Shown in pieces: positions 1-64,000 of a stretch of DNA of 64,000 nucleotides. Positions within the stretch are counted from its first letter, which is position 1. Every line of letters begins with the position of its first letter. The DNA lies in contig NZ_CP020384.1 in NCBI RefSeq assembly GCF_002073975.1, forward strand, positions 1,674,001 through 1,738,000, read 5' to 3'. The position numbers and the translations under genes are program-made. The notes under the pieces were generated by a model, which worked only from the letters and a program-made list of their open reading frames with translations, searched no databases and was not told the DNA's origin. Source of the DNA: Rhodovulum sp. MB263. Lineage in GTDB: Bacteria; Pseudomonadota; Alphaproteobacteria; Rhodobacterales; Rhodobacteraceae.

Positions 1-12
1 AAGTGCCCCCCC

Positions 13-966
13 ATGTTCAGCTATCTTCTCAGGCGTCTGATCCTCGTGCTGCCGGTGGCCTTCGGCGTTTCGGTGATCTGCTTCCTCTTGGTGCAGATCG
101 CGCCCGGCGACCCGCTGACCGCGATCATGCCGGTCGATGCCACGGCCGAGGAACAGGCGGCGATGCGCGCGGCCTACGGTTTGGACAAGCCCCTGCCGCT
201 GCAATACGCGATCTGGGTCGGCAATCTCGCGCAGGGCGATATGGGCCGCTCGATCGCGACCGGGCGCCCGGTCGCGGCCGAGGTCTTCGGCGCGGTGCAG
301 AATTCGCTGCTGCTCGCGCTCAGCGCCGCCGTCATCGCCTTTCCCATCGGCATCTTCCTCGGCTTTCTGGCCGGCTATTTCCGCGACACCGCGCTCGACA
401 AGGCGGTGACGGCGGTCTCGATCGCGGGCGTTTCGGTGCCGAATTACTGGCTCGGCATCGTGCTTGTCATCATCTTCTCGGTCAATCTGGGCTGGCTGCC
501 CTCGATGGGGGCGGGCCCCGGGGGCTCGCGCGACTGGTCCTGGAACTGGGAGCATATGCGCCATCTGGTCCTGCCCGCGGTGACGCTGGCGGTGGTGCCC
601 ATCGGCATCGTCGCCCGCACCGTGCGGGCGCTCTCGGGCGACATTCTCGGCATGGATTTCGTGCAGGCGCTTTACGCCAAGGGCATGAGCCGGCTCGACG
701 TGCTGATCCATGTCGGCCGCAATGCCGCCGCGACCGCGCTGTCGGTGATGGGGCTGCAACTGGGCTATCTGCTTGGCGGCTCGATCCTGATCGAGACCGT
801 GTTCAACTGGCCGGGCTCGGGCTTTCTGCTGTCGAACGCGATCTTCCAGCGCGACCTGCCGCTTCTGCAGGGCACGATCCTGGTGCTTGCGCTGTTCTTC
901 GTCGCCATGAACCTCATCGTCGACGTGGCCCAGGCCGCCATCGACCCGCGGATAAAGAGGAGCTGA
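13..966 (+). CDS. Peptide-type ABC transporter permease (DppB/OppB family)
   Basis: Inner-membrane permease of 317 residues, the usual length for the DppB/OppB family, which forms one half of the channel of dipeptide, oligopeptide or nickel importers. The N-terminus has the family look: residues MFSYLLRRL followed by a first membrane helix and the PGDP turn at about residues 31-34. Further hydrophobic helices and a cytoplasmic EAA-type loop near residue 220 (DFVQALYAKGMS) are visible. It is the first gene seen of a plus-strand run that continues with a second permease 4 bases downstream and two ATPases. The substrate-binding protein expected for the system is not in the window and probably lies upstream. 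Substrate cannot be read from the sequence; the amidase and RidA-like genes at the end of the run suggest an amide-containing compound (inference). Confidence 0.93.
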   Translation: MFSYLLRRLILVLPVAFGVSVICFLLVQIAPGDPLTAIMPVDATAEEQAAMRAAYGLDKPLPLQYAIWVGNLAQGDMGRSIATGRPVAAEVFGAVQNSLLLALSAAVIAFPIGIFLGFLAGYFRDTALDKAVTAVSIAGVSVPNYWLGIVLVIIFSVNLGWLPSMGAGPGGSRDWSWNWEHMRHLVLPAVTLAVVPIGIVARTVRALSGDILGMDFVQALYAKGMSRLDVLIHVGRNAAATALSVMGLQLGYLLGGSILIETVFNWPGSGFLLSNAIFQRDLPLLQGTILVLALFFVAMNLIVDVAQAAIDPRIKRS

Positions 967-970
967 GCCG

Positions 971-1855
971 ATGGCGCTGACCGAAACCCTCGAGCCGGTT
1001 CAGACCCCCGAGGCGCGCAAGGGCTACTGGGCGGGCGTGGCCGGGCGGCTGGCGCGCGACCCGGTCTCGATGCTCTGCCTCGCCGTGGTCGTCATGCTGA
1101 TCCTCGCCGCGATCTTCGCGCCGTATCTCGGGCTTGCCGATCCCTACAAGGGCTCGATGATCGCGCGGCTGAAACCCATCGGCACGCCCGGCCATCTCCT
1201 CGGCACCGACGAGCAGGGCCGCGACATGCTGGCCCGTCTGATCCATGGCGGGCGGCTGACGCTGTTCATCGGGCTGATGCCGGTGGTCTTCGCCTTCTTC
1301 ATCGGCACGGCCCTAGGCATCGTCGCGGGCTATGTCGGCGGCAGGCTCAACACCCTCATCATGCGGGTGGTCGATGTCTTCTTCGCCTTCCCCTCGGTGC
1401 TTCTGGCCATCGCCATCTCGGGTGCGCTGGGGGCGGGCATCGTCAATTCGCTGGTCTCGCTGACCATCGTCTTCGTGCCGCCCATCACCCGCGTCGCCGA
1501 GGCGGTGACCTCGGGCGTGCGCAGTCTCGATTACATCGACGCGGCCCGCGCCACCGGCGCCAGCGCGCTGACCGTGATCCGGGTCCATGTCATCGGCAAC
1601 GTGCTGTCGCCGATCTTCGTCTATGCCACCTCGCTGACCAGCGTCTGCATGATCCTCGCGGCGGGGCTTTCCTTCCTCGGGATCGGCGTCCGCCCGCCCG
1701 AGCCGGAATGGGGCCTGATGCTGAACACGCTGCGCTCGGCGATCTATGTCGATCCGTGGCTCTCGGCGCTGCCGGGGGTGATGATCTTCGTCACCTCGCT
1801 GTGCCTCAACCTGCTGAGCGACGGCGTGAGGAGTGCGATGAATGTCCGCGACTGA
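971..1855 (+). CDS. Peptide-type ABC transporter permease (DppC/OppC family)
   Basis: Second channel subunit, 294 residues. The DppC pattern is clear: a cytoplasmic N-terminal tail, a first helix near residues 33-55, the short periplasmic segment ending in GTDEQGRD, then the binding-protein-dependent transport domain with the EAA loop DYIDAARATGAS near residue 180 and the FLGIGVRPPEPEWG motif near residue 235, which is typical of DppC/OppC. It follows the DppB-like gene by 4 bases and its 3' end overlaps the next ATPase gene by 14 bases, so the genes are very likely co-transcribed and translationally coupled. Confidence 0.93.
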   Translation: MALTETLEPVQTPEARKGYWAGVAGRLARDPVSMLCLAVVVMLILAAIFAPYLGLADPYKGSMIARLKPIGTPGHLLGTDEQGRDMLARLIHGGRLTLFIGLMPVVFAFFIGTALGIVAGYVGGRLNTLIMRVVDVFFAFPSVLLAIAISGALGAGIVNSLVSLTIVFVPPITRVAEAVTSGVRSLDYIDAARATGASALTVIRVHVIGNVLSPIFVYATSLTSVCMILAAGLSFLGIGVRPPEPEWGLMLNTLRSAIYVDPWLSALPGVMIFVTSLCLNLLSDGVRSAMNVRD

Positions 1856-2882
1856 GCTTTACGACCTTCTTCCCGACCGCGGCGGCCCGGCCCAGCCCCT
1901 TTTGACGGTGCGGGGGCTGCGGAAATACTTCCCCGTCCGGGGCGGCATCCTCGGCCGCACCCAGGCCATGGTGCAGGCCGTTGACGGGGTCTCCTTCGAG
2001 GTCCGGAAGGGCGAGACGCTGGGCATCGTCGGCGAATCCGGCTGCGGCAAATCGACCACGGCACGACTGGCGGTGGGGCTGATCGAGCGCGACCGGGGCG
2101 AGATCATCTTCGACGGCGACGCGCTGGGCGACACGCTTAGCTTGCGCGAGTTGCGCCGCGGCATCCAGATGGTGTTCCAGGACAGCTATGCCTCGCTGAA
2201 CCCGCGGCTGACCATCGAGGAGTCGGTGGCCTTCGGCGCCAGGGTGCAGGGCCTTTCGGACCCGATGGGGCGGGCCCATGGCCTGCTGACCCGGGTGGGG
2301 CTCGATCCTGCGCGCTTTGCCCAGCGCTATCCGCATGAGCTGTCGGGCGGCCAGCGCCAGCGCGTGAACATCGCCCGGGCGCTGGCGATGTCGCCCCGGC
2401 TGGTGGTGCTGGACGAGGCGGTCTCGGCGCTCGACAAGTCGGTCGAGGCGCAGGTCCTGAACCTGCTGGCCGATCTGCGCGCCGAATTCGGGCTGACCTA
2501 TATCTTCATCAGCCATGATCTGAACGTGGTGCGCTACATCTCGGACCGGGTGCTGGTGATGTATCTGGGCGAGGTGGTCGAGGTCGCGCCGGTCGAGGCG
2601 ATCTGGGCGCGGCAGGCCCATCCCTATACCCGCTCGCTGTTCTCGGCGATGCCCTCGATGGACCCGGACAACCGTACCGAGGAACCGCCCCTGACGGGCG
2701 ATCCGCCGAACCCGATCGACCCGCCCGAGGGCTGCCGGTTTCACACCCGCTGTCCCTTTGCCGCAACGCTTTGCGGGCGCAAGGCGCCCGCGCTGCGCCC
2801 GCTCGACGACGGCGGCCATCTGGCCGCCTGCCACCTTCACGACCCGGCCTCGGGTCATCCAAAGGCGGGGAAGATCGCATGA
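1842..2882 (+). CDS. Peptide-type ABC transporter ATP-binding protein (DppF/OppF-like)
   Basis: Cytoplasmic ATPase subunit of 346 residues that energises the neighbouring permeases. It shows Walker A GESGCGKS, the Q-loop in [12 protein letters not shown], the ABC signature LSGGQRQR, Walker [12 protein letters not shown] and the H-loop in ISHDLNVV. The C-terminus carries the oligopeptide-transporter tail with the cysteine cluster [15 protein letters not shown], typical of OppD/OppF proteins. Its start overlaps the permease gene by 14 bases and its stop overlaps the next start as ATGA. As the first of two ATPases with the SALD variant after Walker B it fits the OppF-type partner; the order F then D is less common than D then F. 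Confidence 0.93.
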
Positions 2883-3859
2883 CCGACACGCTTCTCGACA
2901 TCCGCAACCTCTCCGTCCGCTTCAGGGGCGCGCGCACGGTCCATGCCATCAACGATCTGTCGCTGTCGCTGGGGCAGGGCGAGACGCTGGCGCTTCTGGG
3001 CGAAAGCGGTTCGGGCAAGAGCGTCACGCTGAAGGCGCTCCTGGGGCTCCTGCCGCCGAAACGGACCGAGATCGAGGGCGATATCCGGGTCGGCGGCACC
3101 GATGTGCTGCGGCTGTCGGGGCGGGCGCTGAGGCGCTATCGCGGCGGCGAGGTGTCGATGGTGTTCCAGGAGCCGGCGCTGGCGCTCGACCCGGTCTACA
3201 CCGTCGGCGCCCAGATCGCCGAGACGGTGATGCGGCACAAGCGGGTCCGGCGCGCCGAGGCGATGGAGGTCGCGCTTGATATGCTCCGGCGCGTCAGGAT
3301 CCCATCGCCCGAGCGGCGGCTGCAGAATTTCCCGCATGAGTTGTCAGGCGGCATGCGTCAGCGGGTGATGATCGCGCTGGCGCTGGCCTGCCGGCCCCGG
3401 CTTCTGCTGGCCGACGAACCGACAACGGCTCTTGACGCCACCGTCCAGATCCAGATTCTGCTTCTGCTGCGCGAACTGCAGAAGGAATTCGGAATGGGGG
3501 TGGTCTTCGTCACCCACGATATCGGTGTGGCGGTGGAAGTCTCGGAACGGATCGCGGTGATGTATGCCGGCCGGATCGTCGAAGAGGGCACCACCCGTGA
3601 AATCATCCGGGATCCGCGCCACCCCTACACGCGCGGGCTTCTGGCGGCCAACCTGCACGATGTGGCACGGGGCAAGCGGCTTGCCGCGATCCCGGGCGCG
3701 CCGCCCGCGCTGGAGACCCGGCCCGCTTCCTGTTCCTTCGCTCCGCGCTGTGCGCTGGCCGGACCCGACTGCCGGGCCGGGCTGCCGCCGGTTCTGACCC
3801 CTGCGCCACGGCGCCGCGTGGCCTGTCTGCGCGCCGACGAGGCCGTTCCTGCCGAGTGA
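2879..3859 (+). CDS. Peptide-type ABC transporter ATP-binding protein (DppD/OppD-like)
   Basis: Second ATPase of the transporter, 326 residues from the ATG at 2879, which overlaps the preceding stop codon (ATGA). A longer open frame exists upstream but it only overlaps the previous gene, so the short start is chosen; the protein then begins [15 protein letters not shown] as OppD proteins do. Walker A GESGSGKS, signature LSGGMRQR (the M is typical of OppD-type subunits), Walker B LLADEPTTALD and H-loop VTHDIGV are all present, as is the C-terminal cysteine-containing tail (CSFAPRC). It acts as a heterodimer with the protein encoded at 1842-2882. Confidence 0.93.
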   Translation: MTDTLLDIRNLSVRFRGARTVHAINDLSLSLGQGETLALLGESGSGKSVTLKALLGLLPPKRTEIEGDIRVGGTDVLRLSGRALRRYRGGEVSMVFQEPALALDPVYTVGAQIAETVMRHKRVRRAEAMEVALDMLRRVRIPSPERRLQNFPHELSGGMRQRVMIALALACRPRLLLADEPTTALDATVQIQILLLLRELQKEFGMGVVFVTHDIGVAVEVSERIAVMYAGRIVEEGTTREIIRDPRHPYTRGLLAANLHDVARGKRLAAIPGAPPALETRPASCSFAPRCALAGPDCRAGLPPVLTPAPRRRVACLRADEAVPAE

Positions 3860-3863
3860 CTGG

Positions 3864-5039
3864 ATGCTGATCGAGAAAGATGCCTATCATGCCTTTATGC
3901 CTTATCCCGCCAATGCGGTGGACAATGCCCCTGACGGTCCGCTGGCCGGGCTGACCTTCGCGGTCAAGGATCTGTTCGACGTGAAGGGCTACCGCACCGG
4001 CTGCGGCTGCCCGCTGAAACTGGCCGCGAGCCTCGAGGCCGACAGCTCGGCCCCCGCCGTTCAGCGCCTGCTCGATGCGGGCGCGCGCTTCGTCGGCAAG
4101 ACCCATACCGACGAGCTGGCCTGGGCGCTTTACGGAATGAATGCCCATTTCGGCACCCCGGTGAACCCGAAGGCGCCCGACCGCATTCCGGGCGGATCCT
4201 CCTCGGGCTCGGCGGTCGCGGTGGCCGCCGGACTGGCCGATATCGCCCTTGGCACCGATACCGGCGGCTCGATCCGGGCACCGTCGAGCTTTTGCGGGGT
4301 CTGGGGGCTTCGACCCACCCATGGCCGGGTGCCGCTCGAGGGCGCGATGGCGCTGGCGCCGAGCTATGACACGGCCGGGCTCATGGCGCGGGACGGTGCC
4401 ACGCTTCTCAAGGCGGCCACGGCGCTGATGGCGCCCGACCCGGTGCCGCTGCCCGAGATGCCCGATCTGCTCTGGCCCGCCGACATGGTGGCCCAGCTCG
4501 ACGAGGCGCCGCGCGCGGTGCTGGAGGCTGCGTTCGGGGCCATGCCCTCGCGCGAGGTCGAGGTCTATCCCGAGGGCGCGGCGGCGGCCTATGCCGCCTA
4601 TCTGGTGACCAATGGCGCCGATGCCCGCGACACGGTGCTGCCCTTCATCCGAAGCTCGGGCATGCCGCTGGTGCGCGGCATCGACGGGCGCGCGGCGGCG
4701 GCCGAGGCGCTCGACGAGGCCGGGATCGACAGGGCCCGCGCCACCCGCCATGCCTTCACCGCCCATCTCGAGGAACTTCTGGTCGACGGCGTCCTGCTGG
4801 CGCCGGCGGTCCATGCCCCGCCCTTTGCGCTCGATGCGCCGGTCGAGGTCTTCGACGGCTTCCGTCATGACGCGATGCGGCTTCTCTGTGTCGCGGGGCT
4901 GGCAGGGCTGCCGCAGGTGGTGATGCCCGCGGGCATGGTCGAGGGGGCGCCCTACGGGGTGTCGCTGATCGGGCCGCGCGGCTCGGATCTGTCGCTGATC
5001 GCGCTGGCGCTCCGCTTCGCACCAGAGCCCCAGCAATGA
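3864..5039 (+). CDS. Amidase-signature family amidase
   Basis: Predicted cytoplasmic amidase of 391 residues that hydrolyses a C-N amide bond. The whole Ser-cisSer-Lys triad of the amidase signature family is visible: Lys35 in TFAVKDLFD, the cis-serine in GGSSSGS (about residue 112) and the nucleophile Ser136 in GTDTGGSIR. The protein is shorter than GatA or classic amidases (about 450-500), consistent with the compact, single-domain members. The ATG is 4 bases after the ATPase stop, and the 3' end overlaps the next gene by ATGA, so it belongs to the transport operon. The natural substrate is unknown; an imported amide or ureido compound is a reasonable inference. Confidence 0.9.
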   Translation: MLIEKDAYHAFMPYPANAVDNAPDGPLAGLTFAVKDLFDVKGYRTGCGCPLKLAASLEADSSAPAVQRLLDAGARFVGKTHTDELAWALYGMNAHFGTPVNPKAPDRIPGGSSSGSAVAVAAGLADIALGTDTGGSIRAPSSFCGVWGLRPTHGRVPLEGAMALAPSYDTAGLMARDGATLLKAATALMAPDPVPLPEMPDLLWPADMVAQLDEAPRAVLEAAFGAMPSREVEVYPEGAAAAYAAYLVTNGADARDTVLPFIRSSGMPLVRGIDGRAAAAEALDEAGIDRARATRHAFTAHLEELLVDGVLLAPAVHAPPFALDAPVEVFDGFRHDAMRLLCVAGLAGLPQVVMPAGMVEGAPYGVSLIGPRGSDLSLIALALRFAPEPQQ

Positions 5040-5503
5040 CCCTTTGTCCGGTCGAAAGCCGGCTTTGCGAGCTCGGGCACCGGCTGCCCGACAGCGCCCC
5101 CTCGCGGGCGCTGTTCCTGCCGGGCAAGATCAGCGGCAATCTGCTGTTCCTGTCCGGGCAGATCTGCGAATGGGAGGGGGAGCCGCGGTATTTCGGCCCG
5201 GCCGGGGACGATTTCGACCTGGCCGAGGCGCAGGCGGCGGCCCGGATGTGCGCGCTGAACCTCCTGTTCTCTGCCCGCAGCCTGCTGGGCGCACTGAGCC
5301 GGGTCCGCGAGGTCGTGCGTCTCGGCGGTTTCGTCTCGGCGCCTCCCGGTTTCGAGAGCGGGCCGATGATCGTCGACGGCGCCTCGCAGCTTTTCATCGA
5401 TCTCTGGGGCGAGGCCGGACGGCATGCCCGCACGGCGGTCTGCGTGTCGTCGCTGCCGGCCAATGCCCTGGTCGAGATCGACGCGGTGTTCGAGATCGGC
5501 TGA
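5036..5503 (+). CDS. RidA (YjgF/YER057c/UK114)-like family protein
   Basis: Small cytoplasmic protein of 155 residues resembling the Rid family, whose best known members hydrolyse reactive enamine/imine intermediates and whose other members act in amide and ureido-compound catabolism. Features that fit are the central GNLLFLSGQ strand (residues 37-45), the mixed alpha/beta pattern and the C-terminal strand NALVEIDAVFEI. I do not see the exact catalytic Arg block of RidA itself (the usual R-N-x-x-C stretch is replaced around FVSAPPGFESGP), so a sub-family member is more likely than a true RidA. It overlaps the amidase stop by 4 bases and is the last gene of the plus-strand operon; the next gene is convergent, 22 bases away. 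Confidence 0.85.
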   Translation: MTLCPVESRLCELGHRLPDSAPSRALFLPGKISGNLLFLSGQICEWEGEPRYFGPAGDDFDLAEAQAAARMCALNLLFSARSLLGALSRVREVVRLGGFVSAPPGFESGPMIVDGASQLFIDLWGEAGRHARTAVCVSSLPANALVEIDAVFEIG

Positions 5504-5525
5504 GAGGCGACCGGTTGGGGCGCGC

Positions 5526-6324
5526 TCAGTCGGGGCGCCGCATCTCGGGGGCGGCGGCGATCAGCATCCGGGTATAGGCACTTTGCGGCGCGTCGAAGAT
5601 CTGCGCGGTCGGTCCGTCCTCGATCAGCCGGCCGTGCCGGATCAGCGCGACCCGGTCGCAGAGATAATGCACCACGCCCAGGTCGTGGCTGATGAAGAGA
5701 TAGGTCAGCCCCAGCCGGTCCTGCAGGTCGATCAGCAGGTTCAGCACCTGCGCCTGCACCGAGACGTCGAGAGCCGAGGTCGGCTCGTCGAGCAGCAGCA
5801 GCTCGGGGCGCGCGGCCAGCGCCCGGGCGATGCAGACCCGCTGCCGCTGTCCGCCCGAGAATTCATGCGGAAACCGGCGCAGATGCTCGGCCCGCAGCCC
5901 CACCATCGCCATCAGCTCGGCGGCACGCTCGCGCCGTCCGCGCCGGTCCAGACCGACGATCTCTCGATGCACCCGCATCGGTTCGGTCACGATCTGCTCG
6001 ATGGTCATGCGCGGGTTCAGCGCGGCCTGCGGGTCCTGGAACACGATCTGGACCCGGGCGCGGAAGGCACGGAGCGCGCGCGGCCCGAACCTGGCCACGT
6101 CCTCTCCGCGATAGAGGATCTGCCCGGCATCCGGCGCCTCGAGCCGCAGGATCGCGCGTGTCAGCGTGCTCTTGCCCGAGCCGCTTTCGCCCACCAGCCC
6201 GAGGCTTTCGCCGCGCCCGATGCTCAGGCTTACATCCTCCAGCGCGATCACCTCGGGGCTGCGCGACAGCAGGCTCCGGCACGGGCGGTAGCGGCGGGTG
6301 AGGCCGCGGATCTCGAGAAGCGGC

Positions 6325-6332
<8 letters not shown>
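5526..6332 (-). CDS. Peptide-type ABC transporter ATP-binding protein (DppF/OppF-like), second system
   Basis: ATPase of 268 residues and last gene of the long minus-strand operon. Walker [10 protein letters not shown], signature FSGGQRQR, Walker B LLLDEPTSALD and H-loop ISHDLGVV are intact. I start it at the ATG at 6332 (MAEPLLEIRGLTRRY); the frame stays open further upstream but that stretch is proline-rich and simply overlaps the preceding ATPase gene. With this start the two genes overlap by 8 bases. The protein ends shortly after the AYTRMLIAAAPE motif, lacking the long cysteine-containing tail seen in its partner; short OppF-like subunits of this kind are common. Confidence 0.92.
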
Positions 6333-7361
<1,029 letters not shown>

Positions 7362-7362
<1 letters not shown>

Positions 7363-8246
7363 CAGTGGCGCCCCTTCGGGTCGAGCAGGTCGCGCAGCCC
7401 GTCGCCCAGCAGGTTGAAGCCGAACACCGACACGAAGATCGCAAGCCCCGGCGCCATTGCCGTCCACCAGACATCCGGCATGTAGTTGCGCGCGGTCGCC
7501 AGCATTGTGCCCCATTCCGGCACCGGCGGCCGCACCCCGATGCCGATGAAGCCGAGCCCGGCCACGGCGAGGATCGCGAAGCCCATGTCGAGCGACATCT
7601 TGACGATCACCGGCGAGAGACAATTGGGCAGCACATGGCAAAACAGCACCCGCGCCTGAGAGGCGCCCATTGCCCGGGCGGCGGTGACATAGACCGCCTC
7701 GCGTGCCGACAGCACCTCGCCGCGCAGCAGCCGGGCATAGCCGGGCCACCAGCCCAGCGAGATCGCCAGCACCATGTTCTGGAAGCCCGGCCCCAGCGCC
7801 GCGGCGATGGCCATGGCGAGGATCAGGTTCGGAACCGTCAGCACCAGATCGGTCAGCCGCATCAGGATCTCGTCGATCCAGCCGCCCGCAAAGCCCGCGA
7901 TGGCGCCGACAAGCGTGCCGATGGCGCTGCCGATCAGCACCACCGCAAAGCCCGCCAGCACCGAGACGCTGGCGCCCGCGAGGGTCAGCGACAGCACGTC
8001 CTGCCCGAGCTCGTTGGTGCCGAAGGGATGCGCGGCCGAGGGCGGCAGGAAGCGCGCGGCGGTGTCGATGCCGCCCGCGACATGATCGGGATAGGGCGCG
8101 AGAAACGGGCCGAGGGCGGCCGTCGCCAGCACCAGCGCGACCAGCCCCGCGCCGACCATCGACAGCCGGCTCTGGCGGAACCTGCAGAAGGCGCGGTGCA
8201 GCCCCTCGCGGCGTGGGCGCAGGGGGGGGGAGGTCAGGGCGCTCAT
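7362..8246 (-). CDS. Peptide-type ABC transporter permease (DppC/OppC family), second system
   Basis: Channel subunit of 294 residues. It begins MSALTSPPLRP, has a first helix near residues 28-50, the periplasmic GTNELGQDVL segment, the EAA loop AVYVTAARAMGAS and the family motif FIGIGVRPPVPEWG. Start at 8246 overlaps the stop of the upstream DppB-like gene by 4 bases; an in-frame upstream extension merely overlaps that gene and is rejected. It pairs with the permease at 8243-9250 to form the membrane channel of the second importer. Confidence 0.92.
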
Positions 8247-9250
8247 CCGTAGCGGACCTTCGGGTCGACCAGCCCGTAGGCCAGGTCGATGACGAGATTG
8301 ACGAAGATGAAGATCAGCCCGCTGACGAGCGCCACCCCGATCACCGGCATCATGTCCTGGCTGAGGATCGCGCGCGTGGCGTAAAGCCCGAGCCCGGGCC
8401 AGTCGAACACGGTCTCGACCAGCACCGTCCCGCCCAGAAGCCAGCCGATGTAGAGCCCGGTCACCGTCAGCGTCGACGAGATCGCGTTGCGGCCGACGGT
8501 CTTGATCAGGATCTTGCGGCGCGGCAGGCCGAGGGCGCGGGCGGTGGTGACGTAATCCTCGGCCATCACCTCGATCGCCGCGGCGCGCATGGTGCGCATG
8601 ATCGCGGCCAGCGGCGAGAGCGAGAGTGCGAGGGCGGGCAGGGCGAGATGGCGGCAGGCCGCGCCCAGCGTCCGCCACTCGCCCGCCAGTGCCGCATCGA
8701 GGGTGACGAATCCCGTCACCCGGGGCGGCGGAAAGGTCACGACCGGAAGCTGTCCGCCCAGCGGCAGCCACATCAGCCACATCGCGAAGACCAGTTGCAG
8801 CAGCAGGCCGAGGAAGAAGCGCGGCATCGAGATCGCCCCGATCGCCAGCACCTGGCTGAGATAGTCGGGCCAGCGATTGCGCCAGAGCGCGGTCAGAAGC
8901 CCCAGCGGCAGGCCGATGGCCAGCGCGATCATCATCGCGGACAGCACCAGTTCCAGCGTCGCGGGCAGATAGGTGGCGATATCCTCGGCGACCGGGCGCC
9001 GGGTCATCAGCGAGCGCCCCAGATCGCCCCGGGCCAGCCCCGAGACATAGCTGAGATACTGCTCCCAGACCGGCCGGTCGAGCCCGAACTCCCGCGCCAG
9101 CGCGGCGCGCTCGGCCAGTGTCGCATTGGGGCCGGCGGCCAGCCCGACCGGATCGCCCGGCAAGAGCCTGGCGATGGCGAACATGATCAGCGTCAGCCCG
9201 ATCAGGACGGGCACGAGCATCAGGAGGCGGCGGAGGAGAAAGCTCAGCAT
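8243..9250 (-). CDS. Peptide-type ABC transporter permease (DppB/OppB family), second system
   Basis: Channel subunit of 335 residues with the classic N-terminus MLSFLLRRLLMLVPV and the LLPGDP turn near residue 29. Six hydrophobic helices and the EAA-type loop DYVTTARALGLPRRKI can be read, and the C-terminus DLAYGLVDPKVRYG matches the family end. It lies 67 bases after the binding-protein gene and overlaps the DppC-like gene by ATGA, so it is an internal gene of the same operon. Confidence 0.93.
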   Translation of the reverse strand: MLSFLLRRLLMLVPVLIGLTLIMFAIARLLPGDPVGLAAGPNATLAERAALAREFGLDRPVWEQYLSYVSGLARGDLGRSLMTRRPVAEDIATYLPATLELVLSAMMIALAIGLPLGLLTALWRNRWPDYLSQVLAIGAISMPRFFLGLLLQLVFAMWLMWLPLGGQLPVVTFPPPRVTGFVTLDAALAGEWRTLGAACRHLALPALALSLSPLAAIMRTMRAAAIEVMAEDYVTTARALGLPRRKILIKTVGRNAISSTLTVTGLYIGWLLGGTVLVETVFDWPGLGLYATRAILSQDMMPVIGVALVSGLIFIFVNLVIDLAYGLVDPKVRYG

Positions 9251-9317
9251 GGGCCGGCTCCCCGACCGCGCCGCGCCTGCCGCGCCGGCTGTGGCGCGGC
9301 GGGACGGATGCCCGGCC

Positions 9318-10901
9318 TCAGCTCAGCGACAGCGGCCAGCATTCGATGGCGTTCGAGGCGACCGGGGTGAACACGTAGTTCTGAACCGACGCGCGCAGCC
9401 CGAGCTTGCGCTTTTCGAGCACCCCGAAAATGTCGGGCGCATCCGCCACCACCGCGCGCTGGAAATCGCCGTAGATCTGCCGGCGTCTGTCGGGATCGAT
9501 CTCGGCCCGGCCCGCCTCGATCAGCCGGTCGACCTCGGGACTGGAATAGACCGCGTTCTGCCAGTTTCCGTTCGAGGCGGAATGATAGGCGGCATAGGCG
9601 ATATTGTCGGGATCGCCGTAATTCGCGGTCTGATAGACCGGGAAGAAGTCGGGGAAGGTCTCGGGGCGGGCGCAGGCGGCGACCATGTCGGGCCAGGACA
9701 GCGGCTGGATCTCGAGCCCGATGCCAAGCGCCTTGAGGCTGTCGAGCAGCACCATCGCATAGCGCCGCTCCTGCTCGAGATGCGAGACATAGACCATCTT
9801 CAGCGTGATCCCGCCCTCGGGCGTGGCGGTCCTGGCCAGATGCGCGCGCGCGGCCTCGGGATCGTGTCGCGGCACCTCCAACCCGGGATCGTGGCCGAGA
9901 ATGCCATTGGGCAGAGGCCCGACCATCAGCTCGGCATATCCGGCCGTATCGAGCAGCGCCCGGTAGTTCACGGCATAAGAGATCGCGCGGCGCATGTTGA
10001 TATCGGCCAGCGGACCGTGGCGGGTGTTCATCTTGATCGAGAAGGTGCGGTATTCGGGTTCGATCACCCGGACCACGCCGGGCGCGCCCTCGAGCGCGTC
10101 CATGTCCTCGGAGCTCAGATCGAGCGCGGCATGGGTTTCGCCCCGCTGCAGCATCAGCCTCTCGCTGGCCGCCTCGCGCGAGACGCGCCAGATGATGCCG
10201 TCGAGATTGCCCCCGCCGGGCTGCCAGGCGGTCGGCGCGCGCAGGAAGCGGTACAGCGCGCCGGAGCGGCTTTGCTGAAGCTGGAACGGTCCCGAGGCGG
10301 CGGTATTCGACATCAGCCAGCTCTGGCCGTCATCCTCGCCCAGATGGGCCTCGACCACGGCCTTCTCGACCACCGCGAACCAGGGCAGTACCGAGAGGAA
10401 CGCGGCGAAGGGTGCTGCAAGCGAGATCCTGACCGTGGCCGGATCGAGCGCCTCCAGCCCCTCGGGCGTGACGATGTTGCGCAGCATCCAGGAATTGCCC
10501 TTGGCGAGACGCAGCGCGCGGGCGAAGGAATAGACCACGTCCTCGGCGGTGACGGGTTGCCCGGAATGGAACCGCGCTGCCGGATCGAGCCGGAAGGTGA
10601 AGACCATGCCGTCTTCGGAGGTCTCCCAGCTTTGCGCCAGCCCGGGCACCGGTTCGGGGGGCGTGCCCGCGGTCCGCAGCAGCGGGTCATAGACATTGCG
10701 CATGAAGAAGGCCGGGGCCGAGCCCGAGGTGGTATGCGGGTCGAGATTGGGGAAATCACTGCCCGAGGCAATGATCATCAGCCTTGGGTCCCTGGCCAGG
10801 ACGGGGGCGGGCAGGGCGGCGGCAAGCGTCCCGGCGGCCAGGCCGGATCCGGCCAGCGCAAGGACCTTGCGCCGGGTCGGCGCTTCAGGCGAATGGGGCA
10901 T
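9318..10901 (-). CDS. Periplasmic substrate-binding protein of peptide-type ABC transporter (SBP family 5)
   Basis: Binding protein of 527 residues of the DppA/OppA class, delivering ligand to the two permeases downstream. The N-terminus TRRKVLALAGSGLAAG followed by an Ala-rich stretch ending PAPVLA looks like a twin-arginine-type export signal, as is common for this family in alphaproteobacteria. The family 5 signature region (PVPGLAQSWE, FTFRLDPAARFHSGQPVTAEDVVYSF at about residues 83-120) is intact. A ribosome site GGAGA lies 6 bases before the ATG. It follows the hydantoinase gene by 81 bases, and that gap holds a palindrome that may let it be controlled separately. Confidence 0.93.
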   Translation of the reverse strand: MPHSPEAPTRRKVLALAGSGLAAGTLAAALPAPVLARDPRLMIIASGSDFPNLDPHTTSGSAPAFFMRNVYDPLLRTAGTPPEPVPGLAQSWETSEDGMVFTFRLDPAARFHSGQPVTAEDVVYSFARALRLAKGNSWMLRNIVTPEGLEALDPATVRISLAAPFAAFLSVLPWFAVVEKAVVEAHLGEDDGQSWLMSNTAASGPFQLQQSRSGALYRFLRAPTAWQPGGGNLDGIIWRVSREAASERLMLQRGETHAALDLSSEDMDALEGAPGVVRVIEPEYRTFSIKMNTRHGPLADINMRRAISYAVNYRALLDTAGYAELMVGPLPNGILGHDPGLEVPRHDPEAARAHLARTATPEGGITLKMVYVSHLEQERRYAMVLLDSLKALGIGLEIQPLSWPDMVAACARPETFPDFFPVYQTANYGDPDNIAYAAYHSASNGNWQNAVYSSPEVDRLIEAGRAEIDPDRRRQIYGDFQRAVVADAPDIFGVLEKRKLGLRASVQNYVFTPVASNAIECWPLSLS

Positions 10902-10965
10902 TCGAGGTCTCCGAGTTGGATGTGCCCGTTCCGGGTCTCGTTGGCAATGGGTCAGACGTGACAGT

Positions 10966-10979
10966 TTCCGAATATGGAA
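10966..10979. promoter_or_regulatory. Inverted repeat TTCC-N6-GGAA before the binding-protein gene
   Basis: A short palindrome (TTCC, six bases, GGAA) sits 65 bases upstream of the binding-protein start. The half sites are the same bases as in the palindrome in front of the iclR gene but in the opposite order, and both resemble the GGAA/TTCC content of known IclR-family sites. It may be a second target of the IclR regulator encoded by this operon. Assignment is inference. Confidence 0.4.
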
Positions 10980-10982
10980 CTT

Positions 10983-13900
10983 TCAGCCCGCTGTCGCCTC
11001 GTCCGGTACGGCATCCGCCGTGCGGTATTCCGTCGCGGCAGCCTCGGGAGAGACCAGACCGAGTGCCAGATCGCGGGCCAGAGCGGCCGGTCCACGCGTC
11101 TCGGCCGGGCCGTAGCCCGCGCCGCCCGCCAGTGTCAGTTCGACGATTTCGTCGGTTCCGCTCAGGCTCAGCAGCGCGCCGTGGCCGACATCCTGCAGCA
11201 GCTTTCCGTCCGGGTCGAGCACCCGGCCCGAGGCCTTGCCGCCGGGGCGCCCGCCGAAAAGGCCCGGGACCGGCGTCGCGGTGCCCTCGGGGTGAAGGAG
11301 GACCTGCATCGGCGTGCCATCCGCCTCGCGCTTGCGGAAACGCAGGATCTGGCCCAACCCGCCGCGATGCCGGCCGGGGCCGCCGGTATCGGGGGCGAAG
11401 CGCTTGCAGAGCACCAGGATCGGCGTGCGGCTCTCGATCATCTCGACCGAGGTATTGGCCGCCGAGGTCGGCCAGAGCAGCGCCGAGTGCCCGTCGCCAT
11501 GGGCCGAGGCGCCCTGGCCGCCGCCCAGGAGCAGAAGATCGGAATAGAGATCGCCGCGGGCATCCCTGCCATAGATATGGATCGAGCTCGGCAGCCCGGT
11601 ATGGGCCTGCACGCCGCTTGCGGCGGCATCGGCCATCGCCCGGAAGATGTTGGGCGCGAGATACCAGCCGGTTCGGGTGCGCATGTTGACCGAGGCCGGA
11701 AAGGCGGGGTTCAGCACCGAGCCCTCGGGCGCGGTCACCCGGAACGGCCGGTAGCATCCGGCATTGCCGCGCACGCCCGGCGTCAGCATGCATTTCAGCG
11801 GATAGGTGGCATGGGCGGCGGTGTAGTTCAGCGTCGAATTCAGCCCGCCTTGCGGCAGTTGCGGCGGCGCGCCCTCGAAATCGACCAGCATGGCGTCGCC
11901 CTCGACCGCGATCCGCACCGGAAATTCCAGCGCCTCGCCCTGCGGCGCGCAAATGATGCTGCTGCGATAGTCGCCATCGGGCAGGGCCCGGATCGCCGCG
12001 CGCATGGCGCGTTCCGACAGGCCCTGCACCACCTCGGCCAGCGCCCGGAGGTCGTGCATGCCGTAATCGGCCATGAAGGCATCCAGCCGCTCGGCGCCCA
12101 GCGCATTGGCGGCGACGAAGGAGAAGATGTCGCCCAGCACCTGATCGGGGTTGCGCACGTTCTGCCGGATCAGCTCGATCAGGGTCTCGTTCGGGCGGCC
12201 GCCATCGAACAGCTTCATCGGCGGGATCTGCAGCCCTTCCTCGTAGATCTCGCGGGCCCGAAGCGAATCCCGGGTGCCGCCGATATCCGAGACATGGCCG
12301 ACCGTGCCCATCAGCCCGACCAGCCTGCCGTTGCGGAAGGCGGGCGTGACCAGGGCGATGTCGAAGAGATGCCCGGCGCAGAGCCAGGGATCGTTGGTGA
12401 TCAGCACATCGCCGGGTTTGAGCGTGTCGGCCGGATAGCGCGCCAGAAGCGCCTTGACCGCGCGCGGCAGCGTCAGGTTGAAGACCGGCATCGCGCGGGG
12501 CGAATGGGCCAGCGTCTCGCCCTCGGGGTCGAGCAGCTCGCAGGCGAAATCCTGTGCCTCGGCGATGATCAGCGAAAAGGCGGTGCGGCAGACCGTCAGC
12601 CACATTTCCTCGACGACATTCTCAAGCCGCGCCCACATGATCTCGAGCCCGACCGGATCGGCCTCGATCCGCGCCACCGCTTCGGCGCGGTCCATCGAGG
12701 CCGTCACCAGCGCGGCCGCCGCGGCCGGGCGTGCGACCTCGATATGAAGCGCTCCCCCGGCATCGACGCGGGCGGTGTCCCCGGGGCCGATCAGGGTGGT
12801 CGCCTCGCGCTCCTCGACGATGGCCGGGCCCGCGATGCGGTCTCCGGGGACAAGCGCGTATCGGTCGTAGATCGCGGTCTCGAACCGGCCCTGCTCGAAC
12901 AGGCAGCTGCGGGTGCCCTTGAGGCGGGGCGAGTGGCTGGTCCTCCCGGGCGCGGCGCCCTCGCCATCAATGCCAGGCGTCAGCGCGGGGGCGGGCCCCG
13001 AGACCCGGGCCCGCAGCGCGATCACCTCGATCTCGGCCCCCTCGAAGGGCGGAGCATAACGCGCGGCATAGGCCGCCTCGAAGGCCGCCCGGAGGCGCGG
13101 GCCGTCTTCGGGGCAGAGCCTGCCGTCGGGCAGCGGCACCGAAATCTCGTGCATCTGGCCGCGCAGCCGCATCTCGGCGCTGTGCTCGACAGAGGTCTCC
13201 GTTTCGCCGATCCCGGCCCGGGCCAGATGGGCGCGGCCCTCGGCCTCGATCGCGTCGAGCGTCCGGTTGATTGCCGCCGCATCGATCCACTCGCCGACGG
13301 CAACGCGAAGCGTGCGCGCCGCCTCGAAGGACAGGGGGGCTGCGAGAAATCCCAGTGCCGAGGCCGCGCCCGAGGCGGGCGGCACCACCACACGGGCGAT
13401 CCCGAGCGCGCGGGCCACATCGACCGCATGCGCGGGACCGGCGCCGCCGAATCCGACCATGGCGAAGTCGCGCGGATCGCGGCCGCGCTCGACGATATGC
13501 ACGCGGGCGGCCGCGGCCATGTTCTCGACCACCACCTTGTGGATGCCGAGCGCGGCCTCATCGACGGACAGCCCGAGCGGCGCGGCGATACGGGCCACCG
13601 CCTGTCGCGCGGCCTCGGGCCTGAGCGCCATTCGGCCGCCCAGGAAGAAGCCCGGATCGTAATAGCCCAGCACCAGCGAGGCGTCGGTGACAGTGGGCTC
13701 GGTGCCGCCTAGCCCGTAGCAGGCCGGCCCCGGGTCGGACCCGGCCGAGCGCGGCCCGACCTTCAGCAGCCCGACCTCGTCGATCTCCGCGATCGAGCCG
13801 CCGCCCGCGCCGATCTCGATCATCTCGATCACCGGGGTCCGGATCGGCAGGCCCGAACCGCGGGTAAAGCGGCGCACCCGCGCGGCCTCGATCTCGGGCG

Positions 13901-14831
13901 CGATGGCGGCCTGCCCGTCCTCGATCAGTGCGGCCTTGGCCGTGGTGCCGCCCATGTCGAAGGAGATCATGTCGCTCAGTCCGGCCGCGCGGCCGAAAAG
14001 CCCGGTCGCCAGCGCGCCGCCCGCCGGGCCGCTTTCCAGCAGCCGGATCGGAAAGTCGCGCGCGGTCTCGAGCGGAATGAGCCCGCCGGCCGAATGCATC
14101 AGCCGCAGTGCCCCGGCGAATCCCCGGGCGGCAAGGGCGCTTTCGATCCGGCCCAGATAGCGGTGCATCAGGGGCTGCACATAGGCATTGGCCGCGGCGG
14201 TCGCGGTGCGGCGGTATTCGCCGATCCCCGCCACGACATCCGAGGAGACCGAGACCGCGAGACCGGGGAAAGCGCTACGCAGGATCCCGGCGGCGCGGCG
14301 CTCATGCGCGGGGTTGGCATAGGAATGTAGGAAGGCGATGGCCACCGCCTCGCAGCCCGCGCCGACCAGTTCGGCGCCCGCCCGCTTCAGCGCGGCCTCG
14401 TCAAGGGTCAGCAGGACCCGGCCGGTGGCGTCGATGCGCTCGGGCACCTCGAGCCTCAGGTCGCGCGGGACCAGCGGCTCGGGGAAGGGCAGGAAGAGGT
14501 CGTAGATGTCGTAGCGCTGCTCGGTCCCCATCTCGAGGATGTCGCGGAACCCCTCGGTCGCGATCAGGCCGGTCCGGGCGCCGGTCCGCTCGATCACCGC
14601 ATTGGTGACGAGGGTCGTGCCATGGACGATTTCCGACAGATCGCCGGGGCCGATCCCCTGCATCGCGAGGATCTCGTCAAGACCGGCCAGCGCGGCCTCG
14701 GAGGGGTCCTGCGGCGTCGTCAGGCGCTTGTGCAGGGTCAGGGCGCCGGTGGTGCCGTCATGCAGGACGAAATCGGTGAAGGTGCCGCCGATATCGAAGC
14801 CGAGACGCCATTTTGCCACCGGCGCGCTCAT
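10983..14831 (-). CDS. Fused HyuA-HyuB hydantoinase / 5-oxoprolinase family protein
   Basis: ATP-dependent hydrolase of cyclic amides, 1282 residues, the length of one-chain 5-oxoprolinases. The N-terminal HyuA half shows the actin-like phosphate loop GFDIGGTFTDFVL (residues 10-22), the HGTTLVTNAVIER segment, and the second glycine motif SFDMGGTTAKAALI; the HyuB half begins near residue 725 (DPVGLEIMWARLENVVEEM) and contains the motifs GDVLITNDPW and GHVSDIGG and ends with a glycine-rich GGAGYGP. Members open 5-oxoproline, hydantoins or related rings using ATP. The start overlaps the iclR stop (ATGA), so regulator, enzyme and transporter form one operon. Which ring compound is used cannot be read from the sequence. 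Confidence 0.93.
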   Translation of the reverse strand: MSAPVAKWRLGFDIGGTFTDFVLHDGTTGALTLHKRLTTPQDPSEAALAGLDEILAMQGIGPGDLSEIVHGTTLVTNAVIERTGARTGLIATEGFRDILEMGTEQRYDIYDLFLPFPEPLVPRDLRLEVPERIDATGRVLLTLDEAALKRAGAELVGAGCEAVAIAFLHSYANPAHERRAAGILRSAFPGLAVSVSSDVVAGIGEYRRTATAAANAYVQPLMHRYLGRIESALAARGFAGALRLMHSAGGLIPLETARDFPIRLLESGPAGGALATGLFGRAAGLSDMISFDMGGTTAKAALIEDGQAAIAPEIEAARVRRFTRGSGLPIRTPVIEMIEIGAGGGSIAEIDEVGLLKVGPRSAGSDPGPACYGLGGTEPTVTDASLVLGYYDPGFFLGGRMALRPEAARQAVARIAAPLGLSVDEAALGIHKVVVENMAAAARVHIVERGRDPRDFAMVGFGGAGPAHAVDVARALGIARVVVPPASGAASALGFLAAPLSFEAARTLRVAVGEWIDAAAINRTLDAIEAEGRAHLARAGIGETETSVEHSAEMRLRGQMHEISVPLPDGRLCPEDGPRLRAAFEAAYAARYAPPFEGAEIEVIALRARVSGPAPALTPGIDGEGAAPGRTSHSPRLKGTRSCLFEQGRFETAIYDRYALVPGDRIAGPAIVEEREATTLIGPGDTARVDAGGALHIEVARPAAAAALVTASMDRAEAVARIEADPVGLEIMWARLENVVEEMWLTVCRTAFSLIIAEAQDFACELLDPEGETLAHSPRAMPVFNLTLPRAVKALLARYPADTLKPGDVLITNDPWLCAGHLFDIALVTPAFRNGRLVGLMGTVGHVSDIGGTRDSLRAREIYEEGLQIPPMKLFDGGRPNETLIELIRQNVRNPDQVLGDIFSFVAANALGAERLDAFMADYGMHDLRALAEVVQGLSERAMRAAIRALPDGDYRSSIICAPQGEALEFPVRIAVEGDAMLVDFEGAPPQLPQGGLNSTLNYTAAHATYPLKCMLTPGVRGNAGCYRPFRVTAPEGSVLNPAFPASVNMRTRTGWYLAPNIFRAMADAAASGVQAHTGLPSSIHIYGRDARGDLYSDLLLLGGGQGASAHGDGHSALLWPTSAANTSVEMIESRTPILVLCKRFAPDTGGPGRHRGGLGQILRFRKREADGTPMQVLLHPEGTATPVPGLFGGRPGGKASGRVLDPDGKLLQDVGHGALLSLSGTDEIVELTLAGGAGYGPAETRGPAALARDLALGLVSPEAAATEYRTADAVPDEATAG

Positions 14832-15580
14832 GCCGGGGCCCGGTCCCTTTCGGCGTGGCAGATCAGCGAATCCCCCAGCGCCTCGGCAATGCCGCCGGCC
14901 CCCTCGACCAGCGTGCCGATCATGTCGTCGCGTTCGCTGTCCGAGACGAGGTTGTGCGGATAGACCAGACAGAGGCTGACCGCCTCTCCGGTGACCGGGT
15001 CGCCCACCGCCACCGCGAGCCCGTCGACCCCGGGCATCGTCTGCTGCGACACGAAGGCATAGCCCTGCTTGCGGACAGGGTCGAGATCGCGCGACAGCCG
15101 GTCGGCGGCGAGCCGGTCGCCGTAAAGCCGCGCGAGTTCCTCGTCGGAGAGCCGCGCCAGCAGGCTGCGACCGGTGGCAGAGCGTTCGGCAGGCAGGCTG
15201 CGGCCGGTCGCAGAGCCGACGCGCAGCGCGTTGGTGCCCTCGAAATCGGCCACCGCCATCACGTTGCGGCCATCGCGGATCGAGACATAGCCGGTATGGC
15301 CGAATTGCTGGCTGGCCTCGTGGACCACCGCGCGGGCGCGGCCGAAGACGCTTGAGGAATAGCGGTAGGCGGCGGCGATGTTCAGCATCATCCGCCCGGG
15401 CCGGTGGCGGCGGGTGCCGCCGATCTCTTCCAGCATGCCGGTTTCGCGCATGGTCTTCAGCAGCCGCGAGGCCGAGGCTTTCGGCAGCCCCAGACGCTCG
15501 GACACTTCGGACACCGTCAGATCCGTACAGTCGTTACCGAAACAGCGCAGCACATGGGCTGCATTCTCGAGAATGGTCAT
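14828..15580 (-). CDS. IclR-family transcriptional regulator
   Basis: Regulator of 250 residues: N-terminal winged helix-turn-helix (residues about 1-65; TVSEVSERLGLPKASASRLLKTM is the helix-turn-helix area) and a C-terminal IclR effector domain (about 75-245) with the typical LPAERSATGRSLLA segment. I start at the ATG at 15580 (MTILENAAHVLRCFG); the much longer open frame upstream has no domain content. It is the first gene of the minus-strand operon and overlaps the hydantoinase start by 4 bases, so it most likely controls the ring-opening enzyme, the transporter and itself. A palindrome 17 bases upstream is a probable operator. Confidence 0.92.
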   Translation of the reverse strand: MTILENAAHVLRCFGNDCTDLTVSEVSERLGLPKASASRLLKTMRETGMLEEIGGTRRHRPGRMMLNIAAAYRYSSSVFGRARAVVHEASQQFGHTGYVSIRDGRNVMAVADFEGTNALRVGSATGRSLPAERSATGRSLLARLSDEELARLYGDRLAADRLSRDLDPVRKQGYAFVSQQTMPGVDGLAVAVGDPVTGEAVSLCLVYPHNLVSDSERDDMIGTLVEGAGGIAEALGDSLICHAERDRAPA

Positions 15581-16013
15581 CACAGCGTTCCAAAACACGG
15601 AAAAACGGTTCCGTTTCCCGCAACAATTGCCGCTGCCCCGGCGCCGCGTCAATCGTAAACGGAACGTCAGAGCGGGCGGGGCCTGCCGGTCGCGGCGCTT
15701 GTCCGGCGATCCGGGGGGGCTGGAAGCCTTCCCGCGACGGGGCCGAAGGCGCGTCGTCCGCATGGTCGCGACGCGGTTTCGGGACGCCGCCCGGGCGCGT
15801 GCAGAGCCGGGCGAGGGACCCGGCCACCGGGCGGCACCGCGCATGTCCTGCCCTGCCGGCCCATCGCCAGGCCGGGTTCCGGAAAGGTCTCTGGAAAGGG
15901 CCCGGCCTGCGATTGCACTCGGGCCCGAAGCGCGGCATGGTGCCGCTCCGGCAGGGCGGCCCCGGCGGCAAGGCCCGCGCGACGGCCGGAACGACAGCAA
16001 AACGGATAGCCCG
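15581..16013. other. Intergenic region between iclR and lysine 2,3-aminomutase
   Basis: 433 bases separating two divergent genes. Apart from the operator-like palindromes at its left end I see no conserved gene; open frames crossing it are non-conserved extensions. Promoters for both genes should lie here, but I cannot place a convincing -35/-10 pair. Confidence 0.6.
15597..15614. promoter_or_regulatory. Probable IclR operator, inverted repeat ACGGAA-N6-TTCCGT
   Basis: Perfect 6-bp arms (ACGGAA and TTCCGT) separated by six bases, lying 17-34 bases upstream of the iclR start codon in a locally A-rich stretch. Immediately beside it is a further TTCC/GGAA pair (15586-15602), so the site may hold two dimers. 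IclR-family proteins typically bind such sites and regulate their own genes. Position and symmetry are seen; the binding partner is inferred. Confidence 0.55.
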
Positions 16014-17276
16014 ATGGATGAGACCCACGCCCCCGATGCGACCCCCTCGCGCAACGGCACGGCGCAACCGACTGCCCTGCCTTCTGCCCGGCCGGCCGGG
16101 GCGGCAAGACGGCGCGCGGCCTTTCCTTCCAGCCCCGAGGCGCGGGCGTTCCGGCGCCGGTTCTTTCCCGAGGCCAGTGCCGCGGACTGGTCCGACTGGC
16201 GCTGGCAGCTGCGCGCGCGGATCCGCTCGCTCGACGGGCTCGCGCAGGTGTTCCGTCTGTCAGAGGACGAGCGCGCGGCGGTCGCCCGGCGCCAGAGCGG
16301 GCTGCCGGTCGGCATCACTCCCTATTACGCCTCGCTGATGGGGCGCGACGATCCGGCCGAGCCCTTGCGCCGGACCCATATTCCGGTCGGGCAGGAATAT
16401 CTGCGCCTGCCGGGCGAATCCGACGACCCGCTTGGCGAGACCCCCGACAGCAAGGTGCCGGGGCTGGTGCATCGCTATCCCGACCGGGTGCTGTTTCTGG
16501 CCACCGGCACCTGCTCGACCTATTGCCGCTATTGCACGCGCTCGCGGATGGTCGGCCAGCCCGGCGGCGAGGAGGGGATCTCGGCCCGCAACTGGGAGCG
16601 CGCCTTCGCCTATATCGCGGCCCATCCCCGGATCCGCGACGTTCTGGTCTCGGGCGGCGATCCGCTGACCCTGTCCGATGACAAGCTCGATTATCTTCTC
16701 GGCCGCCTGCGCGCCATTCCGCATGTCGAGTTCATCCGGATCGGGACCAAGGTGCCCTTGGTGCTGCCGATGCGGATCACCGGGGCGCTGACGCGGATGC
16801 TGCGGAAGCACCACCCGCTGTGGATGTCGCTGCATTGCACCCACCCGGCCGAGCTGGCACCCGAGGCGACCGAGGCGCTGACGCGGCTTGCCGATGCGGG
16901 CATTCCGCTCGGGGCGCAGACCGTGCTGCTCAGGGGCATCAACGACACGGTCGAGACCATGCGCACGCTTTGCCGCGGGCTTCTGAAGCGGCGGGTCCGG
17001 CCCTATTACCTGCTGCAATGCGACCCGATCACCGGGTCGGGCCAGTTCCGCACGCCGATCGAGACGGGGCTGGACCTCATCGACGGGCTGCGCGGCCATC
17101 TGACCGGCTATGCGGTGCCACAGTACATCATCGACGCGCCGGGGGGCGGCGGCAAGGTGGCGCTGGTGCCCGACCATATCGAGGGGCGCGAGGGCGACGA
17201 TCTGCTGCTGCGCAACTTCGAGGGCCGGATCTACCGCTATCCCGATCCGGGCGGGCGGATCGGCGCGCGCGACTGA
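16014..17276 (+). CDS. kamA: Lysine 2,3-aminomutase family radical SAM/PLP enzyme
   Basis: Radical-SAM aminomutase of 420 residues, the normal length of KamA, converting L-lysine to L-beta-lysine. The [4Fe-4S] cluster motif CSTYCRYC is present (about residues 167-174), followed by VSGGDPLTLSD, and the PLP-binding glycine-lysine motif PGGGGKVAL lies near the C-terminus. The start chosen is the ATG at 16014 (MDETHAPDAT); the open frame further upstream is antisense to iclR and non-conserved. The first 40 residues are low-complexity. No acetyltransferase (AblB) for making N-acetyl-beta-lysine, and no lysine-fermentation genes, lie next to it. The related EpmB would be about 340 residues, so KamA is the better match. 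Function in this organism is open. Confidence 0.9.
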   Translation: MDETHAPDATPSRNGTAQPTALPSARPAGAARRRAAFPSSPEARAFRRRFFPEASAADWSDWRWQLRARIRSLDGLAQVFRLSEDERAAVARRQSGLPVGITPYYASLMGRDDPAEPLRRTHIPVGQEYLRLPGESDDPLGETPDSKVPGLVHRYPDRVLFLATGTCSTYCRYCTRSRMVGQPGGEEGISARNWERAFAYIAAHPRIRDVLVSGGDPLTLSDDKLDYLLGRLRAIPHVEFIRIGTKVPLVLPMRITGALTRMLRKHHPLWMSLHCTHPAELAPEATEALTRLADAGIPLGAQTVLLRGINDTVETMRTLCRGLLKRRVRPYYLLQCDPITGSGQFRTPIETGLDLIDGLRGHLTGYAVPQYIIDAPGGGGKVALVPDHIEGREGDDLLLRNFEGRIYRYPDPGGRIGARD

Positions 17277-17777
17277 GATGCCGTTTCCGGCAGCCCGGTC
17301 CGGAACTTCTTGCACAAATTGTAATTTTCTTCGATTTTAAACGGGCTAAGTCGTATTTTCGCTTGATTTTAAGGAACGACCCGTTGCGCGCTGGGGGCGC
17401 CAGGGGTGACGTTCAATTCATTTATCTGCGGCGCTGGAAAATCCGGCGTCGATCGGCCGGAAACGGACGTGAAGGGGGAAAAATGGAAAGAAGGGACGCC
17501 ATCGAGGGCGGCGGTGCCTTTGGCCGTTGCGATTTCGATCCGACGCGGGGACGCGACAGGGCGGTTGCGCGGGCAGCCCATGCAAGACGGGTCCGGCGCC
17601 GGGCCGGGTCGGCGGCATCGCGCCGTCGGCGCGGGCCGGATCACGGGCCCGCCGGCCTGACCGCGGCCTGGCCGTCTCTGTCAGGCCCGAACGATTGCTC
17701 GGCCGCGCCCGGGTTCGACCGCAACAGAGGCCTGCGCGCCCGGGCCCCACGCCCGTTCCGGCCGGGAGTGTCCGCAG
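17277..17777. other. Intergenic region with an A+T-rich island
   Basis: 501 bases without a convincing gene. At 17310-17380 the DNA turns A+T-rich and carries the octamer GATTTTAA twice (17333-17340 and 17365-17372), 32 bases apart, i.e. on the same helix face. This could be a promoter or regulator site for the oxidoreductase gene downstream, although it lies 400 bases from that start. Nothing else recognisable. Confidence 0.5.
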
Positions 17778-19133
17778 ATGCATGAGGCGGATCTGGCGGT
17801 GGTCGGGGCGGGGCCGGCCGGGATGGCCGCTGCGGGTGAGGCGGCGCAGGCCGGGCTGCGGGTCGCGCTGTTCGATGCGCAGACGAGGCCGGGCGGGCTG
17901 GTCTATCGCGATATATACCATGAAGAGCAGGAGTGGGAGGCCGCGCTGGATGCTGCCGCGCTCGAGGGGCGCAGTCTGATTGCCGGGCTCGACCAGCCCG
18001 GGATCAAGCTTATCGGCGGCGCCGAGGTCTTGTCCGTCGAGCCGGGCTTTCGGCTGACCTACCGGCAGGACGCGGTGGCGCGGACGCTGCGGGCCCGTCG
18101 GGTGCTGCTGGCGACAGGCGGGCACGAGCGTCCGATGCCGGTGCCGGGCTGGACCCTGTCGGGGGTATTGACCGTCGGGGCCGGGCAGATCCTGCTGAAA
18201 GAGGCCGGGTTGCTGCCGCGGCGTGCGGTGCTGCTGGGCACCGGGCCGCTGCTCTATCTGTTTGTGGTGCAGATGCTGCACGCCGGGGTGACGCCGACGG
18301 CGCTGATCGACACCCAGACACGGGGCGATCTGGCCCGGGCGATGTGTCATCTGGGCGGTGTCTTCGGCGGCTGGCCCCATCTTTCCGAAGGCTGGCGCAT
18401 GCTGCGGATGCTGCGTCGGGCGGGGGTGCCGCGCATCACCGCGGCGCATGATGTCGTCATCGAGGGCGAAGAGCGGGCCGAGGCGGTGCGGTTCCAGCGT
18501 CGCGGCGCGCAGCACCGGCTGCCTTGCGATGCGGTTTTTCTGCATCACGGGGTAGAGCCCAACCTGCAGGTCTCCTGTGCGCTGGGGCTGGCCCATCGCT
18601 GGATGCCGCGTGAGCATTGTTTCACCCCGGTCTGCGATATCTGGGGCGAGGCGGTGGCGACCGAAGCCGGGCTCGCGGGGGTCTTCGTCGCGGGCGACGG
18701 CGCCGGCATCGTCGGCGCCCGGGCGGCCGGATTGCAGGGGCGGCTCGCGGCGCTCCGGGTCGCCGAGAGTCTCGGTCGGCTCGACACCGGCGCACGCGAT
18801 GCGCTGGCCGCGCCGCTGCGGCGCCAGTTGCGGCGCGCGCTGGCGGTCCGGCCGTTCCTGGGCGCCGCTTATCCGCCATTCGCCGAGGCGTGCGGCCATG
18901 AGCGCGACGCGACCGACCCAGCCCTCGGCCCGGCCCTCTCGCGTCCTCCCCTCGGGATGGTTCTGCCCGGCGGCGTCCCGGGAGGTCTGGCCGAATTGGC
19001 CGGGAGTGGGGGCGAGGCCGTCGCCAATGGGGCAGGGGCGCTGTCCCCGGGGGCACTGGGCGATGGCTCCCCGGATGCGCCCGAAGCGGAGAAAATCGCA
19101 ACCGGCCCGACCTGTCACGCAGGCGGGTCCTGA
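17778..19133 (+). CDS. FAD-dependent oxidoreductase of the HcnB/OoxA type, lacking the cysteine domain
   Basis: Flavoprotein of 451 residues related to the alpha subunits of opine oxidase, hydrogen cyanide synthase HcnB and sarcosine oxidase. It has the FAD-binding VVGAGPAGMAAAG at residues 8-20, the LATGGHERPMPVPGW motif near residue 115, a second nucleotide fold LLGTGPLLYLF and the flavin motif VFVAGDGAGIVGARAA near residue 310. In the family a bacterioferritin-associated-ferredoxin-like [2Fe-2S] domain with a CxC motif follows the RPFL segment; here the chain after RPFLGAAY becomes a glycine/alanine/proline-rich tail of about 75 residues without that motif. No beta-subunit partner gene is adjacent. 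It may be a stand-alone derivative or a decaying gene. A GGGAG ribosome site precedes the ATG. Confidence 0.8.
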   Translation: MHEADLAVVGAGPAGMAAAGEAAQAGLRVALFDAQTRPGGLVYRDIYHEEQEWEAALDAAALEGRSLIAGLDQPGIKLIGGAEVLSVEPGFRLTYRQDAVARTLRARRVLLATGGHERPMPVPGWTLSGVLTVGAGQILLKEAGLLPRRAVLLGTGPLLYLFVVQMLHAGVTPTALIDTQTRGDLARAMCHLGGVFGGWPHLSEGWRMLRMLRRAGVPRITAAHDVVIEGEERAEAVRFQRRGAQHRLPCDAVFLHHGVEPNLQVSCALGLAHRWMPREHCFTPVCDIWGEAVATEAGLAGVFVAGDGAGIVGARAAGLQGRLAALRVAESLGRLDTGARDALAAPLRRQLRRALAVRPFLGAAYPPFAEACGHERDATDPALGPALSRPPLGMVLPGGVPGGLAELAGSGGEAVANGAGALSPGALGDGSPDAPEAEKIATGPTCHAGGS

Positions 19134-19909
19134 GCCCGTTCCCCTCGCGAGGAAACTTGGCCCGGACGGTGCGACAGAGGCCGTCCGGGCGCCGATGATC
19201 GCAGGAGGCGGCAATCAGTGCGTAAAGGTCGGGGCCCGGACGCGGCCGCCGGAAGGGCATCGGTTCCCGGGTTTAGGGCGGGCACGCGCATCCCGGACTG
19301 GCGGTACGGCCAGCACGTTGCCCGCAGGTCGGTGAAGCGGACCGGCCGCCGGCAGGCTGGCGGCCAAGACGGAGGCCTCCCTTCTCGGGGGCCGTTTCCC
19401 CGACGGATTTCGGGCCATTTCCCGGGGCTGAGCCAGGCCGGCATCCGCGATCGAGGGAGGTTGCCTCCGGGCCGGATGCGGGATCGGAACGGGCAGTTTT
19501 TTCGGCGCTTCACTCCGGCCACGTGCACCGTCAAGGCAGTCCCCCAGCCGGCCGCCGCAAGATTCCGGCCCTGCCGGATTGTTCTGGGATATCACGATTT
19601 TTCTTTGCAGATCATCAGGATGATGACGGATCTTTCCGCCGTGCATCGATTTTCTGGTCCAGAGGAAGCGGTCCGGATCGTTTTCGCGCCGCCTGCCAGG
19701 GATTGGTCCGTATGGCGCGCAGCGGGCTGCAATGGCGGGCCCTCGCAGCCGTCCTCAAGTCGCGACAGGGGCGCTTGTAACATCCTTGACCCTCACAGAG
19801 GTCGCGTGCGCCGGATTAGGGTTTCTCGATCTGACGATACGGCCCGGCCAGGCCGCTGCCGGGTTCCGACTTGACCCCTGTCTCCGGAATGCTAGTGAAG
19901 ACGCAGGTC
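19134..19909. other. Gene-poor region upstream of tRNA
   Basis: 776 bases with only short, low-complexity open frames on both strands and a mildly A+T-richer patch at 19590-19690. I see no domain-bearing gene. Its right end holds the tRNA promoter. Together with the integrase relic downstream it may be scar tissue of an old insertion. Confidence 0.55.
19871..19898 (+). promoter_or_regulatory. Probable sigma70-type promoter of the CAU tRNA gene
   Basis: TTGACC (19871-19876) and TAGTGA (19893-19898) are separated by 16 bases and lie directly upstream of the tRNA gene, with a short G/C-containing stretch between -10 and the tRNA 5' end, as expected for a stable-RNA promoter. Confidence 0.5.
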
Positions 19910-19985
19910 GGGCCTGTAGCTCAATGGTCAGAGCAGGGCGCTCATAACGCCTTGGTTGGGGGTTCGAGTCCCTCCGGGCCTACCA
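19910..19985 (+). tRNA. tRNA with CAU anticodon, probably tRNA-Ile2 (lysidine type)
   Basis: A 76-base cloverleaf with encoded CCA end. Acceptor arms GGGCCTG/CGGGCCT, D-arm GCTC/GAGC, anticodon stem GGGCG/CGCCT with loop CTCATAA (anticodon CAT), T-arm GGGGG/CCCTC with loop TTCGAGT. CAU anticodons are shared by initiator Met, elongator Met and Ile2. The short D-loop and the GAGCAGG...CTTGGT pattern resemble Escherichia coli Ile2 more than elongator Met, so I favour tRNA-Ile2, which reads AUA after lysidine modification by TilS. Elongator Met remains possible. Confidence 0.93.
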
Positions 19986-20024
19986 ATGCAAAAGTAAAGA
20001 TCGGATTTTAAAAGAAAATTCGAG

Positions 20025-20060
20025 ATTGTGGGCCACGCCATTTCTCGCGTGGTCCACAAT
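20025..20060. repeat. Strong hairpin downstream of the tRNA
   Basis: Two 14-base arms (20025-20038 and 20047-20060) are complementary except for one G-T pair, around an 8-base loop (CATTTCTC). No T-run follows, so it is not a typical intrinsic terminator. It lies between a tRNA 3' end and an integrase relic, where arm sites or conserved ends of integrated elements would be found. Confidence 0.7.
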
Positions 20061-20101
20061 GCCAGATGACGGCAGCGATTTCGGCGGAGAGAATTTCGCC
20101 C

Positions 20102-20395
20102 ATGGCTGACGCTTTCACCACCACCCGCTGCCACTGGATCCGCACCGACGACGGGCTCGATATCCTCATCCCGATGTGCTGCGGCAGCGCCGTAAACGGC
20201 CCGGACGCTTGGCGGTACACTGCTGCGCCACAGCTGGCCGACGCGGGCGTCGATATGCGCGACATCCAGGCCGTGACCGGCCACAAGACGCTCTCGATGG
20301 TTCAGAAATATACCGCCCAGGCGAACCAGAAAGCAGCTTCCAGAAGGGCGCAGACAGCACGCGAACAGAGCGGAAACGAAACAGGAAAGTACTAA
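20102..20395 (+). pseudogene. Tyrosine integrase relic (C-terminal end) fused to a small prophage-like frame
   Basis: From about 20210 the frame encodes the last part of a phage-type tyrosine recombinase: ADAGVDMRDIQAVTGHKT followed by SMVQKYTAQANQ, holding the conserved histidine of the box II motif (GHKT) and the tyrosine nucleophile (KYT). The catalytic core before it is gone. The first 36 residues (MADAFTTTRCHWIR...) have a different character, with a CC pair in IPMCCGSAVNG, and look like a small prophage protein to which the integrase end has been joined by deletion. No recombinase activity can be expected. It sits 117 bases downstream of a tRNA gene on the same strand, the classical site of island integration. 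Confidence 0.75.
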
Positions 20396-20467
20396 CAAAC
20401 TGCCAAACTCGGCCGCTCGATCTGGGTCAGCGTTTCCAGTTCAGCAATTTTGCCTTTAAAATCAAAA

Positions 20468-20551
20468 TGGTGCGGGTGAAGGGACTCGAACCCCCACGCC
20501 AAAGGCGCCAGAACCTAAATCTGGTGCGTCTACCAGTTCCGCCACACCCGC
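20468..20551 (-). tRNA. tRNA-Leu (anticodon UAG)
   Basis: An 84-base class II tRNA including the CCA end. Acceptor GCGGGTG pairs with CACCCGC, the anticodon arm is CCAGA/TCTGG around TTTAGGT giving anticodon TAG, a long variable arm (GGCGCCTTTGGCG) follows as required for leucine tRNAs, and the T-arm is GGGGG/CCCTT around TTCGAGT. It faces the integrase relic, converging with the CAU tRNA gene. Confidence 0.95.
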
Positions 20552-21133
20552 ATCGCTTGCCCGGTCAGGTCCTCTCGGAAGGGAGAGAGCCGGGGGCAGG
20601 CGCATGTTTAGCAAAGGCCCCGAAGCGAGGCGAGCCCAAAAATCGGCTTCGGCTGCGACAATGACCGGGATGACGGGCGTTGGCCATCTTGGGACATCTG
20701 CTGAGGGGGCTCCGGGAGGACGTGACGGACCCGCATGCAGCCTGCCGGGGAGCAGGCGGTGCTTCGGGCCAGGCGCCGCGCCGCCGTCAGTTTGAACGCG
20801 GTGGCGCCTCTCGTCGGCGTGGCCCGACCGGGCATGACAGGGCGAGAACGGCAGGCGAGGCCGTGGCGGGTGTCTGACAGACCGGGCCACGGCTTACAGC
20901 GGCGGGTGGGGCGCAGTCGTGGCATCGAGGCGGGTGTTCCATGCCGATGTAAGCCGGGGCCGGGGCGGAGGAGGCAAGAGTGAAGGCGACGGTGGCGAAG
21001 GCGACGGGGGCGAAAAAGGCGGGAGCGAAAACGTGGACGCGCAGACGCCGGGGCGGCGGCCGGCCTCGGGCGTCTTTCGGAAAACGGCTCTGCGGTCTGT
21101 TTCCGGGCCGCCGCCCTTGGCCCGAGCGGGGGC
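20552..21133. other. Intergenic region; one doubtful small reading frame
   Basis: 582 bases without a firm gene. The only point of note is a GTG-started frame at 20980-21207 (75 codons) preceded by a near-perfect ribosome site GGAGGAGG five bases upstream; its first 20 residues are Lys/Ala-rich like the tails of histone-H1-like proteins, the rest is Arg-rich and antisense to the end of puuD. I regard it as possible but unproven. Confidence 0.4.
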
Positions 21134-22372
21134 TCAGGATGCGCCGGAGCGCAGCGCGCGATACCAGTCGACGATGCGCGCCCGTTCCTCGGGAGGCATC
21201 ATCATGACGTTGCCGGGCGGCATGGCATGGCTCAGTCCGGCCTGGCGGTAGACCTGCCGGGCATGGCGCGCGAGGGTCGTCGCGCTGTCGAGCCGGACCC
21301 CCTTCGGCGCCTGACCGAGCCCGGGCCAGAGCGGCCGGGCGGTGTGGCACATCGCGCAGCGGCTCTCGACGATCTCCTGCACCTCGTCGAAGCCCGCCGA
21401 GGCGATCACGCGGTTCAGATGCGGGGGCAGGGCGGCCTCGGTCTCGGGCGCGGCAATGTCCGGGCTCGGCCAGAGCGACAGTGCCACGATGGCGGCAAAC
21501 AGCGCCGCGGTCGCGCCCCAGGTCCACCAGGGGCGGCCCTTGCGGGCATGCATGCTGTTGAAGAAATGCCGGATCGTCACGCCCATCAGGAAGACGAGGC
21601 TTGCGATCAGCCAGTTATAGGGGCTCGCGAAGGCCAGCGGATAGTGGTTCGAGAGCATCAGGAAGATGACCGGCAGGGTCAGGTAGTTGTTATGGGTCGA
21701 GCGCAGCTTGGCGATGGCCCCGTATTTCGGGTCGGGTGTATGTCCCGCCTTCAGATCGGCCACGACGATCCGCTGGTTCGGCATGATCACCAGAAACACA
21801 TTGGCCACCATGATCGTGCCGGTGAAGGCGCCCAGATGCAAAAGTGCTGCGCGGCCGGTGAAGACCTGCGTGTAGCCCCAGGCCATCGCGACGATGATCG
21901 CGAAGAGGATCAGCATCAGCGCGGTCGGGCGGCGCCCCAGCGGGCTGCGGCACAGCAGGTCGTAGCAGATCCAGCCGATGGTCAGCGATCCGGCCGAGAT
22001 CGCGATGGCCTGCCAGGGCGCCCACTGGATCTTGTCGTAATCGATCAGGAACAGATCCGCCCCCATCCAGTAGACCAGCGCCAGCAGGGCCAGCCCCGAC
22101 AGGAACGTCCAGTAGGCTTCCCATTTGAACCAGGTCAGGTGCTCGGGCATGTGGTCGGGGGCAACCATGTATTTCCGGATATGGTAGAAGCCGCCGCCAT
22201 GAACTTGCCATTCCTCACCCAGCACGCCTGCGGGCAACGGACCCGATCGGGTCAGCCCCAGATCGAGGGCGATGAAGTAGAAGGACGATCCGATCCAGGC
22301 GATCCCGGCGATGACATGCAGCCAGCGCACCGCGAATTCCAGCCAGTCCCAGACCAGCGAGAGGTCGAACAT
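21134..22372 (-). CDS. puuD: Membrane urate hydroxylase PuuD with C-terminal cytochrome c domain
   Basis: Oxidises urate to 5-hydroxyisourate, the first committed step of uricolysis, in bacteria lacking soluble uricase. The 412-residue protein has about eight hydrophobic membrane segments in the first 300 residues (GIAWIGSSFYFIALDLG and GFYHIRKYMVAP near the start are PuuD-like) and a C-terminal haem-binding domain with CAMCH at about residues 339-343 and a likely axial Met in HAMPPGN. Electrons are thought to pass from the haem to the respiratory chain. I choose the ATG at 22372, which has AAGGAG eight bases upstream; a TTG two codons earlier lies too close to that site. Divergent from the LysR gene. 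Confidence 0.93.
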   Translation of the reverse strand: MFDLSLVWDWLEFAVRWLHVIAGIAWIGSSFYFIALDLGLTRSGPLPAGVLGEEWQVHGGGFYHIRKYMVAPDHMPEHLTWFKWEAYWTFLSGLALLALVYWMGADLFLIDYDKIQWAPWQAIAISAGSLTIGWICYDLLCRSPLGRRPTALMLILFAIIVAMAWGYTQVFTGRAALLHLGAFTGTIMVANVFLVIMPNQRIVVADLKAGHTPDPKYGAIAKLRSTHNNYLTLPVIFLMLSNHYPLAFASPYNWLIASLVFLMGVTIRHFFNSMHARKGRPWWTWGATAALFAAIVALSLWPSPDIAAPETEAALPPHLNRVIASAGFDEVQEIVESRCAMCHTARPLWPGLGQAPKGVRLDSATTLARHARQVYRQAGLSHAMPPGNVMMMPPEERARIVDWYRALRSGAS

Positions 22373-22421
22373 GGGCAAACTCCTTGAGATGGGCGCAGGC
22401 TATACGCCGGGCGGGCTTTCT

Positions 22422-22438
22422 GATAATTCCGGATTATC
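22422..22438. promoter_or_regulatory. Probable LysR-type operator between puuD and its regulator
   Basis: Perfect palindrome GATAAT-N5-ATTATC in the 100-base divergent spacer, containing the T-N11-A core expected of LysR-type sites (ATAAT, five bases, ATTAT). A second half site, GAATAATC, follows at 22461-22468, about three helical turns on, as in the recognition plus activation sites of this family. It overlaps the region where the promoters of both genes must lie. The regulator is inferred. Confidence 0.65.
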
Positions 22439-22472
22439 CCGATCAGCTTCAAGAAATCCCGAATAATCTCCC

Positions 22473-23405
22473 GTGGCCAGCATCAATACGATCCGAATGT
22501 TCGTGCGTGTCTACGAACTGGGCAACATGTCGGCCGCCGCGCGCGATCTGCAGGTATCGGCCGCGGTGGCCTCGTCGCGGATCGCCGATCTGGAACGGCA
22601 TCTGGGCATCCGGCTGTTCACCCGCACCACCCGCTCGATCCAGCCGACCGAGCAGGGCCGGATCTATTATCCCATGGCCGTCAAGGTGCTCGAGGCGCTG
22701 GAAGAGGCCGAGGCCGCGGTGCAGGAGATCACCCATCACCCGCGCGGCTCGCTTTACGTCTCGGCGCCGCTGGGGGTGGGGCGGCGGCTGATCGCGCCCA
22801 ATGTGGTGCTGTTCCAGGACCGCTACCCCGACATCCATGTGCGGCTGCGCCTGTCGGACCGGCGGGTCGATCTGGCGGGCGAGGGGCTCGATGCGGGGTT
22901 CCTGCTGGGCGATCTGCCGGATTCGGGGCTGAAGGTGCGCGCGCTCGGCGATTGCGCGCGGGTGCTTTGCGCGTCCCCCGGCTATGTCGCGCGGCGGGGA
23001 ATGCCCTGCTGCGGGGCCGACCTGATCGGGCAGGGACATGATTGCCTTCTGTTGCGGTTTCCCGGCTCGCGCGAGTTCCGCTGGACGCTGCAGACCCCCG
23101 AGGGGCCGCAGAGCTTCAACGTCAAGGGTCCCTATGCCTGCGACGATGGCGATGTTCTGACCGCCTGGGCGCTGGATGGGCGTGGCGTGGTCCTCAAGCC
23201 CGTCTTCGATGTGGCCGAGCATCTGGCCTCTGGCGCGCTGATCCCGGTCTGCGAAGACACCCCGCCCCCCGATGCCCGGCTGGCCTGCCTGTTTCCCCAC
23301 AAGAAGAACCAGGACCCGAAAAGCCGGCTCTTCATCGAGTTCATGGCCGAGCGGATCAAGGCCGCGCTGCGCCGGCGGGCGCAGATCTATCAGCTGCCGC
23401 GATAG
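22473..23405 (+). CDS. LysR-family transcriptional regulator of the urate cluster
   Basis: Regulator of 310 residues with the N-terminal helix-turn-helix (residues 1-60; [25 protein letters not shown] region) and a type 2 periplasmic-binding-like effector domain (about 90-300). Translation starts at a GTG; no earlier in-frame ATG lies at a sensible place. It is divergent from puuD and converges on hiuH, overlapping its 3' end by 16 bases. Position and the operator in the spacer suggest that it activates urate catabolism in response to a purine breakdown product, but the ligand is unknown. Confidence 0.9.
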
Positions 23406-23746
23406 GTCGAATAGCCATAGGGCGAGAGCAGCAGCGGCACGTGGTAATGCGCCTCTGCATCCTCCATGCCGAAGCGGATCGGGATCTGGTCGAGGAATTT
23501 CACCTCGCCGGTCGCAAGGCCCGCTCGTTCCAGATAGTCGCCCGCGAAGAAGACCAGCTCGTAGGTTCCGGTCCTGAATGTCCCGGGCGGCAGGATCGGC
23601 GTATCGGTGCGGCCGTCGGCATTGGTCTCGGTCTCGGCGATCTTGCGGTGGGAATTGCCAGAGACGCGGTAAAGCGCGATCTTCAGCCCGGCGGCGGGCC
23701 GCCCGGTCGCGGTGTCCAGAACATGGGTGGTCAGATAGCCGGGCAT
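23390..23746 (-). CDS. hiuH: 5-hydroxyisourate hydrolase (transthyretin-like)
   Basis: Hydrolyses 5-hydroxyisourate to OHCU, the second step of urate breakdown. The 118-residue protein has the family length and all hallmarks: [14 protein letters not shown] at the N-terminus (His8 region), an Arg in GRTDTPIL, the DYLERAGL segment and the C-terminal tetrapeptide YRGS that defines this family against true transthyretins. It has no signal peptide, so it is cytoplasmic. It is transcribed opposite to the allantoinase fusion gene 144 bases away; promoters of both lie in this A+T-richer spacer. Confidence 0.95.
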
Positions 23747-23890
23747 CTTGTCCTCGCGCTGAATGGGGCTTGCTTCCTTATGGCGCAGAACCCGGCCCGC
23801 AAGGAAGACCCCGAAAGACTTTCAGGAAATACTTGAAAGACGACGCGTTATTCATGGTTTATGCGAAAGTAATCCGAAGGAGGACCTCTT

Positions 23891-25306
23891 TTGACCCGCT
23901 ATCCGCGTGATCTTCGGGGCTATGGCGCGACGCCGCCCCACCCGCAATGGCCGAACGGCGCCAAGATCGCCGTGCAATTCGTCATCAACTACGAGGAGGG
24001 CGGCGAGAACTGCATCCTGCATGGCGATGCGGCCTCCGAAGCCTTCCTGTCCGAGGTCGTGGGCGCGGTGCCCTGGCCGGGCCAGCGCCACTGGAACATC
24101 GAGTCGATGTACGAATATGGCGCCCGGGCCGGGTTCTGGCGGCTTCACCGCATGTTCACCGAGCGCGACATGCCGGTCACGGTCTATGGCGTGGCGACGG
24201 CGCTGGCGCGCGGGCCCGAACAGGTGGCCGCGATGCAGGAGGCCGGCTGGGAGATCGCCAGCCACGGGTTCAAATGGGTCGAATACAAGGACTTCTCGGA
24301 AGAGGAAGAGCGCGCCCATATGGCCGAGGCCAGGCGGCTGCATGCCGAGGTCACGGGCGAGGCGCCGCGCGGCTGGTACACGGGGCGCTGTTCGGCGCAG
24401 ACCGTGCGGCTTGCGGCCGAGGATGGCGGTTTTGCCTATGTCTCGGACACCTATGACGACGATCTGCCCTACTGGATGGCCGTGGGCGACCGGCATCAGC
24501 TGGTGATCCCCTATACGCTCGATGCCAATGACATGCGCTTTTCGGTGGCGGCGGGCTATGGCTCGGGCGACGAGTTCTATGCCTATCTCCGCGACAGTTT
24601 CGATACGCTTTATGCCGAGGGGATTGCCGGCGCGCCTAAGATGATGACCGTCGGGCTGCATTGCCGCCTGGTGGGACGGCCCGGACGGGCGGCGGCGCTG
24701 AAGCGGTTTCTCGACTACATCCGGGGCTTCGACGGGGTCTGGGTCGCGCGGCGGATCGACATCGCCGAGCATTGGGCGGAGGTCCATCCGCCGGTCGTCC
24801 GGGAACGGCCCACGGCGATGGACCGCGACAGCTTCGTCGCGCGGTTCGGGGGCATCTTCGAACAGTCGCCCTGGATCGCCGAGGGCGCCTTCGGGCTCGA
24901 GCTTGGCCCCGCGCATGACAGCGCGCCGGGGCTGCATAACGCCCTGGCGCGGGTGTTCCGCGCGGCCGGGCCCGGGAAACGGCTGGAGGTGCTGAAGGCG
25001 CATCCGGATCTGGCGGGCAGGCTCGCGGCCGCGAAACGGCTGAGCGAGGCCTCGACCGCCGAGCAGGCCTCGGCCGGGCTCGACGCGCTGAGCGACTCGG
25101 ACCGCGCGCGTTTCGAGGATCTGAACCGCCGCTATACCGAGCGCTTCGGCTTTCCCTTCATCATCGCGGTGAAGGATCACGACAAGGCGGGCATCCTCGC
25201 GGCCTTCGAGCGCCGGCTTGAAAACACCCCCGAGGCCGAATTCGCCGAGGCCTGTCGTCAGGTCGAACGGATCGCGCTGCTGCGCCTGAAGGAGATCCTG
25301 CCATGA
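23891..25306 (+). CDS. puuE: Allantoinase PuuE fused to OHCU decarboxylase
   Basis: Bifunctional protein of 471 residues. Residues about 1-305 match PuuE, the polysaccharide-deacetylase-fold allantoinase (MTRYPRDLRGYG start, FVINYEEGGENCILHGD, EIASHGFKW). Residues about 308-471 match OHCU decarboxylase: MDRDSFVARFGGIFEQSPWIAE, the catalytic His in AHPDLAGRLA (His371), the EQASAGLD motif (Glu391, Gln392) and FGFPFI at 419-424. Thus one chain carries out OHCU to S-allantoin and S-allantoin to allantoate, in reverse order along the chain. The start is a TTG with a perfect AAGGAGG seven bases upstream; no better ATG exists. It overlaps the next gene by ATGA. Confidence 0.93.
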   Translation: MTRYPRDLRGYGATPPHPQWPNGAKIAVQFVINYEEGGENCILHGDAASEAFLSEVVGAVPWPGQRHWNIESMYEYGARAGFWRLHRMFTERDMPVTVYGVATALARGPEQVAAMQEAGWEIASHGFKWVEYKDFSEEEERAHMAEARRLHAEVTGEAPRGWYTGRCSAQTVRLAAEDGGFAYVSDTYDDDLPYWMAVGDRHQLVIPYTLDANDMRFSVAAGYGSGDEFYAYLRDSFDTLYAEGIAGAPKMMTVGLHCRLVGRPGRAAALKRFLDYIRGFDGVWVARRIDIAEHWAEVHPPVVRERPTAMDRDSFVARFGGIFEQSPWIAEGAFGLELGPAHDSAPGLHNALARVFRAAGPGKRLEVLKAHPDLAGRLAAAKRLSEASTAEQASAGLDALSDSDRARFEDLNRRYTERFGFPFIIAVKDHDKAGILAAFERRLENTPEAEFAEACRQVERIALLRLKEILP

Positions 25307-26130
25307 GCCAGTATTACGCCCCGACCGGCGGGCTTCCGGGGCAGGAGGTCCTGCATACCGGCCGCGCTGTCTTCACCGAGGCCTATGCGGTCATTCCCAA
25401 AGGCGTGATGAGCGACATCGTCACCAGCAATCTGCCGCATTGGACGGGCACGCGGGCCTGGATCATCGCGCGGCCGATGACGGGCTTTGCCGAGACCTTC
25501 GCGCAATATGTGATGGAGGTGGGCCCCGGCGGCGGGTCCGACCGGCCCGAGCCCGATCCGGGCGCCGAAGGGGTGATCTTCGTCACCGAGGGCGGGCTCG
25601 ATCTCAGGCTCGGCGGGCACGCGCATCACATGACGGCGGGGGGCTATGCCTATCTGCCGCCGGGCTCCGGGTGGACGGTCGCGAATTCGGGCACGGTGCC
25701 CGCGCGGTTCCACTGGCTGCGCAAGCGCTATCAGGCGGTCGAGGGCATCGCGCCGCCCGAGGCCTTTGTCACCAACGAGGCCGCGGTCGCACCCAATGCC
25801 ATGCCCGACACCCAGGGGCGCTGGGCCACCACGCGCTTCGTCGATCCGGACGATCTGCGCCATGACATGCATGTCAATATCGTCACCTTCGAGCCGGGCG
25901 GCGTGATCCCCTTCGAGGAGACGCATATCATGGAGCACGGGCTTTACGTGCTCGAGGGCAAGGCGGTCTACAAGCTCAACCGCGACTGGGTCGAGGTCGA
26001 GGCGGGCGATTTCATGTGGCTGCGCGCCTATTGCCCGCAGGCCTGCTATGCCGGCGGGCCGGGACGGTTCCGCTATCTGCTCTACAAGGACGTGAACCGC
26101 CATCCGGCGCTTGCGCTCGGGGCGCTGTGA
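25303..26130 (+). CDS. allE: (S)-ureidoglycine aminohydrolase (bicupin, AllE/UGHY family)
   Basis: Releases ammonia from S-ureidoglycine to give S-ureidoglycolate. The 275-residue protein has two cupin domains; the second carries the manganese-binding core ETHIMEHGLYVLEGKAVY and the very conserved stretch DFMWLRAYCPQACYAGG with the glutamine ligand, and the family C-terminus LLYKDVNRH. Databases sometimes label this family bifunctional allantoicase/ureidoglycine aminohydrolase, but no allantoicase domain is visible. Start ATG overlaps the preceding stop (ATGA) and its stop shares a base with the next ATG (TGATG), so it is translationally coupled on both sides. Confidence 0.92.
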   Translation: MSQYYAPTGGLPGQEVLHTGRAVFTEAYAVIPKGVMSDIVTSNLPHWTGTRAWIIARPMTGFAETFAQYVMEVGPGGGSDRPEPDPGAEGVIFVTEGGLDLRLGGHAHHMTAGGYAYLPPGSGWTVANSGTVPARFHWLRKRYQAVEGIAPPEAFVTNEAAVAPNAMPDTQGRWATTRFVDPDDLRHDMHVNIVTFEPGGVIPFEETHIMEHGLYVLEGKAVYKLNRDWVEVEAGDFMWLRAYCPQACYAGGPGRFRYLLYKDVNRHPALALGAL

Positions 26131-26615
26131 TGATCGAGGCCCAGCCGCTGACCGCGGCCGGTTTCGCGCCCTTCGGCGAGGTCATCGAAACCGGCGGCGA
26201 TTTCAAGCTCATCAACGAGGGCTTCTGTCGCCGCTATTCCGATCTCGCCCGGCTCGACATCGTCGACGGGCAGCCCGGGATCAGCCTGTTTCAGGCCGAG
26301 ATCCGGGCGCTGCCCTGTGAGTGCACGCTGATGGAGCGGCACCCGTTGGGCTCGCAATGCTTCATTCCCATGCAGAATGCCGAATTTCTGGTCATTGTGG
26401 CGCCGGATGAAGGGGGGCGGCCGGGCCGGCCCTCGGCCTTCATTGCCGGTCCGGGGCAGGGGGTGAATATCGGCCGGAATGTCTGGCACGGCGTGTTGTG
26501 TCCGATTTCGGGCTCTGGGCTCTTCGCCGTTATCGACCGTATCGGCGCGGGGGCCAATCTGGAAGAGGTCCGTCTGAAGACGACGCTGACGATAAGGCGC
26601 GCGCGGCCGGGCTAG
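26130..26615 (+). CDS. allA: Ureidoglycolate lyase
   Basis: Splits S-ureidoglycolate into glyoxylate and urea, the last step of the pathway. The protein has 161 residues, as usual for AllA (about 160). Motifs that identify it are FAPFGEVIETGG near the start, FQAEIRALPCECTLMERHPLGSQ in the middle (His and Glu of the active site), and GPGQGVNIGRNVWHGVL. I start at the ATG at 26130, which shares its A with the upstream stop codon, rather than at an upstream in-frame codon inside allE. Confidence 0.93.
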   Translation: MIEAQPLTAAGFAPFGEVIETGGDFKLINEGFCRRYSDLARLDIVDGQPGISLFQAEIRALPCECTLMERHPLGSQCFIPMQNAEFLVIVAPDEGGRPGRPSAFIAGPGQGVNIGRNVWHGVLCPISGSGLFAVIDRIGAGANLEEVRLKTTLTIRRARPG

Positions 26616-26645
26616 GCAAGTAACGACGACGGGGAGATTTCGACG

Positions 26646-28082
26646 ATGGCTGCAGACAGCTCCATCGGGACGCCGGATCAGCTGCGCGACCCGAACTATA
26701 CGCCTGCGCTTCACAAGGCAGTGCCGCTGGGGATCCAGCATGTGCTGGCGATGTTCGTTTCGAACGTGACGCCGGCGATCATCGTCGCGGGGGCCGCGGG
26801 CTTCGGCTTCGGGTCCGAGGCGGGGGCCGAGGGCTTCCCCGACATGACCTACATGATCCAGATGTCGATGCTGTTTGCGGGGATCGCGACGCTGTTCCAG
26901 ACCATCGGTCTGGGCCCGGTGGGCGCGCGGCTGCCGATCGTGCAGGGCACGAGCTTTGCCTTCATCCCGATCATGATCCCGCTGGTTGCGGGCAGAGGCG
27001 TCGAGGCGTTGCCGATGCTGTTCACCGGCGTCTTCGTCGGCGGGCTGTTCCACGCCATGCTGGGCACGGTAATCGGCAAGATCCGCTTCGCGTTGCCGCC
27101 GCTTGTCACCGGGCTCGTGGTGACCATGATCGGGCTCGCCCTGGTCAAGGTCGGCATCCAGTATGCCGCGGGCGGCGTCGCGGCGATCGACAGCCCCGAA
27201 TATGGCAGCCTGCTGAACTGGTCGGCGGCGCTGGTCGTGGTCTTCGTCACGCTGGGGCTGAAATTCTTCGCGCGCGGGCTGTTGTCGGTCTCGGCGGTCG
27301 CGGTGGGCATTCTGGCAGGCTATCTCTTCGCGCTCGCGACGGGCATGGTGACCTTTGACAGTATCGGCGCCGGCTGGCAGCGCGCGGCCGTGCTGGAGGT
27401 GCCGCTGCCGTTCAAATACGGGGTCGATTTCAGCCTCGCCGCCATCATCGGGTTCTGCCTGATGGCCGTGGTCTCGGCGGTCGAGACCGTGGGCGATGTC
27501 TCGGGCATCACCAAGGGCGGTGCCGGGCGCGAGGCCACCGACCGCGAGATTGCGGGGGCGACCTATGCCGATGGTGTGGGCACGGCCATCGCCGGTGCCT
27601 TCGGGGCGCTGCCCAACACCTCCTTCAGCCAGAATGTGGGCCTGATCGCGATGACCGGGGTGATGAGCCGGCATGTGGTGACCATCGGGGCGCTGTTCCT
27701 GATCCTCTGCGGCGTGGTGCCCAAGGTCGGCGCGCTGATCGCGACGGTCCCGATCGAGGTCCTGGGCGGCGGCGTGATCGTCATGTTCGGCATGGTGGTC
27801 GCCGCCGGCATCTCGATGCTGTCGGATGTCAACTGGAACCGGCGCAACATGGTGATCTTCGCGATCGCGCTGTCGGTCGGGCTCGGCCTGCAGCTTGAAC
27901 CGAAAGCGGTGCAATACCTGCCCGATACCTTGCAGATCCTGATGACCAGCGGGCTCTTGCCCGCAGCGCTGATCGCCATCGTCCTGAACCTGGTGCTGCC
28001 CGGAGAACTGGCTTCGGAGGCGACCGAAGAGGTCTCGGGCGGCCTTTCGGGGCATGGGCTCGGACATCTCGGGCGGGACTGA
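26646..28082 (+). CDS. NCS2-family purine (xanthine/urate) permease
   Basis: Proton-coupled importer of 478 residues with about fourteen hydrophobic segments. The NCS2 signature is clear: the TM8/TM10 region ALPNTSFSQNVGLIAMTGVMSR, whose QNxGxxxxT pattern marks the purine (not uracil) branch, and AVETVGDVSGIT with the conserved glutamate. Given its place directly behind the uricolytic genes, urate or xanthine is the likely substrate. It is 30 bases from allA, with a ribosome site GGGGAG before the ATG, and a hairpin follows its stop. Confidence 0.92.
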   Translation: MAADSSIGTPDQLRDPNYTPALHKAVPLGIQHVLAMFVSNVTPAIIVAGAAGFGFGSEAGAEGFPDMTYMIQMSMLFAGIATLFQTIGLGPVGARLPIVQGTSFAFIPIMIPLVAGRGVEALPMLFTGVFVGGLFHAMLGTVIGKIRFALPPLVTGLVVTMIGLALVKVGIQYAAGGVAAIDSPEYGSLLNWSAALVVVFVTLGLKFFARGLLSVSAVAVGILAGYLFALATGMVTFDSIGAGWQRAAVLEVPLPFKYGVDFSLAAIIGFCLMAVVSAVETVGDVSGITKGGAGREATDREIAGATYADGVGTAIAGAFGALPNTSFSQNVGLIAMTGVMSRHVVTIGALFLILCGVVPKVGALIATVPIEVLGGGVIVMFGMVVAAGISMLSDVNWNRRNMVIFAIALSVGLGLQLEPKAVQYLPDTLQILMTSGLLPAALIAIVLNLVLPGELASEATEEVSGGLSGHGLGHLGRD

Positions 28083-28101
28083 GCCTGCCGCGACCTGACA
28101 G

Positions 28102-28126
28102 ACAGGGCCGCCTCGGGTGGCCCTGT
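28102..28126 (+). terminator. Hairpin after the purine permease gene
   Basis: Arms ACAGGGCC (28102-28109) and GGCCCTGT (28119-28126) are perfectly complementary around a 9-base loop, 20 bases after the permease stop. The following bases are TCCGTATTTT, a weak T-run, so an intrinsic terminator is likely though not ideal. Confidence 0.65.
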
Positions 28127-28279
28127 TCCGTATTTTACAACTGCAGTTTTTCCGCTATGTCCTTGGCTTGGAAATACTCGCTAAAGTTGTTGCATATATT
28201 TTAGGCATCCGCATTTTTGTTGCGCGTTCGGTGAGGGGAAATCATTGCCGGTGCCACAGGGTGGACATAGCGTTAAGCC

Positions 28280-29704
28280 ATGAACGAGAGCCAGACCTTC
28301 GACGAGATGTGGGGCCGCGCACAGGTTCTGCGGTCGCCCTATGAGCGTTTTCACGAGTGGTTCGAGGGTGAGGACATCGCCCGGTTGCGCGCCAAGCAGC
28401 GCGAGGCCGAAGAGGTGTTTCGCCTGACCGGCATCACTTTCAATGTCTATGGACGGGCCGAGGCCGAGGAGCGGCTGATCCCCTTCGACATCATCCCGCG
28501 GATCATCTCGGGGCGCGAATGGCAGAAGCTGTCGCGCGGGATCGAACAGCGGGTGAAGGCGATCAACGCCTTTCTCTATGACATCTATCACCGCCAGGAG
28601 ATCGTGAAGGCGGGCCGCATCCCCGAAGAGATGATCTCGCGCAACGAGGCCTTCCTGCCGCAGATGATCGGGGTCAAGCCGCCGGGGGGCGTCTATACCC
28701 ATATCGTCGGCATCGATCTGGTGCGTACGGGCGACAACCAGTTCTATGTGCTGGAGGACAATGCCCGCACGCCCTCGGGTGTCAGCTACATGCTGGAAAA
28801 CCGCGAGACCATGCTGCAGATGTTCCCCGAGCTGTTCTCGCGCAACCGGGTGCAGCCGGTGCAGACCTATCCGCTCGATCTGCGCCGTTCGCTGGCGGCC
28901 TGTGCGCCCCCGGATGTGGACGAGAAGCCCACCATCGCGGTGCTGACGCCAGGGATCTACAACTCGGCCTATTTCGAGCATGCCTTCCTGGCCGACCAGA
29001 TGGGGGTGGAACTGGTCGAGGGGCAGGATCTTCGCATCGTCGGAGGCAAGGTCGCGATGCGCACGACCGAGGGCTACCGGCCGATAGACGTGCTCTATCG
29101 CCGGGTCGACGACGACTATCTCGACCCGCTGAACTTCAATCCCGACAGCGCGCTGGGGGTCCCGGGCATCATGGATGTCTACCGGGCGGGGCGGATCACC
29201 ATCGCCAATGCGCCCGGCACCGGCATCGCCGATGACAAGGCGATCTACAGTTACATGCCCGACATCGTCGAATTCTATACCGGCGAGAAGGCGATCCTCG
29301 AGAACGTGCCGACCTGGCGCTGTTCCGAACCCGAGGCGCTGGCCTATGTGCTCGACAACCTGCAGGATCTGGTCGTCAAGGAGGTGCATGGCTCTGGCGG
29401 CTACGGCATGCTGATCGGCCCGACCTCGACCCGAAAGGAAATCGCGGCCTTTCGCGACAAGCTGAAGGCCAGGCCCGGCAATTACATCGCCCAGCCGACG
29501 CTGTCGCTCTCGACCGTTCCCATCTTCACCCGGAACGGGCTGGCGCCACGGCATGTCGATCTGCGTCCCTTCGTGCTGGTCAGCCCCGCGGGCATCAAGA
29601 TCACCCCCGGCGGGCTGACCCGGGTGGCGCTGAAGAAGGGATCGCTTGTGGTGAACTCGTCGCAGGGCGGAGGCACCAAGGACACCTGGGTGCTCGAGGA
29701 CTGA
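28280..29704 (+). CDS. Circularly permuted ATP-grasp protein
   Basis: Protein of 474 residues of the circularly permuted ATP-grasp type 2 family, proposed to form amide bonds in peptide-like products; no member's product is firmly known to me. Recognisable blocks are GITFNVYGR near residue 50, IPRIISGREW, the FYVLEDNARTPSGVSYMLENR segment (metal-binding Glu-Asp-Asn) near residue 160, LVVKEVHGSGGYGML (nucleotide-binding Lys) near 370, and the C-terminal GLTRVALKKGSLVVNSSQGGGTKDTWVL. It starts an operon with alpha-E, transglutaminase-like and Anbu genes. The 5' leader is A+T-rich and probably holds the promoter; the ATG has no good ribosome site. Confidence 0.9.
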   Translation: MNESQTFDEMWGRAQVLRSPYERFHEWFEGEDIARLRAKQREAEEVFRLTGITFNVYGRAEAEERLIPFDIIPRIISGREWQKLSRGIEQRVKAINAFLYDIYHRQEIVKAGRIPEEMISRNEAFLPQMIGVKPPGGVYTHIVGIDLVRTGDNQFYVLEDNARTPSGVSYMLENRETMLQMFPELFSRNRVQPVQTYPLDLRRSLAACAPPDVDEKPTIAVLTPGIYNSAYFEHAFLADQMGVELVEGQDLRIVGGKVAMRTTEGYRPIDVLYRRVDDDYLDPLNFNPDSALGVPGIMDVYRAGRITIANAPGTGIADDKAIYSYMPDIVEFYTGEKAILENVPTWRCSEPEALAYVLDNLQDLVVKEVHGSGGYGMLIGPTSTRKEIAAFRDKLKARPGNYIAQPTLSLSTVPIFTRNGLAPRHVDLRPFVLVSPAGIKITPGGLTRVALKKGSLVVNSSQGGGTKDTWVLED

Positions 29705-29708
29705 CGCG

Positions 29709-30650
29709 ATGCTGGGCAAGACCGCAAACGGGCTCTTCTGGATGTACCGCTATATCGAGCGGGCCGAAAACACCTCGCGCCTGGTCGAGACCGGCCAGCG
29801 CATCGCGCTGACCCGGCTCGACAGCCCCGATGACGAATGGGGCTCGGTGATGCAGACCGGGGGCGTGGCCAAGGCCTACAAGCGCCATCACGAGGCGGTC
29901 ACCAAGGAAGGTGCCATCGACTGGATGCTGCGCGCCAAGGAGAACCCTTCCTCGGTGCTCTCGGCCATTTCCTCGGCGCGGCAGAATGCCCGCGTGGTCC
30001 GCACCGCGCTGACCCATGATGTCTGGGAGGCGATGAACGGCTGTTACATGGCGGTGCGGGAGGCGCTGTCGCGCCGGGTGAACGAGCGCGACCTGCCTGC
30101 GGTGATCGACCTGATCAAGGATCGCACCGCGCTGGTGCGCGGCACCACGCAGGGCACGCTGCTGCGAAACGACATCTTCAATTTCGCCCGGATCGGCACA
30201 TTCCTCGAACGCGCCGACAACATCGCCCGCATTCTCGACGTCAAGTATTACGTGCTGCTGCCCTCGACCTATTCGGTGGGCTCGTCGATCGACAATGTGC
30301 AATGGGAGACGATCCTGCGCGCGGTCTCTGCGCGGGGCGGGTTCCGGATGGTGCATGGCAGTCAGGCCAGCCCGCGCGATATCGCCCAGTTCCTCGTGCT
30401 CGACCGCAAGATGCCGCGCAGCCTCGAATTCTCGGTCACCAAGATCCGCGACAATCTCGAATATCTCGCCCTCGACTACGGCGCGCGCCACCGCTCTCAT
30501 GAACTGGCCGAGGTGCTCAAGCAGCGCTTCAGCGCCCATGATATCGATGCGATCTTCGATTACGGCCTGCATGAATTCCTGCAGGACGTGCTGGGCGCGC
30601 TCAGCGAGCTCGGTCGGCAGATCGAGATAGATTACAGATTCTACGAGTGA
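29709..30650 (+). CDS. Alpha-E domain protein
   Basis: All-helical protein of 313 residues of the alpha-E family (DUF403), which constantly occurs next to circularly permuted ATP-grasp genes. The start MLGKTANGLFWMYRYIERAENTSRL is diagnostic of the family, with a second conserved block FARIGTFLERADNIARILDVKY near residue 160 and a C-terminal DYRF. Biochemical role is unknown; the glutamate-rich helices (RYIERAENT and LERADNIAR) suggest a metal- or ligand-binding site. It starts four bases after the ATP-grasp stop with GAGGA upstream. Confidence 0.92.
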   Translation: MLGKTANGLFWMYRYIERAENTSRLVETGQRIALTRLDSPDDEWGSVMQTGGVAKAYKRHHEAVTKEGAIDWMLRAKENPSSVLSAISSARQNARVVRTALTHDVWEAMNGCYMAVREALSRRVNERDLPAVIDLIKDRTALVRGTTQGTLLRNDIFNFARIGTFLERADNIARILDVKYYVLLPSTYSVGSSIDNVQWETILRAVSARGGFRMVHGSQASPRDIAQFLVLDRKMPRSLEFSVTKIRDNLEYLALDYGARHRSHELAEVLKQRFSAHDIDAIFDYGLHEFLQDVLGALSELGRQIEIDYRFYE

Positions 30651-30654
30651 TCCG

Positions 30655-31449
30655 ATGCGACTGAAGATACGCCATTCCACGCGCTACGCCTTCGACGACC
30701 CGGTGATCTACGGGCTCCAGCAATTGCGCAAGACCCCCAAGAACGGCCCCGAGCAGCGGGTGATCGCCTGGAAGACCACGGTCGAGGGCGGTCGCAAGGA
30801 GCTGAGCTTTGAGGACCATCACCGCAACACGGTCGAGCTGATCAGCTTCGAGAAGGACGTGACCGAGCTCGTGGTGCGCAGCGAGGGCGAGGTCGAGGTG
30901 CTGGACACCTCGGGCGTGATCGGTCCGCATCGCGGTCCCTCGCCGCTCTGGCTGTTCCGCCATCCCACCGCCCGGACCCGGGCCGGGCCGGGCTGCCGGG
31001 CGCTGATGCGCGAGGTGAGGGGCGAGAACGATCTCGACCGGCTGCATGCGCTGCTGCGGGTGGTGCATGGCGCGGTCCGCTATGAGATCGGGGCCTCGCG
31101 TCCCGACTGGTCGGCCGAGGAGGCTGTCTCGGCGGGCCGGGGGGTGTGTCAGGATCATGCCCATGTCTTTGTCGCCTGCGCCCGCGAGATGGGCTTTCCA
31201 GCCCGCTATGTCTCGGGCTATCTGATGACCGACGACGTCCAGCACGAGGCGAGTCATGCCTGGGCCGAGGCGCATGTCGAGGGCCTGGGCTGGGTCGGGT
31301 TCGATGTGTCGAACGAGATGTCGCCGGACGGGCGCTATGTCCGGGTCGCGACCGGCCTCGATTATGCCGAGGCCGCGCCGGTGACCGGCTCGCGCCTTGG
31401 CGGCAGCGGCGAGGCGCTGTCGGTCGAGATCGAGGTGGCCCAGCAATAG
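30655..31449 (+). CDS. Transglutaminase-like cysteine protease family protein
   Basis: Protein of 264 residues with an N-terminal beta-rich domain (residues 1-90, MRLKIRHSTRYAFDDPV) and a transglutaminase core with the Cys-His-Asp triad: Cys in GRGVCQDHAHVFV (about residue 165), His in EASHAWAEAHVEGLGW and Asp in VGFDVSN. Such proteins usually act as peptidases or amide-transferring enzymes. No signal peptide is seen, so it works in the cytoplasm. It begins four bases after the alpha-E stop and precedes the Anbu gene by 33 bases. Confidence 0.92.
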   Translation: MRLKIRHSTRYAFDDPVIYGLQQLRKTPKNGPEQRVIAWKTTVEGGRKELSFEDHHRNTVELISFEKDVTELVVRSEGEVEVLDTSGVIGPHRGPSPLWLFRHPTARTRAGPGCRALMREVRGENDLDRLHALLRVVHGAVRYEIGASRPDWSAEEAVSAGRGVCQDHAHVFVACAREMGFPARYVSGYLMTDDVQHEASHAWAEAHVEGLGWVGFDVSNEMSPDGRYVRVATGLDYAEAAPVTGSRLGGSGEALSVEIEVAQQ

Positions 31450-31482
31450 CGCTGGCGCGCGGATGCGGGGACTGGGACGGCA

Positions 31483-32214
31483 ATGACCTATTGTGTGGGG
31501 GTGATGCTCGAGCGCGGGCTGGTGATGATGTCGGATACCCGCACCAATGCCGGCGTCGACAACATCTCGACCTTCCGCAAGATGTTCACCTGGGAAAAGC
31601 CCGGCGACCGGGCGCTGGTGCTGATGACCGCGGGCAACCTGGCCACCACCCAATCCGTGGTCTCGATCCTCGACGAGCGCACCAAGGCCCATGTCGAGCG
31701 CGATCCCTCGCTGTTCGAGGTGCCCTCGATGTTCCAGGCGGCGCGGCTGGTGGCCGCCACGCTGAAGGACGTGATCGCCGCCCATGCCGATGTCGGCCAG
31801 CGGGCCGATGCCTCTTTCAATGCGACGCTGATCCTCGGCGGCCAGATCAAGGGCGGTGCGCCGCGGCTGTTCCTGATCTATCCCGAGGGCAATTTCATCG
31901 AGGCCGGCAGCGACACGCCCTTCTTCCAGATCGGCGAAACCAAATATGGCCGACCCATCCTGGTGCGGGCCTATGATCCGGGCATGAGCTTCGAGAAGAT
32001 GGTCAAGCTGATGCTGGTCAGCTTCGATTCCACGCTCAAGGCCAATCTCTCGGTGGGCATGCCCTTCGATCTGCAGATCTACGAGACCGACAGCCTGCAG
32101 CTTGGCCGTCGCATCCGGATCGATCCGCAGGACGCCTATTTCGAGCGGATCTCGACCGGCTGGGGCGAGGCCCTGAAATCCGCGCTCGACAGTCTGCCGG
32201 ATTTCGAATTCTGA
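31483..32214 (+). CDS. Anbu, proteasome-like peptidase
   Basis: Protein of 243 residues of the Anbu (ancestral beta-subunit) family of N-terminal nucleophile hydrolases, related to HslV and proteasome beta subunits. The N-terminus MTYCVGVMLERGLVMMSDTRTNAGVDNIS is characteristic: after removal of Met the Thr becomes the nucleophile, Asp18 and Arg20 of SDTRT are family residues, and a Lys at position 33-34 (FRKMFTW) is the expected general base. Published Anbu particles form open spirals and their substrate is not known. Co-transcription with ATP-grasp, alpha-E and transglutaminase-like genes is a recurrent arrangement and suggests that it trims or recycles a peptide made by them (inference). 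Confidence 0.93.
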   Translation: MTYCVGVMLERGLVMMSDTRTNAGVDNISTFRKMFTWEKPGDRALVLMTAGNLATTQSVVSILDERTKAHVERDPSLFEVPSMFQAARLVAATLKDVIAAHADVGQRADASFNATLILGGQIKGGAPRLFLIYPEGNFIEAGSDTPFFQIGETKYGRPILVRAYDPGMSFEKMVKLMLVSFDSTLKANLSVGMPFDLQIYETDSLQLGRRIRIDPQDAYFERISTGWGEALKSALDSLPDFEF

Positions 32215-32477
32215 GCCCGCAGGGCAAAGGCCATTCGAGGGCGTCATCCCGACAAAGGCAGGGTTCTGTTGCGGCAAGGTAAACGCTGCGGCGGGGGAGG
32301 GCGCGGGGCCCGATGGGACAGCCGCGGGTCCGGTTCGGCAAAACAGGCGTGTTTCTGCCGGTTTGTTACGAAGGGTCCTTGCATTCTGGGCGGTTTCTCG
32401 CCGTAAAACCCGTTTACCCTGTTTCAAGGTCAATCGGCCAGCTTGTCGGTCAATCAGACTGCGGCTAGGGAATCGCC
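32215..32477. promoter_or_regulatory. Leader with direct repeat GGTCAATC
   Basis: 263 bases between the Anbu gene and the next gene. Just before the latter the octamer GGTCAATC occurs twice (32428-32435 and 32448-32455), exactly 20 bases apart, i.e. two helical turns, which could be a regulator site. No gene is seen here. Confidence 0.35.
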
Positions 32478-34253
32478 ATGACCCCCGATCACACCCAGAA
32501 GGGCAAGGCCGAGACGTCGACGCACCGTCGCGCCTCGAAGCTGCCATTGTCAGTTCCGGAGCTCGCGCTCCGCGCGCCGGTCCTGGTCGTCCCCGCCCTG
32601 GCTGTCGCCATCGCCGCCGTCACGGGGCTGGTCACGGTGCTGGCGGTACAGCCGGCGCCGGATGAAGCGAACCGGGCTCCGGTTGCCGCCTTTGCACTCG
32701 ATCGCGATGCGACGCCGGTCGATGGCGCCGTTCTGATGGCCGGGGCCGGGGACGAGGCCGCCATTCCGGACGATCCGGCGCCGCGTCCGGCGGCCATCGC
32801 GCGTCCGGCCGCCGCGCCGCTTCCCGCTGACGGGATCGGTGTCGTGACCGAGGCCCGCGCCGAGCAGGGCCGGCAGGCGGCCCGCGCCTTGCTGGCGGCA
32901 GGGGGACAGGTCTTCGCGGGCGCACCCCGGATCGTGCCGCCCGCCCGCTCGGGGGCCGCGGCCGGCGGCGATGACCTTGCCGGGCTCCGGCCGCAGCAGC
33001 GTCCGCTGACGGGCAGCGATTTGCGCCGCCCGCGTCCACGCCCAGCCACCGCAGAAAGCGCCGCGCCCGTGACCGTCATCGCCCAGGCCTCCGACCGGCC
33101 GCAGCCGCGCCCCGATGGCCTGCCTGCGCCCATGTCCGGTCCGGCGACAGCGGTCGCCTTGGCCCGTGCTCAGGTCCGTCCTCAGTCCCGTCCGCTCGAA
33201 CTGGCCGAGGGTCTTTCCGGTGCAAGTCTCGTGCCCGCTGCCGGGATCGAGCTGGCTTTGGCGGCCAGCCCCGTTCCGCCTGCAGGCGCCGAGGTCGAGG
33301 CCGAGGCCGCCGTCGACGCGCAAGGCCTCGAGGCCTCGCTGCGGCCGCAGACCCGTCCCGCGGCCCTTGCCCGGCTGGCCCGCGGTGCGTTGGTGCCGGA
33401 CAGCCGCGACCTGGCTACGCCCAGGGCCGAACCCTTCGCCCATACCGATATCGCGCGCGGCGCCAATGGCTGCTCGGTGCGGCTGGCCCGCGGCATTCCG
33501 GGCCGGCCGCGGGGCGCTCTTTCCGGAAGCGCGATCGGCGCGCGGATGGATAGCCTGCATGGCGGAGACCGCGATGCGCTGATCGTGCAGCAGGCGCTTG
33601 CGGGCAATATCCCGCATTTCCTGCGCGAACTGACCCCGGTCCGGGTCTCGGGGCGACTGGCCGATGGCAGCCGTGCCGATGTGACCATCTGCGTCACGCC
33701 TGATTATTTGGCGCTGGGCAGCGATGCCGATTTTGTGCGGGTGCCGATGGGCCTGCCTGCGGCGGCGCGGATCGCCGACCGGTTCGGCTTTCTGCTGCCG
33801 ACCACGCGGATGGTCGACGCGATCTATGGTCAGGCGCGGATGCGGCTGGCGCCGCGGCCGATGGATCCCGGGGCGCAGATGAGCTCGACCCGTTATTTCC
33901 TGCAGCACAACCGCACCGTCGAAAGCCAGACCGGCGGCCGCGAGGGGCAGCTGACCGCGGGCCAGAAGAAGGATCTGGTGCTGACCAACCGGCTGCGCAG
34001 CCATCCCGGCCGGGTCGCGATCTATGGCTGGCACACGCCCGACGGTCACCCCATCCAGCCGCTCAGCACGGTCCATGGTGCCTATTATTCCGATTACAGC
34101 CATGGCGTGCGGCTGGTCAGCCAGACCGCCTTCGTGAACGGCCGTCCGGTCTCTCTGGCGAGCCTGCTGGCCAACCCGTCCTATGCTGGGCTGCTGACGG
34201 GCGAGGGGCCGATCGCAGCGCCGGAACGGCTGATGGCCTCGCTCTACCGGTAG
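32478..34253 (+). CDS. Membrane-anchored protein of unknown function with RPxxRP repeats
   Basis: I do not recognise a functional family. The 591-residue protein has a cytoplasmic N-terminus, one membrane helix (about residues 34-57), a long disordered Ala/Pro/Arg-rich stretch (60-320) with five RPxxRP motifs (residues 171, 184, 207, 234 and 289) and a compact C-terminal part (about 325-591) that looks folded, holding one short cysteine pair spacing (Cys332, and a Cys in DVTICVTPDY) and conserved-looking blocks such as RVAIYGWHTPDGHPIQPLS and YYSDYSHGVRLVS. The topology places this domain in the periplasm. Histidine/aspartate/tyrosine clusters suggest an enzyme or a ligand-binding fold. It could be linked to the upstream Anbu operon, but 263 bases separate them. 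Confidence 0.85.
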   Translation: MTPDHTQKGKAETSTHRRASKLPLSVPELALRAPVLVVPALAVAIAAVTGLVTVLAVQPAPDEANRAPVAAFALDRDATPVDGAVLMAGAGDEAAIPDDPAPRPAAIARPAAAPLPADGIGVVTEARAEQGRQAARALLAAGGQVFAGAPRIVPPARSGAAAGGDDLAGLRPQQRPLTGSDLRRPRPRPATAESAAPVTVIAQASDRPQPRPDGLPAPMSGPATAVALARAQVRPQSRPLELAEGLSGASLVPAAGIELALAASPVPPAGAEVEAEAAVDAQGLEASLRPQTRPAALARLARGALVPDSRDLATPRAEPFAHTDIARGANGCSVRLARGIPGRPRGALSGSAIGARMDSLHGGDRDALIVQQALAGNIPHFLRELTPVRVSGRLADGSRADVTICVTPDYLALGSDADFVRVPMGLPAAARIADRFGFLLPTTRMVDAIYGQARMRLAPRPMDPGAQMSSTRYFLQHNRTVESQTGGREGQLTAGQKKDLVLTNRLRSHPGRVAIYGWHTPDGHPIQPLSTVHGAYYSDYSHGVRLVSQTAFVNGRPVSLASLLANPSYAGLLTGEGPIAAPERLMASLYR

Positions 34254-34272
34254 CGCGGGCAGCGTCCGGCCA

Positions 34273-34293
34273 CGCCCCCTTGCGGGCGGGGCG
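34273..34293. terminator. GC-rich hairpin between convergent genes
   Basis: Arms CGCCCC (34273-34278) and GGGGCG (34288-34293) around a 9-base loop in the 71-base spacer between the unknown membrane protein and the convergent creA. It may stop transcription from either side; no T-run is present. Confidence 0.4.
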
Positions 34294-34324
34294 GCACCTT
34301 TCGGCCAGAGCGGGATGCGCGGCG

Positions 34325-34786
34325 TCAGCGCTGGACGGAATTGAACAGCGGCACGGTCGAGATCGACATCTTGGCCGAGCCCTCGCTCAGCTCACGCGCA
34401 TGGGCCAGATAGATCAGCGTCTGGTTTGTCTCGTCGAAGATCCGCTTGATCCTTATCGATTTCAGCACCAGCGACCGGCTCTGGCGGAACACCTCCTCGC
34501 CATCCGGGCTGCGGTCGATATCGCCGATCTCGATCGGGCCGGTCTGGCGGCAGGCGATCGAGGCATTCGACGGGTCCTCGAACCAGTTGCCCTGGCTCAG
34601 CCGGTCCAGCACCGAGCGCGAGAAATAGGCGACATGGCAGGTCACCCCGGCAACCTCGGGATCCTGGATCGCCTCGATCACGATGTCATTGCCGGTCCAG
34701 TCGACCCCGACCCGCCCGACCTCGTCGGCCTGGGCGGTGAGGGGCAGAACGGCGACAAGCGCGGCAAGCAGGGCGGGGCGGGGCAT
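34325..34786 (-). CDS. creA: CreA family protein
   Basis: Exported protein of 153 residues of the CreA family, of unknown function. A signal peptide is visible (MPRPALLAALVAVLPLTAQA, cleavage likely after QA), followed by DEVGRVGVDWTGNDIVIEAIQDPEVAGVTCHV, the block that defines the family, and SIACRQTGPI. The two cysteines (about residues 52 and 82) could form a disulfide in the periplasm. The ATG at 34786 is chosen because it places the signal peptide at the very N-terminus; the open frame further up is non-conserved. Divergent from the isovaleryl-CoA dehydrogenase gene. Confidence 0.9.
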   Translation of the reverse strand: MPRPALLAALVAVLPLTAQADEVGRVGVDWTGNDIVIEAIQDPEVAGVTCHVAYFSRSVLDRLSQGNWFEDPSNASIACRQTGPIEIGDIDRSPDGEEVFRQSRSLVLKSIRIKRIFDETNQTLIYLAHARELSEGSAKMSISTVPLFNSVQR

Positions 34787-34877
34787 GGGGCGATCCTCAT
34801 CTTCTGATGTCCTGCCAAAGGTAGGCATCCCGTCGCGCATTGCCACAGCGATTGACGCCGCACCCCGGCCGGTGCTA

Positions 34878-34900
34878 TTTAATGAACAATCGTTCAATAA
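34878..34900. promoter_or_regulatory. Probable TetR-type operator upstream of isovaleryl-CoA dehydrogenase
   Basis: A 14-base near-palindrome with arms TGAAC and GTTCA (34883-34896) is extended on both sides by A/T bases that keep the symmetry (TTAATGAAC against TTATTGAAC). It lies 25 bases before the start codon and overlaps a TATTTA sequence that may be the -10 box. Symmetry and spacing fit a TetR-family repressor, a class that often controls acyl-CoA dehydrogenase genes. The regulator itself is not in the window. Confidence 0.55.
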
Positions 34901-34924
34901 GCTGGGGAGGGAGGAGCCCGGGCG

Positions 34925-36088
34925 ATGTTCACCGCGACGATGGAATTCGATCTCGACGACGACACCCGCGCGCTGCGCGACATGGTGCATCGCTGGGCGC
35001 AGGAGCGGATCCGGCCGATGGCTGCCGAAATCGACCGCGACAATGTCTTTCCGGCCGCGCTCTGGCGCGAAATGGGCGAGCTGGGCCTGCTGGGCATCAC
35101 CGTGCCCGAGGAGTATGGCGGCGCCGGCATGAGCTATCTGGCCCATGTCATAGCGATCGAGGAAATCGCCCGCGCCTCGGCAAGCGTCTCGCTGAGCTAT
35201 GGCGCGCATTCGAACCTCTGCGTGAACCAGATCAAGCTGAACGGCACCGAAGACCAGAAGCGCAGGTACCTGCCCGCGCTGATCTCGGGCGCTCAGGTCG
35301 GTGCGCTGGCGATGTCCGAGGCGGGGGCGGGCTCGGACGTGGTCTCGATGCAGCTCCGCGCCGAGAGGCGGAACGGCCATTACCGTCTCAACGGCACGAA
35401 ATACTGGATCACCAACGGCCCGGATGCCGACACGCTGGTCGTCTATGCCAAGACCGACCCCGAGGCCGGCCCGAGGGGCATCACCGCCTTCATCGTCGAG
35501 AAGACCATGGCGGGGTTCTCGACCTCGCCCCATTTCGACAAGCTCGGCATGCGCGGATCGAACACGGCCGAGCTGATCTTCGAGGATGTCGAGGTCCCCT
35601 TCGAGAATGTGCTGGGCGAGGAGGGCAAGGGCGTACGGGTGCTGATGTCGGGCCTCGATTACGAGCGCGTGGTGCTGGCGGGCATCGGCACCGGCATCAT
35701 GGCCGCCTGTCTCGACGAGATCATGCCCTACATGCGCGACCGCAAGCAGTTCGGTCAGCCGGTCGGAAGCTTTCAGCTGATGCAGGGCAAGATCGCCGAC
35801 ATGTACACGGCGATGAATTCGGCCCGGGCCTATGTCTATGCCGTTGCACGGTCTTGTGATCGCGGCCAGGTGACGCGGCAGGATGCGGCGGCCTGCGTGC
35901 TCTATGCCTCGGAAGAGGCAATGAAACAGGCGCATCAGGCGGTGCAAGCCATGGGGGGGGCTGGATTTTTGGCCGACAGCGCGGTCGCGCGCCTGTTTCG
36001 CGATGCCAAGCTGATGGAGATCGGCGCGGGCACATCCGAGATCCGGCGGATGCTGGTGGGACGTGAATTGATGAAGGCGATGGTCTAA
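34925..36088 (+). CDS. ivd: Isovaleryl-CoA dehydrogenase
   Basis: FAD-dependent acyl-CoA dehydrogenase of 387 residues converting isovaleryl-CoA to 3-methylcrotonyl-CoA in leucine catabolism. Family motifs: [33 protein letters not shown] (flavin contact), [19 protein letters not shown], and the block [26 protein letters not shown] with the catalytic glutamate in the position specific for isovaleryl-CoA dehydrogenases, followed by [13 protein letters not shown]. The C-terminal [14 protein letters not shown] is standard. Downstream genes for methylcrotonyl-CoA carboxylase and HMG-CoA lyase confirm the pathway. A GGGAGGGAGGAG ribosome site precedes the ATG. Confidence 0.94.
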
Positions 36089-36125
36089 ATGAGAGTCACA
36101 GACTCAACTTTAGAAGGTGATCCAG

Positions 36126-36641
36126 ATGCGACTGCCCCTGATCCTCGCCGCCGTGCTGGCCGCGACCACTCCCGCGCTGGCCCAGCAATACGATTTCACG
36201 CCCGATGCCACGCTGGCCTGCATGAAAAAGCAGAAGATGCATGGCGCCGACATCGCCTGTGTGGGCGACTCCGCCCGCGCCTGTTTCCAGAAGATGAAGT
36301 CGCCCTCCGTGAGCGATATCGCCGCTTGCCAGCAGGCCGAGGGCGAATACTGGAAGGCGCGGATGGACAGCGCCTATGAGCATCTGCTCGGGCTGGCCGA
36401 GGCCGCCGATGCGGACTTTGCCAGGGCCGAGGGCGAACCCCTGCATGCGACCATGGTGCAGGACCTCAGGGACGAACAGGAGCAATGGAACAGTTGGCAG
36501 AAAACCCGTTGCTGGGTCGAGGCGATGATGCGCCGGGGCACGCCCTACCGCACGACCGCGGCCGCAGGCTGCACGATGAAGCAGATCGCCGCCCGTGCGC
36601 TGTTCATGGAAAGCGCGGTCAGCTACATGGAAAACAAGTAA
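36126..36641 (+). CDS. LprI/DUF1311-like exported protein
   Basis: Small periplasmic protein of 171 residues. Signal peptide MRLPLILAAVLAATTPALAQ is followed by a four-helix-like domain with six cysteines (LACMKKQ, IACVGDS, RACFQKM, IAACQQA, TRCWVEA, AAGCTMKQI), the pattern of the lysozyme-inhibitor LprI/DUF1311 group. In that group some members protect against lysozyme; most are uncharacterised. I prefer the ATG at 36126 to a GTG three codons earlier because AGAAGG lies eight bases before the ATG. It sits inside the leucine catabolic cluster, 37 bases after ivd, without an obvious link to it. Confidence 0.85.
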   Translation: MRLPLILAAVLAATTPALAQQYDFTPDATLACMKKQKMHGADIACVGDSARACFQKMKSPSVSDIAACQQAEGEYWKARMDSAYEHLLGLAEAADADFARAEGEPLHATMVQDLRDEQEQWNSWQKTRCWVEAMMRRGTPYRTTAAAGCTMKQIAARALFMESAVSYMENK

Positions 36642-36754
36642 ACCGGTCTTCGGGTGTCGCGGGGCCTGCATCGCGCGGCGCCCCGGTCTGGGGCCGGGCC
36701 TTCGGGGCCCGTGCCCGGCCTGAACCGGGCATGGGCGGGGACGTTCTGGCAGGA

Positions 36755-37354
36755 TCAGAACTTCCAGATATAGGAAACGCCGAAGACCCAGGGGTCGATA
36801 TGGGCGGTGCCGATCTTGCCGCCATTCAGCTTGACGTCGCTGTCGATGTCGATCCAGCGCACATCGGTCCGGATCGAGTGGCGCTCGTCGATGGCGTAGT
36901 CGAGACCGGCATGCAGCGCGAGGCCCCAGGAATCCTCGATATCGACTTTGCCAAGCGCGCTGTCCGTGTCCCAGAAGGTGGTGTAGTTCAGACCGGCGCC
37001 GAGGAAGGGCGTGACCGAGCTGCTGTTGACGAAGTGATATTGCAGCGACACCACCGGCGGCAGTTGCAGCGTATCGGCCTTGCCGACGCCGTCGATATTG
37101 ATGTTGTGCTTGAAGGGCAGGGCGCCCAGCACCTCGATGCCCCAGTTATCGGCGAAGAAATACTCGAAGGTCAGGGTCGGGCGGGCATTGTCGCCGACAT
37201 GCGACTCGGCGCCCGCGAGGGTGCCATTGTCCGACTTCGGAGACACATAGCCAAGCCCGAGCCCGAAGGTCCAGTCGCCTTTCGACTGCGCATCGGCGGC
37301 GGATCCGGCCAGAGCGGTTGCGGTCAGGGCAATGGCAAGCAGGGAGGTCTTCAT
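36755..37354 (-). CDS. ompW: OmpW family outer membrane protein
   Basis: Outer-membrane eight-stranded beta-barrel of 199 residues. A signal peptide (MKTSLLAIALTATALAGSAADA) is followed by GDWTFGLGLGYVSPKSDNG, the strand-rich barrel with EYFFADNWGIEVLGALPFKHNI and the C-terminal strand ending in Phe (GVSYIWKF), as required for barrel assembly. OmpW proteins form small hydrophobic channels. Start is the ATG at 37354 with AAGGAA six bases upstream. An FNR-type box lies 62-75 bases upstream, in agreement with the known oxygen control of ompW in other bacteria. Confidence 0.93.
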   Translation of the reverse strand: MKTSLLAIALTATALAGSAADAQSKGDWTFGLGLGYVSPKSDNGTLAGAESHVGDNARPTLTFEYFFADNWGIEVLGALPFKHNINIDGVGKADTLQLPPVVSLQYHFVNSSSVTPFLGAGLNYTTFWDTDSALGKVDIEDSWGLALHAGLDYAIDERHSIRTDVRWIDIDSDVKLNGGKIGTAHIDPWVFGVSYIWKF

Positions 37355-37415
37355 TGCATCGTTCCTTAGAATTTGAATCACTCTCGGTCCTTGGGGCGGA
37401 ATGGCATGGATTTCT

Positions 37416-37429
37416 TTGACTTGTATCAA
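37416..37429. promoter_or_regulatory. FNR/FnrL box between ompW and mccB
   Basis: TTGAC-N4-ATCAA matches the FNR consensus TTGAT-N4-ATCAA at nine of ten positions. It is 62 bases from the ompW start and 45 bases from the mccB start, in a divergent spacer, so it could activate ompW at low oxygen while lying over the mccB promoter. FnrL control in this organism is inferred. Confidence 0.75.
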
Positions 37430-37473
37430 GTCGCAGTATGGCGTGGCATACAATGGTGCGCGGAGGACACGCG

Positions 37474-39078
37474 ATGCGTCTGAGATCCGCCGTTTTGCCG
37501 GCATCCGATGGGTTCCGGGCCAATCGCGCGGCCCATCTGGCGGCGCTGCGCGAGGTGGCCGAGGCCGCGGCGAGCGCCGCTGCGGGCGGGGGCGAGGCGG
37601 CGCGCGCCCGCCATGTCGCCCGTGGCAAGATGCTTCCGCGCGAGCGGGTCGCCAATCTGCTCGATCCGGGCAGCCCGTTTCTGGAAATCGGGGCGACCGC
37701 CGCCCATGGGCTTTATGAGGGCGCGGCGCCCTGCGCCGGAGTCATCGCCGGGATCGGCCGGATCGAGGGCCAGGAGGTCATGGTTCTGGCCAATGACGCC
37801 ACGGTGAAGGGCGGCACCTATTACCCGATGACGGTGAAAAAGCACCTCCGTGCCCAGGAGATCGCGGCCGAGTGCCATCTGCCCTGCCTCTATCTCGTCG
37901 ATTCCGGCGGGGCCAACCTGCCCAACCAGGACGAGGTCTTTCCCGACCGCGACCATTTCGGCCGCATCTTCTACAACCAGGCCCGGATGTCGGCCGCGGG
38001 CATCCCGCAGATCGCCGTCGTCATGGGCTCCTGCACGGCGGGCGGCGCCTATGTGCCCGCGATGTCCGATGTCACCATCATCGTCCGCGATCAGGGCACG
38101 ATCTTTCTCGCCGGTCCGCCGCTGGTGAAGGCGGCCACCGGCGAGATTGTCTCGGCCGAGGATCTGGGCGGCGGCGATGTTCATACAAGGCTGTCGGGCG
38201 TGGCCGACTATCTGGCCGAAGACGACGCCCATGCGCTGGCGCTGGCCCGCCGGGCCGTCCGGCATCTGAACCGCGAGAGGCCGCATACCGTCCGCTGGGA
38301 AACGCCCGAAGACCCGGCCTGCGATCCCGAAGAGATCCTCGGCGTCGTCCCCGCCGATCCGCGCACGCCCTATGATATCCGCGAGGTGATCGCGCGGCTC
38401 ACCGACGGCTCGCGCTTCGACGAGTTCAAGCCCCGCTTCGGCGAAACCCTCGTCACCGGCTTCGCCCATGTCATGGGCTGCCCCGTCGGGATCGTGGCCA
38501 ATAACGGCGTGATCTTCTCCGAGGCCGCGCAGAAGGGGACGCATTTCATCGAACTCTGCGCCCAGCGCGGCACGCCTCTTGTCTTCCTGCAGAATGTCAC
38601 CGGCTTCATGGTCGGACGCAAATACGAGAACGAGGGCATCGCGCGGCATGGCGCCAAGATGGTGACGGCGGTCGCGACGGCTGCGGTCCCCAAGATCACC
38701 ATGCTGGTCGGCGGCAGCTTCGGAGCGGGCAATTACGGCATGGCGGGTCGGGCCTATTCGCCCCGCTTTCTCTGGACCTGGCCCAATTCCCGCATCTCGG
38801 TCATGGGCGGCGAACAGGCCGCGGGCGTTCTCGCGACCGTGAAACGCGATGCCATCGAACGGGCGGGCGGCAGCTGGTCGGCAGAGGACGAAGCCGCTTT
38901 CAGGCGCCCCACGGTCGAGATGTTCGAGACCCAGAGCCACCCGCTCTATGCCTCGGCCCGGCTTTGGGATGACGGCATCATCGATCCGCGCAAATCCCGG
39001 CAGGTCCTTGCCCTCTCGCTTTCGGCCGCCCTCAATGCGCCGATCCCCGACACCCGCTTCGGCCTCTTCAGGATGTAG
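37474..39078 (+). CDS. mccB: 3-Methylcrotonyl-CoA carboxylase, carboxyltransferase (beta) subunit
   Basis: Transfers the carboxyl group from biotin to methylcrotonyl-CoA, giving 3-methylglutaconyl-CoA. With the ATG at 37474 the protein has 534 residues, typical of MccB, starting at [24 protein letters not shown] lies seven bases upstream. An earlier in-frame ATG lacks such a site. The acyl-CoA carboxylase pattern includes [58 protein letters not shown] and [21 protein letters not shown], the last two forming the oxyanion holes and being specific for MccB over propionyl-CoA carboxylase. Confidence 0.94.
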
Positions 39079-39087
39079 CGCCATGCT

Positions 39088-39138
39088 CCTTCTTCCTGGC
39101 CGAAATACCCCGGGGGGTGCGGGGGGCTGGCCCCCCGC
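39088..39138 (+). repeat. Intercistronic repeat followed by GC hairpin (copy 1)
   Basis: Ten bases after the mccB stop begins a 24-base sequence (39088-39111; core CTTCTTCCTGGCC followed by GAAATACCCC) that recurs, on the coding strand, after edd. Here it is followed by a perfect hairpin: arms GCGGGGGG (39119-39126) and CCCCCCGC (39131-39138) with loop CTGG. It could be a processing, stabilising or attenuating element between the co-transcribed mccB and mccA. Confidence 0.65.
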
Positions 39139-39165
39139 CGCGACGACAGCCACGAAAGGCACGCC

Positions 39166-41112
39166 ATGTTCCGCAAGATCCTGATCGCCAATCGCGGCGA
39201 GATCGCCTGCCGGATCGCCGCCACCGCCCGCCGCCTCGGCATGACGACCGTCGCCGTCCACTCGACGGCGGATGCCGGTGCCGCCCATGTGGCCATGGCC
39301 GACGAGGCCGTCGCGATCGGCGCGCCCGCGCCTGCCGACAGCTACCTCCGCGCCGACCGGATCATCGAGGCCGCGCTGAAAACCGGGGCCGAGGCGATCC
39401 ATCCGGGCTACGGGTTCCTCTCGGAAAACCCCGATTTCGTCGAGGCGGTCGAAGCTGCTGGCCTCACCTTCATCGGCCCCTCGGCCAGGGCGATCCGGGC
39501 CATGGGCCTGAAGGACGCCGCCAAGGCCTTGATGGAGCAGGCGGGCGTGCCCGTCGTGCCGGGCTATCACGGTGCCGATCAGGACGATGCCCATCTCGAA
39601 GGCGCGGCCGAGGCCATCGGCTGGCCGGTGCTGATCAAGGCCGTGGCGGGCGGCGGCGGCAAGGGCATGCGCAAGGTCACGCATCCGGCCGATTTCGCCG
39701 CCGCGCTCGCGTCGGCCCGATCCGAAGCGCAGACCGCCTTCGGCAACCGGGCCGTCCTGATCGAGAAGCTGATCGAGCGCCCCCGCCATATCGAGGTCCA
39801 GGTCTTCGGCGATGGCCGGGAGGCGGTTCACCTCTACGAACGCGACTGTTCGCTCCAGCGCCGCCACCAGAAGGTCATCGAGGAGGCCCCGGCGCCCGGC
39901 ATGACGCCCGAGATGCGCGCGGCCATGGGCGCGGCCGCAGTGCGCGCGGCCCGCGCCATCGGCTATCGCGGTGCGGGCACGGTCGAGTTCATCGTCGATG
40001 CCTCGGACGGGCTCCGCCCCGACCGGTTCTGGTTCATGGAGATGAACACGCGGTTGCAGGTCGAACATCCGGTGACCGAGGCCGTGACCGGGCTCGATCT
40101 GGTGGAATGGCAGTTCCGGATCGCGGCCGGCGAGGGCCTGCCGCTGACGCAGGACCGGATCCCGCTCAGGGGCCATGCCTTCGAGGCCCGGCTTTATGCC
40201 GAGGACGTGGCAGCCGGTTTCCTGCCCGCCACCGGCACGCTGGCGCATCTGGAATTCCCGCAAGGCATCCGGGCCGATACCGGCGTGCGAAGGGGCGACA
40301 CGGTCAGCCCGTGGTATGACCCGATGATCGCCAAGATCATTGCCCATGGCCCGACCCGCGCGGTCGCGCTGAACCGGCTGGCCCGAGCGCTCGATGACAT
40401 GCAGATCGCGGGCACGACGACCAACCTGGCCTTTCTCGGGCGCCTTGCCCGGCATCCGGGCTTTGGCCGGGGCGAGGTCGATACCGGGCTCATCGAGCGC
40501 GATCTCGACAGCCTTGCCGCCGGGCCCGGGCCCGGTCCCCGGATCGTCGCCGCAGCCCTTCTTGCCGCGGCAGAGTCTTCCCGGGACCCGCTTGCGGGCT
40601 TCACCCTCTGGGCGCCGCTCCGGCGGGCCGTGACCCTCGGCCGCGACGGCGAGGACGTCACCGGCACGCTGCTGTTCGAGGGGACGGACAGCGCGCGCGT
40701 CGAAATCGGCGAGACCCTGCTCGAGGCCCGTCGCAGCCCCGATGGCTGGCGGATCGACGGCGCCGCGGCCGGGTCGGTGCGGCAGGCGGGCGGCCAAATC
40801 CATGTCTTTGCCGGGGCCGGCGGGACCTTCTCTTTCATCCCGGTCGATCCGCTCGATCGCGCGGCGGCGGCGGGGACGGGGGCCGATGTGATCGAGGCGC
40901 CGATGCCGGGGCTTCTCAAGACTCTGTCCGTGGCCGAAGGCGACCACGTCGCCGCCGGCCAGCCGCTGGCCGTGCTCGAGGCGATGAAGATGGAACACAT
41001 GCTTGCGGCGCCCCGCGCGGGGCTGGTGGCCGAGGTGCTGGTCGCACCCGGCGCCCAGGTCGAGGCCGGGGCGGCGCTGGTCCGGCTCATGCCGGAGGAG
41101 GGCGATGGCTGA
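39166..41112 (+). CDS. mccA: 3-Methylcrotonyl-CoA carboxylase, biotin-containing (alpha) subunit
   Basis: ATP-dependent biotin carboxylase plus biotin carrier, 648 residues. Order of domains: biotin carboxylase N-domain (MFRKILIANRGEIACRI), ATP-grasp (GGGGKGMRKV at about residues 162-171, ERDCSLQRRHQKVIEEAP, FMEMNTRLQVEHPVTE), C-domain, a linker domain of about 120 residues, and a biotinyl domain with EAMKMEH, whose Lys608 carries biotin. It supplies carboxybiotin to the mccB product. The 3' end overlaps the HMG-CoA lyase gene by 8 bases. Confidence 0.94.
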   Translation: MFRKILIANRGEIACRIAATARRLGMTTVAVHSTADAGAAHVAMADEAVAIGAPAPADSYLRADRIIEAALKTGAEAIHPGYGFLSENPDFVEAVEAAGLTFIGPSARAIRAMGLKDAAKALMEQAGVPVVPGYHGADQDDAHLEGAAEAIGWPVLIKAVAGGGGKGMRKVTHPADFAAALASARSEAQTAFGNRAVLIEKLIERPRHIEVQVFGDGREAVHLYERDCSLQRRHQKVIEEAPAPGMTPEMRAAMGAAAVRAARAIGYRGAGTVEFIVDASDGLRPDRFWFMEMNTRLQVEHPVTEAVTGLDLVEWQFRIAAGEGLPLTQDRIPLRGHAFEARLYAEDVAAGFLPATGTLAHLEFPQGIRADTGVRRGDTVSPWYDPMIAKIIAHGPTRAVALNRLARALDDMQIAGTTTNLAFLGRLARHPGFGRGEVDTGLIERDLDSLAAGPGPGPRIVAAALLAAAESSRDPLAGFTLWAPLRRAVTLGRDGEDVTGTLLFEGTDSARVEIGETLLEARRSPDGWRIDGAAAGSVRQAGGQIHVFAGAGGTFSFIPVDPLDRAAAAGTGADVIEAPMPGLLKTLSVAEGDHVAAGQPLAVLEAMKMEHMLAAPRAGLVAEVLVAPGAQVEAGAALVRLMPEEGDG

Positions 41113-41983
41113 GCGGGTCGAGATCTTCGAGGTCGGCCCGCGCGACGGGCTGCAGAACGAGCCCCGCGCGATCGCGGTCGCCGAGAAGATTGCGCTGATC
41201 GACCTGCTGAGCCAAGCGGGGTTTCGCCGGATCGAGGCGGCAAGCTTCGTGCGACCCGAACGGGTGCCGCAGATGGCCGATGGCGCCGAGGTTCTGGCGG
41301 GCATCCGCCGGGCGCCGGGCCTGCGCTATGCCGCGCTCACCCCCAATATCCGCGGCTATGAGCGGGCCCGTGCCGCCGGGGCCGACGAGATCGCGATCTT
41401 CGCTTCGGCCTCCGAGGGGTTCAGCCGCGCCAATATCAACGCCTCGGTCGATGAGAGCCTTTGCCGTTTTGCCCCTGTGGCCGACGCCGCGCGGGCCGAC
41501 GGGCTGCCGATGCGGGGGTATATCTCCTGCGTGACCGACTGCCCCTATGACGGCCCGACCCCGCCCGGGGCGGTCGCGGCGCTGGCAGAGCGTCTGCTGG
41601 CGCTTGGCTGCTACGAGATCAGCCTTGGCGATACCCTCGGCAGGGCGACGCCCGAAACGGTGGGGGCTCTGCTGCGCGCGGTTCTGGCGCTCGCCCCGCC
41701 CGACTGTTTCGCGGGGCATTTCCATGATACCGGCGGCCGGGCCATCGCCAATATCGAGGTTGCGCTCGAGGCCGGGCTGCGGGTCTTCGATGCCGCTGCG
41801 GGCGGGCTTGGCGGCTGTCCCTTCGCCCCGGGGGCGCCCGGCAATGTCGCGACCGAGCGGGTGGCGGCGCGGCTCGCGGCCCTCGGGCTCTCGACCGGGC
41901 TCGATCCCGAGCGTCTGGCCGAGGCCGCGGCCTTTGCGCGGCGGATGCGCCGGGGCCCGCCCGGGACCGGATCTTTCGCTTGA
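41105..41983 (+). CDS. mvaB: Hydroxymethylglutaryl-CoA lyase
   Basis: Cleaves HMG-CoA to acetoacetate and acetyl-CoA, the end of the leucine route. The protein has 292 residues from the ATG at 41105 (MAERVEIFEVGPRDGLQNE, with the metal-binding Asp and catalytic Arg of PRDG). Other signatures are GHFHDTGGRAIAN (metal-binding His pair) and the active-site loop AAAGGLGGCPFAPGAPGNVATE with the catalytic Cys. The start lies within the last codons of mccA (8-base overlap). The pathway gene for methylglutaconyl-CoA hydratase is not nearby. Confidence 0.94.
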   Translation: MAERVEIFEVGPRDGLQNEPRAIAVAEKIALIDLLSQAGFRRIEAASFVRPERVPQMADGAEVLAGIRRAPGLRYAALTPNIRGYERARAAGADEIAIFASASEGFSRANINASVDESLCRFAPVADAARADGLPMRGYISCVTDCPYDGPTPPGAVAALAERLLALGCYEISLGDTLGRATPETVGALLRAVLALAPPDCFAGHFHDTGGRAIANIEVALEAGLRVFDAAAGGLGGCPFAPGAPGNVATERVAARLAALGLSTGLDPERLAEAAAFARRMRRGPPGTGSFA

Positions 41984-42055
41984 AACGGGGCGATTTATCG
42001 CATCCATGATCCCCCTGTCCGAGGCGCATGGTGCGAGTCGGAAAAGGAGCGCCCC

Positions 42056-42562
42056 ATGGACCATACCGCCGGCCGCTGTCCCTTTGCTGCCCAGCGCGAG
42101 ACGCATAGCGGCGTCCACCCCCTGCACCTGCGCCGCTCGATCCTCAATCGCGAGATTCTGCGTCCGGTCCTGCGCCAGCTCGGGCTCGGTACAATGCCCG
42201 ACGATCCCCATGTGACGCTGGCCCACAGTCTCGCGCCGGTCGACTGGGGCCTGAAGGTCTTCGCGCCCGATCCCCACCGGATCGCGATCACCCCGCAAAG
42301 GCCGCGCTTCGAGCGTGGCGCGGCGGGCGGGGTCGATCTGGTCTTCGGGGCGCCCGAGCTCGAGGCGCGCTGGCAGGCGTTGCGCGATGCGGGCGCGGTC
42401 TGGGACCTGCCGCCCTTCGTGCCGCGGGTGGCGTTCGGCCCCGCGCCGGCCGAACTGCCCTCGATCTGCTTCTTCGCCGGACCGGTGCTGTTCGGCCCCG
42501 AATGGCGCGCGACGCCGGGTTGCGTCGGGGCAGACGCCCCGCATCATCCCGCTAAGGCCTGA
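42056..42562 (+). CDS. Small protein resembling 2H phosphoesterases, one active-site motif missing
   Basis: Uncharacterised protein of 168 residues with a good AAGGAG ribosome site. Residues 51-64 (PHVTLAHSLAPVDW) look like the first HxT motif of a group of phage and bacterial 2H phosphoesterases in which PVDW follows the HxT. The matching second motif would be at 121-128, but reads FVPRVAFG, with Arg and Ala in place of His and Thr/Ser. If the relationship is right the protein cannot use the usual two-histidine chemistry and may bind rather than cleave RNA or cyclic nucleotides. The first 45 residues are unrelated to the core. It overlaps the convergent HAD gene by 11 bases. Assignment rests on motif memory. 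Confidence 0.75.
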   Translation: MDHTAGRCPFAAQRETHSGVHPLHLRRSILNREILRPVLRQLGLGTMPDDPHVTLAHSLAPVDWGLKVFAPDPHRIAITPQRPRFERGAAGGVDLVFGAPELEARWQALRDAGAVWDLPPFVPRVAFGPAPAELPSICFFAGPVLFGPEWRATPGCVGADAPHHPAKA

Positions 42563-43328
42563 TCCGGCGGGGCTTACCGGCCCTTGCCGGACCCTGCCCG
42601 AGCAGACCCGGAAGGGCGTCGAGCCGCGCGATCCGGGCGGCGGCGCCCGGGGGCCAGGGCGCCCGGCCGGTCTCGTCATAGAAGATCGCGGTGAGGCCCA
42701 GCGCGGCGGGGGCGGTGACGTCCCAGACCGGATCGTCGCCCAGCATCCAGGCATCGCCCGGCGCGGTGTCGAGCCGGGCCAGCAGGCGCAGATAGGCGCG
42801 TGGATCGGGTTTGCCGAAGCCTGCCTCCTCCTCGATCTGGATCGCCCCGAAGAAGGGCGCAAGCCCGAAGCGCGCGATCTTGGCGCGCTGCCGGGCCCCC
42901 GAACCATTGGTCAGAAGTCCCAGCCGCAGCCCCCGCGCAAGAAGCGCGGCCAGCATCTCGCGCGCCCCCGGTTTCAGCGTGATCGCCTCTTCGAGATAGG
43001 TCTCGAACCGGTCGGCGATGCGGTCGGCATCGATCCCGTGCAGCGGGTCCGAGCCGCGCGGCCGGGCGAGGTTCAGGCGGTGGAAGGCAGAGCGCACCAC
43101 CCGCCGCCGGGTCGCGTCGCCCTCGAGCCGCCAGAGCTTGCGGCCCTCCTCGTCCGACAGGAAGCTCAGCACCCGGTCCAGCACCTCGGCGGTGACCCAG
43201 CGGGTCGAATGCTCGCCCAGCGCATCGGCATGCTCGGCGATGATCGCGGCCCAGGTCCGCTCGGGCTGGCGGTAGGCGGTCAGCAGCGTGTCGTCGAGAT
43301 CGAGAAGGAGGGTCCGGGGCGGGCGCAT
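42552..43328 (-). CDS. HAD-superfamily hydrolase
   Basis: Cytoplasmic phosphatase-type enzyme of 258 residues. HAD motifs: I, LLLDLDDTLL with the nucleophile Asp (residue 10) and acid Asp12; II, LLTNGSGARQR; III, Lys in FGKPDPR; IV, MLGDDPVWDV. A helical cap lies between motifs I and II (about 20-105), the arrangement of C1-cap members such as phosphoglycolate- or pyrimidine-nucleotidase-like proteins; substrate unknown. It is the last gene of the minus-strand operon with the class V aminotransferase (3-base gap) and the third peptide-type transporter, which may define its role. Confidence 0.88.
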   Translation of the reverse strand: MRPPRTLLLDLDDTLLTAYRQPERTWAAIIAEHADALGEHSTRWVTAEVLDRVLSFLSDEEGRKLWRLEGDATRRRVVRSAFHRLNLARPRGSDPLHGIDADRIADRFETYLEEAITLKPGAREMLAALLARGLRLGLLTNGSGARQRAKIARFGLAPFFGAIQIEEEAGFGKPDPRAYLRLLARLDTAPGDAWMLGDDPVWDVTAPAALGLTAIFYDETGRAPWPPGAAARIARLDALPGLLGQGPARAGKPRRIRP

Positions 43329-43331
43329 GGC

Positions 43332-44443
43332 TCAGGCTCTCGCGGCCTCGCCGAACGCGGTTTCGGCTGCGGCGAGCGCCTGCCCGGTGGGCGCGGGCCA
43401 GCCCGCGGCGGCGAGTGCCGCGCCAAGCCTGGCAAGATCGCCCAGCACGTTGTCCAGCCGGGCGCGCGGGCCGGTATGGTTCAGCCGGATCACCCGCGCG
43501 CCCGCCGGGCCGGTGCCCGCGCTCAGCGCCGCATCCGCGACATGGGCCAGAACCCCGGCAGCGGACAGCCCGTCGGGCAGGGCCAGAGCGGTGACCAGCG
43601 CCGAGGCCTGCTCGGGCGGCACCCATTCGGTGCCGGTCAGTGCGCGCGCTCCGGCGCGGGCCGCGGCGGCGACCCGGGCATGGCGGGCGCGGATCGCCTC
43701 CAGACCCTCGGCCTCGACCCGGGCCAGCGTCTGGGCGAGGGCATGGAATTCCAGCGCCGAGGGCGTGCCCGGCAGCGCGCCCCGGCCGGTCGCGAGCCAT
43801 TGCGTGCGCAGATCGCCGAGCGACAGGATCGAGGGCGCCGCACCGGGCGGGGCGATCCGCTCCCAGGCGGCGGGCGAGACGGCGATGGCCGAGGTCCCGG
43901 CCGGTCCGCCCAGTGCCTTTTGCGGCCCCATCACGGCGATATCGACCCCCAGATCGTCGAGCGCGAGCGGGTGGCCGCCGAGCGAGGCCACGGCATCGAC
44001 CGCCAGCAGCGCGCCATGATCCCTGGTCAGGGCCGCGATTTCGGCCAGCGGGTTGAGGATGCCGGTCGCGCTTTCGGCATGGACGAGCGCAACCAGATCG
44101 AAGCGGGCCGCGTCCAGCGCCTCGGCCACGGCCCCGGAGGCGACCGGACGTCCCGGCGTCATGCCGCCGATTTCGGTCACCTCGGCGCCGGCGCGCCGCA
44201 GCCAGTCGCCGAACCACTGCCCGTAAGGCGAGGTGGCGATATTCAGGACCTTGAGGCCCGGCGCCCCGATCGAACTTGCCACCGCCTCAAGTGCCACCAT
44301 CGCCTCGCCCTGCAGCAGCAGCACGTCATTGCGGGTGCCCATCAGCCGTCCGATGGCATCGGCAAGCGGCGCGAAGCCCGTCGCCGGAAAGTCCGGCGCA
44401 TCGGGCAGAGGTAGCCAGAAGGGCGGCAGGTCGGGCAGGGCGG

Positions 44444-44447
<4 letters not shown>
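43332..44447 (-). CDS. Class V aminotransferase (alanine/serine-glyoxylate aminotransferase-like)
   Basis: PLP enzyme of 371 residues. The PLP lysine sits in DIAVMGPQKALGGPAG (about residue 196) and the cofactor-binding Asp in ALLAVDAVASLGG; HAESATGI is also typical of the class that includes alanine-glyoxylate, serine-glyoxylate and ureidoglycine-glyoxylate (PucG) aminotransferases. Within this operon it overlaps the transporter ATPase by ATGA, so it probably handles an imported amino compound. Ureidoglycine-glyoxylate aminotransferase is a possibility in view of the purine genes in this region, but nothing in the sequence decides it. Confidence 0.85.
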
Positions 44448-45222
<775 letters not shown>

Positions 45223-45226
<4 letters not shown>

Positions 45227-45999
45227 GGCACGTCCCCGACGAGGCGCGGACTGCGCAGATCGAGATGGGCGGCCAGAAGCGTCCGCGTATAGGTCTCGCG
45301 CGGGCGGTGCAGCACCCTTGCGGCGGGTCCGGTCTCGATCAGCCGGCCGTCATGCAGCACCGCGATCCGCTCGGCGAGCCCGCCCGCCAGCGCCATGTCA
45401 TGGGTGATGAACAGAAGCGTCATCCCCTCGGCCTCGACCAGCCCGCGCAGCAGCGCGGCGATCTCGGCCTGGACCAGGACGTCAAGCGCGCTGGTGGCTT
45501 CGTCCGCGATCAGCAGGCGTGGTCCGGCCGCGATCGCAAGCGCGATGGCGATCCGCTGGCGCTGCCCGCCCGAGAACTGGTGCGGATAGGCGTCGAGCGC
45601 GCGGTCGGGATCGGGGATTCGGACCCGCTCGAGCAGCTCGACGGCGCGGTTTCGGGCGGCCTTGCGCGACAGCGGCAGATGGGTGCGGAGCACCTCGCCC
45701 AGATGGCGCCCGACCGGCAGGAGCGGGTTGAGGCTGCCGCCCGGGTCCTGGAACACATAGCCGATATCGCGGCCCGGCTGGGGCGGGGACCCGGTCCAGT
45801 CGATCCGGCCCGAGATCTCGGTGCCGGGGGGCAGAAGCCCGGCCAGCGCGCGCGCAAGCGTCGATTTGCCCGAGCCGGATTCGCCGATCACCGCGAGTGT
45901 CTCGCCGGCGAAAAGCGCCAGCCCCAGATCGCTGATGGCAGGCAGGCGCGCATCCGGATAGCGGATGCCCAGCGCGGTGAGGGTGAGAAGCGGCGTCAT
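45223..45999 (-). CDS. Peptide-type ABC transporter ATP-binding protein (DppD-like), third system
   Basis: ATPase of 258 residues with the ATG at 45999 ([15 protein letters not shown]), which overlaps the permease stop by 4 bases. Walker [10 protein letters not shown], signature FSGGQRQR, Walker [12 protein letters not shown] and H-loop ITHDMALA are intact. The chain ends soon after [13 protein letters not shown], so the cysteine-bearing tail of long OppD proteins is absent, as in NikD-type subunits. Confidence 0.92.
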
Positions 46000-46862
46000 C
46001 GGGTCCTGCGCCCCGACAGGATGTCGGTCAGCGCCTCGCCCAGGAGATAGGTCGAGATCACGGTCAGGACCAGCGCGATGCCGGGCAGGATCGACAGATA
46101 GGCGGCCGAGCGAAGCTGGTTGCGGCCCTCGGCGATCATCGCCCCCCAAGTGACCGCATTCGGATCGCCGAGCCCCAGGAAGGAGAGCGCGGCCTCGGTC
46201 AGGACCGACGCGGCGACGATGACCGAGGCCACGGCCAGGACCGGCGGCAGCGCAAGCGGCAGGATCTGGCGGAAGGCGATCTCGGCCGGGGACATGCCCA
46301 TGACCCGGGCGGCCGCGACGAAATCGGCCTCGCGCAGGCTGAGAACCCGGGCGCGGGCCAGCCGCGCGGGTCCGGTCCAGGCCCCGAGCGCGATGGCCAG
46401 CACGACGATGCCCAGCGAGGGCCCCGCGGCCGAGACGAAGGCCAGCGCCAGAAGGAAGCCCGGCACGATCTGGAAGGCGTCGACGAGGCGCATCAGCGCC
46501 GCTTCGGTCAGCCCGCTGGCAAAGCCCGCCGCGGTGCCGATGCCCATGCCGAGGACGACCGCGACAAGGGCTGCCGAAAGCCCCACGCTGACCGAGGTCC
46601 GCGCGCCGTGGATCAGCTCGGCCAGAAGGTCGCGGCCGAGCCGGTCGGTGCCGAGCGGCAGGGCAGGATCGGTGAAGGGCGGGATCAGCGGAGGCCCCGC
46701 GATGGCCAGCGGATCGCCGGGTGCGATCAGCGGCGCGAAGGCTGCGACCAGGATCAGCGCCAGCAGGATCGCGGCCCCGACCAGCGCCTCGGGGCGGCCG
46801 AGCAGGGCCTTAACCACGGCTGCGTCTCCCGCCTGCGCCGACCCTTGGGTCGAGCCATCCAT
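45996..46862 (-). CDS. Peptide-type ABC transporter permease (DppC-like), third system
   Basis: Channel subunit of 288 residues with GTDRLGRDLLAELIHGAR, the EAA loop DFVAAARVMGMSPAEI and the FLGLGDPNAVTWG motif near the C-terminus; this last form, FLGLGDP, is common in the third type of DppC proteins. The ATG at 46862 gives a 53-base overlap with the upstream permease gene. A GTG at 46817, with GGAGA about seven bases upstream and only 8 bases of overlap, would give 273 residues and may be the true start. Confidence 0.9.
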   Translation of the reverse strand: MDGSTQGSAQAGDAAVVKALLGRPEALVGAAILLALILVAAFAPLIAPGDPLAIAGPPLIPPFTDPALPLGTDRLGRDLLAELIHGARTSVSVGLSAALVAVVLGMGIGTAAGFASGLTEAALMRLVDAFQIVPGFLLALAFVSAAGPSLGIVVLAIALGAWTGPARLARARVLSLREADFVAAARVMGMSPAEIAFRQILPLALPPVLAVASVIVAASVLTEAALSFLGLGDPNAVTWGAMIAEGRNQLRSAAYLSILPGIALVLTVISTYLLGEALTDILSGRRTR

Positions 46863-47805
46863 AGGCCAGGTCGACCAGCAGGTTGGCGATGACGACCATC
46901 AGCGCCGAGGTCAGGATCACCGCCAGCAGAAGCGGCGCGTCGCGCCCGGCCACGGCCTCCTGCGCGAGCCTGCCGAAGCCCGGAATGGCAAAGACGCTTT
47001 CGATCACCACCGAGCCCCCCAGCATCGCGGCCGATTGCAGCCCCAGCATGGTGACCAGCGGCAGGAGCGCGTTCCGCGCGGCATGGCTCAGCGTGATCCG
47101 CCAGTCGGAAAGCCCCCGCGCCCGTGCGGCAAGGGTATAGTCCTCGTTCCAGGCCTCGGCCATGCCCGCCCGCATGATCCGGAGGAAAAGTGCGAGATAG
47201 ATCATCCCCAGCGCTGCCACCGGCAGCACCAGATGGCGCGCGATGTCGGCGGCGCGCGCGAGCCCCGTCTTGCCCGAGGCGATGGTCTCGATCCCCGAGA
47301 CCGGCAGCCAGCGCAGCTGCACCGCGAAGACGATGGCCAGCACCAGCCCGAGCCAGAAGCTCGGGATCGAGTAGAGCATCAGCGAGCCGCCCGAGAGCAG
47401 CCGGTCGGGCAGCGAGCCCGGCCGCCGTCCGGCAAGCACCCCGAGGCCCGAGCCCAGCAGGAAGGACAGCGCGGTGGCGCTTCCCATCAGCCAGAGCGTG
47501 TTCGGCAGCCGTTCCGCGATCAGCGCGCCGATGGGTCGGTTCAGCGCGAGCGACCAGCCCAGATCGCCCCGCGCGTATTGGCCAAGGGTGAAGGCAAGCC
47601 GTTTCCAGGCCGGGCCGTCGAGCCCGTATTCCGTGCGCAGCGCGGCCGCCATCTGCGCATCGCCCCCGCCCATCGACAGCAGATAGGCATCGACCGCATC
47701 GCCGCCGGCCCGGTCGAGCAGCAGAAACACCCCCACCAGCACGATCAGCAGGACCGGCAGGCTGCCCGCAAGCCGGGCCAGAACGATCCGTGCCAGCCGC
47801 GGCAT
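46810..47805 (-). CDS. Peptide-type ABC transporter permease (DppB-like), third system
   Basis: Channel subunit of 331 residues. It has a hydrophobic N-terminus (IVLARLAGSLPVLLIVLVGVFLLL), the GLDGPAWKRLAFTLGQYARGDLGWSLALNRPI segment typical of DppB, the EAA-like loop DYTLAARARGLSDWRI and a C-terminus DLAYGWLDPRVGAGG. The usual PGDP turn after the first helix reads DRAGGDAVDAYL here, a variant seen in a subset of the family. It follows the binding-protein gene by 22 bases. Confidence 0.92.
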   Translation of the reverse strand: MPRLARIVLARLAGSLPVLLIVLVGVFLLLDRAGGDAVDAYLLSMGGGDAQMAAALRTEYGLDGPAWKRLAFTLGQYARGDLGWSLALNRPIGALIAERLPNTLWLMGSATALSFLLGSGLGVLAGRRPGSLPDRLLSGGSLMLYSIPSFWLGLVLAIVFAVQLRWLPVSGIETIASGKTGLARAADIARHLVLPVAALGMIYLALFLRIMRAGMAEAWNEDYTLAARARGLSDWRITLSHAARNALLPLVTMLGLQSAAMLGGSVVIESVFAIPGFGRLAQEAVAGRDAPLLLAVILTSALMVVIANLLVDLAYGWLDPRVGAGGRRSRG

Positions 47806-47827
47806 CAGACTGCTTCCGTGCGGGCGG

Positions 47828-49426
47828 TCATTGCGACAGGCCGGTATCCGCCCAGTTCGACACTACCCAGCGCGGATTGGTGGCGATGCCGGTCACCCGG
47901 TCCGAGACCACCGAGGTGAAGCTCCAGTCGGCGACATTGATGATCGGCAGATCGGCCGCGACCAGTCTCTGGAGCTTCCTGTAAAGCGCCACGCGGGCGG
48001 CGGGGTCGAGCGTCACCAGCGCCTCGTCGATCACCGCGTCGATCCCGGCATCGGCATAGCCGCCCTGGTTCGAGAAAGGCACGCCCGGCGGCATGCCCGA
48101 GCGCAGGAGGATGGTGGTCGAGATCGCCGGATCGGCGCGGAAGACGGTGGGGGCGATGGCCAGGTCGAAGGCGTGATCGGTATAGACCGCCCGGATATGG
48201 CCGGCCGCGTCATGGGGCTCGATCCGGGCATCGATGCCGATGGCGGCCAGTGCCTGACGCAGGTAGTCGCCGAACTGGCGTGTCTCCGAGAAATAGGGCG
48301 CGGGCAGCAGCCGCAGGCGAAGTCTCGTGCCATCGGGGCCCTCGGGATAGCCCGCCTCGTCCAGCAGCGCCCTGGCGGTCGCGATGTCGAACGGGTAGGT
48401 GGCGACATCGGGGGTGTAGAAAGTGGGATCATTGGCCGGGACCGGCCCGGTGGCGGCCTCGGCATAGCCGAGAAAGATCGTCTTCAGCACGAAGTCCCGG
48501 TCGATGGCATGGGCGATGGCCTGCCGGACCTTGAGCTTCGACAGCGCCTCGGTGCGGTGGTTGATCTCGATCGTCAGCTGATAGGTCAGCGCCTCGTAGC
48601 CTTTGGTCACGACCTCGAGCCCCGGCACCCGGGCGATCCGGTCGAGATCGGACAGGGGCACCGCCGAGAAGGCCGCAAGATGAACCTCGCCCGCCTCGAG
48701 CGAACTGGCCGCCGCGGCGCGGTCGGGCAACACCCGGTAGACGATCTCGTCCAGCAGCGGCAGGCCCTTGTCCCAGTAGCTGTCGTTTCCGCGCAGCAGG
48801 TAATATTCGCCGGGCCGGTGCGCGCCCCATCGGAACGGGCCGGTTCCGATGGGCGCCGCATTGGTCGGGTTGGTGGCGATGTCGGTGCCCTCGTAGAGAT
48901 GTTTCGGCAGCACCGACGAGACCACCGGCAGCGCATTGGCGATCAGTTGCAGCGGCATCGGCTGCGAGAAGCGGAAGATGGCGGTCAGCGCGTCGGGGGT
49001 CTCGACCGCCTCGAGATTGGCGAAGAGCGCGCGGCCGATATTCTGCAGAGGCTTCCAGACCTCCATCGCCGAGAAGGCGACATCGGCCGAGCTGAAGGGC
49101 GTGCCGTCATGCCACAGAACGCCCTCGCGCAGGGTGAATGTGACGCTGTGCCCGTCCTCCGAGCCCTCCCAGCCGGTCGCCAGAAGCGGTCTCAGCCCGC
49201 CGGGCCCGTAGCTGGCCTCGGCCAGCGGCTCGATCACCTTCGAGGTTATGAAGAAGACCCCGTTCGAGGCGACGATGGCCGGGTTGAGCTGGCGCGGCTC
49301 GCTGTCGGCGGCGACGATCAGGCGCCCGCCCGGGGCGGCCGCGCGCGCGCGGCGAGGCAGGGCGGTCGAGCCAAGCAGGGCGGCCGTACCGGTCAGGACG
49401 CCGCGGCGGGAAATCGTGGCAAGCAT
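47828..49426 (-). CDS. Periplasmic substrate-binding protein (SBP family 5), third system
   Basis: Binding protein of 532 residues and first gene of the minus-strand operon. The N-terminus MLATISRRGVLTGTAALLGS is a twin-arginine-type export signal (SRRGVL) ending ARA at about residue 27. Family blocks LNPAIVASNGVFFITSKVIEPL, VTFTLREGVLWHDGTPFSSADVAFS and SKLKVRQAIAHAIDRDFVL are intact. I choose the ATG at 49426; an ATG three codons earlier (49435) is only two bases from the GAGG ribosome site. Ligand unknown; operon partners are an aminotransferase and a HAD hydrolase. Confidence 0.92.
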   Translation of the reverse strand: MLATISRRGVLTGTAALLGSTALPRRARAAAPGGRLIVAADSEPRQLNPAIVASNGVFFITSKVIEPLAEASYGPGGLRPLLATGWEGSEDGHSVTFTLREGVLWHDGTPFSSADVAFSAMEVWKPLQNIGRALFANLEAVETPDALTAIFRFSQPMPLQLIANALPVVSSVLPKHLYEGTDIATNPTNAAPIGTGPFRWGAHRPGEYYLLRGNDSYWDKGLPLLDEIVYRVLPDRAAAASSLEAGEVHLAAFSAVPLSDLDRIARVPGLEVVTKGYEALTYQLTIEINHRTEALSKLKVRQAIAHAIDRDFVLKTIFLGYAEAATGPVPANDPTFYTPDVATYPFDIATARALLDEAGYPEGPDGTRLRLRLLPAPYFSETRQFGDYLRQALAAIGIDARIEPHDAAGHIRAVYTDHAFDLAIAPTVFRADPAISTTILLRSGMPPGVPFSNQGGYADAGIDAVIDEALVTLDPAARVALYRKLQRLVAADLPIINVADWSFTSVVSDRVTGIATNPRWVVSNWADTGLSQ

Positions 49427-49435
49427 TGGAACCAT

Positions 49436-50008
49436 GTCCTCGTAAGAGCCGGCGATTGCGCCGCCGCCCGGCGGCAGGCTGGCATCGTCCGGCCCGCAGC
49501 GCAAGGGTGCGCGGGGGCGGTGCTGCCCGGGACGGCCGGAATGGCGACCGGGCGGGGGCGCAGGGGAGCGATGCCGGAGCGGCCTGCCATTCGGGCGCGC
49601 GCGTGCCGGAGGCGGCTTGCGAATGCCCGGATATGCCGAAAGCTGCGGTCGACGCCCTTGCGATGACCGGTAATCGGCGCCGGTCTCGGAGGTGCTGGTG
49701 ACGTGGTGTCGGCCGCGTTCCGGATCGCACCGGCCGATCCTAAGGGCGCCCGATCCGCGGCTCCCGGCCGGCGCAGGGGCCTTCTGATTCTGGCGGCCTT
49801 GTCGAAAGGAGCGCGACCGGTCCGAAGGCATGCGGGGCGCGTGCCTGACGGCGTGTCGCTGCGCCTTGCCCCGCCGGGGCGGCGGGTCCGGCCGGGGGCG
49901 GCCCTTTTCCGGATGGCCTCGGCTTTCCCGGCAGACCGAGCTTTCGCGGTTGAATGCGCCGTCCCGGCTTGCGACCCTCATGCCGGTCCCATGCCAAGGA
50001 GTCGTCCC
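49436..50008. other. Divergent intergenic region upstream of adenine deaminase
   Basis: 573 very G+C-rich bases between two divergent genes. The frame of adenine deaminase stays open for 300 bases upstream but has no family resemblance. I looked for a purine riboswitch fold and saw none, and cannot point to a promoter with confidence. Confidence 0.5.
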
Positions 50009-51706
50009 ATGGTTCAGCCGCTTTCCGATCTGATCGCCCAGGGGCGCGGGCTTGTTCCGGCCGATCTGGTGCTGAGGGGCGGGCAGGTTCTCGATCTGGT
50101 GACGGGCGAGACGGTGCCGGGCGATGTCGCGATCTGCGGCGAGACCATCGTCGGCATCGGCAGTGCCTATGAGGGGCGCGAGGTCCTCGACGTCTCGGGG
50201 CTGACGCTGGTGCCGGGCTTCATCGACACCCATCTCCATATCGAAAGCTCTCTGGTGACGCCCCTGGAATTCGACCGCTGCGTCTGTCCGCGCGGCGTGA
50301 CCACGGCGATCTGCGACCCGCATGAGATCGCCAATGTGATCGGGGTCGCGGGCATCGAGTATTTCCTTCAGGCCGCGACCCGCACGGTGATGGATATCCG
50401 GGTGAACCTGTCCTCCTGCGTGCCCTCGACCGATATGGAGACCGCGGGCGCGCGGATCGGGGCGGCGGAGTTGCTGGCGCTCCGGGATCACCCCAAGGTC
50501 ATCGGACTGGCCGAGATGATGAACTATCCGGGCGTTCTGATGCAGGATCCGGGCGTTCTGGCCAAGATCGAGGCGTTTCGCGGCGGTCATATCGACGGCC
50601 ATGCGCCGCTTTTGTCGGGCAAGGATCTGAATGCCTATATCGCGGCGGGCATCCGCACCGAGCATGAGGCGACGAGTGCCGCCGAGGCCCGCGAGAAGCT
50701 GCAGAAGGGGCTGCGGGTGCTGATCCGCGAAGGGTCTGTCTCGAAGGACATGGTGGCGCTGGCGCCACTGCTGAGCGAGCGGACCTCGCCCTATATGTGC
50801 CTTTGCACCGACGACCGGAACCCTCTGGATATCGCCGAGGAGGGCCATCTCGATCACATGATCCGCTGGATGATCGGGCAGGGCACGCCGGTGCTGGCGG
50901 CCTACCGGGCGGCGTCTCTGTCGGCGGCCGAGGCCTTCGGTCTGAAGGATCGCGGCCAGATCGCGCCGGGCAAGCGTGCCGATATCGTGGCGCTGGAGGA
51001 TCTCGCGGATTGCCGCGCGCGGCTGGTGCTGGCGGGCGGGCGGGTGGCCTCGGCCGGGGCCTTCGCCGCGCGCGAGGATGTGGCGCCGGTCGGGCGGGGC
51101 TCCGTCAGGGCGCCGGAGGTGACGGCCGCCAGTTTCCGGGCCACCTCGAATGCCGCCGAGACCCATGTGATCGGCATCCTGCCGGGCAAGATCCTGACCG
51201 AGCATCTGATCGAGGAGGTGCCGCCCGAGGGCGGCGAGAAGCGCGCCGATCCGGGGCGCGATCTGGCCAAGGTCGCGGTGGTCGAGCGGCATGGCAAGAA
51301 CGGCAATATCGCTGTCGGTTTCGTGCGGGGCTTCGGCCTGCAGCGCGGGGCCATCGCCTCGACCGTCTGCCACGATCACCACAACATCGTCGCGGTGGGC
51401 GTATCCGAGGCCGACATGGCGCTGGCGGCGACCCGGCTGTCCGAGATCGAGGGGGGCTTCGTCGTGGCCGAGGGCGGGAAGGTCCTGGCCGAGCTGGCGC
51501 TGCCGGTCGCGGGGCTGATGAGCCTCGAGACCTTCGAGACGGTCGAGGCGCGGCTGAAGGCGTTGCGCGCGGCGGCAAAGCGCCTTGGCGTGGTACTCGA
51601 CGAGCCCTTCCTGCAACTGGCCTTCATCGCGCTGCCGGTGATCCCGGCGCTGAAGATCACCGATCGCGGGCTTGTCGATGTCGAGACATTCGAGATCATC
51701 GGCTAG
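50009..51706 (+). CDS. ade: Adenine deaminase
   Basis: Metal-dependent amidohydrolase of 565 residues converting adenine to hypoxanthine and ammonia, a feed-in to the urate route through xanthine. Signatures: [16 protein letters not shown] (metal-binding His pair), [34 protein letters not shown], and the C-terminal adenine-deaminase half with [13 protein letters not shown] and [10 protein letters not shown]. The ATG at 50009 has AAGGAG seven bases upstream, which decides the start. It is transcribed away from the third peptide-type transporter and ends 47 bases from the convergent eda gene. Confidence 0.94.
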
Positions 51707-51708
51707 GG

Positions 51709-51740
51709 GCGGGCCGGTCCGGTTTTGTGACCCGGCCCGC
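51709..51740. terminator. Hairpin between convergent ade and eda
   Basis: Arms GCGGGCCGG (51709-51717) and CCGGCCCGC (51732-51740), perfectly complementary around a 14-base loop, fill the spacer between two convergent genes and probably serve both as terminator. Confidence 0.6.
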
Positions 51741-51753
51741 GCCCCTGCGGGGG

Positions 51754-52395
51754 CTAGCGCGGCAGGGCGGCGGCCTCGCGGGCAAGTGCGGTGATCGCCT
51801 CCCAGTCGCGGGCCTCGAGCTTGTCCTTCGGTGCGACCCAGGACCCGCCCGCGCAGATCACGTTGGGCAGGCTCAGATAGCTTGCGGCATTTGCCGGGCT
51901 GACGCCGCCGGTCGGGCAGAAGCGGATCTGTTGCAGCGGGCCTGCCAGCGCCTTCAGGGCGGGCGCGCCGCCCGCAGCCTCGGCCGGGAAGAATTTCTGC
52001 ACCGTGTAGCCGCGTTCGAGCAGGGCCATCGCCTCGCTCGCGGTGGCGGCGCCCGGCAGCAGCGGCAGATCGCCCGCGCGTGCGGCGTCGAGCAGCGCGG
52101 GCGTGGTGCCCGGCGAGACGCCGAAACGGGCACCCGCCGCCATGGCGGCATCGACATCGCCCGGGGTCAGGAGCGTGCCCGCGCCGACGATGCTGCCCGC
52201 GACGTCCGCCATCTCGCGGATCGCATCGAGGGCGGCGGGGGTGCGCAACGTGACTTCTAGCACCGGCAATCCACCCGCCACCAGCGCCTCGGCCAGCGGC
52301 CGGGCCAGCTTTGCGTCCTCGATCACCAGAACCGGGATGATGGGGGCGCGGCGGCAGATCTCTTCAGTGATCTCGCTGGCGGCATTGGGGGTCAT
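51754..52395 (-). CDS. eda: 2-Dehydro-3-deoxyphosphogluconate (KDPG) aldolase
   Basis: Class I aldolase of 213 residues splitting KDPG into pyruvate and glyceraldehyde-3-phosphate, the second specific step of the Entner-Doudoroff pathway. Motifs: PVLVIEDAKLARPLAEALVAGGLPVLEVTLRT (catalytic Glu in LEVTLRT), GAGTLLTP, GVSPGTTPALL, and the Schiff-base lysine in YTVQKFFPAE followed by RFCPTGGVSPANA. It follows edd by 60 bases, a spacer that carries the second copy of the intercistronic repeat. Confidence 0.95.
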   Translation of the reverse strand: MTPNAASEITEEICRRAPIIPVLVIEDAKLARPLAEALVAGGLPVLEVTLRTPAALDAIREMADVAGSIVGAGTLLTPGDVDAAMAAGARFGVSPGTTPALLDAARAGDLPLLPGAATASEAMALLERGYTVQKFFPAEAAGGAPALKALAGPLQQIRFCPTGGVSPANAASYLSLPNVICAGGSWVAPKDKLEARDWEAITALAREAAALPR

Positions 52396-52429
52396 TGGCG
52401 GTCCTTTCGCGCGGATTTCGGCTGTTGCA

Positions 52430-52453
52430 GGGGTATTTAGGCCAAGAAGAAGG
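52430..52453 (-). repeat. Intercistronic repeat between edd and eda (copy 2)
   Basis: On the coding strand the core CTTCTTCTTGGCC followed by TAAATACCCC starts two bases after the edd stop. It matches the copy after mccB (39088-39111) at 22 of 24 positions and has the same position and orientation, directly behind the first gene of a two-gene unit. Here no strong GC hairpin follows. Confidence 0.65.
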
Positions 52454-52455
52454 GG

Positions 52456-54261
52456 TCAGACAACGATCCCTGCGCCTTCGGCCGCGGATTTCGCATTTGC
52501 ACGGAAGGCGGCGAAGAGCTCGCGCCCCAGCCCGGTCTCGTTGGCCGAGAGGTCGGGGGTGACGGGCGCGCGGTCGAGGGCACCCTCGGTCAGCACGTCG
52601 AGCCGCCCCGAGGGCGCGTCGAGCCGGATCACGTCGCCGTCGCGCAGACGGGCGAGCGGACCGCCATCGGCGGCCTCGGGCGAGACATGGATCGCGGCTG
52701 GCACCTTGCCCGAGGCGCCCGACATCCGCCCGTCGGTGACGAGCGCGACCTTGAGGCCGCGGTCCTGCAGTACCGAGAGCGTGGGGGTCAGGGCGTGGAG
52801 TTCCGGCATGCCATTGGCGCGCGGGCCCTGGAAGCGGACGACGACGATGGTGTCCGAGGTGAATTCGCCCCGCTTGAAGGCGGCCTTGACCTCTTCCTGG
52901 TCCTGGAAGATGCGGGCGGGCGCCTCGATCACGTGGCGGTCTTCCGCGACCGCCGAGACCTTGATGATGCCGCGCCCCAGATTGCCGGAGAGCGCGCGCA
53001 GCCCGCCTGTGGTCTGGAACGGATCGGCGGAAGGGCGCAGGATCTTGTCGTTGAGGCTTTCGCCCGCGCCCTCGGTCCAGCTCAGGGTTCCCTCGACGAG
53101 CTTCGGTTCCCGGGTGTAGCGCGCGAGGCCCTCGCCCGCTATGGTCAGGGTATCGGGGTGCAGCAGGCCCGCCCCGAGCAGCTCGCCGATCATGTAGCCA
53201 AGCCCGCCCGCGGCGTGGAAATGGTTCACGTCGGCCAGCCCGTTCGGATAGACGCGGGCCATCAGCGGGGTGATTTCCGACAGGCGCGCGAAATCCTCGA
53301 TGTCGAGGATGATGCCGGCGGCACGCGCCATGGCGGGCAGGTGCAGCACGAGGTTGGTGGAGCCGCCCGTCGCCATCAGCCCGACGATGCCATTGGCAAA
53401 GGCGCGTTCGTCGAGCACCCGGCCTGCGGGCGTATACTGGTTTCCCAGGGCGGTGATCTCGAGCGCGCGTTGCGCGCCCGCCACGGTCAGCGCGTCGCGC
53501 AGGGCCGTGTTCGGGGTGACGAAGCTGGCGCCCGGCAGGTGAAGCCCCATCAGCTCCATCAGCATCTGGTTGGAATTGGCGGTGCCGTAGAAGGTGCAGG
53601 TGCCGGGGCCGTGATAGCTTTCCATCTCGGCCTTCATCAGGTCGTCGCGGCCGATCTCTCCGGTGGCGTATTTCTGCCGGACCTTCGCCTTTTCGTCATT
53701 GGGCAGGCCCGAGGTCATCGGCCCAGCGGGCAGGAACACCGCCGGGAGATGCCCGAAACTGGCCGCGGCGATCACGAGGCCCGGCACGATCTTGTCGCAG
53801 ACGCCCATGAAGACCGCCGCGTCGAAGCAGTTGTGGCTGAGTGCGACGCCTGCCGACAGCGCGATCACGTCGCGCGAGAACAGCGACAGCTCCATCCCGG
53901 TCTGGCCCTGGGTGACGCCGTCGCACATGGCGGGCACGCCGCCGGCGACCTGGGCCGTGGCGCCGGCCCCGCGCGCGGCCTCGCGGATGAGCGCGGGGAA
54001 ACGCTCGAAGGGCTGATGCGCCGAGAGCATGTCGTTATAGGCGGTGACGATCCCGAGATTGGGCGCGCGGCCTTCGGCGAGAAGGCTCTTGGCCTCGCCC
54101 GAGGCGGCATAGGCATGGGCCTGGTTTCCGCAGGTCAGATGGGCGCGGGCCGGGCCCTGTTCGGCGGCCGTCGCGATCCGGTCGAGATAGGCGGCGCGGG
54201 TTGCGGCCGAGCGGCTGGCAATGGCTTGGGTGACCTCTTCCAGCACGGGATGAAGCGGCAT
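52456..54261 (-). CDS. edd: Phosphogluconate dehydratase
   Basis: Iron-sulfur dehydratase of 601 residues converting 6-phosphogluconate to KDPG. The IlvD/Edd family pattern is present: [20 protein letters not shown], the cluster cysteines in [30 protein letters not shown] and [23 protein letters not shown], and near the C-terminus [22 protein letters not shown] with the catalytic serine. It is the first gene of the edd-eda unit; a LacI-family-type operator lies upstream. Confidence 0.95.
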
Positions 54262-54301
54262 AACGGGTCTCCTGTCGCGGGGGTTCGGGGCGCATATACT
54301 A

Positions 54302-54315
54302 CGTTAGCGCTAACG
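54302..54315. promoter_or_regulatory. Probable LacI-family (gluconate-type) operator before edd
   Basis: Perfect 14-base palindrome CGTTAGCGCTAACG with the central CG required by LacI-family repressors, 41-54 bases upstream of the edd start. On the edd strand TATATG/TAGTAT, a likely -10 region, follows directly, so bound repressor would block the promoter. The repressor gene is not in the window; a GntR-like gluconate repressor is the natural guess. The same site also lies 67 bases before the divergent methyltransferase gene. Confidence 0.75.
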
Positions 54316-54381
54316 GGAAAAGAGGAGACGTCGGCTGCGAATCCGCTTCACGGCGCCCGTGCGAGCGCCTAGAGGGAGGCG

Positions 54382-55578
54382 ATGAGCATCGAATATCCGA
54401 CGATCCGCCTCATGCCCAAGGCCGAAGCGCGCGCCATCCGTCACGGCTTTCCCTGGGTCTATTCCGATGAACTGGTCATGGACCGGCGCACCAGGGCGCT
54501 GGCGCCCGGCAGCCTTGCGGTGCTGGAGGATGCCGAACGGCGGCCGCTGGCGCTTGTGGCGGTCAATCCGCTGTCGCGGATCGTGGCGCGGGTGATCGAC
54601 CGCGATCCGGAGGCCGGGATCGATACCGCCTGGTTCGCGGCCCGGATCGGGCAGGCGCTGGCGCTGCGCGAGCGACTTTACCAGCAGCCCTTCTACCGGC
54701 TTGTCCATGCCGAGGCCGACGGTCTGCCCGGGGTGGTCATCGACCGTTTCGGCAGCGCCGCGGTGGTGCAGCCCAACGCGGCCTGGGCCGAGTGTCGGCT
54801 CGACGCGCTGGTGGCGGCGCTGGTCGGGGTCACGGGCGTCGAGACGGTGGTCAAGAACGGCTCGGGCCGGGTGCGGGGGCTCGAGGGGCTGGCCGAGGAG
54901 ACGCTGGTCCTGAGGGGCGCGCTCAAGGGACCGGTGCCGGTGCCGATGAATGGCGCGACCTACATGGCCGATCTGACCGGCGGGCAGAAGACGGGGCTGT
55001 TCTACGACCAGCGGCCGAATCATGCCTTCGCGGCGGGGCTTGCGCAAGGCGGGCGGGTGCTCGACGTGTTTTCGCACGTGGGCGGCTTTGCGCTGGCGGC
55101 GCTTGCCGGAGGAGCCGAGAGCGCGCTGGCGGTCGACGGTTCCGAGCCCGCGCTGGCGCTGGCCGAGGCAGGCGCCAGGGCCTCGGGGCTCGACGCGCGC
55201 TTCGCGACCCGGAAGGGCGATGCCTTCGACACGCTGGCGGCGTTGGGGGAGGAAGGTGCGCAATTCGATCTGGTGATCTGCGATCCGCCTGCCTTCGCCC
55301 CGTCGAGGAAGGCGCTTGATGCCGGGCTGCGGGCCTATGAGCGGGTGGCGCGGATGGCGGCGGCGCTGGTGGCGCCCGGCGGCTATCTGATGCTTTGTTC
55401 CTGTTCGCATGCCGCCGATCTGACGAAATTCCGGGCCGCCAGCGCGCGCGGCATCGGCAAGGCCGGGCGGCGCGGACCGGTCATCTACACGGGCTTTGCC
55501 GGCCCCGATCACCCGGTGCTGCCGCAGCTGGCCGAGTCGGGCTATCTGAAGGCGCTGGCCTTCCGCCTGACCGAATGA
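54382..55578 (+). CDS. Class I rRNA large-subunit methyltransferase (RlmI-like)
   Basis: SAM-dependent methyltransferase of 398 residues resembling RlmI, which makes m5C1962 in 23S rRNA. An N-terminal PUA-like domain (residues 1-80, RHGFPWVYSDEL) is followed by a central domain (YRLVHAEADGLPGVVIDRFG), GLFYDQRPNH and the Rossmann fold with GRVLDVFSHVGGFALAALAGGAES and DLVICDPPAFAPSRKA; the CSCSH motif LMLCSCSHAADL contains the catalytic cysteine. The stop overlaps the next start by ATGA. Confidence 0.9.
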   Translation: MSIEYPTIRLMPKAEARAIRHGFPWVYSDELVMDRRTRALAPGSLAVLEDAERRPLALVAVNPLSRIVARVIDRDPEAGIDTAWFAARIGQALALRERLYQQPFYRLVHAEADGLPGVVIDRFGSAAVVQPNAAWAECRLDALVAALVGVTGVETVVKNGSGRVRGLEGLAEETLVLRGALKGPVPVPMNGATYMADLTGGQKTGLFYDQRPNHAFAAGLAQGGRVLDVFSHVGGFALAALAGGAESALAVDGSEPALALAEAGARASGLDARFATRKGDAFDTLAALGEEGAQFDLVICDPPAFAPSRKALDAGLRAYERVARMAAALVAPGGYLMLCSCSHAADLTKFRAASARGIGKAGRRGPVIYTGFAGPDHPVLPQLAESGYLKALAFRLTE

Positions 55579-56138
55579 AGGTCCTGCTGGACGCCTGTGT
55601 GCTTTACCCGACCGTGCTGCGCGAGATTCTGCTGGCTGTGGCGCGCCGGGGCGGCTTCACCCCGCTCTGGTCGGCGCGCATTCTCGAGGAATGGGCGCGG
55701 GCCGCGCGCAAGATCGGTCCGACCGGCGAGGCGCAGGCACGGGCCGAGATCGCGCTTTTGCGCGCCGCCTGGCCGGGGGCGGAGGTGGCACCGAAGGCGG
55801 GGCTCGAGGCGCGCCTCTGGCTGCCCGATCCGAATGACGTGCATGTGCTGGCCGCGGCCATCGCGGGCGGCGCCGATCTTCTGCTGACCTTCAACGCGCG
55901 CGACTTTCCGGGCCATCTGCTGGCCGAGGAAGCGCTGCGCCGCGCCGCACCCGACGCGTTCCTGATGGATCTGTGGCTGGCCGGTCCGGACCCGGTCGAG
56001 GCGGCGGTCGCCGAGGTGCATGCGGCGGCCGAACGGATCGCGGGCGAGGCGCTGGAGCGGCGCGCGCTGCTCAAGCGGGCGCGCCTGCCGCGGCTGGGCA
56101 AGGCCCTGAACGAGGTCCTGAACAAGGCGCGGGACTGA
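55575..56138 (+). CDS. PIN-domain protein
   Basis: Protein of 187 residues with a PIN-type ribonuclease fold: an acidic residue in MKVLLDACVLYPTVLREI (Asp6), Glu near residue 38 in ILEEWARA, the conserved Asp in WLPDPNDVHVLAAA and Asp in LLTFNARDFPG. The C-terminal 60 residues form helices. It resembles a family that I associate with Rhodobacter, in which the gene stands alone without antitoxin; none is visible here either. Its start is coupled (ATGA) to the rRNA methyltransferase, so a housekeeping RNA-processing role is more likely than a toxin. Confidence 0.85.
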   Translation: MKVLLDACVLYPTVLREILLAVARRGGFTPLWSARILEEWARAARKIGPTGEAQARAEIALLRAAWPGAEVAPKAGLEARLWLPDPNDVHVLAAAIAGGADLLLTFNARDFPGHLLAEEALRRAAPDAFLMDLWLAGPDPVEAAVAEVHAAAERIAGEALERRALLKRARLPRLGKALNEVLNKARD

Positions 56139-56452
56139 GGCAACAGGAACCTGCGGGAAGCGCCGGCCACTCTCCGTCGCCTCCCGCAGACATGGCCCAA
56201 CGACCATGATAATGAAGGGAGATTGCTCTCCCGCGCGGTGCCCGTATCGGACTTCGAACCGTTTTGACCCGATTTGCACACCTGGAGTGACTCAGGCGCG
56301 GAGCCCACTGAGCCCGGCCATCCCGATCCGCCGCACGCCCCCCAATTGGGTTCGGCTATTATGCGCTCGCCGCAGCGCAGAAAAAACCGGGGGTTTTCCC
56401 GTATTCCCAACCCCGATCCGGCCCCGATCCTCCAGATGCCGGGACTGAACAG
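56139..56452. other. Convergent intergenic region with two hairpins
   Basis: 314 bases between convergent genes. Arms CTGCGGGA (56151-56158) and TCCCGCAG (56182-56189) enclose a 23-base loop just after the PIN gene. AAAACC (56383-56388) and GGTTTT (56392-56397) form a compact hairpin with A/T flanks that resembles a bidirectional terminator. I see no gene. Confidence 0.5.
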
Positions 56453-57196
56453 CTAAGGAACGATCAGGCCGAAGATCAATGCCCGCGCCACGGCATGGGT
56501 TCGGTTCAAGGCATGCATCTTGGTCATTGCCGAGGCCATGTGATGCTCGACGGTTTTCTCCGAGATCGACAGCCGGAAGGCGATCTCCTTGTTGCGCAAC
56601 CCGGTCGCACTCCAGAGCAGGCATTCGCGTTCGCGAAGCGACAGCGGGACACTGCCGGGGGCAATGGCCGGTGTCTGGGCCAGCGCGTGAAACAGCCGGG
56701 TTGTCGCGCAGATCGAGTCTCCGCTGGCTGCAAGGATATCTGCCGCCTCACCGCTCGTGTCCGCGGCAAAGCACAGTCCCGCGCCGCTGCGGTTCAGCGG
56801 CGACGCCCCCGCAAGCGGCAGCGTGAGGCCGAAATTCACCCCGAAATCGCTGCAGAGTTGCATCACCTCGCGGGTCCCGGGATCGGTCTCGATGCGGTTG
56901 CCGGGCCGGTCCCAGTAGATCGGTTCCTCGCCCCCGGTCGCGCAGTGGATCGCGCGCGGATCGTGGTCGATCATCCCCTCTTCTGCATAGCGATGGGTGA
57001 AGCCGGCAGGAAATGTCGAGCGATAGAGCATCTCCTGCGAGATCGTCCGGGACCGGACCGCAGGTGTCTGAGCATAGATGACATGCGAGACCCCGTGTCC
57101 CCTCAGGTGATCGTTGAACACCCGCCAGAGGGCGTCGAACGAGGTCTGCGCGCGCAGCGTTTCGGCGAAGTCGAGGCTCTGGCGGTCCAAACGCAT
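56453..57196 (-). CDS. LuxR-family regulator with autoinducer-binding-type domain
   Basis: Regulator of 247 residues from the ATG at 57196 (a GTG one codon earlier is possible). The N-terminal part resembles autoinducer-binding domains (residues 15-160): a tyrosine in FTHRYAEEG, the DHDP motif (ligand Asp) and a tryptophan in EEPIYWDRP occupy the usual positions. The C-terminus (about 180-245) is a LuxR helix-turn-helix: SLRERECLLWSATGLRNKEIA and LSISEKTVEHHM. No luxI synthase is near, so it would be an orphan LuxR, reading a foreign or unlinked signal. Targets unknown. Confidence 0.9.
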   Translation of the reverse strand: MRLDRQSLDFAETLRAQTSFDALWRVFNDHLRGHGVSHVIYAQTPAVRSRTISQEMLYRSTFPAGFTHRYAEEGMIDHDPRAIHCATGGEEPIYWDRPGNRIETDPGTREVMQLCSDFGVNFGLTLPLAGASPLNRSGAGLCFAADTSGEAADILAASGDSICATTRLFHALAQTPAIAPGSVPLSLRERECLLWSATGLRNKEIAFRLSISEKTVEHHMASAMTKMHALNRTHAVARALIFGLIVP

Positions 57197-57277
57197 CACG
57201 GTCAGCTTTGGGCAATGGGGCTGGTGCTGACAGGGGGCGGCTGAAAAATGGTAAAGATCATGGTCCTGTCGGCACTC

Positions 57278-57973
57278 CTATGTTGTTGTCCGAACCGCCC
57301 AGCGGGCTTCGAGGGCATCGATCGCGGCGACGCGGTCGGCGGTCCTCGGATGGCTCATCAGCCAGGCGGGCATCGCGCCGCCCCGGCTTTGGGTGATCCG
57401 GTCGAGCTTGGCGAATAGCGTCTTCTGGGGCGCGGTCCCGATGCCGGCCTTGGTCAGGAGCGCCGCGGCATAGGCATCTGCCTCATATTCGTCCTGGCGG
57501 CTGAGCCGCGCGGCCAGAAGCGAGGCCAGCGCATTGGCGATATAGACCCCGATGCCGGGCAGGAACCGGCCCAGGACCATCGCCAGGGCCGTCCGCATCG
57601 CGTTCTGGCCCGAGAAGTCTATCATCCGGCGGCGGCTGTGCCCCAGCGCGACATGGCCGAGCTCATGCGCGATGACGCTGGCCAGTTCCTCGGCGCTGAC
57701 CTCGCCCGCGCGGTAGCGGTCGTGAAAGCCCCGGGTGATGAAGATCCGCCCGTCGGGCGCTGCCAGCCCGTTCACCGGCTCGATTTCGTAGATGTTGACG
57801 CGAATGCGCGGCAGGTCGAGCGCCTGCGCCATGCGATCGGTCAGCGCCTTCAGCCGCGGATCGGCCAGCTCTGACGATCGCTCATCGAGCTCGCGGCCGG
57901 TGCGCCAGGCCGAGAAGCGGTACATCGCGACGGCGTAAAGGATCGCCAGAAGGATCGGGGTCAGTTTCAGCAT
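57278..57973 (-). CDS. M48-family membrane metalloprotease
   Basis: Zinc protease of 231 residues. An N-terminal membrane helix (LTPILLAILYAVAMY) is followed by the peptidase domain with zinc motif HELGH at residues 103-107 and the third ligand Glu in DEYEADAYAA; NGLAAPDGRIFITRGF upstream and HPRTADRVAAI downstream are typical of M48 proteins such as HtpX, BepA and LoiP. The small size and single anchor fit a BepA/LoiP-like quality-control protease rather than HtpX. Start is placed at MLKLTP so that the membrane segment begins the protein. Confidence 0.9.
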   Translation of the reverse strand: MLKLTPILLAILYAVAMYRFSAWRTGRELDERSSELADPRLKALTDRMAQALDLPRIRVNIYEIEPVNGLAAPDGRIFITRGFHDRYRAGEVSAEELASVIAHELGHVALGHSRRRMIDFSGQNAMRTALAMVLGRFLPGIGVYIANALASLLAARLSRQDEYEADAYAAALLTKAGIGTAPQKTLFAKLDRITQSRGGAMPAWLMSHPRTADRVAAIDALEARWAVRTTT

Positions 57974-60451
<2,478 letters not shown>

Positions 60452-60596
60452 GCCGCGGCCGACACATTGCCCGGGGCGGCGCTGGCCGCCCCGGACCGTC
60501 GCAAGGGGGATGTGTCCTGTCTTTCCGCGCAGCATCGATTGCGAAAGATTTCAAATCGCAAAAGATGGTTGCCGCAATTTATTTTTGTATCAATTC

Positions 60597-60637
60597 ATCC
60601 CGATGGATTTCAGTTTTATGCTGAAATCCATCGGGGT
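60597..60637. terminator. Long perfect hairpin downstream of katG
   Basis: Arms at 60599-60613 and 60621-60635 are perfectly complementary over 15 bases (CCCGATGGATTTCAG and its complement) with loop TTTTATG, extendable by a G-T and an A-T pair. GTTTTACC follows. It is 148 bases after katG and 108 before the response regulator gene. A terminator for katG transcripts is the simplest reading, though the distance from katG and near-symmetry leave a regulator site or small RNA end possible. Confidence 0.75.
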
Positions 60638-60745
60638 TTTACCTATCGTTAACCTGTGGCCCAAATGATGCGGGTAGTGTTTCGCCGAGCAGGCCGATCG
60701 ACGACAGATCGCCATTGCACCGGCTCGTGATCAAGGTTTCCTGAC

Positions 60746-61456
60746 ATGACGAATAAGCCAACGGACAGTCTGCCTGTGCCTCGTCGTCCTGCCGAGCGGA
60801 GCTTCGGCGTCCTGATGCTGGATGACAATGAAATCGACCGAATGCGACTGAAACAGCTTTGCCTGAGGGCGGGCTTGCGATTTCGGGTGCGTGAGGCCGC
60901 CGATCTGGACGATTTTCGCCGCGCGCTGGACGAAACGCCCTATGACATGGTGTTTCTCGATTACGATCTGAAGATGGATACCGGGCTCGATGCGCTCGAA
61001 TTGCTCAGGGCTCATCCCGTTCAGGCAGAGGCGATCGCGATCATGATCACCAGCACCGATGCCCCGGCCACGGTGGTCGAGGCGATGCGCTGCGGCTGCT
61101 CGGACTTTCTGGTCAAGGACGAGCTCAGCATCTCGATGATCCGCCGTGCCGTGACCGTCGCGATCGAGCGCGAGATCTACCATGCCGCGATCCGTCTCGA
61201 ACACGGGGCGCGGGTCGGTGTCGAGCGCATGCTTGAAAGGTTTTCCGCGGTCTGCGCGACCGATATTCGCGGCATGTTGTCGGAAATGCTGCGCAGGCTC
61301 CGTGCTGTCACGCAATCGGTCGAGGGCCAGGCCCATATCAGCAAGGAGGTCGCCGAGGCCGAGCAGGCCTGCATGGAGCTCTTCGACTACCTGGAAAACA
61401 TGAACAGCATTCTCGCACTTGAGGTGGAGCCCGGGCGCGAGCGGCTGTCGCAATAG
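60746..61456 (+). CDS. Response regulator with a DHp-like helical C-terminus
   Basis: Receiver protein of 236 residues. The receiver domain (residues 19-140) has the acidic pair Asp26/Asp27, phospho-acceptor Asp72 (VFLDYDLKMD), Thr102 and Lys124. Residues about 155-225 form two long helices with the sequence FSAVCATDIRGMLSEMLRRL, which resembles the H-box region of a histidine kinase (compare FASHDLKAPLRVI in the neighbouring kinase) with Thr172 where the phosphorylated histidine would be. It has no ATPase domain and no DNA-binding domain. It begins a three-gene signalling operon and ends nine bases before the kinase gene. Confidence 0.88.
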   Translation: MTNKPTDSLPVPRRPAERSFGVLMLDDNEIDRMRLKQLCLRAGLRFRVREAADLDDFRRALDETPYDMVFLDYDLKMDTGLDALELLRAHPVQAEAIAIMITSTDAPATVVEAMRCGCSDFLVKDELSISMIRRAVTVAIEREIYHAAIRLEHGARVGVERMLERFSAVCATDIRGMLSEMLRRLRAVTQSVEGQAHISKEVAEAEQACMELFDYLENMNSILALEVEPGRERLSQ

Positions 61457-61465
61457 GACGGATGT

Positions 61466-63793
61466 GTGCCGGTCGAAGGGATCATAGCAAGACATCGCCT
61501 CGGGCTCAGCGCCAAGCTCGCGCTTCTGGCCCTTGTTGTCGTGCTGACCGCCACGCTCGTCTTCTCCGGTGTCATCCTCTTCGGGTCGCAATGGTATCGT
61601 CAGGCGGCCTTGTCGCGCATGGAGTTTGCCGGCGCCTTTTTCGGTGAACGGGTGTTGCGTGAGCTGGAACTGATGGCCTCCGATGCGCGCAATCTCTCGG
61701 TGCTGCCCGAGATCGGCGGCATGGCCGATGCCAGGAGCCAGAACGCAAATCGGGGGGCTTCTGAAGACGGCGCCGATGCCTACTGGCGCAAGCGGCTTGA
61801 GGCGGTGTTCGAATCCGTTCTTCTCACCCGGCCGCATTACACGCAGGTCCGCTATATCGGACGGGAAGACAACTGGCGCGAGATCGTGCGCGTTCACCGT
61901 GCCGGCGACCGGATCGAGGTCGTCGCGCCCGGCGAGATGCAGTCGAAGGGCAACGAGCCCTATCTGACCGACCGCGCCGTGCTGAATGCGGGGCTTCCCT
62001 TCTTCTCGCGCATCACGCCGAACCGGGAATATGGGCAGGTGGAAGGCGCGCCCACGATCCGTTTCGTGGTGCCGGTCCTCGGGACTGCGGGCACTGTCGA
62101 CGGCGCGCTGGTGATCAACGCCGATTTCGAGTGGTTGCTGCGCGCGGCCAATCTGCATCCTTCCGACGGGTTCTCGGTGACGGTCATGACCTCATCGAAG
62201 GATTACATGACCTTCGATCCGGTGACCGGTCCCGGTCCGTTGCGCTTTCACGGCACGCCGGAATGGAACCCGGCCGATTTGCCCGATTTTGCGGGTATCA
62301 GCGGCGGTGACATGATCAACGTGACCGAAATCGGCTGGCGCCGTGCGATCAATGTGACCAGCCTGCCGTCGGGATCGCTCAGTCGCGGCGACCGTCTGAA
62401 CTTGCGGACGGGGATCTTCGTGGTAACCGAATTGCCGACGCGGCTGCTGTTCGCTCCGCTCCGGCAGCAGCTTTCCTATGGTCTCGCGGCTGCCGTCGTT
62501 CTTTCGATGGGGGCGGCCTGGATCGCTTGGATCATGGGCAAGCAACTGACCGCTCCGCTGCACCGGCTTGCGCGAGGTCTGCGCGACCGCGATTTCGGCG
62601 AGGATCTGAGCGATCTCATGCCGACCACCAATGACGAGGTGGCCGAACTTGCCCGGGCGCTGGTTTGCCTCAACGAGCGCCTCTATCAGAAATCGACGAA
62701 GCTGAACGCGATCTTTTCCGAGGCGGCGGATGGTCTGATCACCATCTCGGAAACGGGTGTGATCGAAGAGGCGAATGCCGCCGCGGGCCGCATTTTCGGC
62801 TACGATGCCGCCGAAATGGTAGGTCGCAATGTCTCTATCCTGATGCGCGAAGAGGATGCGGAACAACATAACAAGATGCTGCGGCAACGGATTGGCCGCA
62901 GGGAGCAGAGGCGACTGATTGCGGGGCGCGAGGTGACGGGCGTACGCAAGGATGGGACGCGGATCATCGTGGAAATCTCGGTGGCCAGCGCGCGTCAGGC
63001 CGAAGGCACCCATTATATCGGCGTCATGCGCGATGTGACCAGCCGATGCGAGGCCCAGGCGCGCAGTGAGGCGCTGGTCAAGGCGCTGGAGCGGTCCAAT
63101 GCCGATCTGGATGCTTTCGCCTATTTCGCCTCGCACGATCTCAAGGCGCCGCTACGGGTCATCGACAACGCCTCGGCCTGGCTCGAGGAGGATCTCGCCC
63201 CCTATCTCAACGAAGATACGCGCGACAGCATGAATCTGTTGCGCAGTCGTGTCGCCCGGATGGAACGCCTGCTCGACGACCTGTTGAACCATTCGCGGAT
63301 CGGCCGGATCGAAGAAAAGGCGCAGATCGTCGAGGGAAGGGAGCTTGTCGGCGAGTTGCGTGGCTTGCTGCACATCCCAGATGGATTCTCCTTCGAGGCC
63401 ACGCCGGACTTCATGAACCTGCGGATCCCGAACATGCCGATCAAGACCGTTTTGCTCAATCTTCTCGGGAATTCTCTGAAGCATCATGATCGCGAAACCG
63501 GCTTCGTTCGTCTGTCCGGGCATGAGACGGACAATGCGTATTACCTTTCGGTAACGGATGACGGACCGGGGATCCCGCCCAAATATCACGCAAAAGTCTT
63601 TGAGATGTTCCAGACCCTGCGCCCGCGTGACGAGGTCGAGGCCAGTGGTATGGGCCTGGCAATGGTACTCAAGCATATCCAGCTTGCCGGAGGGGAAGTC
63701 GGGATCGACAGCGACGGCACCCGGGGCACGACCATAAACCTGATCTTGCCCAAGGTGGCTCGCGCAGACAAGGCAACGGGGCGTGCGGCATGA
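61466..63793 (+). CDS. Membrane histidine kinase with HAMP and PAS domains
   Basis: Sensor kinase of 775 residues. Helix 1 at about residues 18-40, a large periplasmic sensor (about 41-335) of double-Cache-like size, helix 2 at about 336-358, HAMP (about 358-408; APLHRLARGLRDRDFGEDL), PAS (about 412-525; IFSEAADGLITISETGVIEEANAAA), a dimerisation domain with phospho-His557 in FAYFASHDLKAPLR, and an ATPase domain with N-box NLLGNSLKHH, VTDDGPGIP and GMGLAMVLKHI. Its H-box is of the phytochrome-like group that typically pairs with Rcp1-type regulators, as found downstream. The start is a GTG with AGGA seven bases upstream. The signal is unknown. Confidence 0.92.
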   Translation: MPVEGIIARHRLGLSAKLALLALVVVLTATLVFSGVILFGSQWYRQAALSRMEFAGAFFGERVLRELELMASDARNLSVLPEIGGMADARSQNANRGASEDGADAYWRKRLEAVFESVLLTRPHYTQVRYIGREDNWREIVRVHRAGDRIEVVAPGEMQSKGNEPYLTDRAVLNAGLPFFSRITPNREYGQVEGAPTIRFVVPVLGTAGTVDGALVINADFEWLLRAANLHPSDGFSVTVMTSSKDYMTFDPVTGPGPLRFHGTPEWNPADLPDFAGISGGDMINVTEIGWRRAINVTSLPSGSLSRGDRLNLRTGIFVVTELPTRLLFAPLRQQLSYGLAAAVVLSMGAAWIAWIMGKQLTAPLHRLARGLRDRDFGEDLSDLMPTTNDEVAELARALVCLNERLYQKSTKLNAIFSEAADGLITISETGVIEEANAAAGRIFGYDAAEMVGRNVSILMREEDAEQHNKMLRQRIGRREQRRLIAGREVTGVRKDGTRIIVEISVASARQAEGTHYIGVMRDVTSRCEAQARSEALVKALERSNADLDAFAYFASHDLKAPLRVIDNASAWLEEDLAPYLNEDTRDSMNLLRSRVARMERLLDDLLNHSRIGRIEEKAQIVEGRELVGELRGLLHIPDGFSFEATPDFMNLRIPNMPIKTVLLNLLGNSLKHHDRETGFVRLSGHETDNAYYLSVTDDGPGIPPKYHAKVFEMFQTLRPRDEVEASGMGLAMVLKHIQLAGGEVGIDSDGTRGTTINLILPKVARADKATGRAA

Positions 63794-64000
63794 AAGAAAG
63801 CTCCAACCTGCCGAACGCTCGTCCGCCGCTGAACCTGTTGATGGTCGAGGATGACGATGGCGATGTGAAGGCTGTGCGCCGGGCGCTCTACCGCGCGGGC
63901 ATCGACGCCACCATGATTCGCGCCGTCGATGGTGTTGAGGCCTTGTCGATCATGCGCGGGCGCGCGCGCCCGCATCCCGCGGACCCCTACATCGTTCTGG
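63790..64000 (+). CDS. Rcp1-like response regulator, cut by the window end
   Basis: First 70 residues of a CheY/Rcp1-like receiver: LLMVEDDDGDVKAVRRALYRAGI with the acidic cluster, then AVDGVEALSIMRGRA and the region leading to the phospho-acceptor. The start overlaps the kinase stop by ATGA. Rcp1-type regulators are stand-alone receivers that accept phosphate from kinases with this type of H-box, so it is the probable direct partner of the kinase at 61466. The 3' part lies outside the window. Confidence 0.9.
   Translation, partial: MKESSNLPNARPPLNLLMVEDDDGDVKAVRRALYRAGIDATMIRAVDGVEALSIMRGRARPHPADPYIVL

Follow-up and report, generated by a model that had tools for sequence, protein, structure and literature searches.

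The four genes at positions 28280 to 32214 of the Rhodovulum sp. MB263 stretch analysed here (64,000 nucleotides, hereafter the window) are the Anbu operon, which is already known in bacteria. The gene set is real and conserved, and within it an ATP-grasp protein and an Alpha-E protein form a constant pair, with a transglutaminase-fold protein (TG) and the proteasome relative Anbu as optional members. Nitrogen is the best clue to function, and the sigma-54 promoter sites described below agree with the published control of the operon in Pseudomonas putida and Burkholderia cenocepacia. Our best reading, held tentatively, is that the operon encodes an amide-bond module that is switched on in nitrogen shortage in many Pseudomonadota and is equipped with optional hydrolases. 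Anbu is a proteasome relative without a known job, and a 2021 survey of proteasome homologues still gives it no function (PMC8665760). The present results narrow the search for one: to nitrogen limitation, with ATP-grasp and Alpha-E as the working core and TG catalysis not to be assumed.

Identity of the four genes

The genes were identified from open reading frames, Pfam and PDB sequence searches, and are listed with one upstream feature.

28101..28127, + strand: terminator-like hairpin of 12 pairs, separating the operon from the permease gene that precedes it (pattern match only)
28280..29704, + strand: circularly permuted ATP-grasp protein, 474 aa, putative ATP-dependent amide-bond ligase (Pfam, 3n6x; activity predicted from the family)
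29709..30650, + strand: Alpha-E protein, 313 aa, all-helical, constant partner of ATP-grasp (Pfam, structure model)
30655..31449, + strand: TG, transglutaminase-fold protein, 264 aa, Cys165-His201-Asp217 (Pfam, 3isr, triad)
31483..32214, + strand: Anbu, proteasome-related subunit, 243 aa, Thr nucleophile right after Met1 (5loy and four further PDB sequences)

The original prediction had described four genes in tight succession, and they do lie on one strand with gaps of 4, 4 and 33 bp in gene order. Circularly permuted ATP-grasp, Alpha-E, TG and Anbu follow one another as in the Anbu operon described in Fuchs et al. 2017 and Piasecka et al. 2018, and in Valas and Bourne 2008 and Iyer et al. 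2009 as cited there. The families, their order and the Thr nucleophile are the same as in the published operon; the window copy differs in that it follows purine-breakdown genes and lacks a sigma-54 promoter. Its best named relative is in Celeribacter persicus (Rhodobacterales), with an ATP-grasp protein that is 85% identical.

The predicted parts list, of ATP-grasp, helical protein, transglutaminase-fold enzyme and Thr-type proteasome relative, likewise agrees with Pfam, PDB matches and conserved residues. The ATP-grasp protein matches Pfam CP_ATPgrasp_2 (E=7e-168) and, in a PDB sequence search, one solved relative, 3n6x (E=5.2e-190), which was deposited as a 'putative glutathionylspermidine synthase'. 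Alpha-E matches the Pfam family of that name (E=3.6e-83), and a PDB sequence search found no relatives of it. An AlphaFold2 model built on 71 sequences is helical throughout (mean pLDDT 91.2, pTM 0.90); compared with PDB folds, it gave 192 matches at E<=10 and none at E<=0.001, the best being 0.18. Sixteen columns are invariant in the 71 sequences, among them Arg24, Arg91, Arg98, Glu167 and Arg174. TG carries Bact_transglu_N (E=4.8e-19) and Transglut_core (E=9.9e-24) domains, has 3isr as its PDB relative (E=3.1e-13) and possesses the expected Cys-His-Asp triad at residues 165, 201 and 217.

Anbu, which we take to be COG3484, matches Pfam Proteasome (E=6.7e-09) and, over nearly its full length, five distinct PDB sequences at E<=3.3e-68. 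Three of these were deposited as Anbu and two as 'Peptidase'; the best is a designed Anbu, 5loy (E=2.2e-88). The protein begins Met-Thr, and Thr2, Asp18, Arg20 and Lys33 (counting Met) are present in 42 of 42 aligned relatives. The active-site residues Thr1, Asp17 and Lys32(33) are those of Yersinia bercovieri Anbu. Inspection of the four proteins by eye revealed no signal peptides.

Anbu and Alpha-E are genetically linked

To establish how widely the set recurs, 199 evenly drawn Pseudomonadota genomes were surveyed (the phylum sample). Of these, 76 carry Anbu, 115 carry Alpha-E and 75 carry both; a single genome, a draft (G094), has Anbu without Alpha-E, and 40 have Alpha-E without Anbu. Among the matches listed, which leave aside some fusion paralogues, 64 of 76 genomes have Anbu no more than 10 kb from Alpha-E, and in 59 of them the two share a strand with Alpha-E upstream. 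Of the 76 Anbu loci (stretches of up to 20 kb each, intervening genes allowed), 50 retain ATP-grasp, Alpha-E, TG and Anbu in this order on a single strand, far above chance and in keeping with the predicted recurrence; in 11 stretches Anbu stands without the other three.

A second survey (the class sample; 192 genomes, some of them shared with the first) gave a similar picture, with Anbu in 59, Alpha-E in 75 and both in 58, the only Anbu without Alpha-E again being in a draft (G312). Measured mostly against standalone Alpha-E, Anbu proteins of at least 40% identity are linked to Alpha-E in 42 of 55 cases, and divergent ones (30-36% identity) are unlinked in 10 of 10. Co-occurrence is significant in both samples when shared ancestry is ignored (Fisher p = 7.5e-24 and 2.0e-32 for the phylum and class samples, respectively). 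The genetic link, one of the two tests on which the original prediction was staked, is thus strong (75 of 76 genomes); for the other, protein interaction, none was seen in the part of the published Y. bercovieri work drawn on here (PMC6376114).

Constant pairing of ATP-grasp with Alpha-E

Named ATP-grasp loci were taken as the best 80 of 590 matches, mostly from Alphaproteobacteria, with some stretches ending early. Alpha-E directly follows ATP-grasp in all 80, while TG is found in 77 and Anbu in 59 within the stretches examined. Conversely, an ATP-grasp gene adjoins Alpha-E in each of 51 standalone Alpha-E loci (L220 to L270), drawn from 40 genomes without Anbu and 11 with an unlinked Anbu. 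The claim that the helical protein always accompanies ATP-grasp therefore holds wherever it was examined. In the same 51 loci, TG comes directly after Alpha-E in 22, and in nine class-sample loci Anbu starts less than 400 bp after Alpha-E, leaving no room for TG. Rhizobium and Agrobacterium loci lack Anbu, and the open reading frames of the 21 named loci without it, two of whose stretches end early, include no shared replacement gene.

A paralogous set elsewhere in the genome from which the window comes (L119:4545-11327) consists of a TG-DUF2126 fusion, an ATP-grasp/Alpha-E fusion and another TG. It shares the ATP-grasp, Alpha-E and TG families with the window operon but differs in the fusion of the first two, the addition of DUF2126 and the absence of Anbu. 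Such a fusion suggests joint action of ATP-grasp and Alpha-E. Pfam names DUF2126 a 'putative amidoligase'.

The catalytic Cys of TG is lost in 13 of 181 operons, which argues against a need for TG catalysis throughout the family. These losses cluster, with three genomes of one genus, two Devosia and two Burkholderia among them. In the first sets of loci, the loss affected 10 of 41 operons that have no Anbu at the locus and 1 of 111 that do, the latter being L102, where Alpha-E is part of a long open frame. The pattern did not recur in a second sample (0 of 9 without Anbu versus 2 of 20 with it), and we make no claim that TG catalysis is coupled to Anbu. Of the 15 stretches without Anbu in that sample, five have no TG and one (L286) has TG on the opposite strand; the 20 with Anbu were hand-picked for an Alpha-E-Anbu gap wide enough for TG. 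Pooled, Cys is missing from 10 of 50 operons that have no Anbu at the locus and from 3 of 131 that do. Since TG is often missing or lacks its Cys and Anbu is often absent, the four proteins do not form an obligatory cycle.

Sigma-54 sites and nitrogen control

The 300 bp before the start of the ATP-grasp profile were searched for TGGCAC-N5-TTGCW, which we take to be the sigma-54 consensus, with GG and GC fixed. At one mismatch or fewer, a site precedes 38 of 190 operons, compared to 1 of 190 on the reverse strand and 2 of 713 other genes; mononucleotide shuffles give a site in 0.8 of 191. Allowing two mismatches, sites are found in 66 operons versus 6 on the reverse strand, and before 3.8% of other genes. 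At one mismatch or fewer there are none before Alpha-E (0 of 193) or before fused ATP-grasp genes (0 of 29) and one before 34 large TG genes. In the phylum sample, sites of this stringency occur in 16 of 41 families, and operons bear them both with Anbu at the locus (19 of 119) and without it (19 of 71). NtrC-like sites with up to two mismatches accompany 18% of the 38 promoter-bearing operons, 4.8% of 124 promoterless ones and 2.5% of 400 controls; the contrast is gone at up to three mismatches (40%, 36% and 22%).

The nitrogen link is known in outline from other species, and the family-wide spread of sites before ATP-grasp is what is measured here. For P. putida, whose genes PP_2685 to PP_2688 belong to the same families by the papers' annotation, growth on nitrate versus ammonium is reported to raise PP_2685 by 4.44 log2 and PP_2688 by 3.99 log2 (PMC8050072). 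Under nitrogen limitation, the promoter before PP_2688 (ATP-grasp) rose 3.7-fold and that before PP_2685 (Anbu) was unresponsive (PMC8050072), which fits a site before the first gene only. Induction of PP_2685-2688 in nitrogen limitation has been attributed to NtrB/NtrC (PMC7801951; also PMC3325844), with one data set giving an increase of only 1.12- to 4.81-fold for Anbu and of 11- to 37-fold for its three neighbours (PMC7801951). Four genes of the B. cenocepacia cluster are described as 6.0- to 9.4-fold down in an ntrC mutant (PMC5491218). In marine metagenomes the domains of the operon vary with urea metabolism (PMC3597751), and the proteasome-type protease COG3484 is among the entries that a survey of sigma-54 found enriched in the alpha, beta and gamma groups (PMC12316311). 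A term search of a Paraburkholderia phymatum nitrogen-starvation paper found no mention of the operon.

The window operon has no sigma-54 site before its ATP-grasp gene at up to two mismatches, although its genome has RpoN, and none of the seven operons of its family, its own copy included, has one at that threshold. Twelve unlinked Anbu genes have no site at up to one mismatch and one site at two, and no common upstream motif was seen by eye in Rhodobacterales. Nitrogen control has been shown for P. putida PP_2685-PP_2688; that the window copy also answers to nitrogen we can only infer.

Proposed function and alternatives

In the reading that we prefer, ATP-grasp together with Alpha-E would couple a carboxylate and an amine at the expense of ATP, and the product would be opened or trimmed by TG and Anbu in operons that have them. 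The cell would thereby make, and then reclaim, a nitrogen-containing conjugate. In favour of this, the Y. bercovieri ATP-grasp is reported to release phosphate from ATP (PMC6376114). As the product, a small molecule seems to us slightly more likely than a protein modification. The case against this amide-bond module includes the missing promoter in the window operon, the weak rise of Anbu in one P. putida data set and the non-conserved purine neighbours; to these is added the report that the proteins show no specific interaction (PMC6376114). P. putida KT2440, in which the operon is already known to respond to nitrogen, is the obvious organism in which to seek the product.

A precedent in outline is glutathionylspermidine synthetase/amidase, in which an ATP-grasp ligase and a Cys amidase make and cut a nitrogenous conjugate; it is not known to involve Alpha-E or Anbu. 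Sequence searches did not connect the window ATP-grasp with a characterised synthetase: searching PDB with a profile, at E values up to 10, gave only 3n6x and a chance ribosomal match, and the synthetase family is not among the Pfam matches at E up to 1.

The original prediction instead envisaged a small peptide or isopeptide that is made, attached, removed and degraded in the cytoplasm. This is an existing published hypothesis and no new deduction, since both PMC5666114 and PMC6376114 credit peptide synthesis and tagging to Iyer et al. 2009. In its protein-tagging form, proteins would be modified with an amino acid or peptide by ATP-grasp and Alpha-E, and TG and Anbu would remove the tag or degrade the tagged protein. 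The gene set and its recurrence stand, and a conserved set that unites an amide former with hydrolases speaks for this scheme, as does the ring-like Anbu particle with its many Thr sites (PMC5666114). Solved Anbu relatives form an open, helical particle (PMC5666114). What did not survive is the obligatory four-part cycle: TG immediately follows Alpha-E in just 22 of the 51 loci L220 to L270, and of the 13 operons that lost the TG Cys, 3 have Anbu at the locus. Published tests add to this, in that Anbu cleaved none of the peptides tried and the co-expressed Y. bercovieri operon proteins showed no specific interaction with it (PMC6376114). Fuchs et al. judged a peptide-synthesis role less likely (PMC5666114), and the Anbu-operon literature, in the portions drawn on here, reports no tag. 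Our own results contain no tag, isopeptide or protein target. The strict form of the tag cycle is weakened by TG loss and negative pull-downs, and we consider protein tagging unlikely to be the function.

We are similarly doubtful that Anbu acts on its own as a protease that turns over proteins during starvation, sharing an operon with the ATP-grasp set through timing alone. Many operons lack Anbu with no common replacement gene seen in 21 named loci, its divergent forms are unlinked to Alpha-E in 10 of 10 cases, and proteasome inhibitors bind Thr1 of the Pseudomonas aeruginosa protein, as described for epoxomicin (PMC5666114). Yet Anbu occurs without Alpha-E in only 1 of 76 genomes (G094) and 1 of 59 (G312), both drafts, a near-absence that mere shared timing does not predict. 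Standard substrates, moreover, elicited no activity in either structural paper (PMC6376114, PMC5666114).

A bolder version of the amide-bond module, which we regard as distinctly improbable in its full detail, has ATP-grasp and Alpha-E acting as a two-protein ligase, the partner having a fold not seen in solved structures, that is made in nitrogen shortage across Pseudomonadota and produces a nitrogenous conjugate. Anbu would be specialised to open or transfer this conjugate, possibly through a transferase activity such as that of the related connectase, and TG would be a non-catalytic binding subunit in some lineages.

Very unlikely is a specialised peptide natural product or signal in place of nitrogen economy, which would suit the patchy presence of the set (Alpha-E in 115 of 199 genomes) but not the sigma-54 control, which fits nitrogen better, nor the surroundings of the operon, where no transporter, carrier-protein or precursor-peptide gene recurs among 76 Anbu loci.

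Genes around the operon

Purine genes were considered as a conserved link and rejected: of the 76 Anbu loci, only that of the window itself has matches to the four upstream genes, and among the best 80 of 590 ATP-grasp matches one allantoinase lies at the edge of one locus. The commonest neighbours beyond the operon, in groups named by eye, are a large TG type (14 of 76 loci) and a generic ABC-ATPase group (11), all others reaching at most 6. Terminator-like patterns such as the hairpin before the operon number 9 in the 64-kb window, against 4.9 expected. The permease gene upstream of that hairpin belongs to the xanthine/uracil family.

Anbu and TG variants

Ten places in the class sample (192 genomes) carry a divergent Anbu gene, its product sharing 30-36% identity with the Anbu of the window, and Alpha-E linkage is absent for all ten (10/10). 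Even so, the divergent Anbu of the fetched stretch L118 has hits to each of the five PDB sequences of Anbu type.

L118:9655-10347, divergent Anbu gene

Among the operon transglutaminase-fold (TG) proteins read, 13 of 181 lack the catalytic Cys, with several lineages represented (stretches L186, L187, L191, L192, L213, L220, L228, L244, L254, L257, L102, L290, and L294). Outside the window, the Rhodovulum sp. MB263 genome holds a paralogous set comprising a TG-DUF2126 fusion, an ATP-grasp/Alpha-E fusion of 800 aa, and another TG.

L119:4545-11327, three-gene paralogous set

Genomic neighbors of Anbu

Purine-breakdown genes lie immediately upstream of the window operon, encoding an OHCU decarboxylase/deacetylase-type fusion, a cupin, a ureidoglycolate lyase, and a xanthine-type permease. 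Their position beside Anbu is not conserved across the 76 Anbu loci, and they were rejected as a conserved link.

Window 23891-28082, purine-breakdown genes

In bacterial family f27, a putative mutS-like gene, judged by eye, adjoins a lone Anbu gene.

L071:10360-13011, putative mutS
L078:6850-9471, putative mutS
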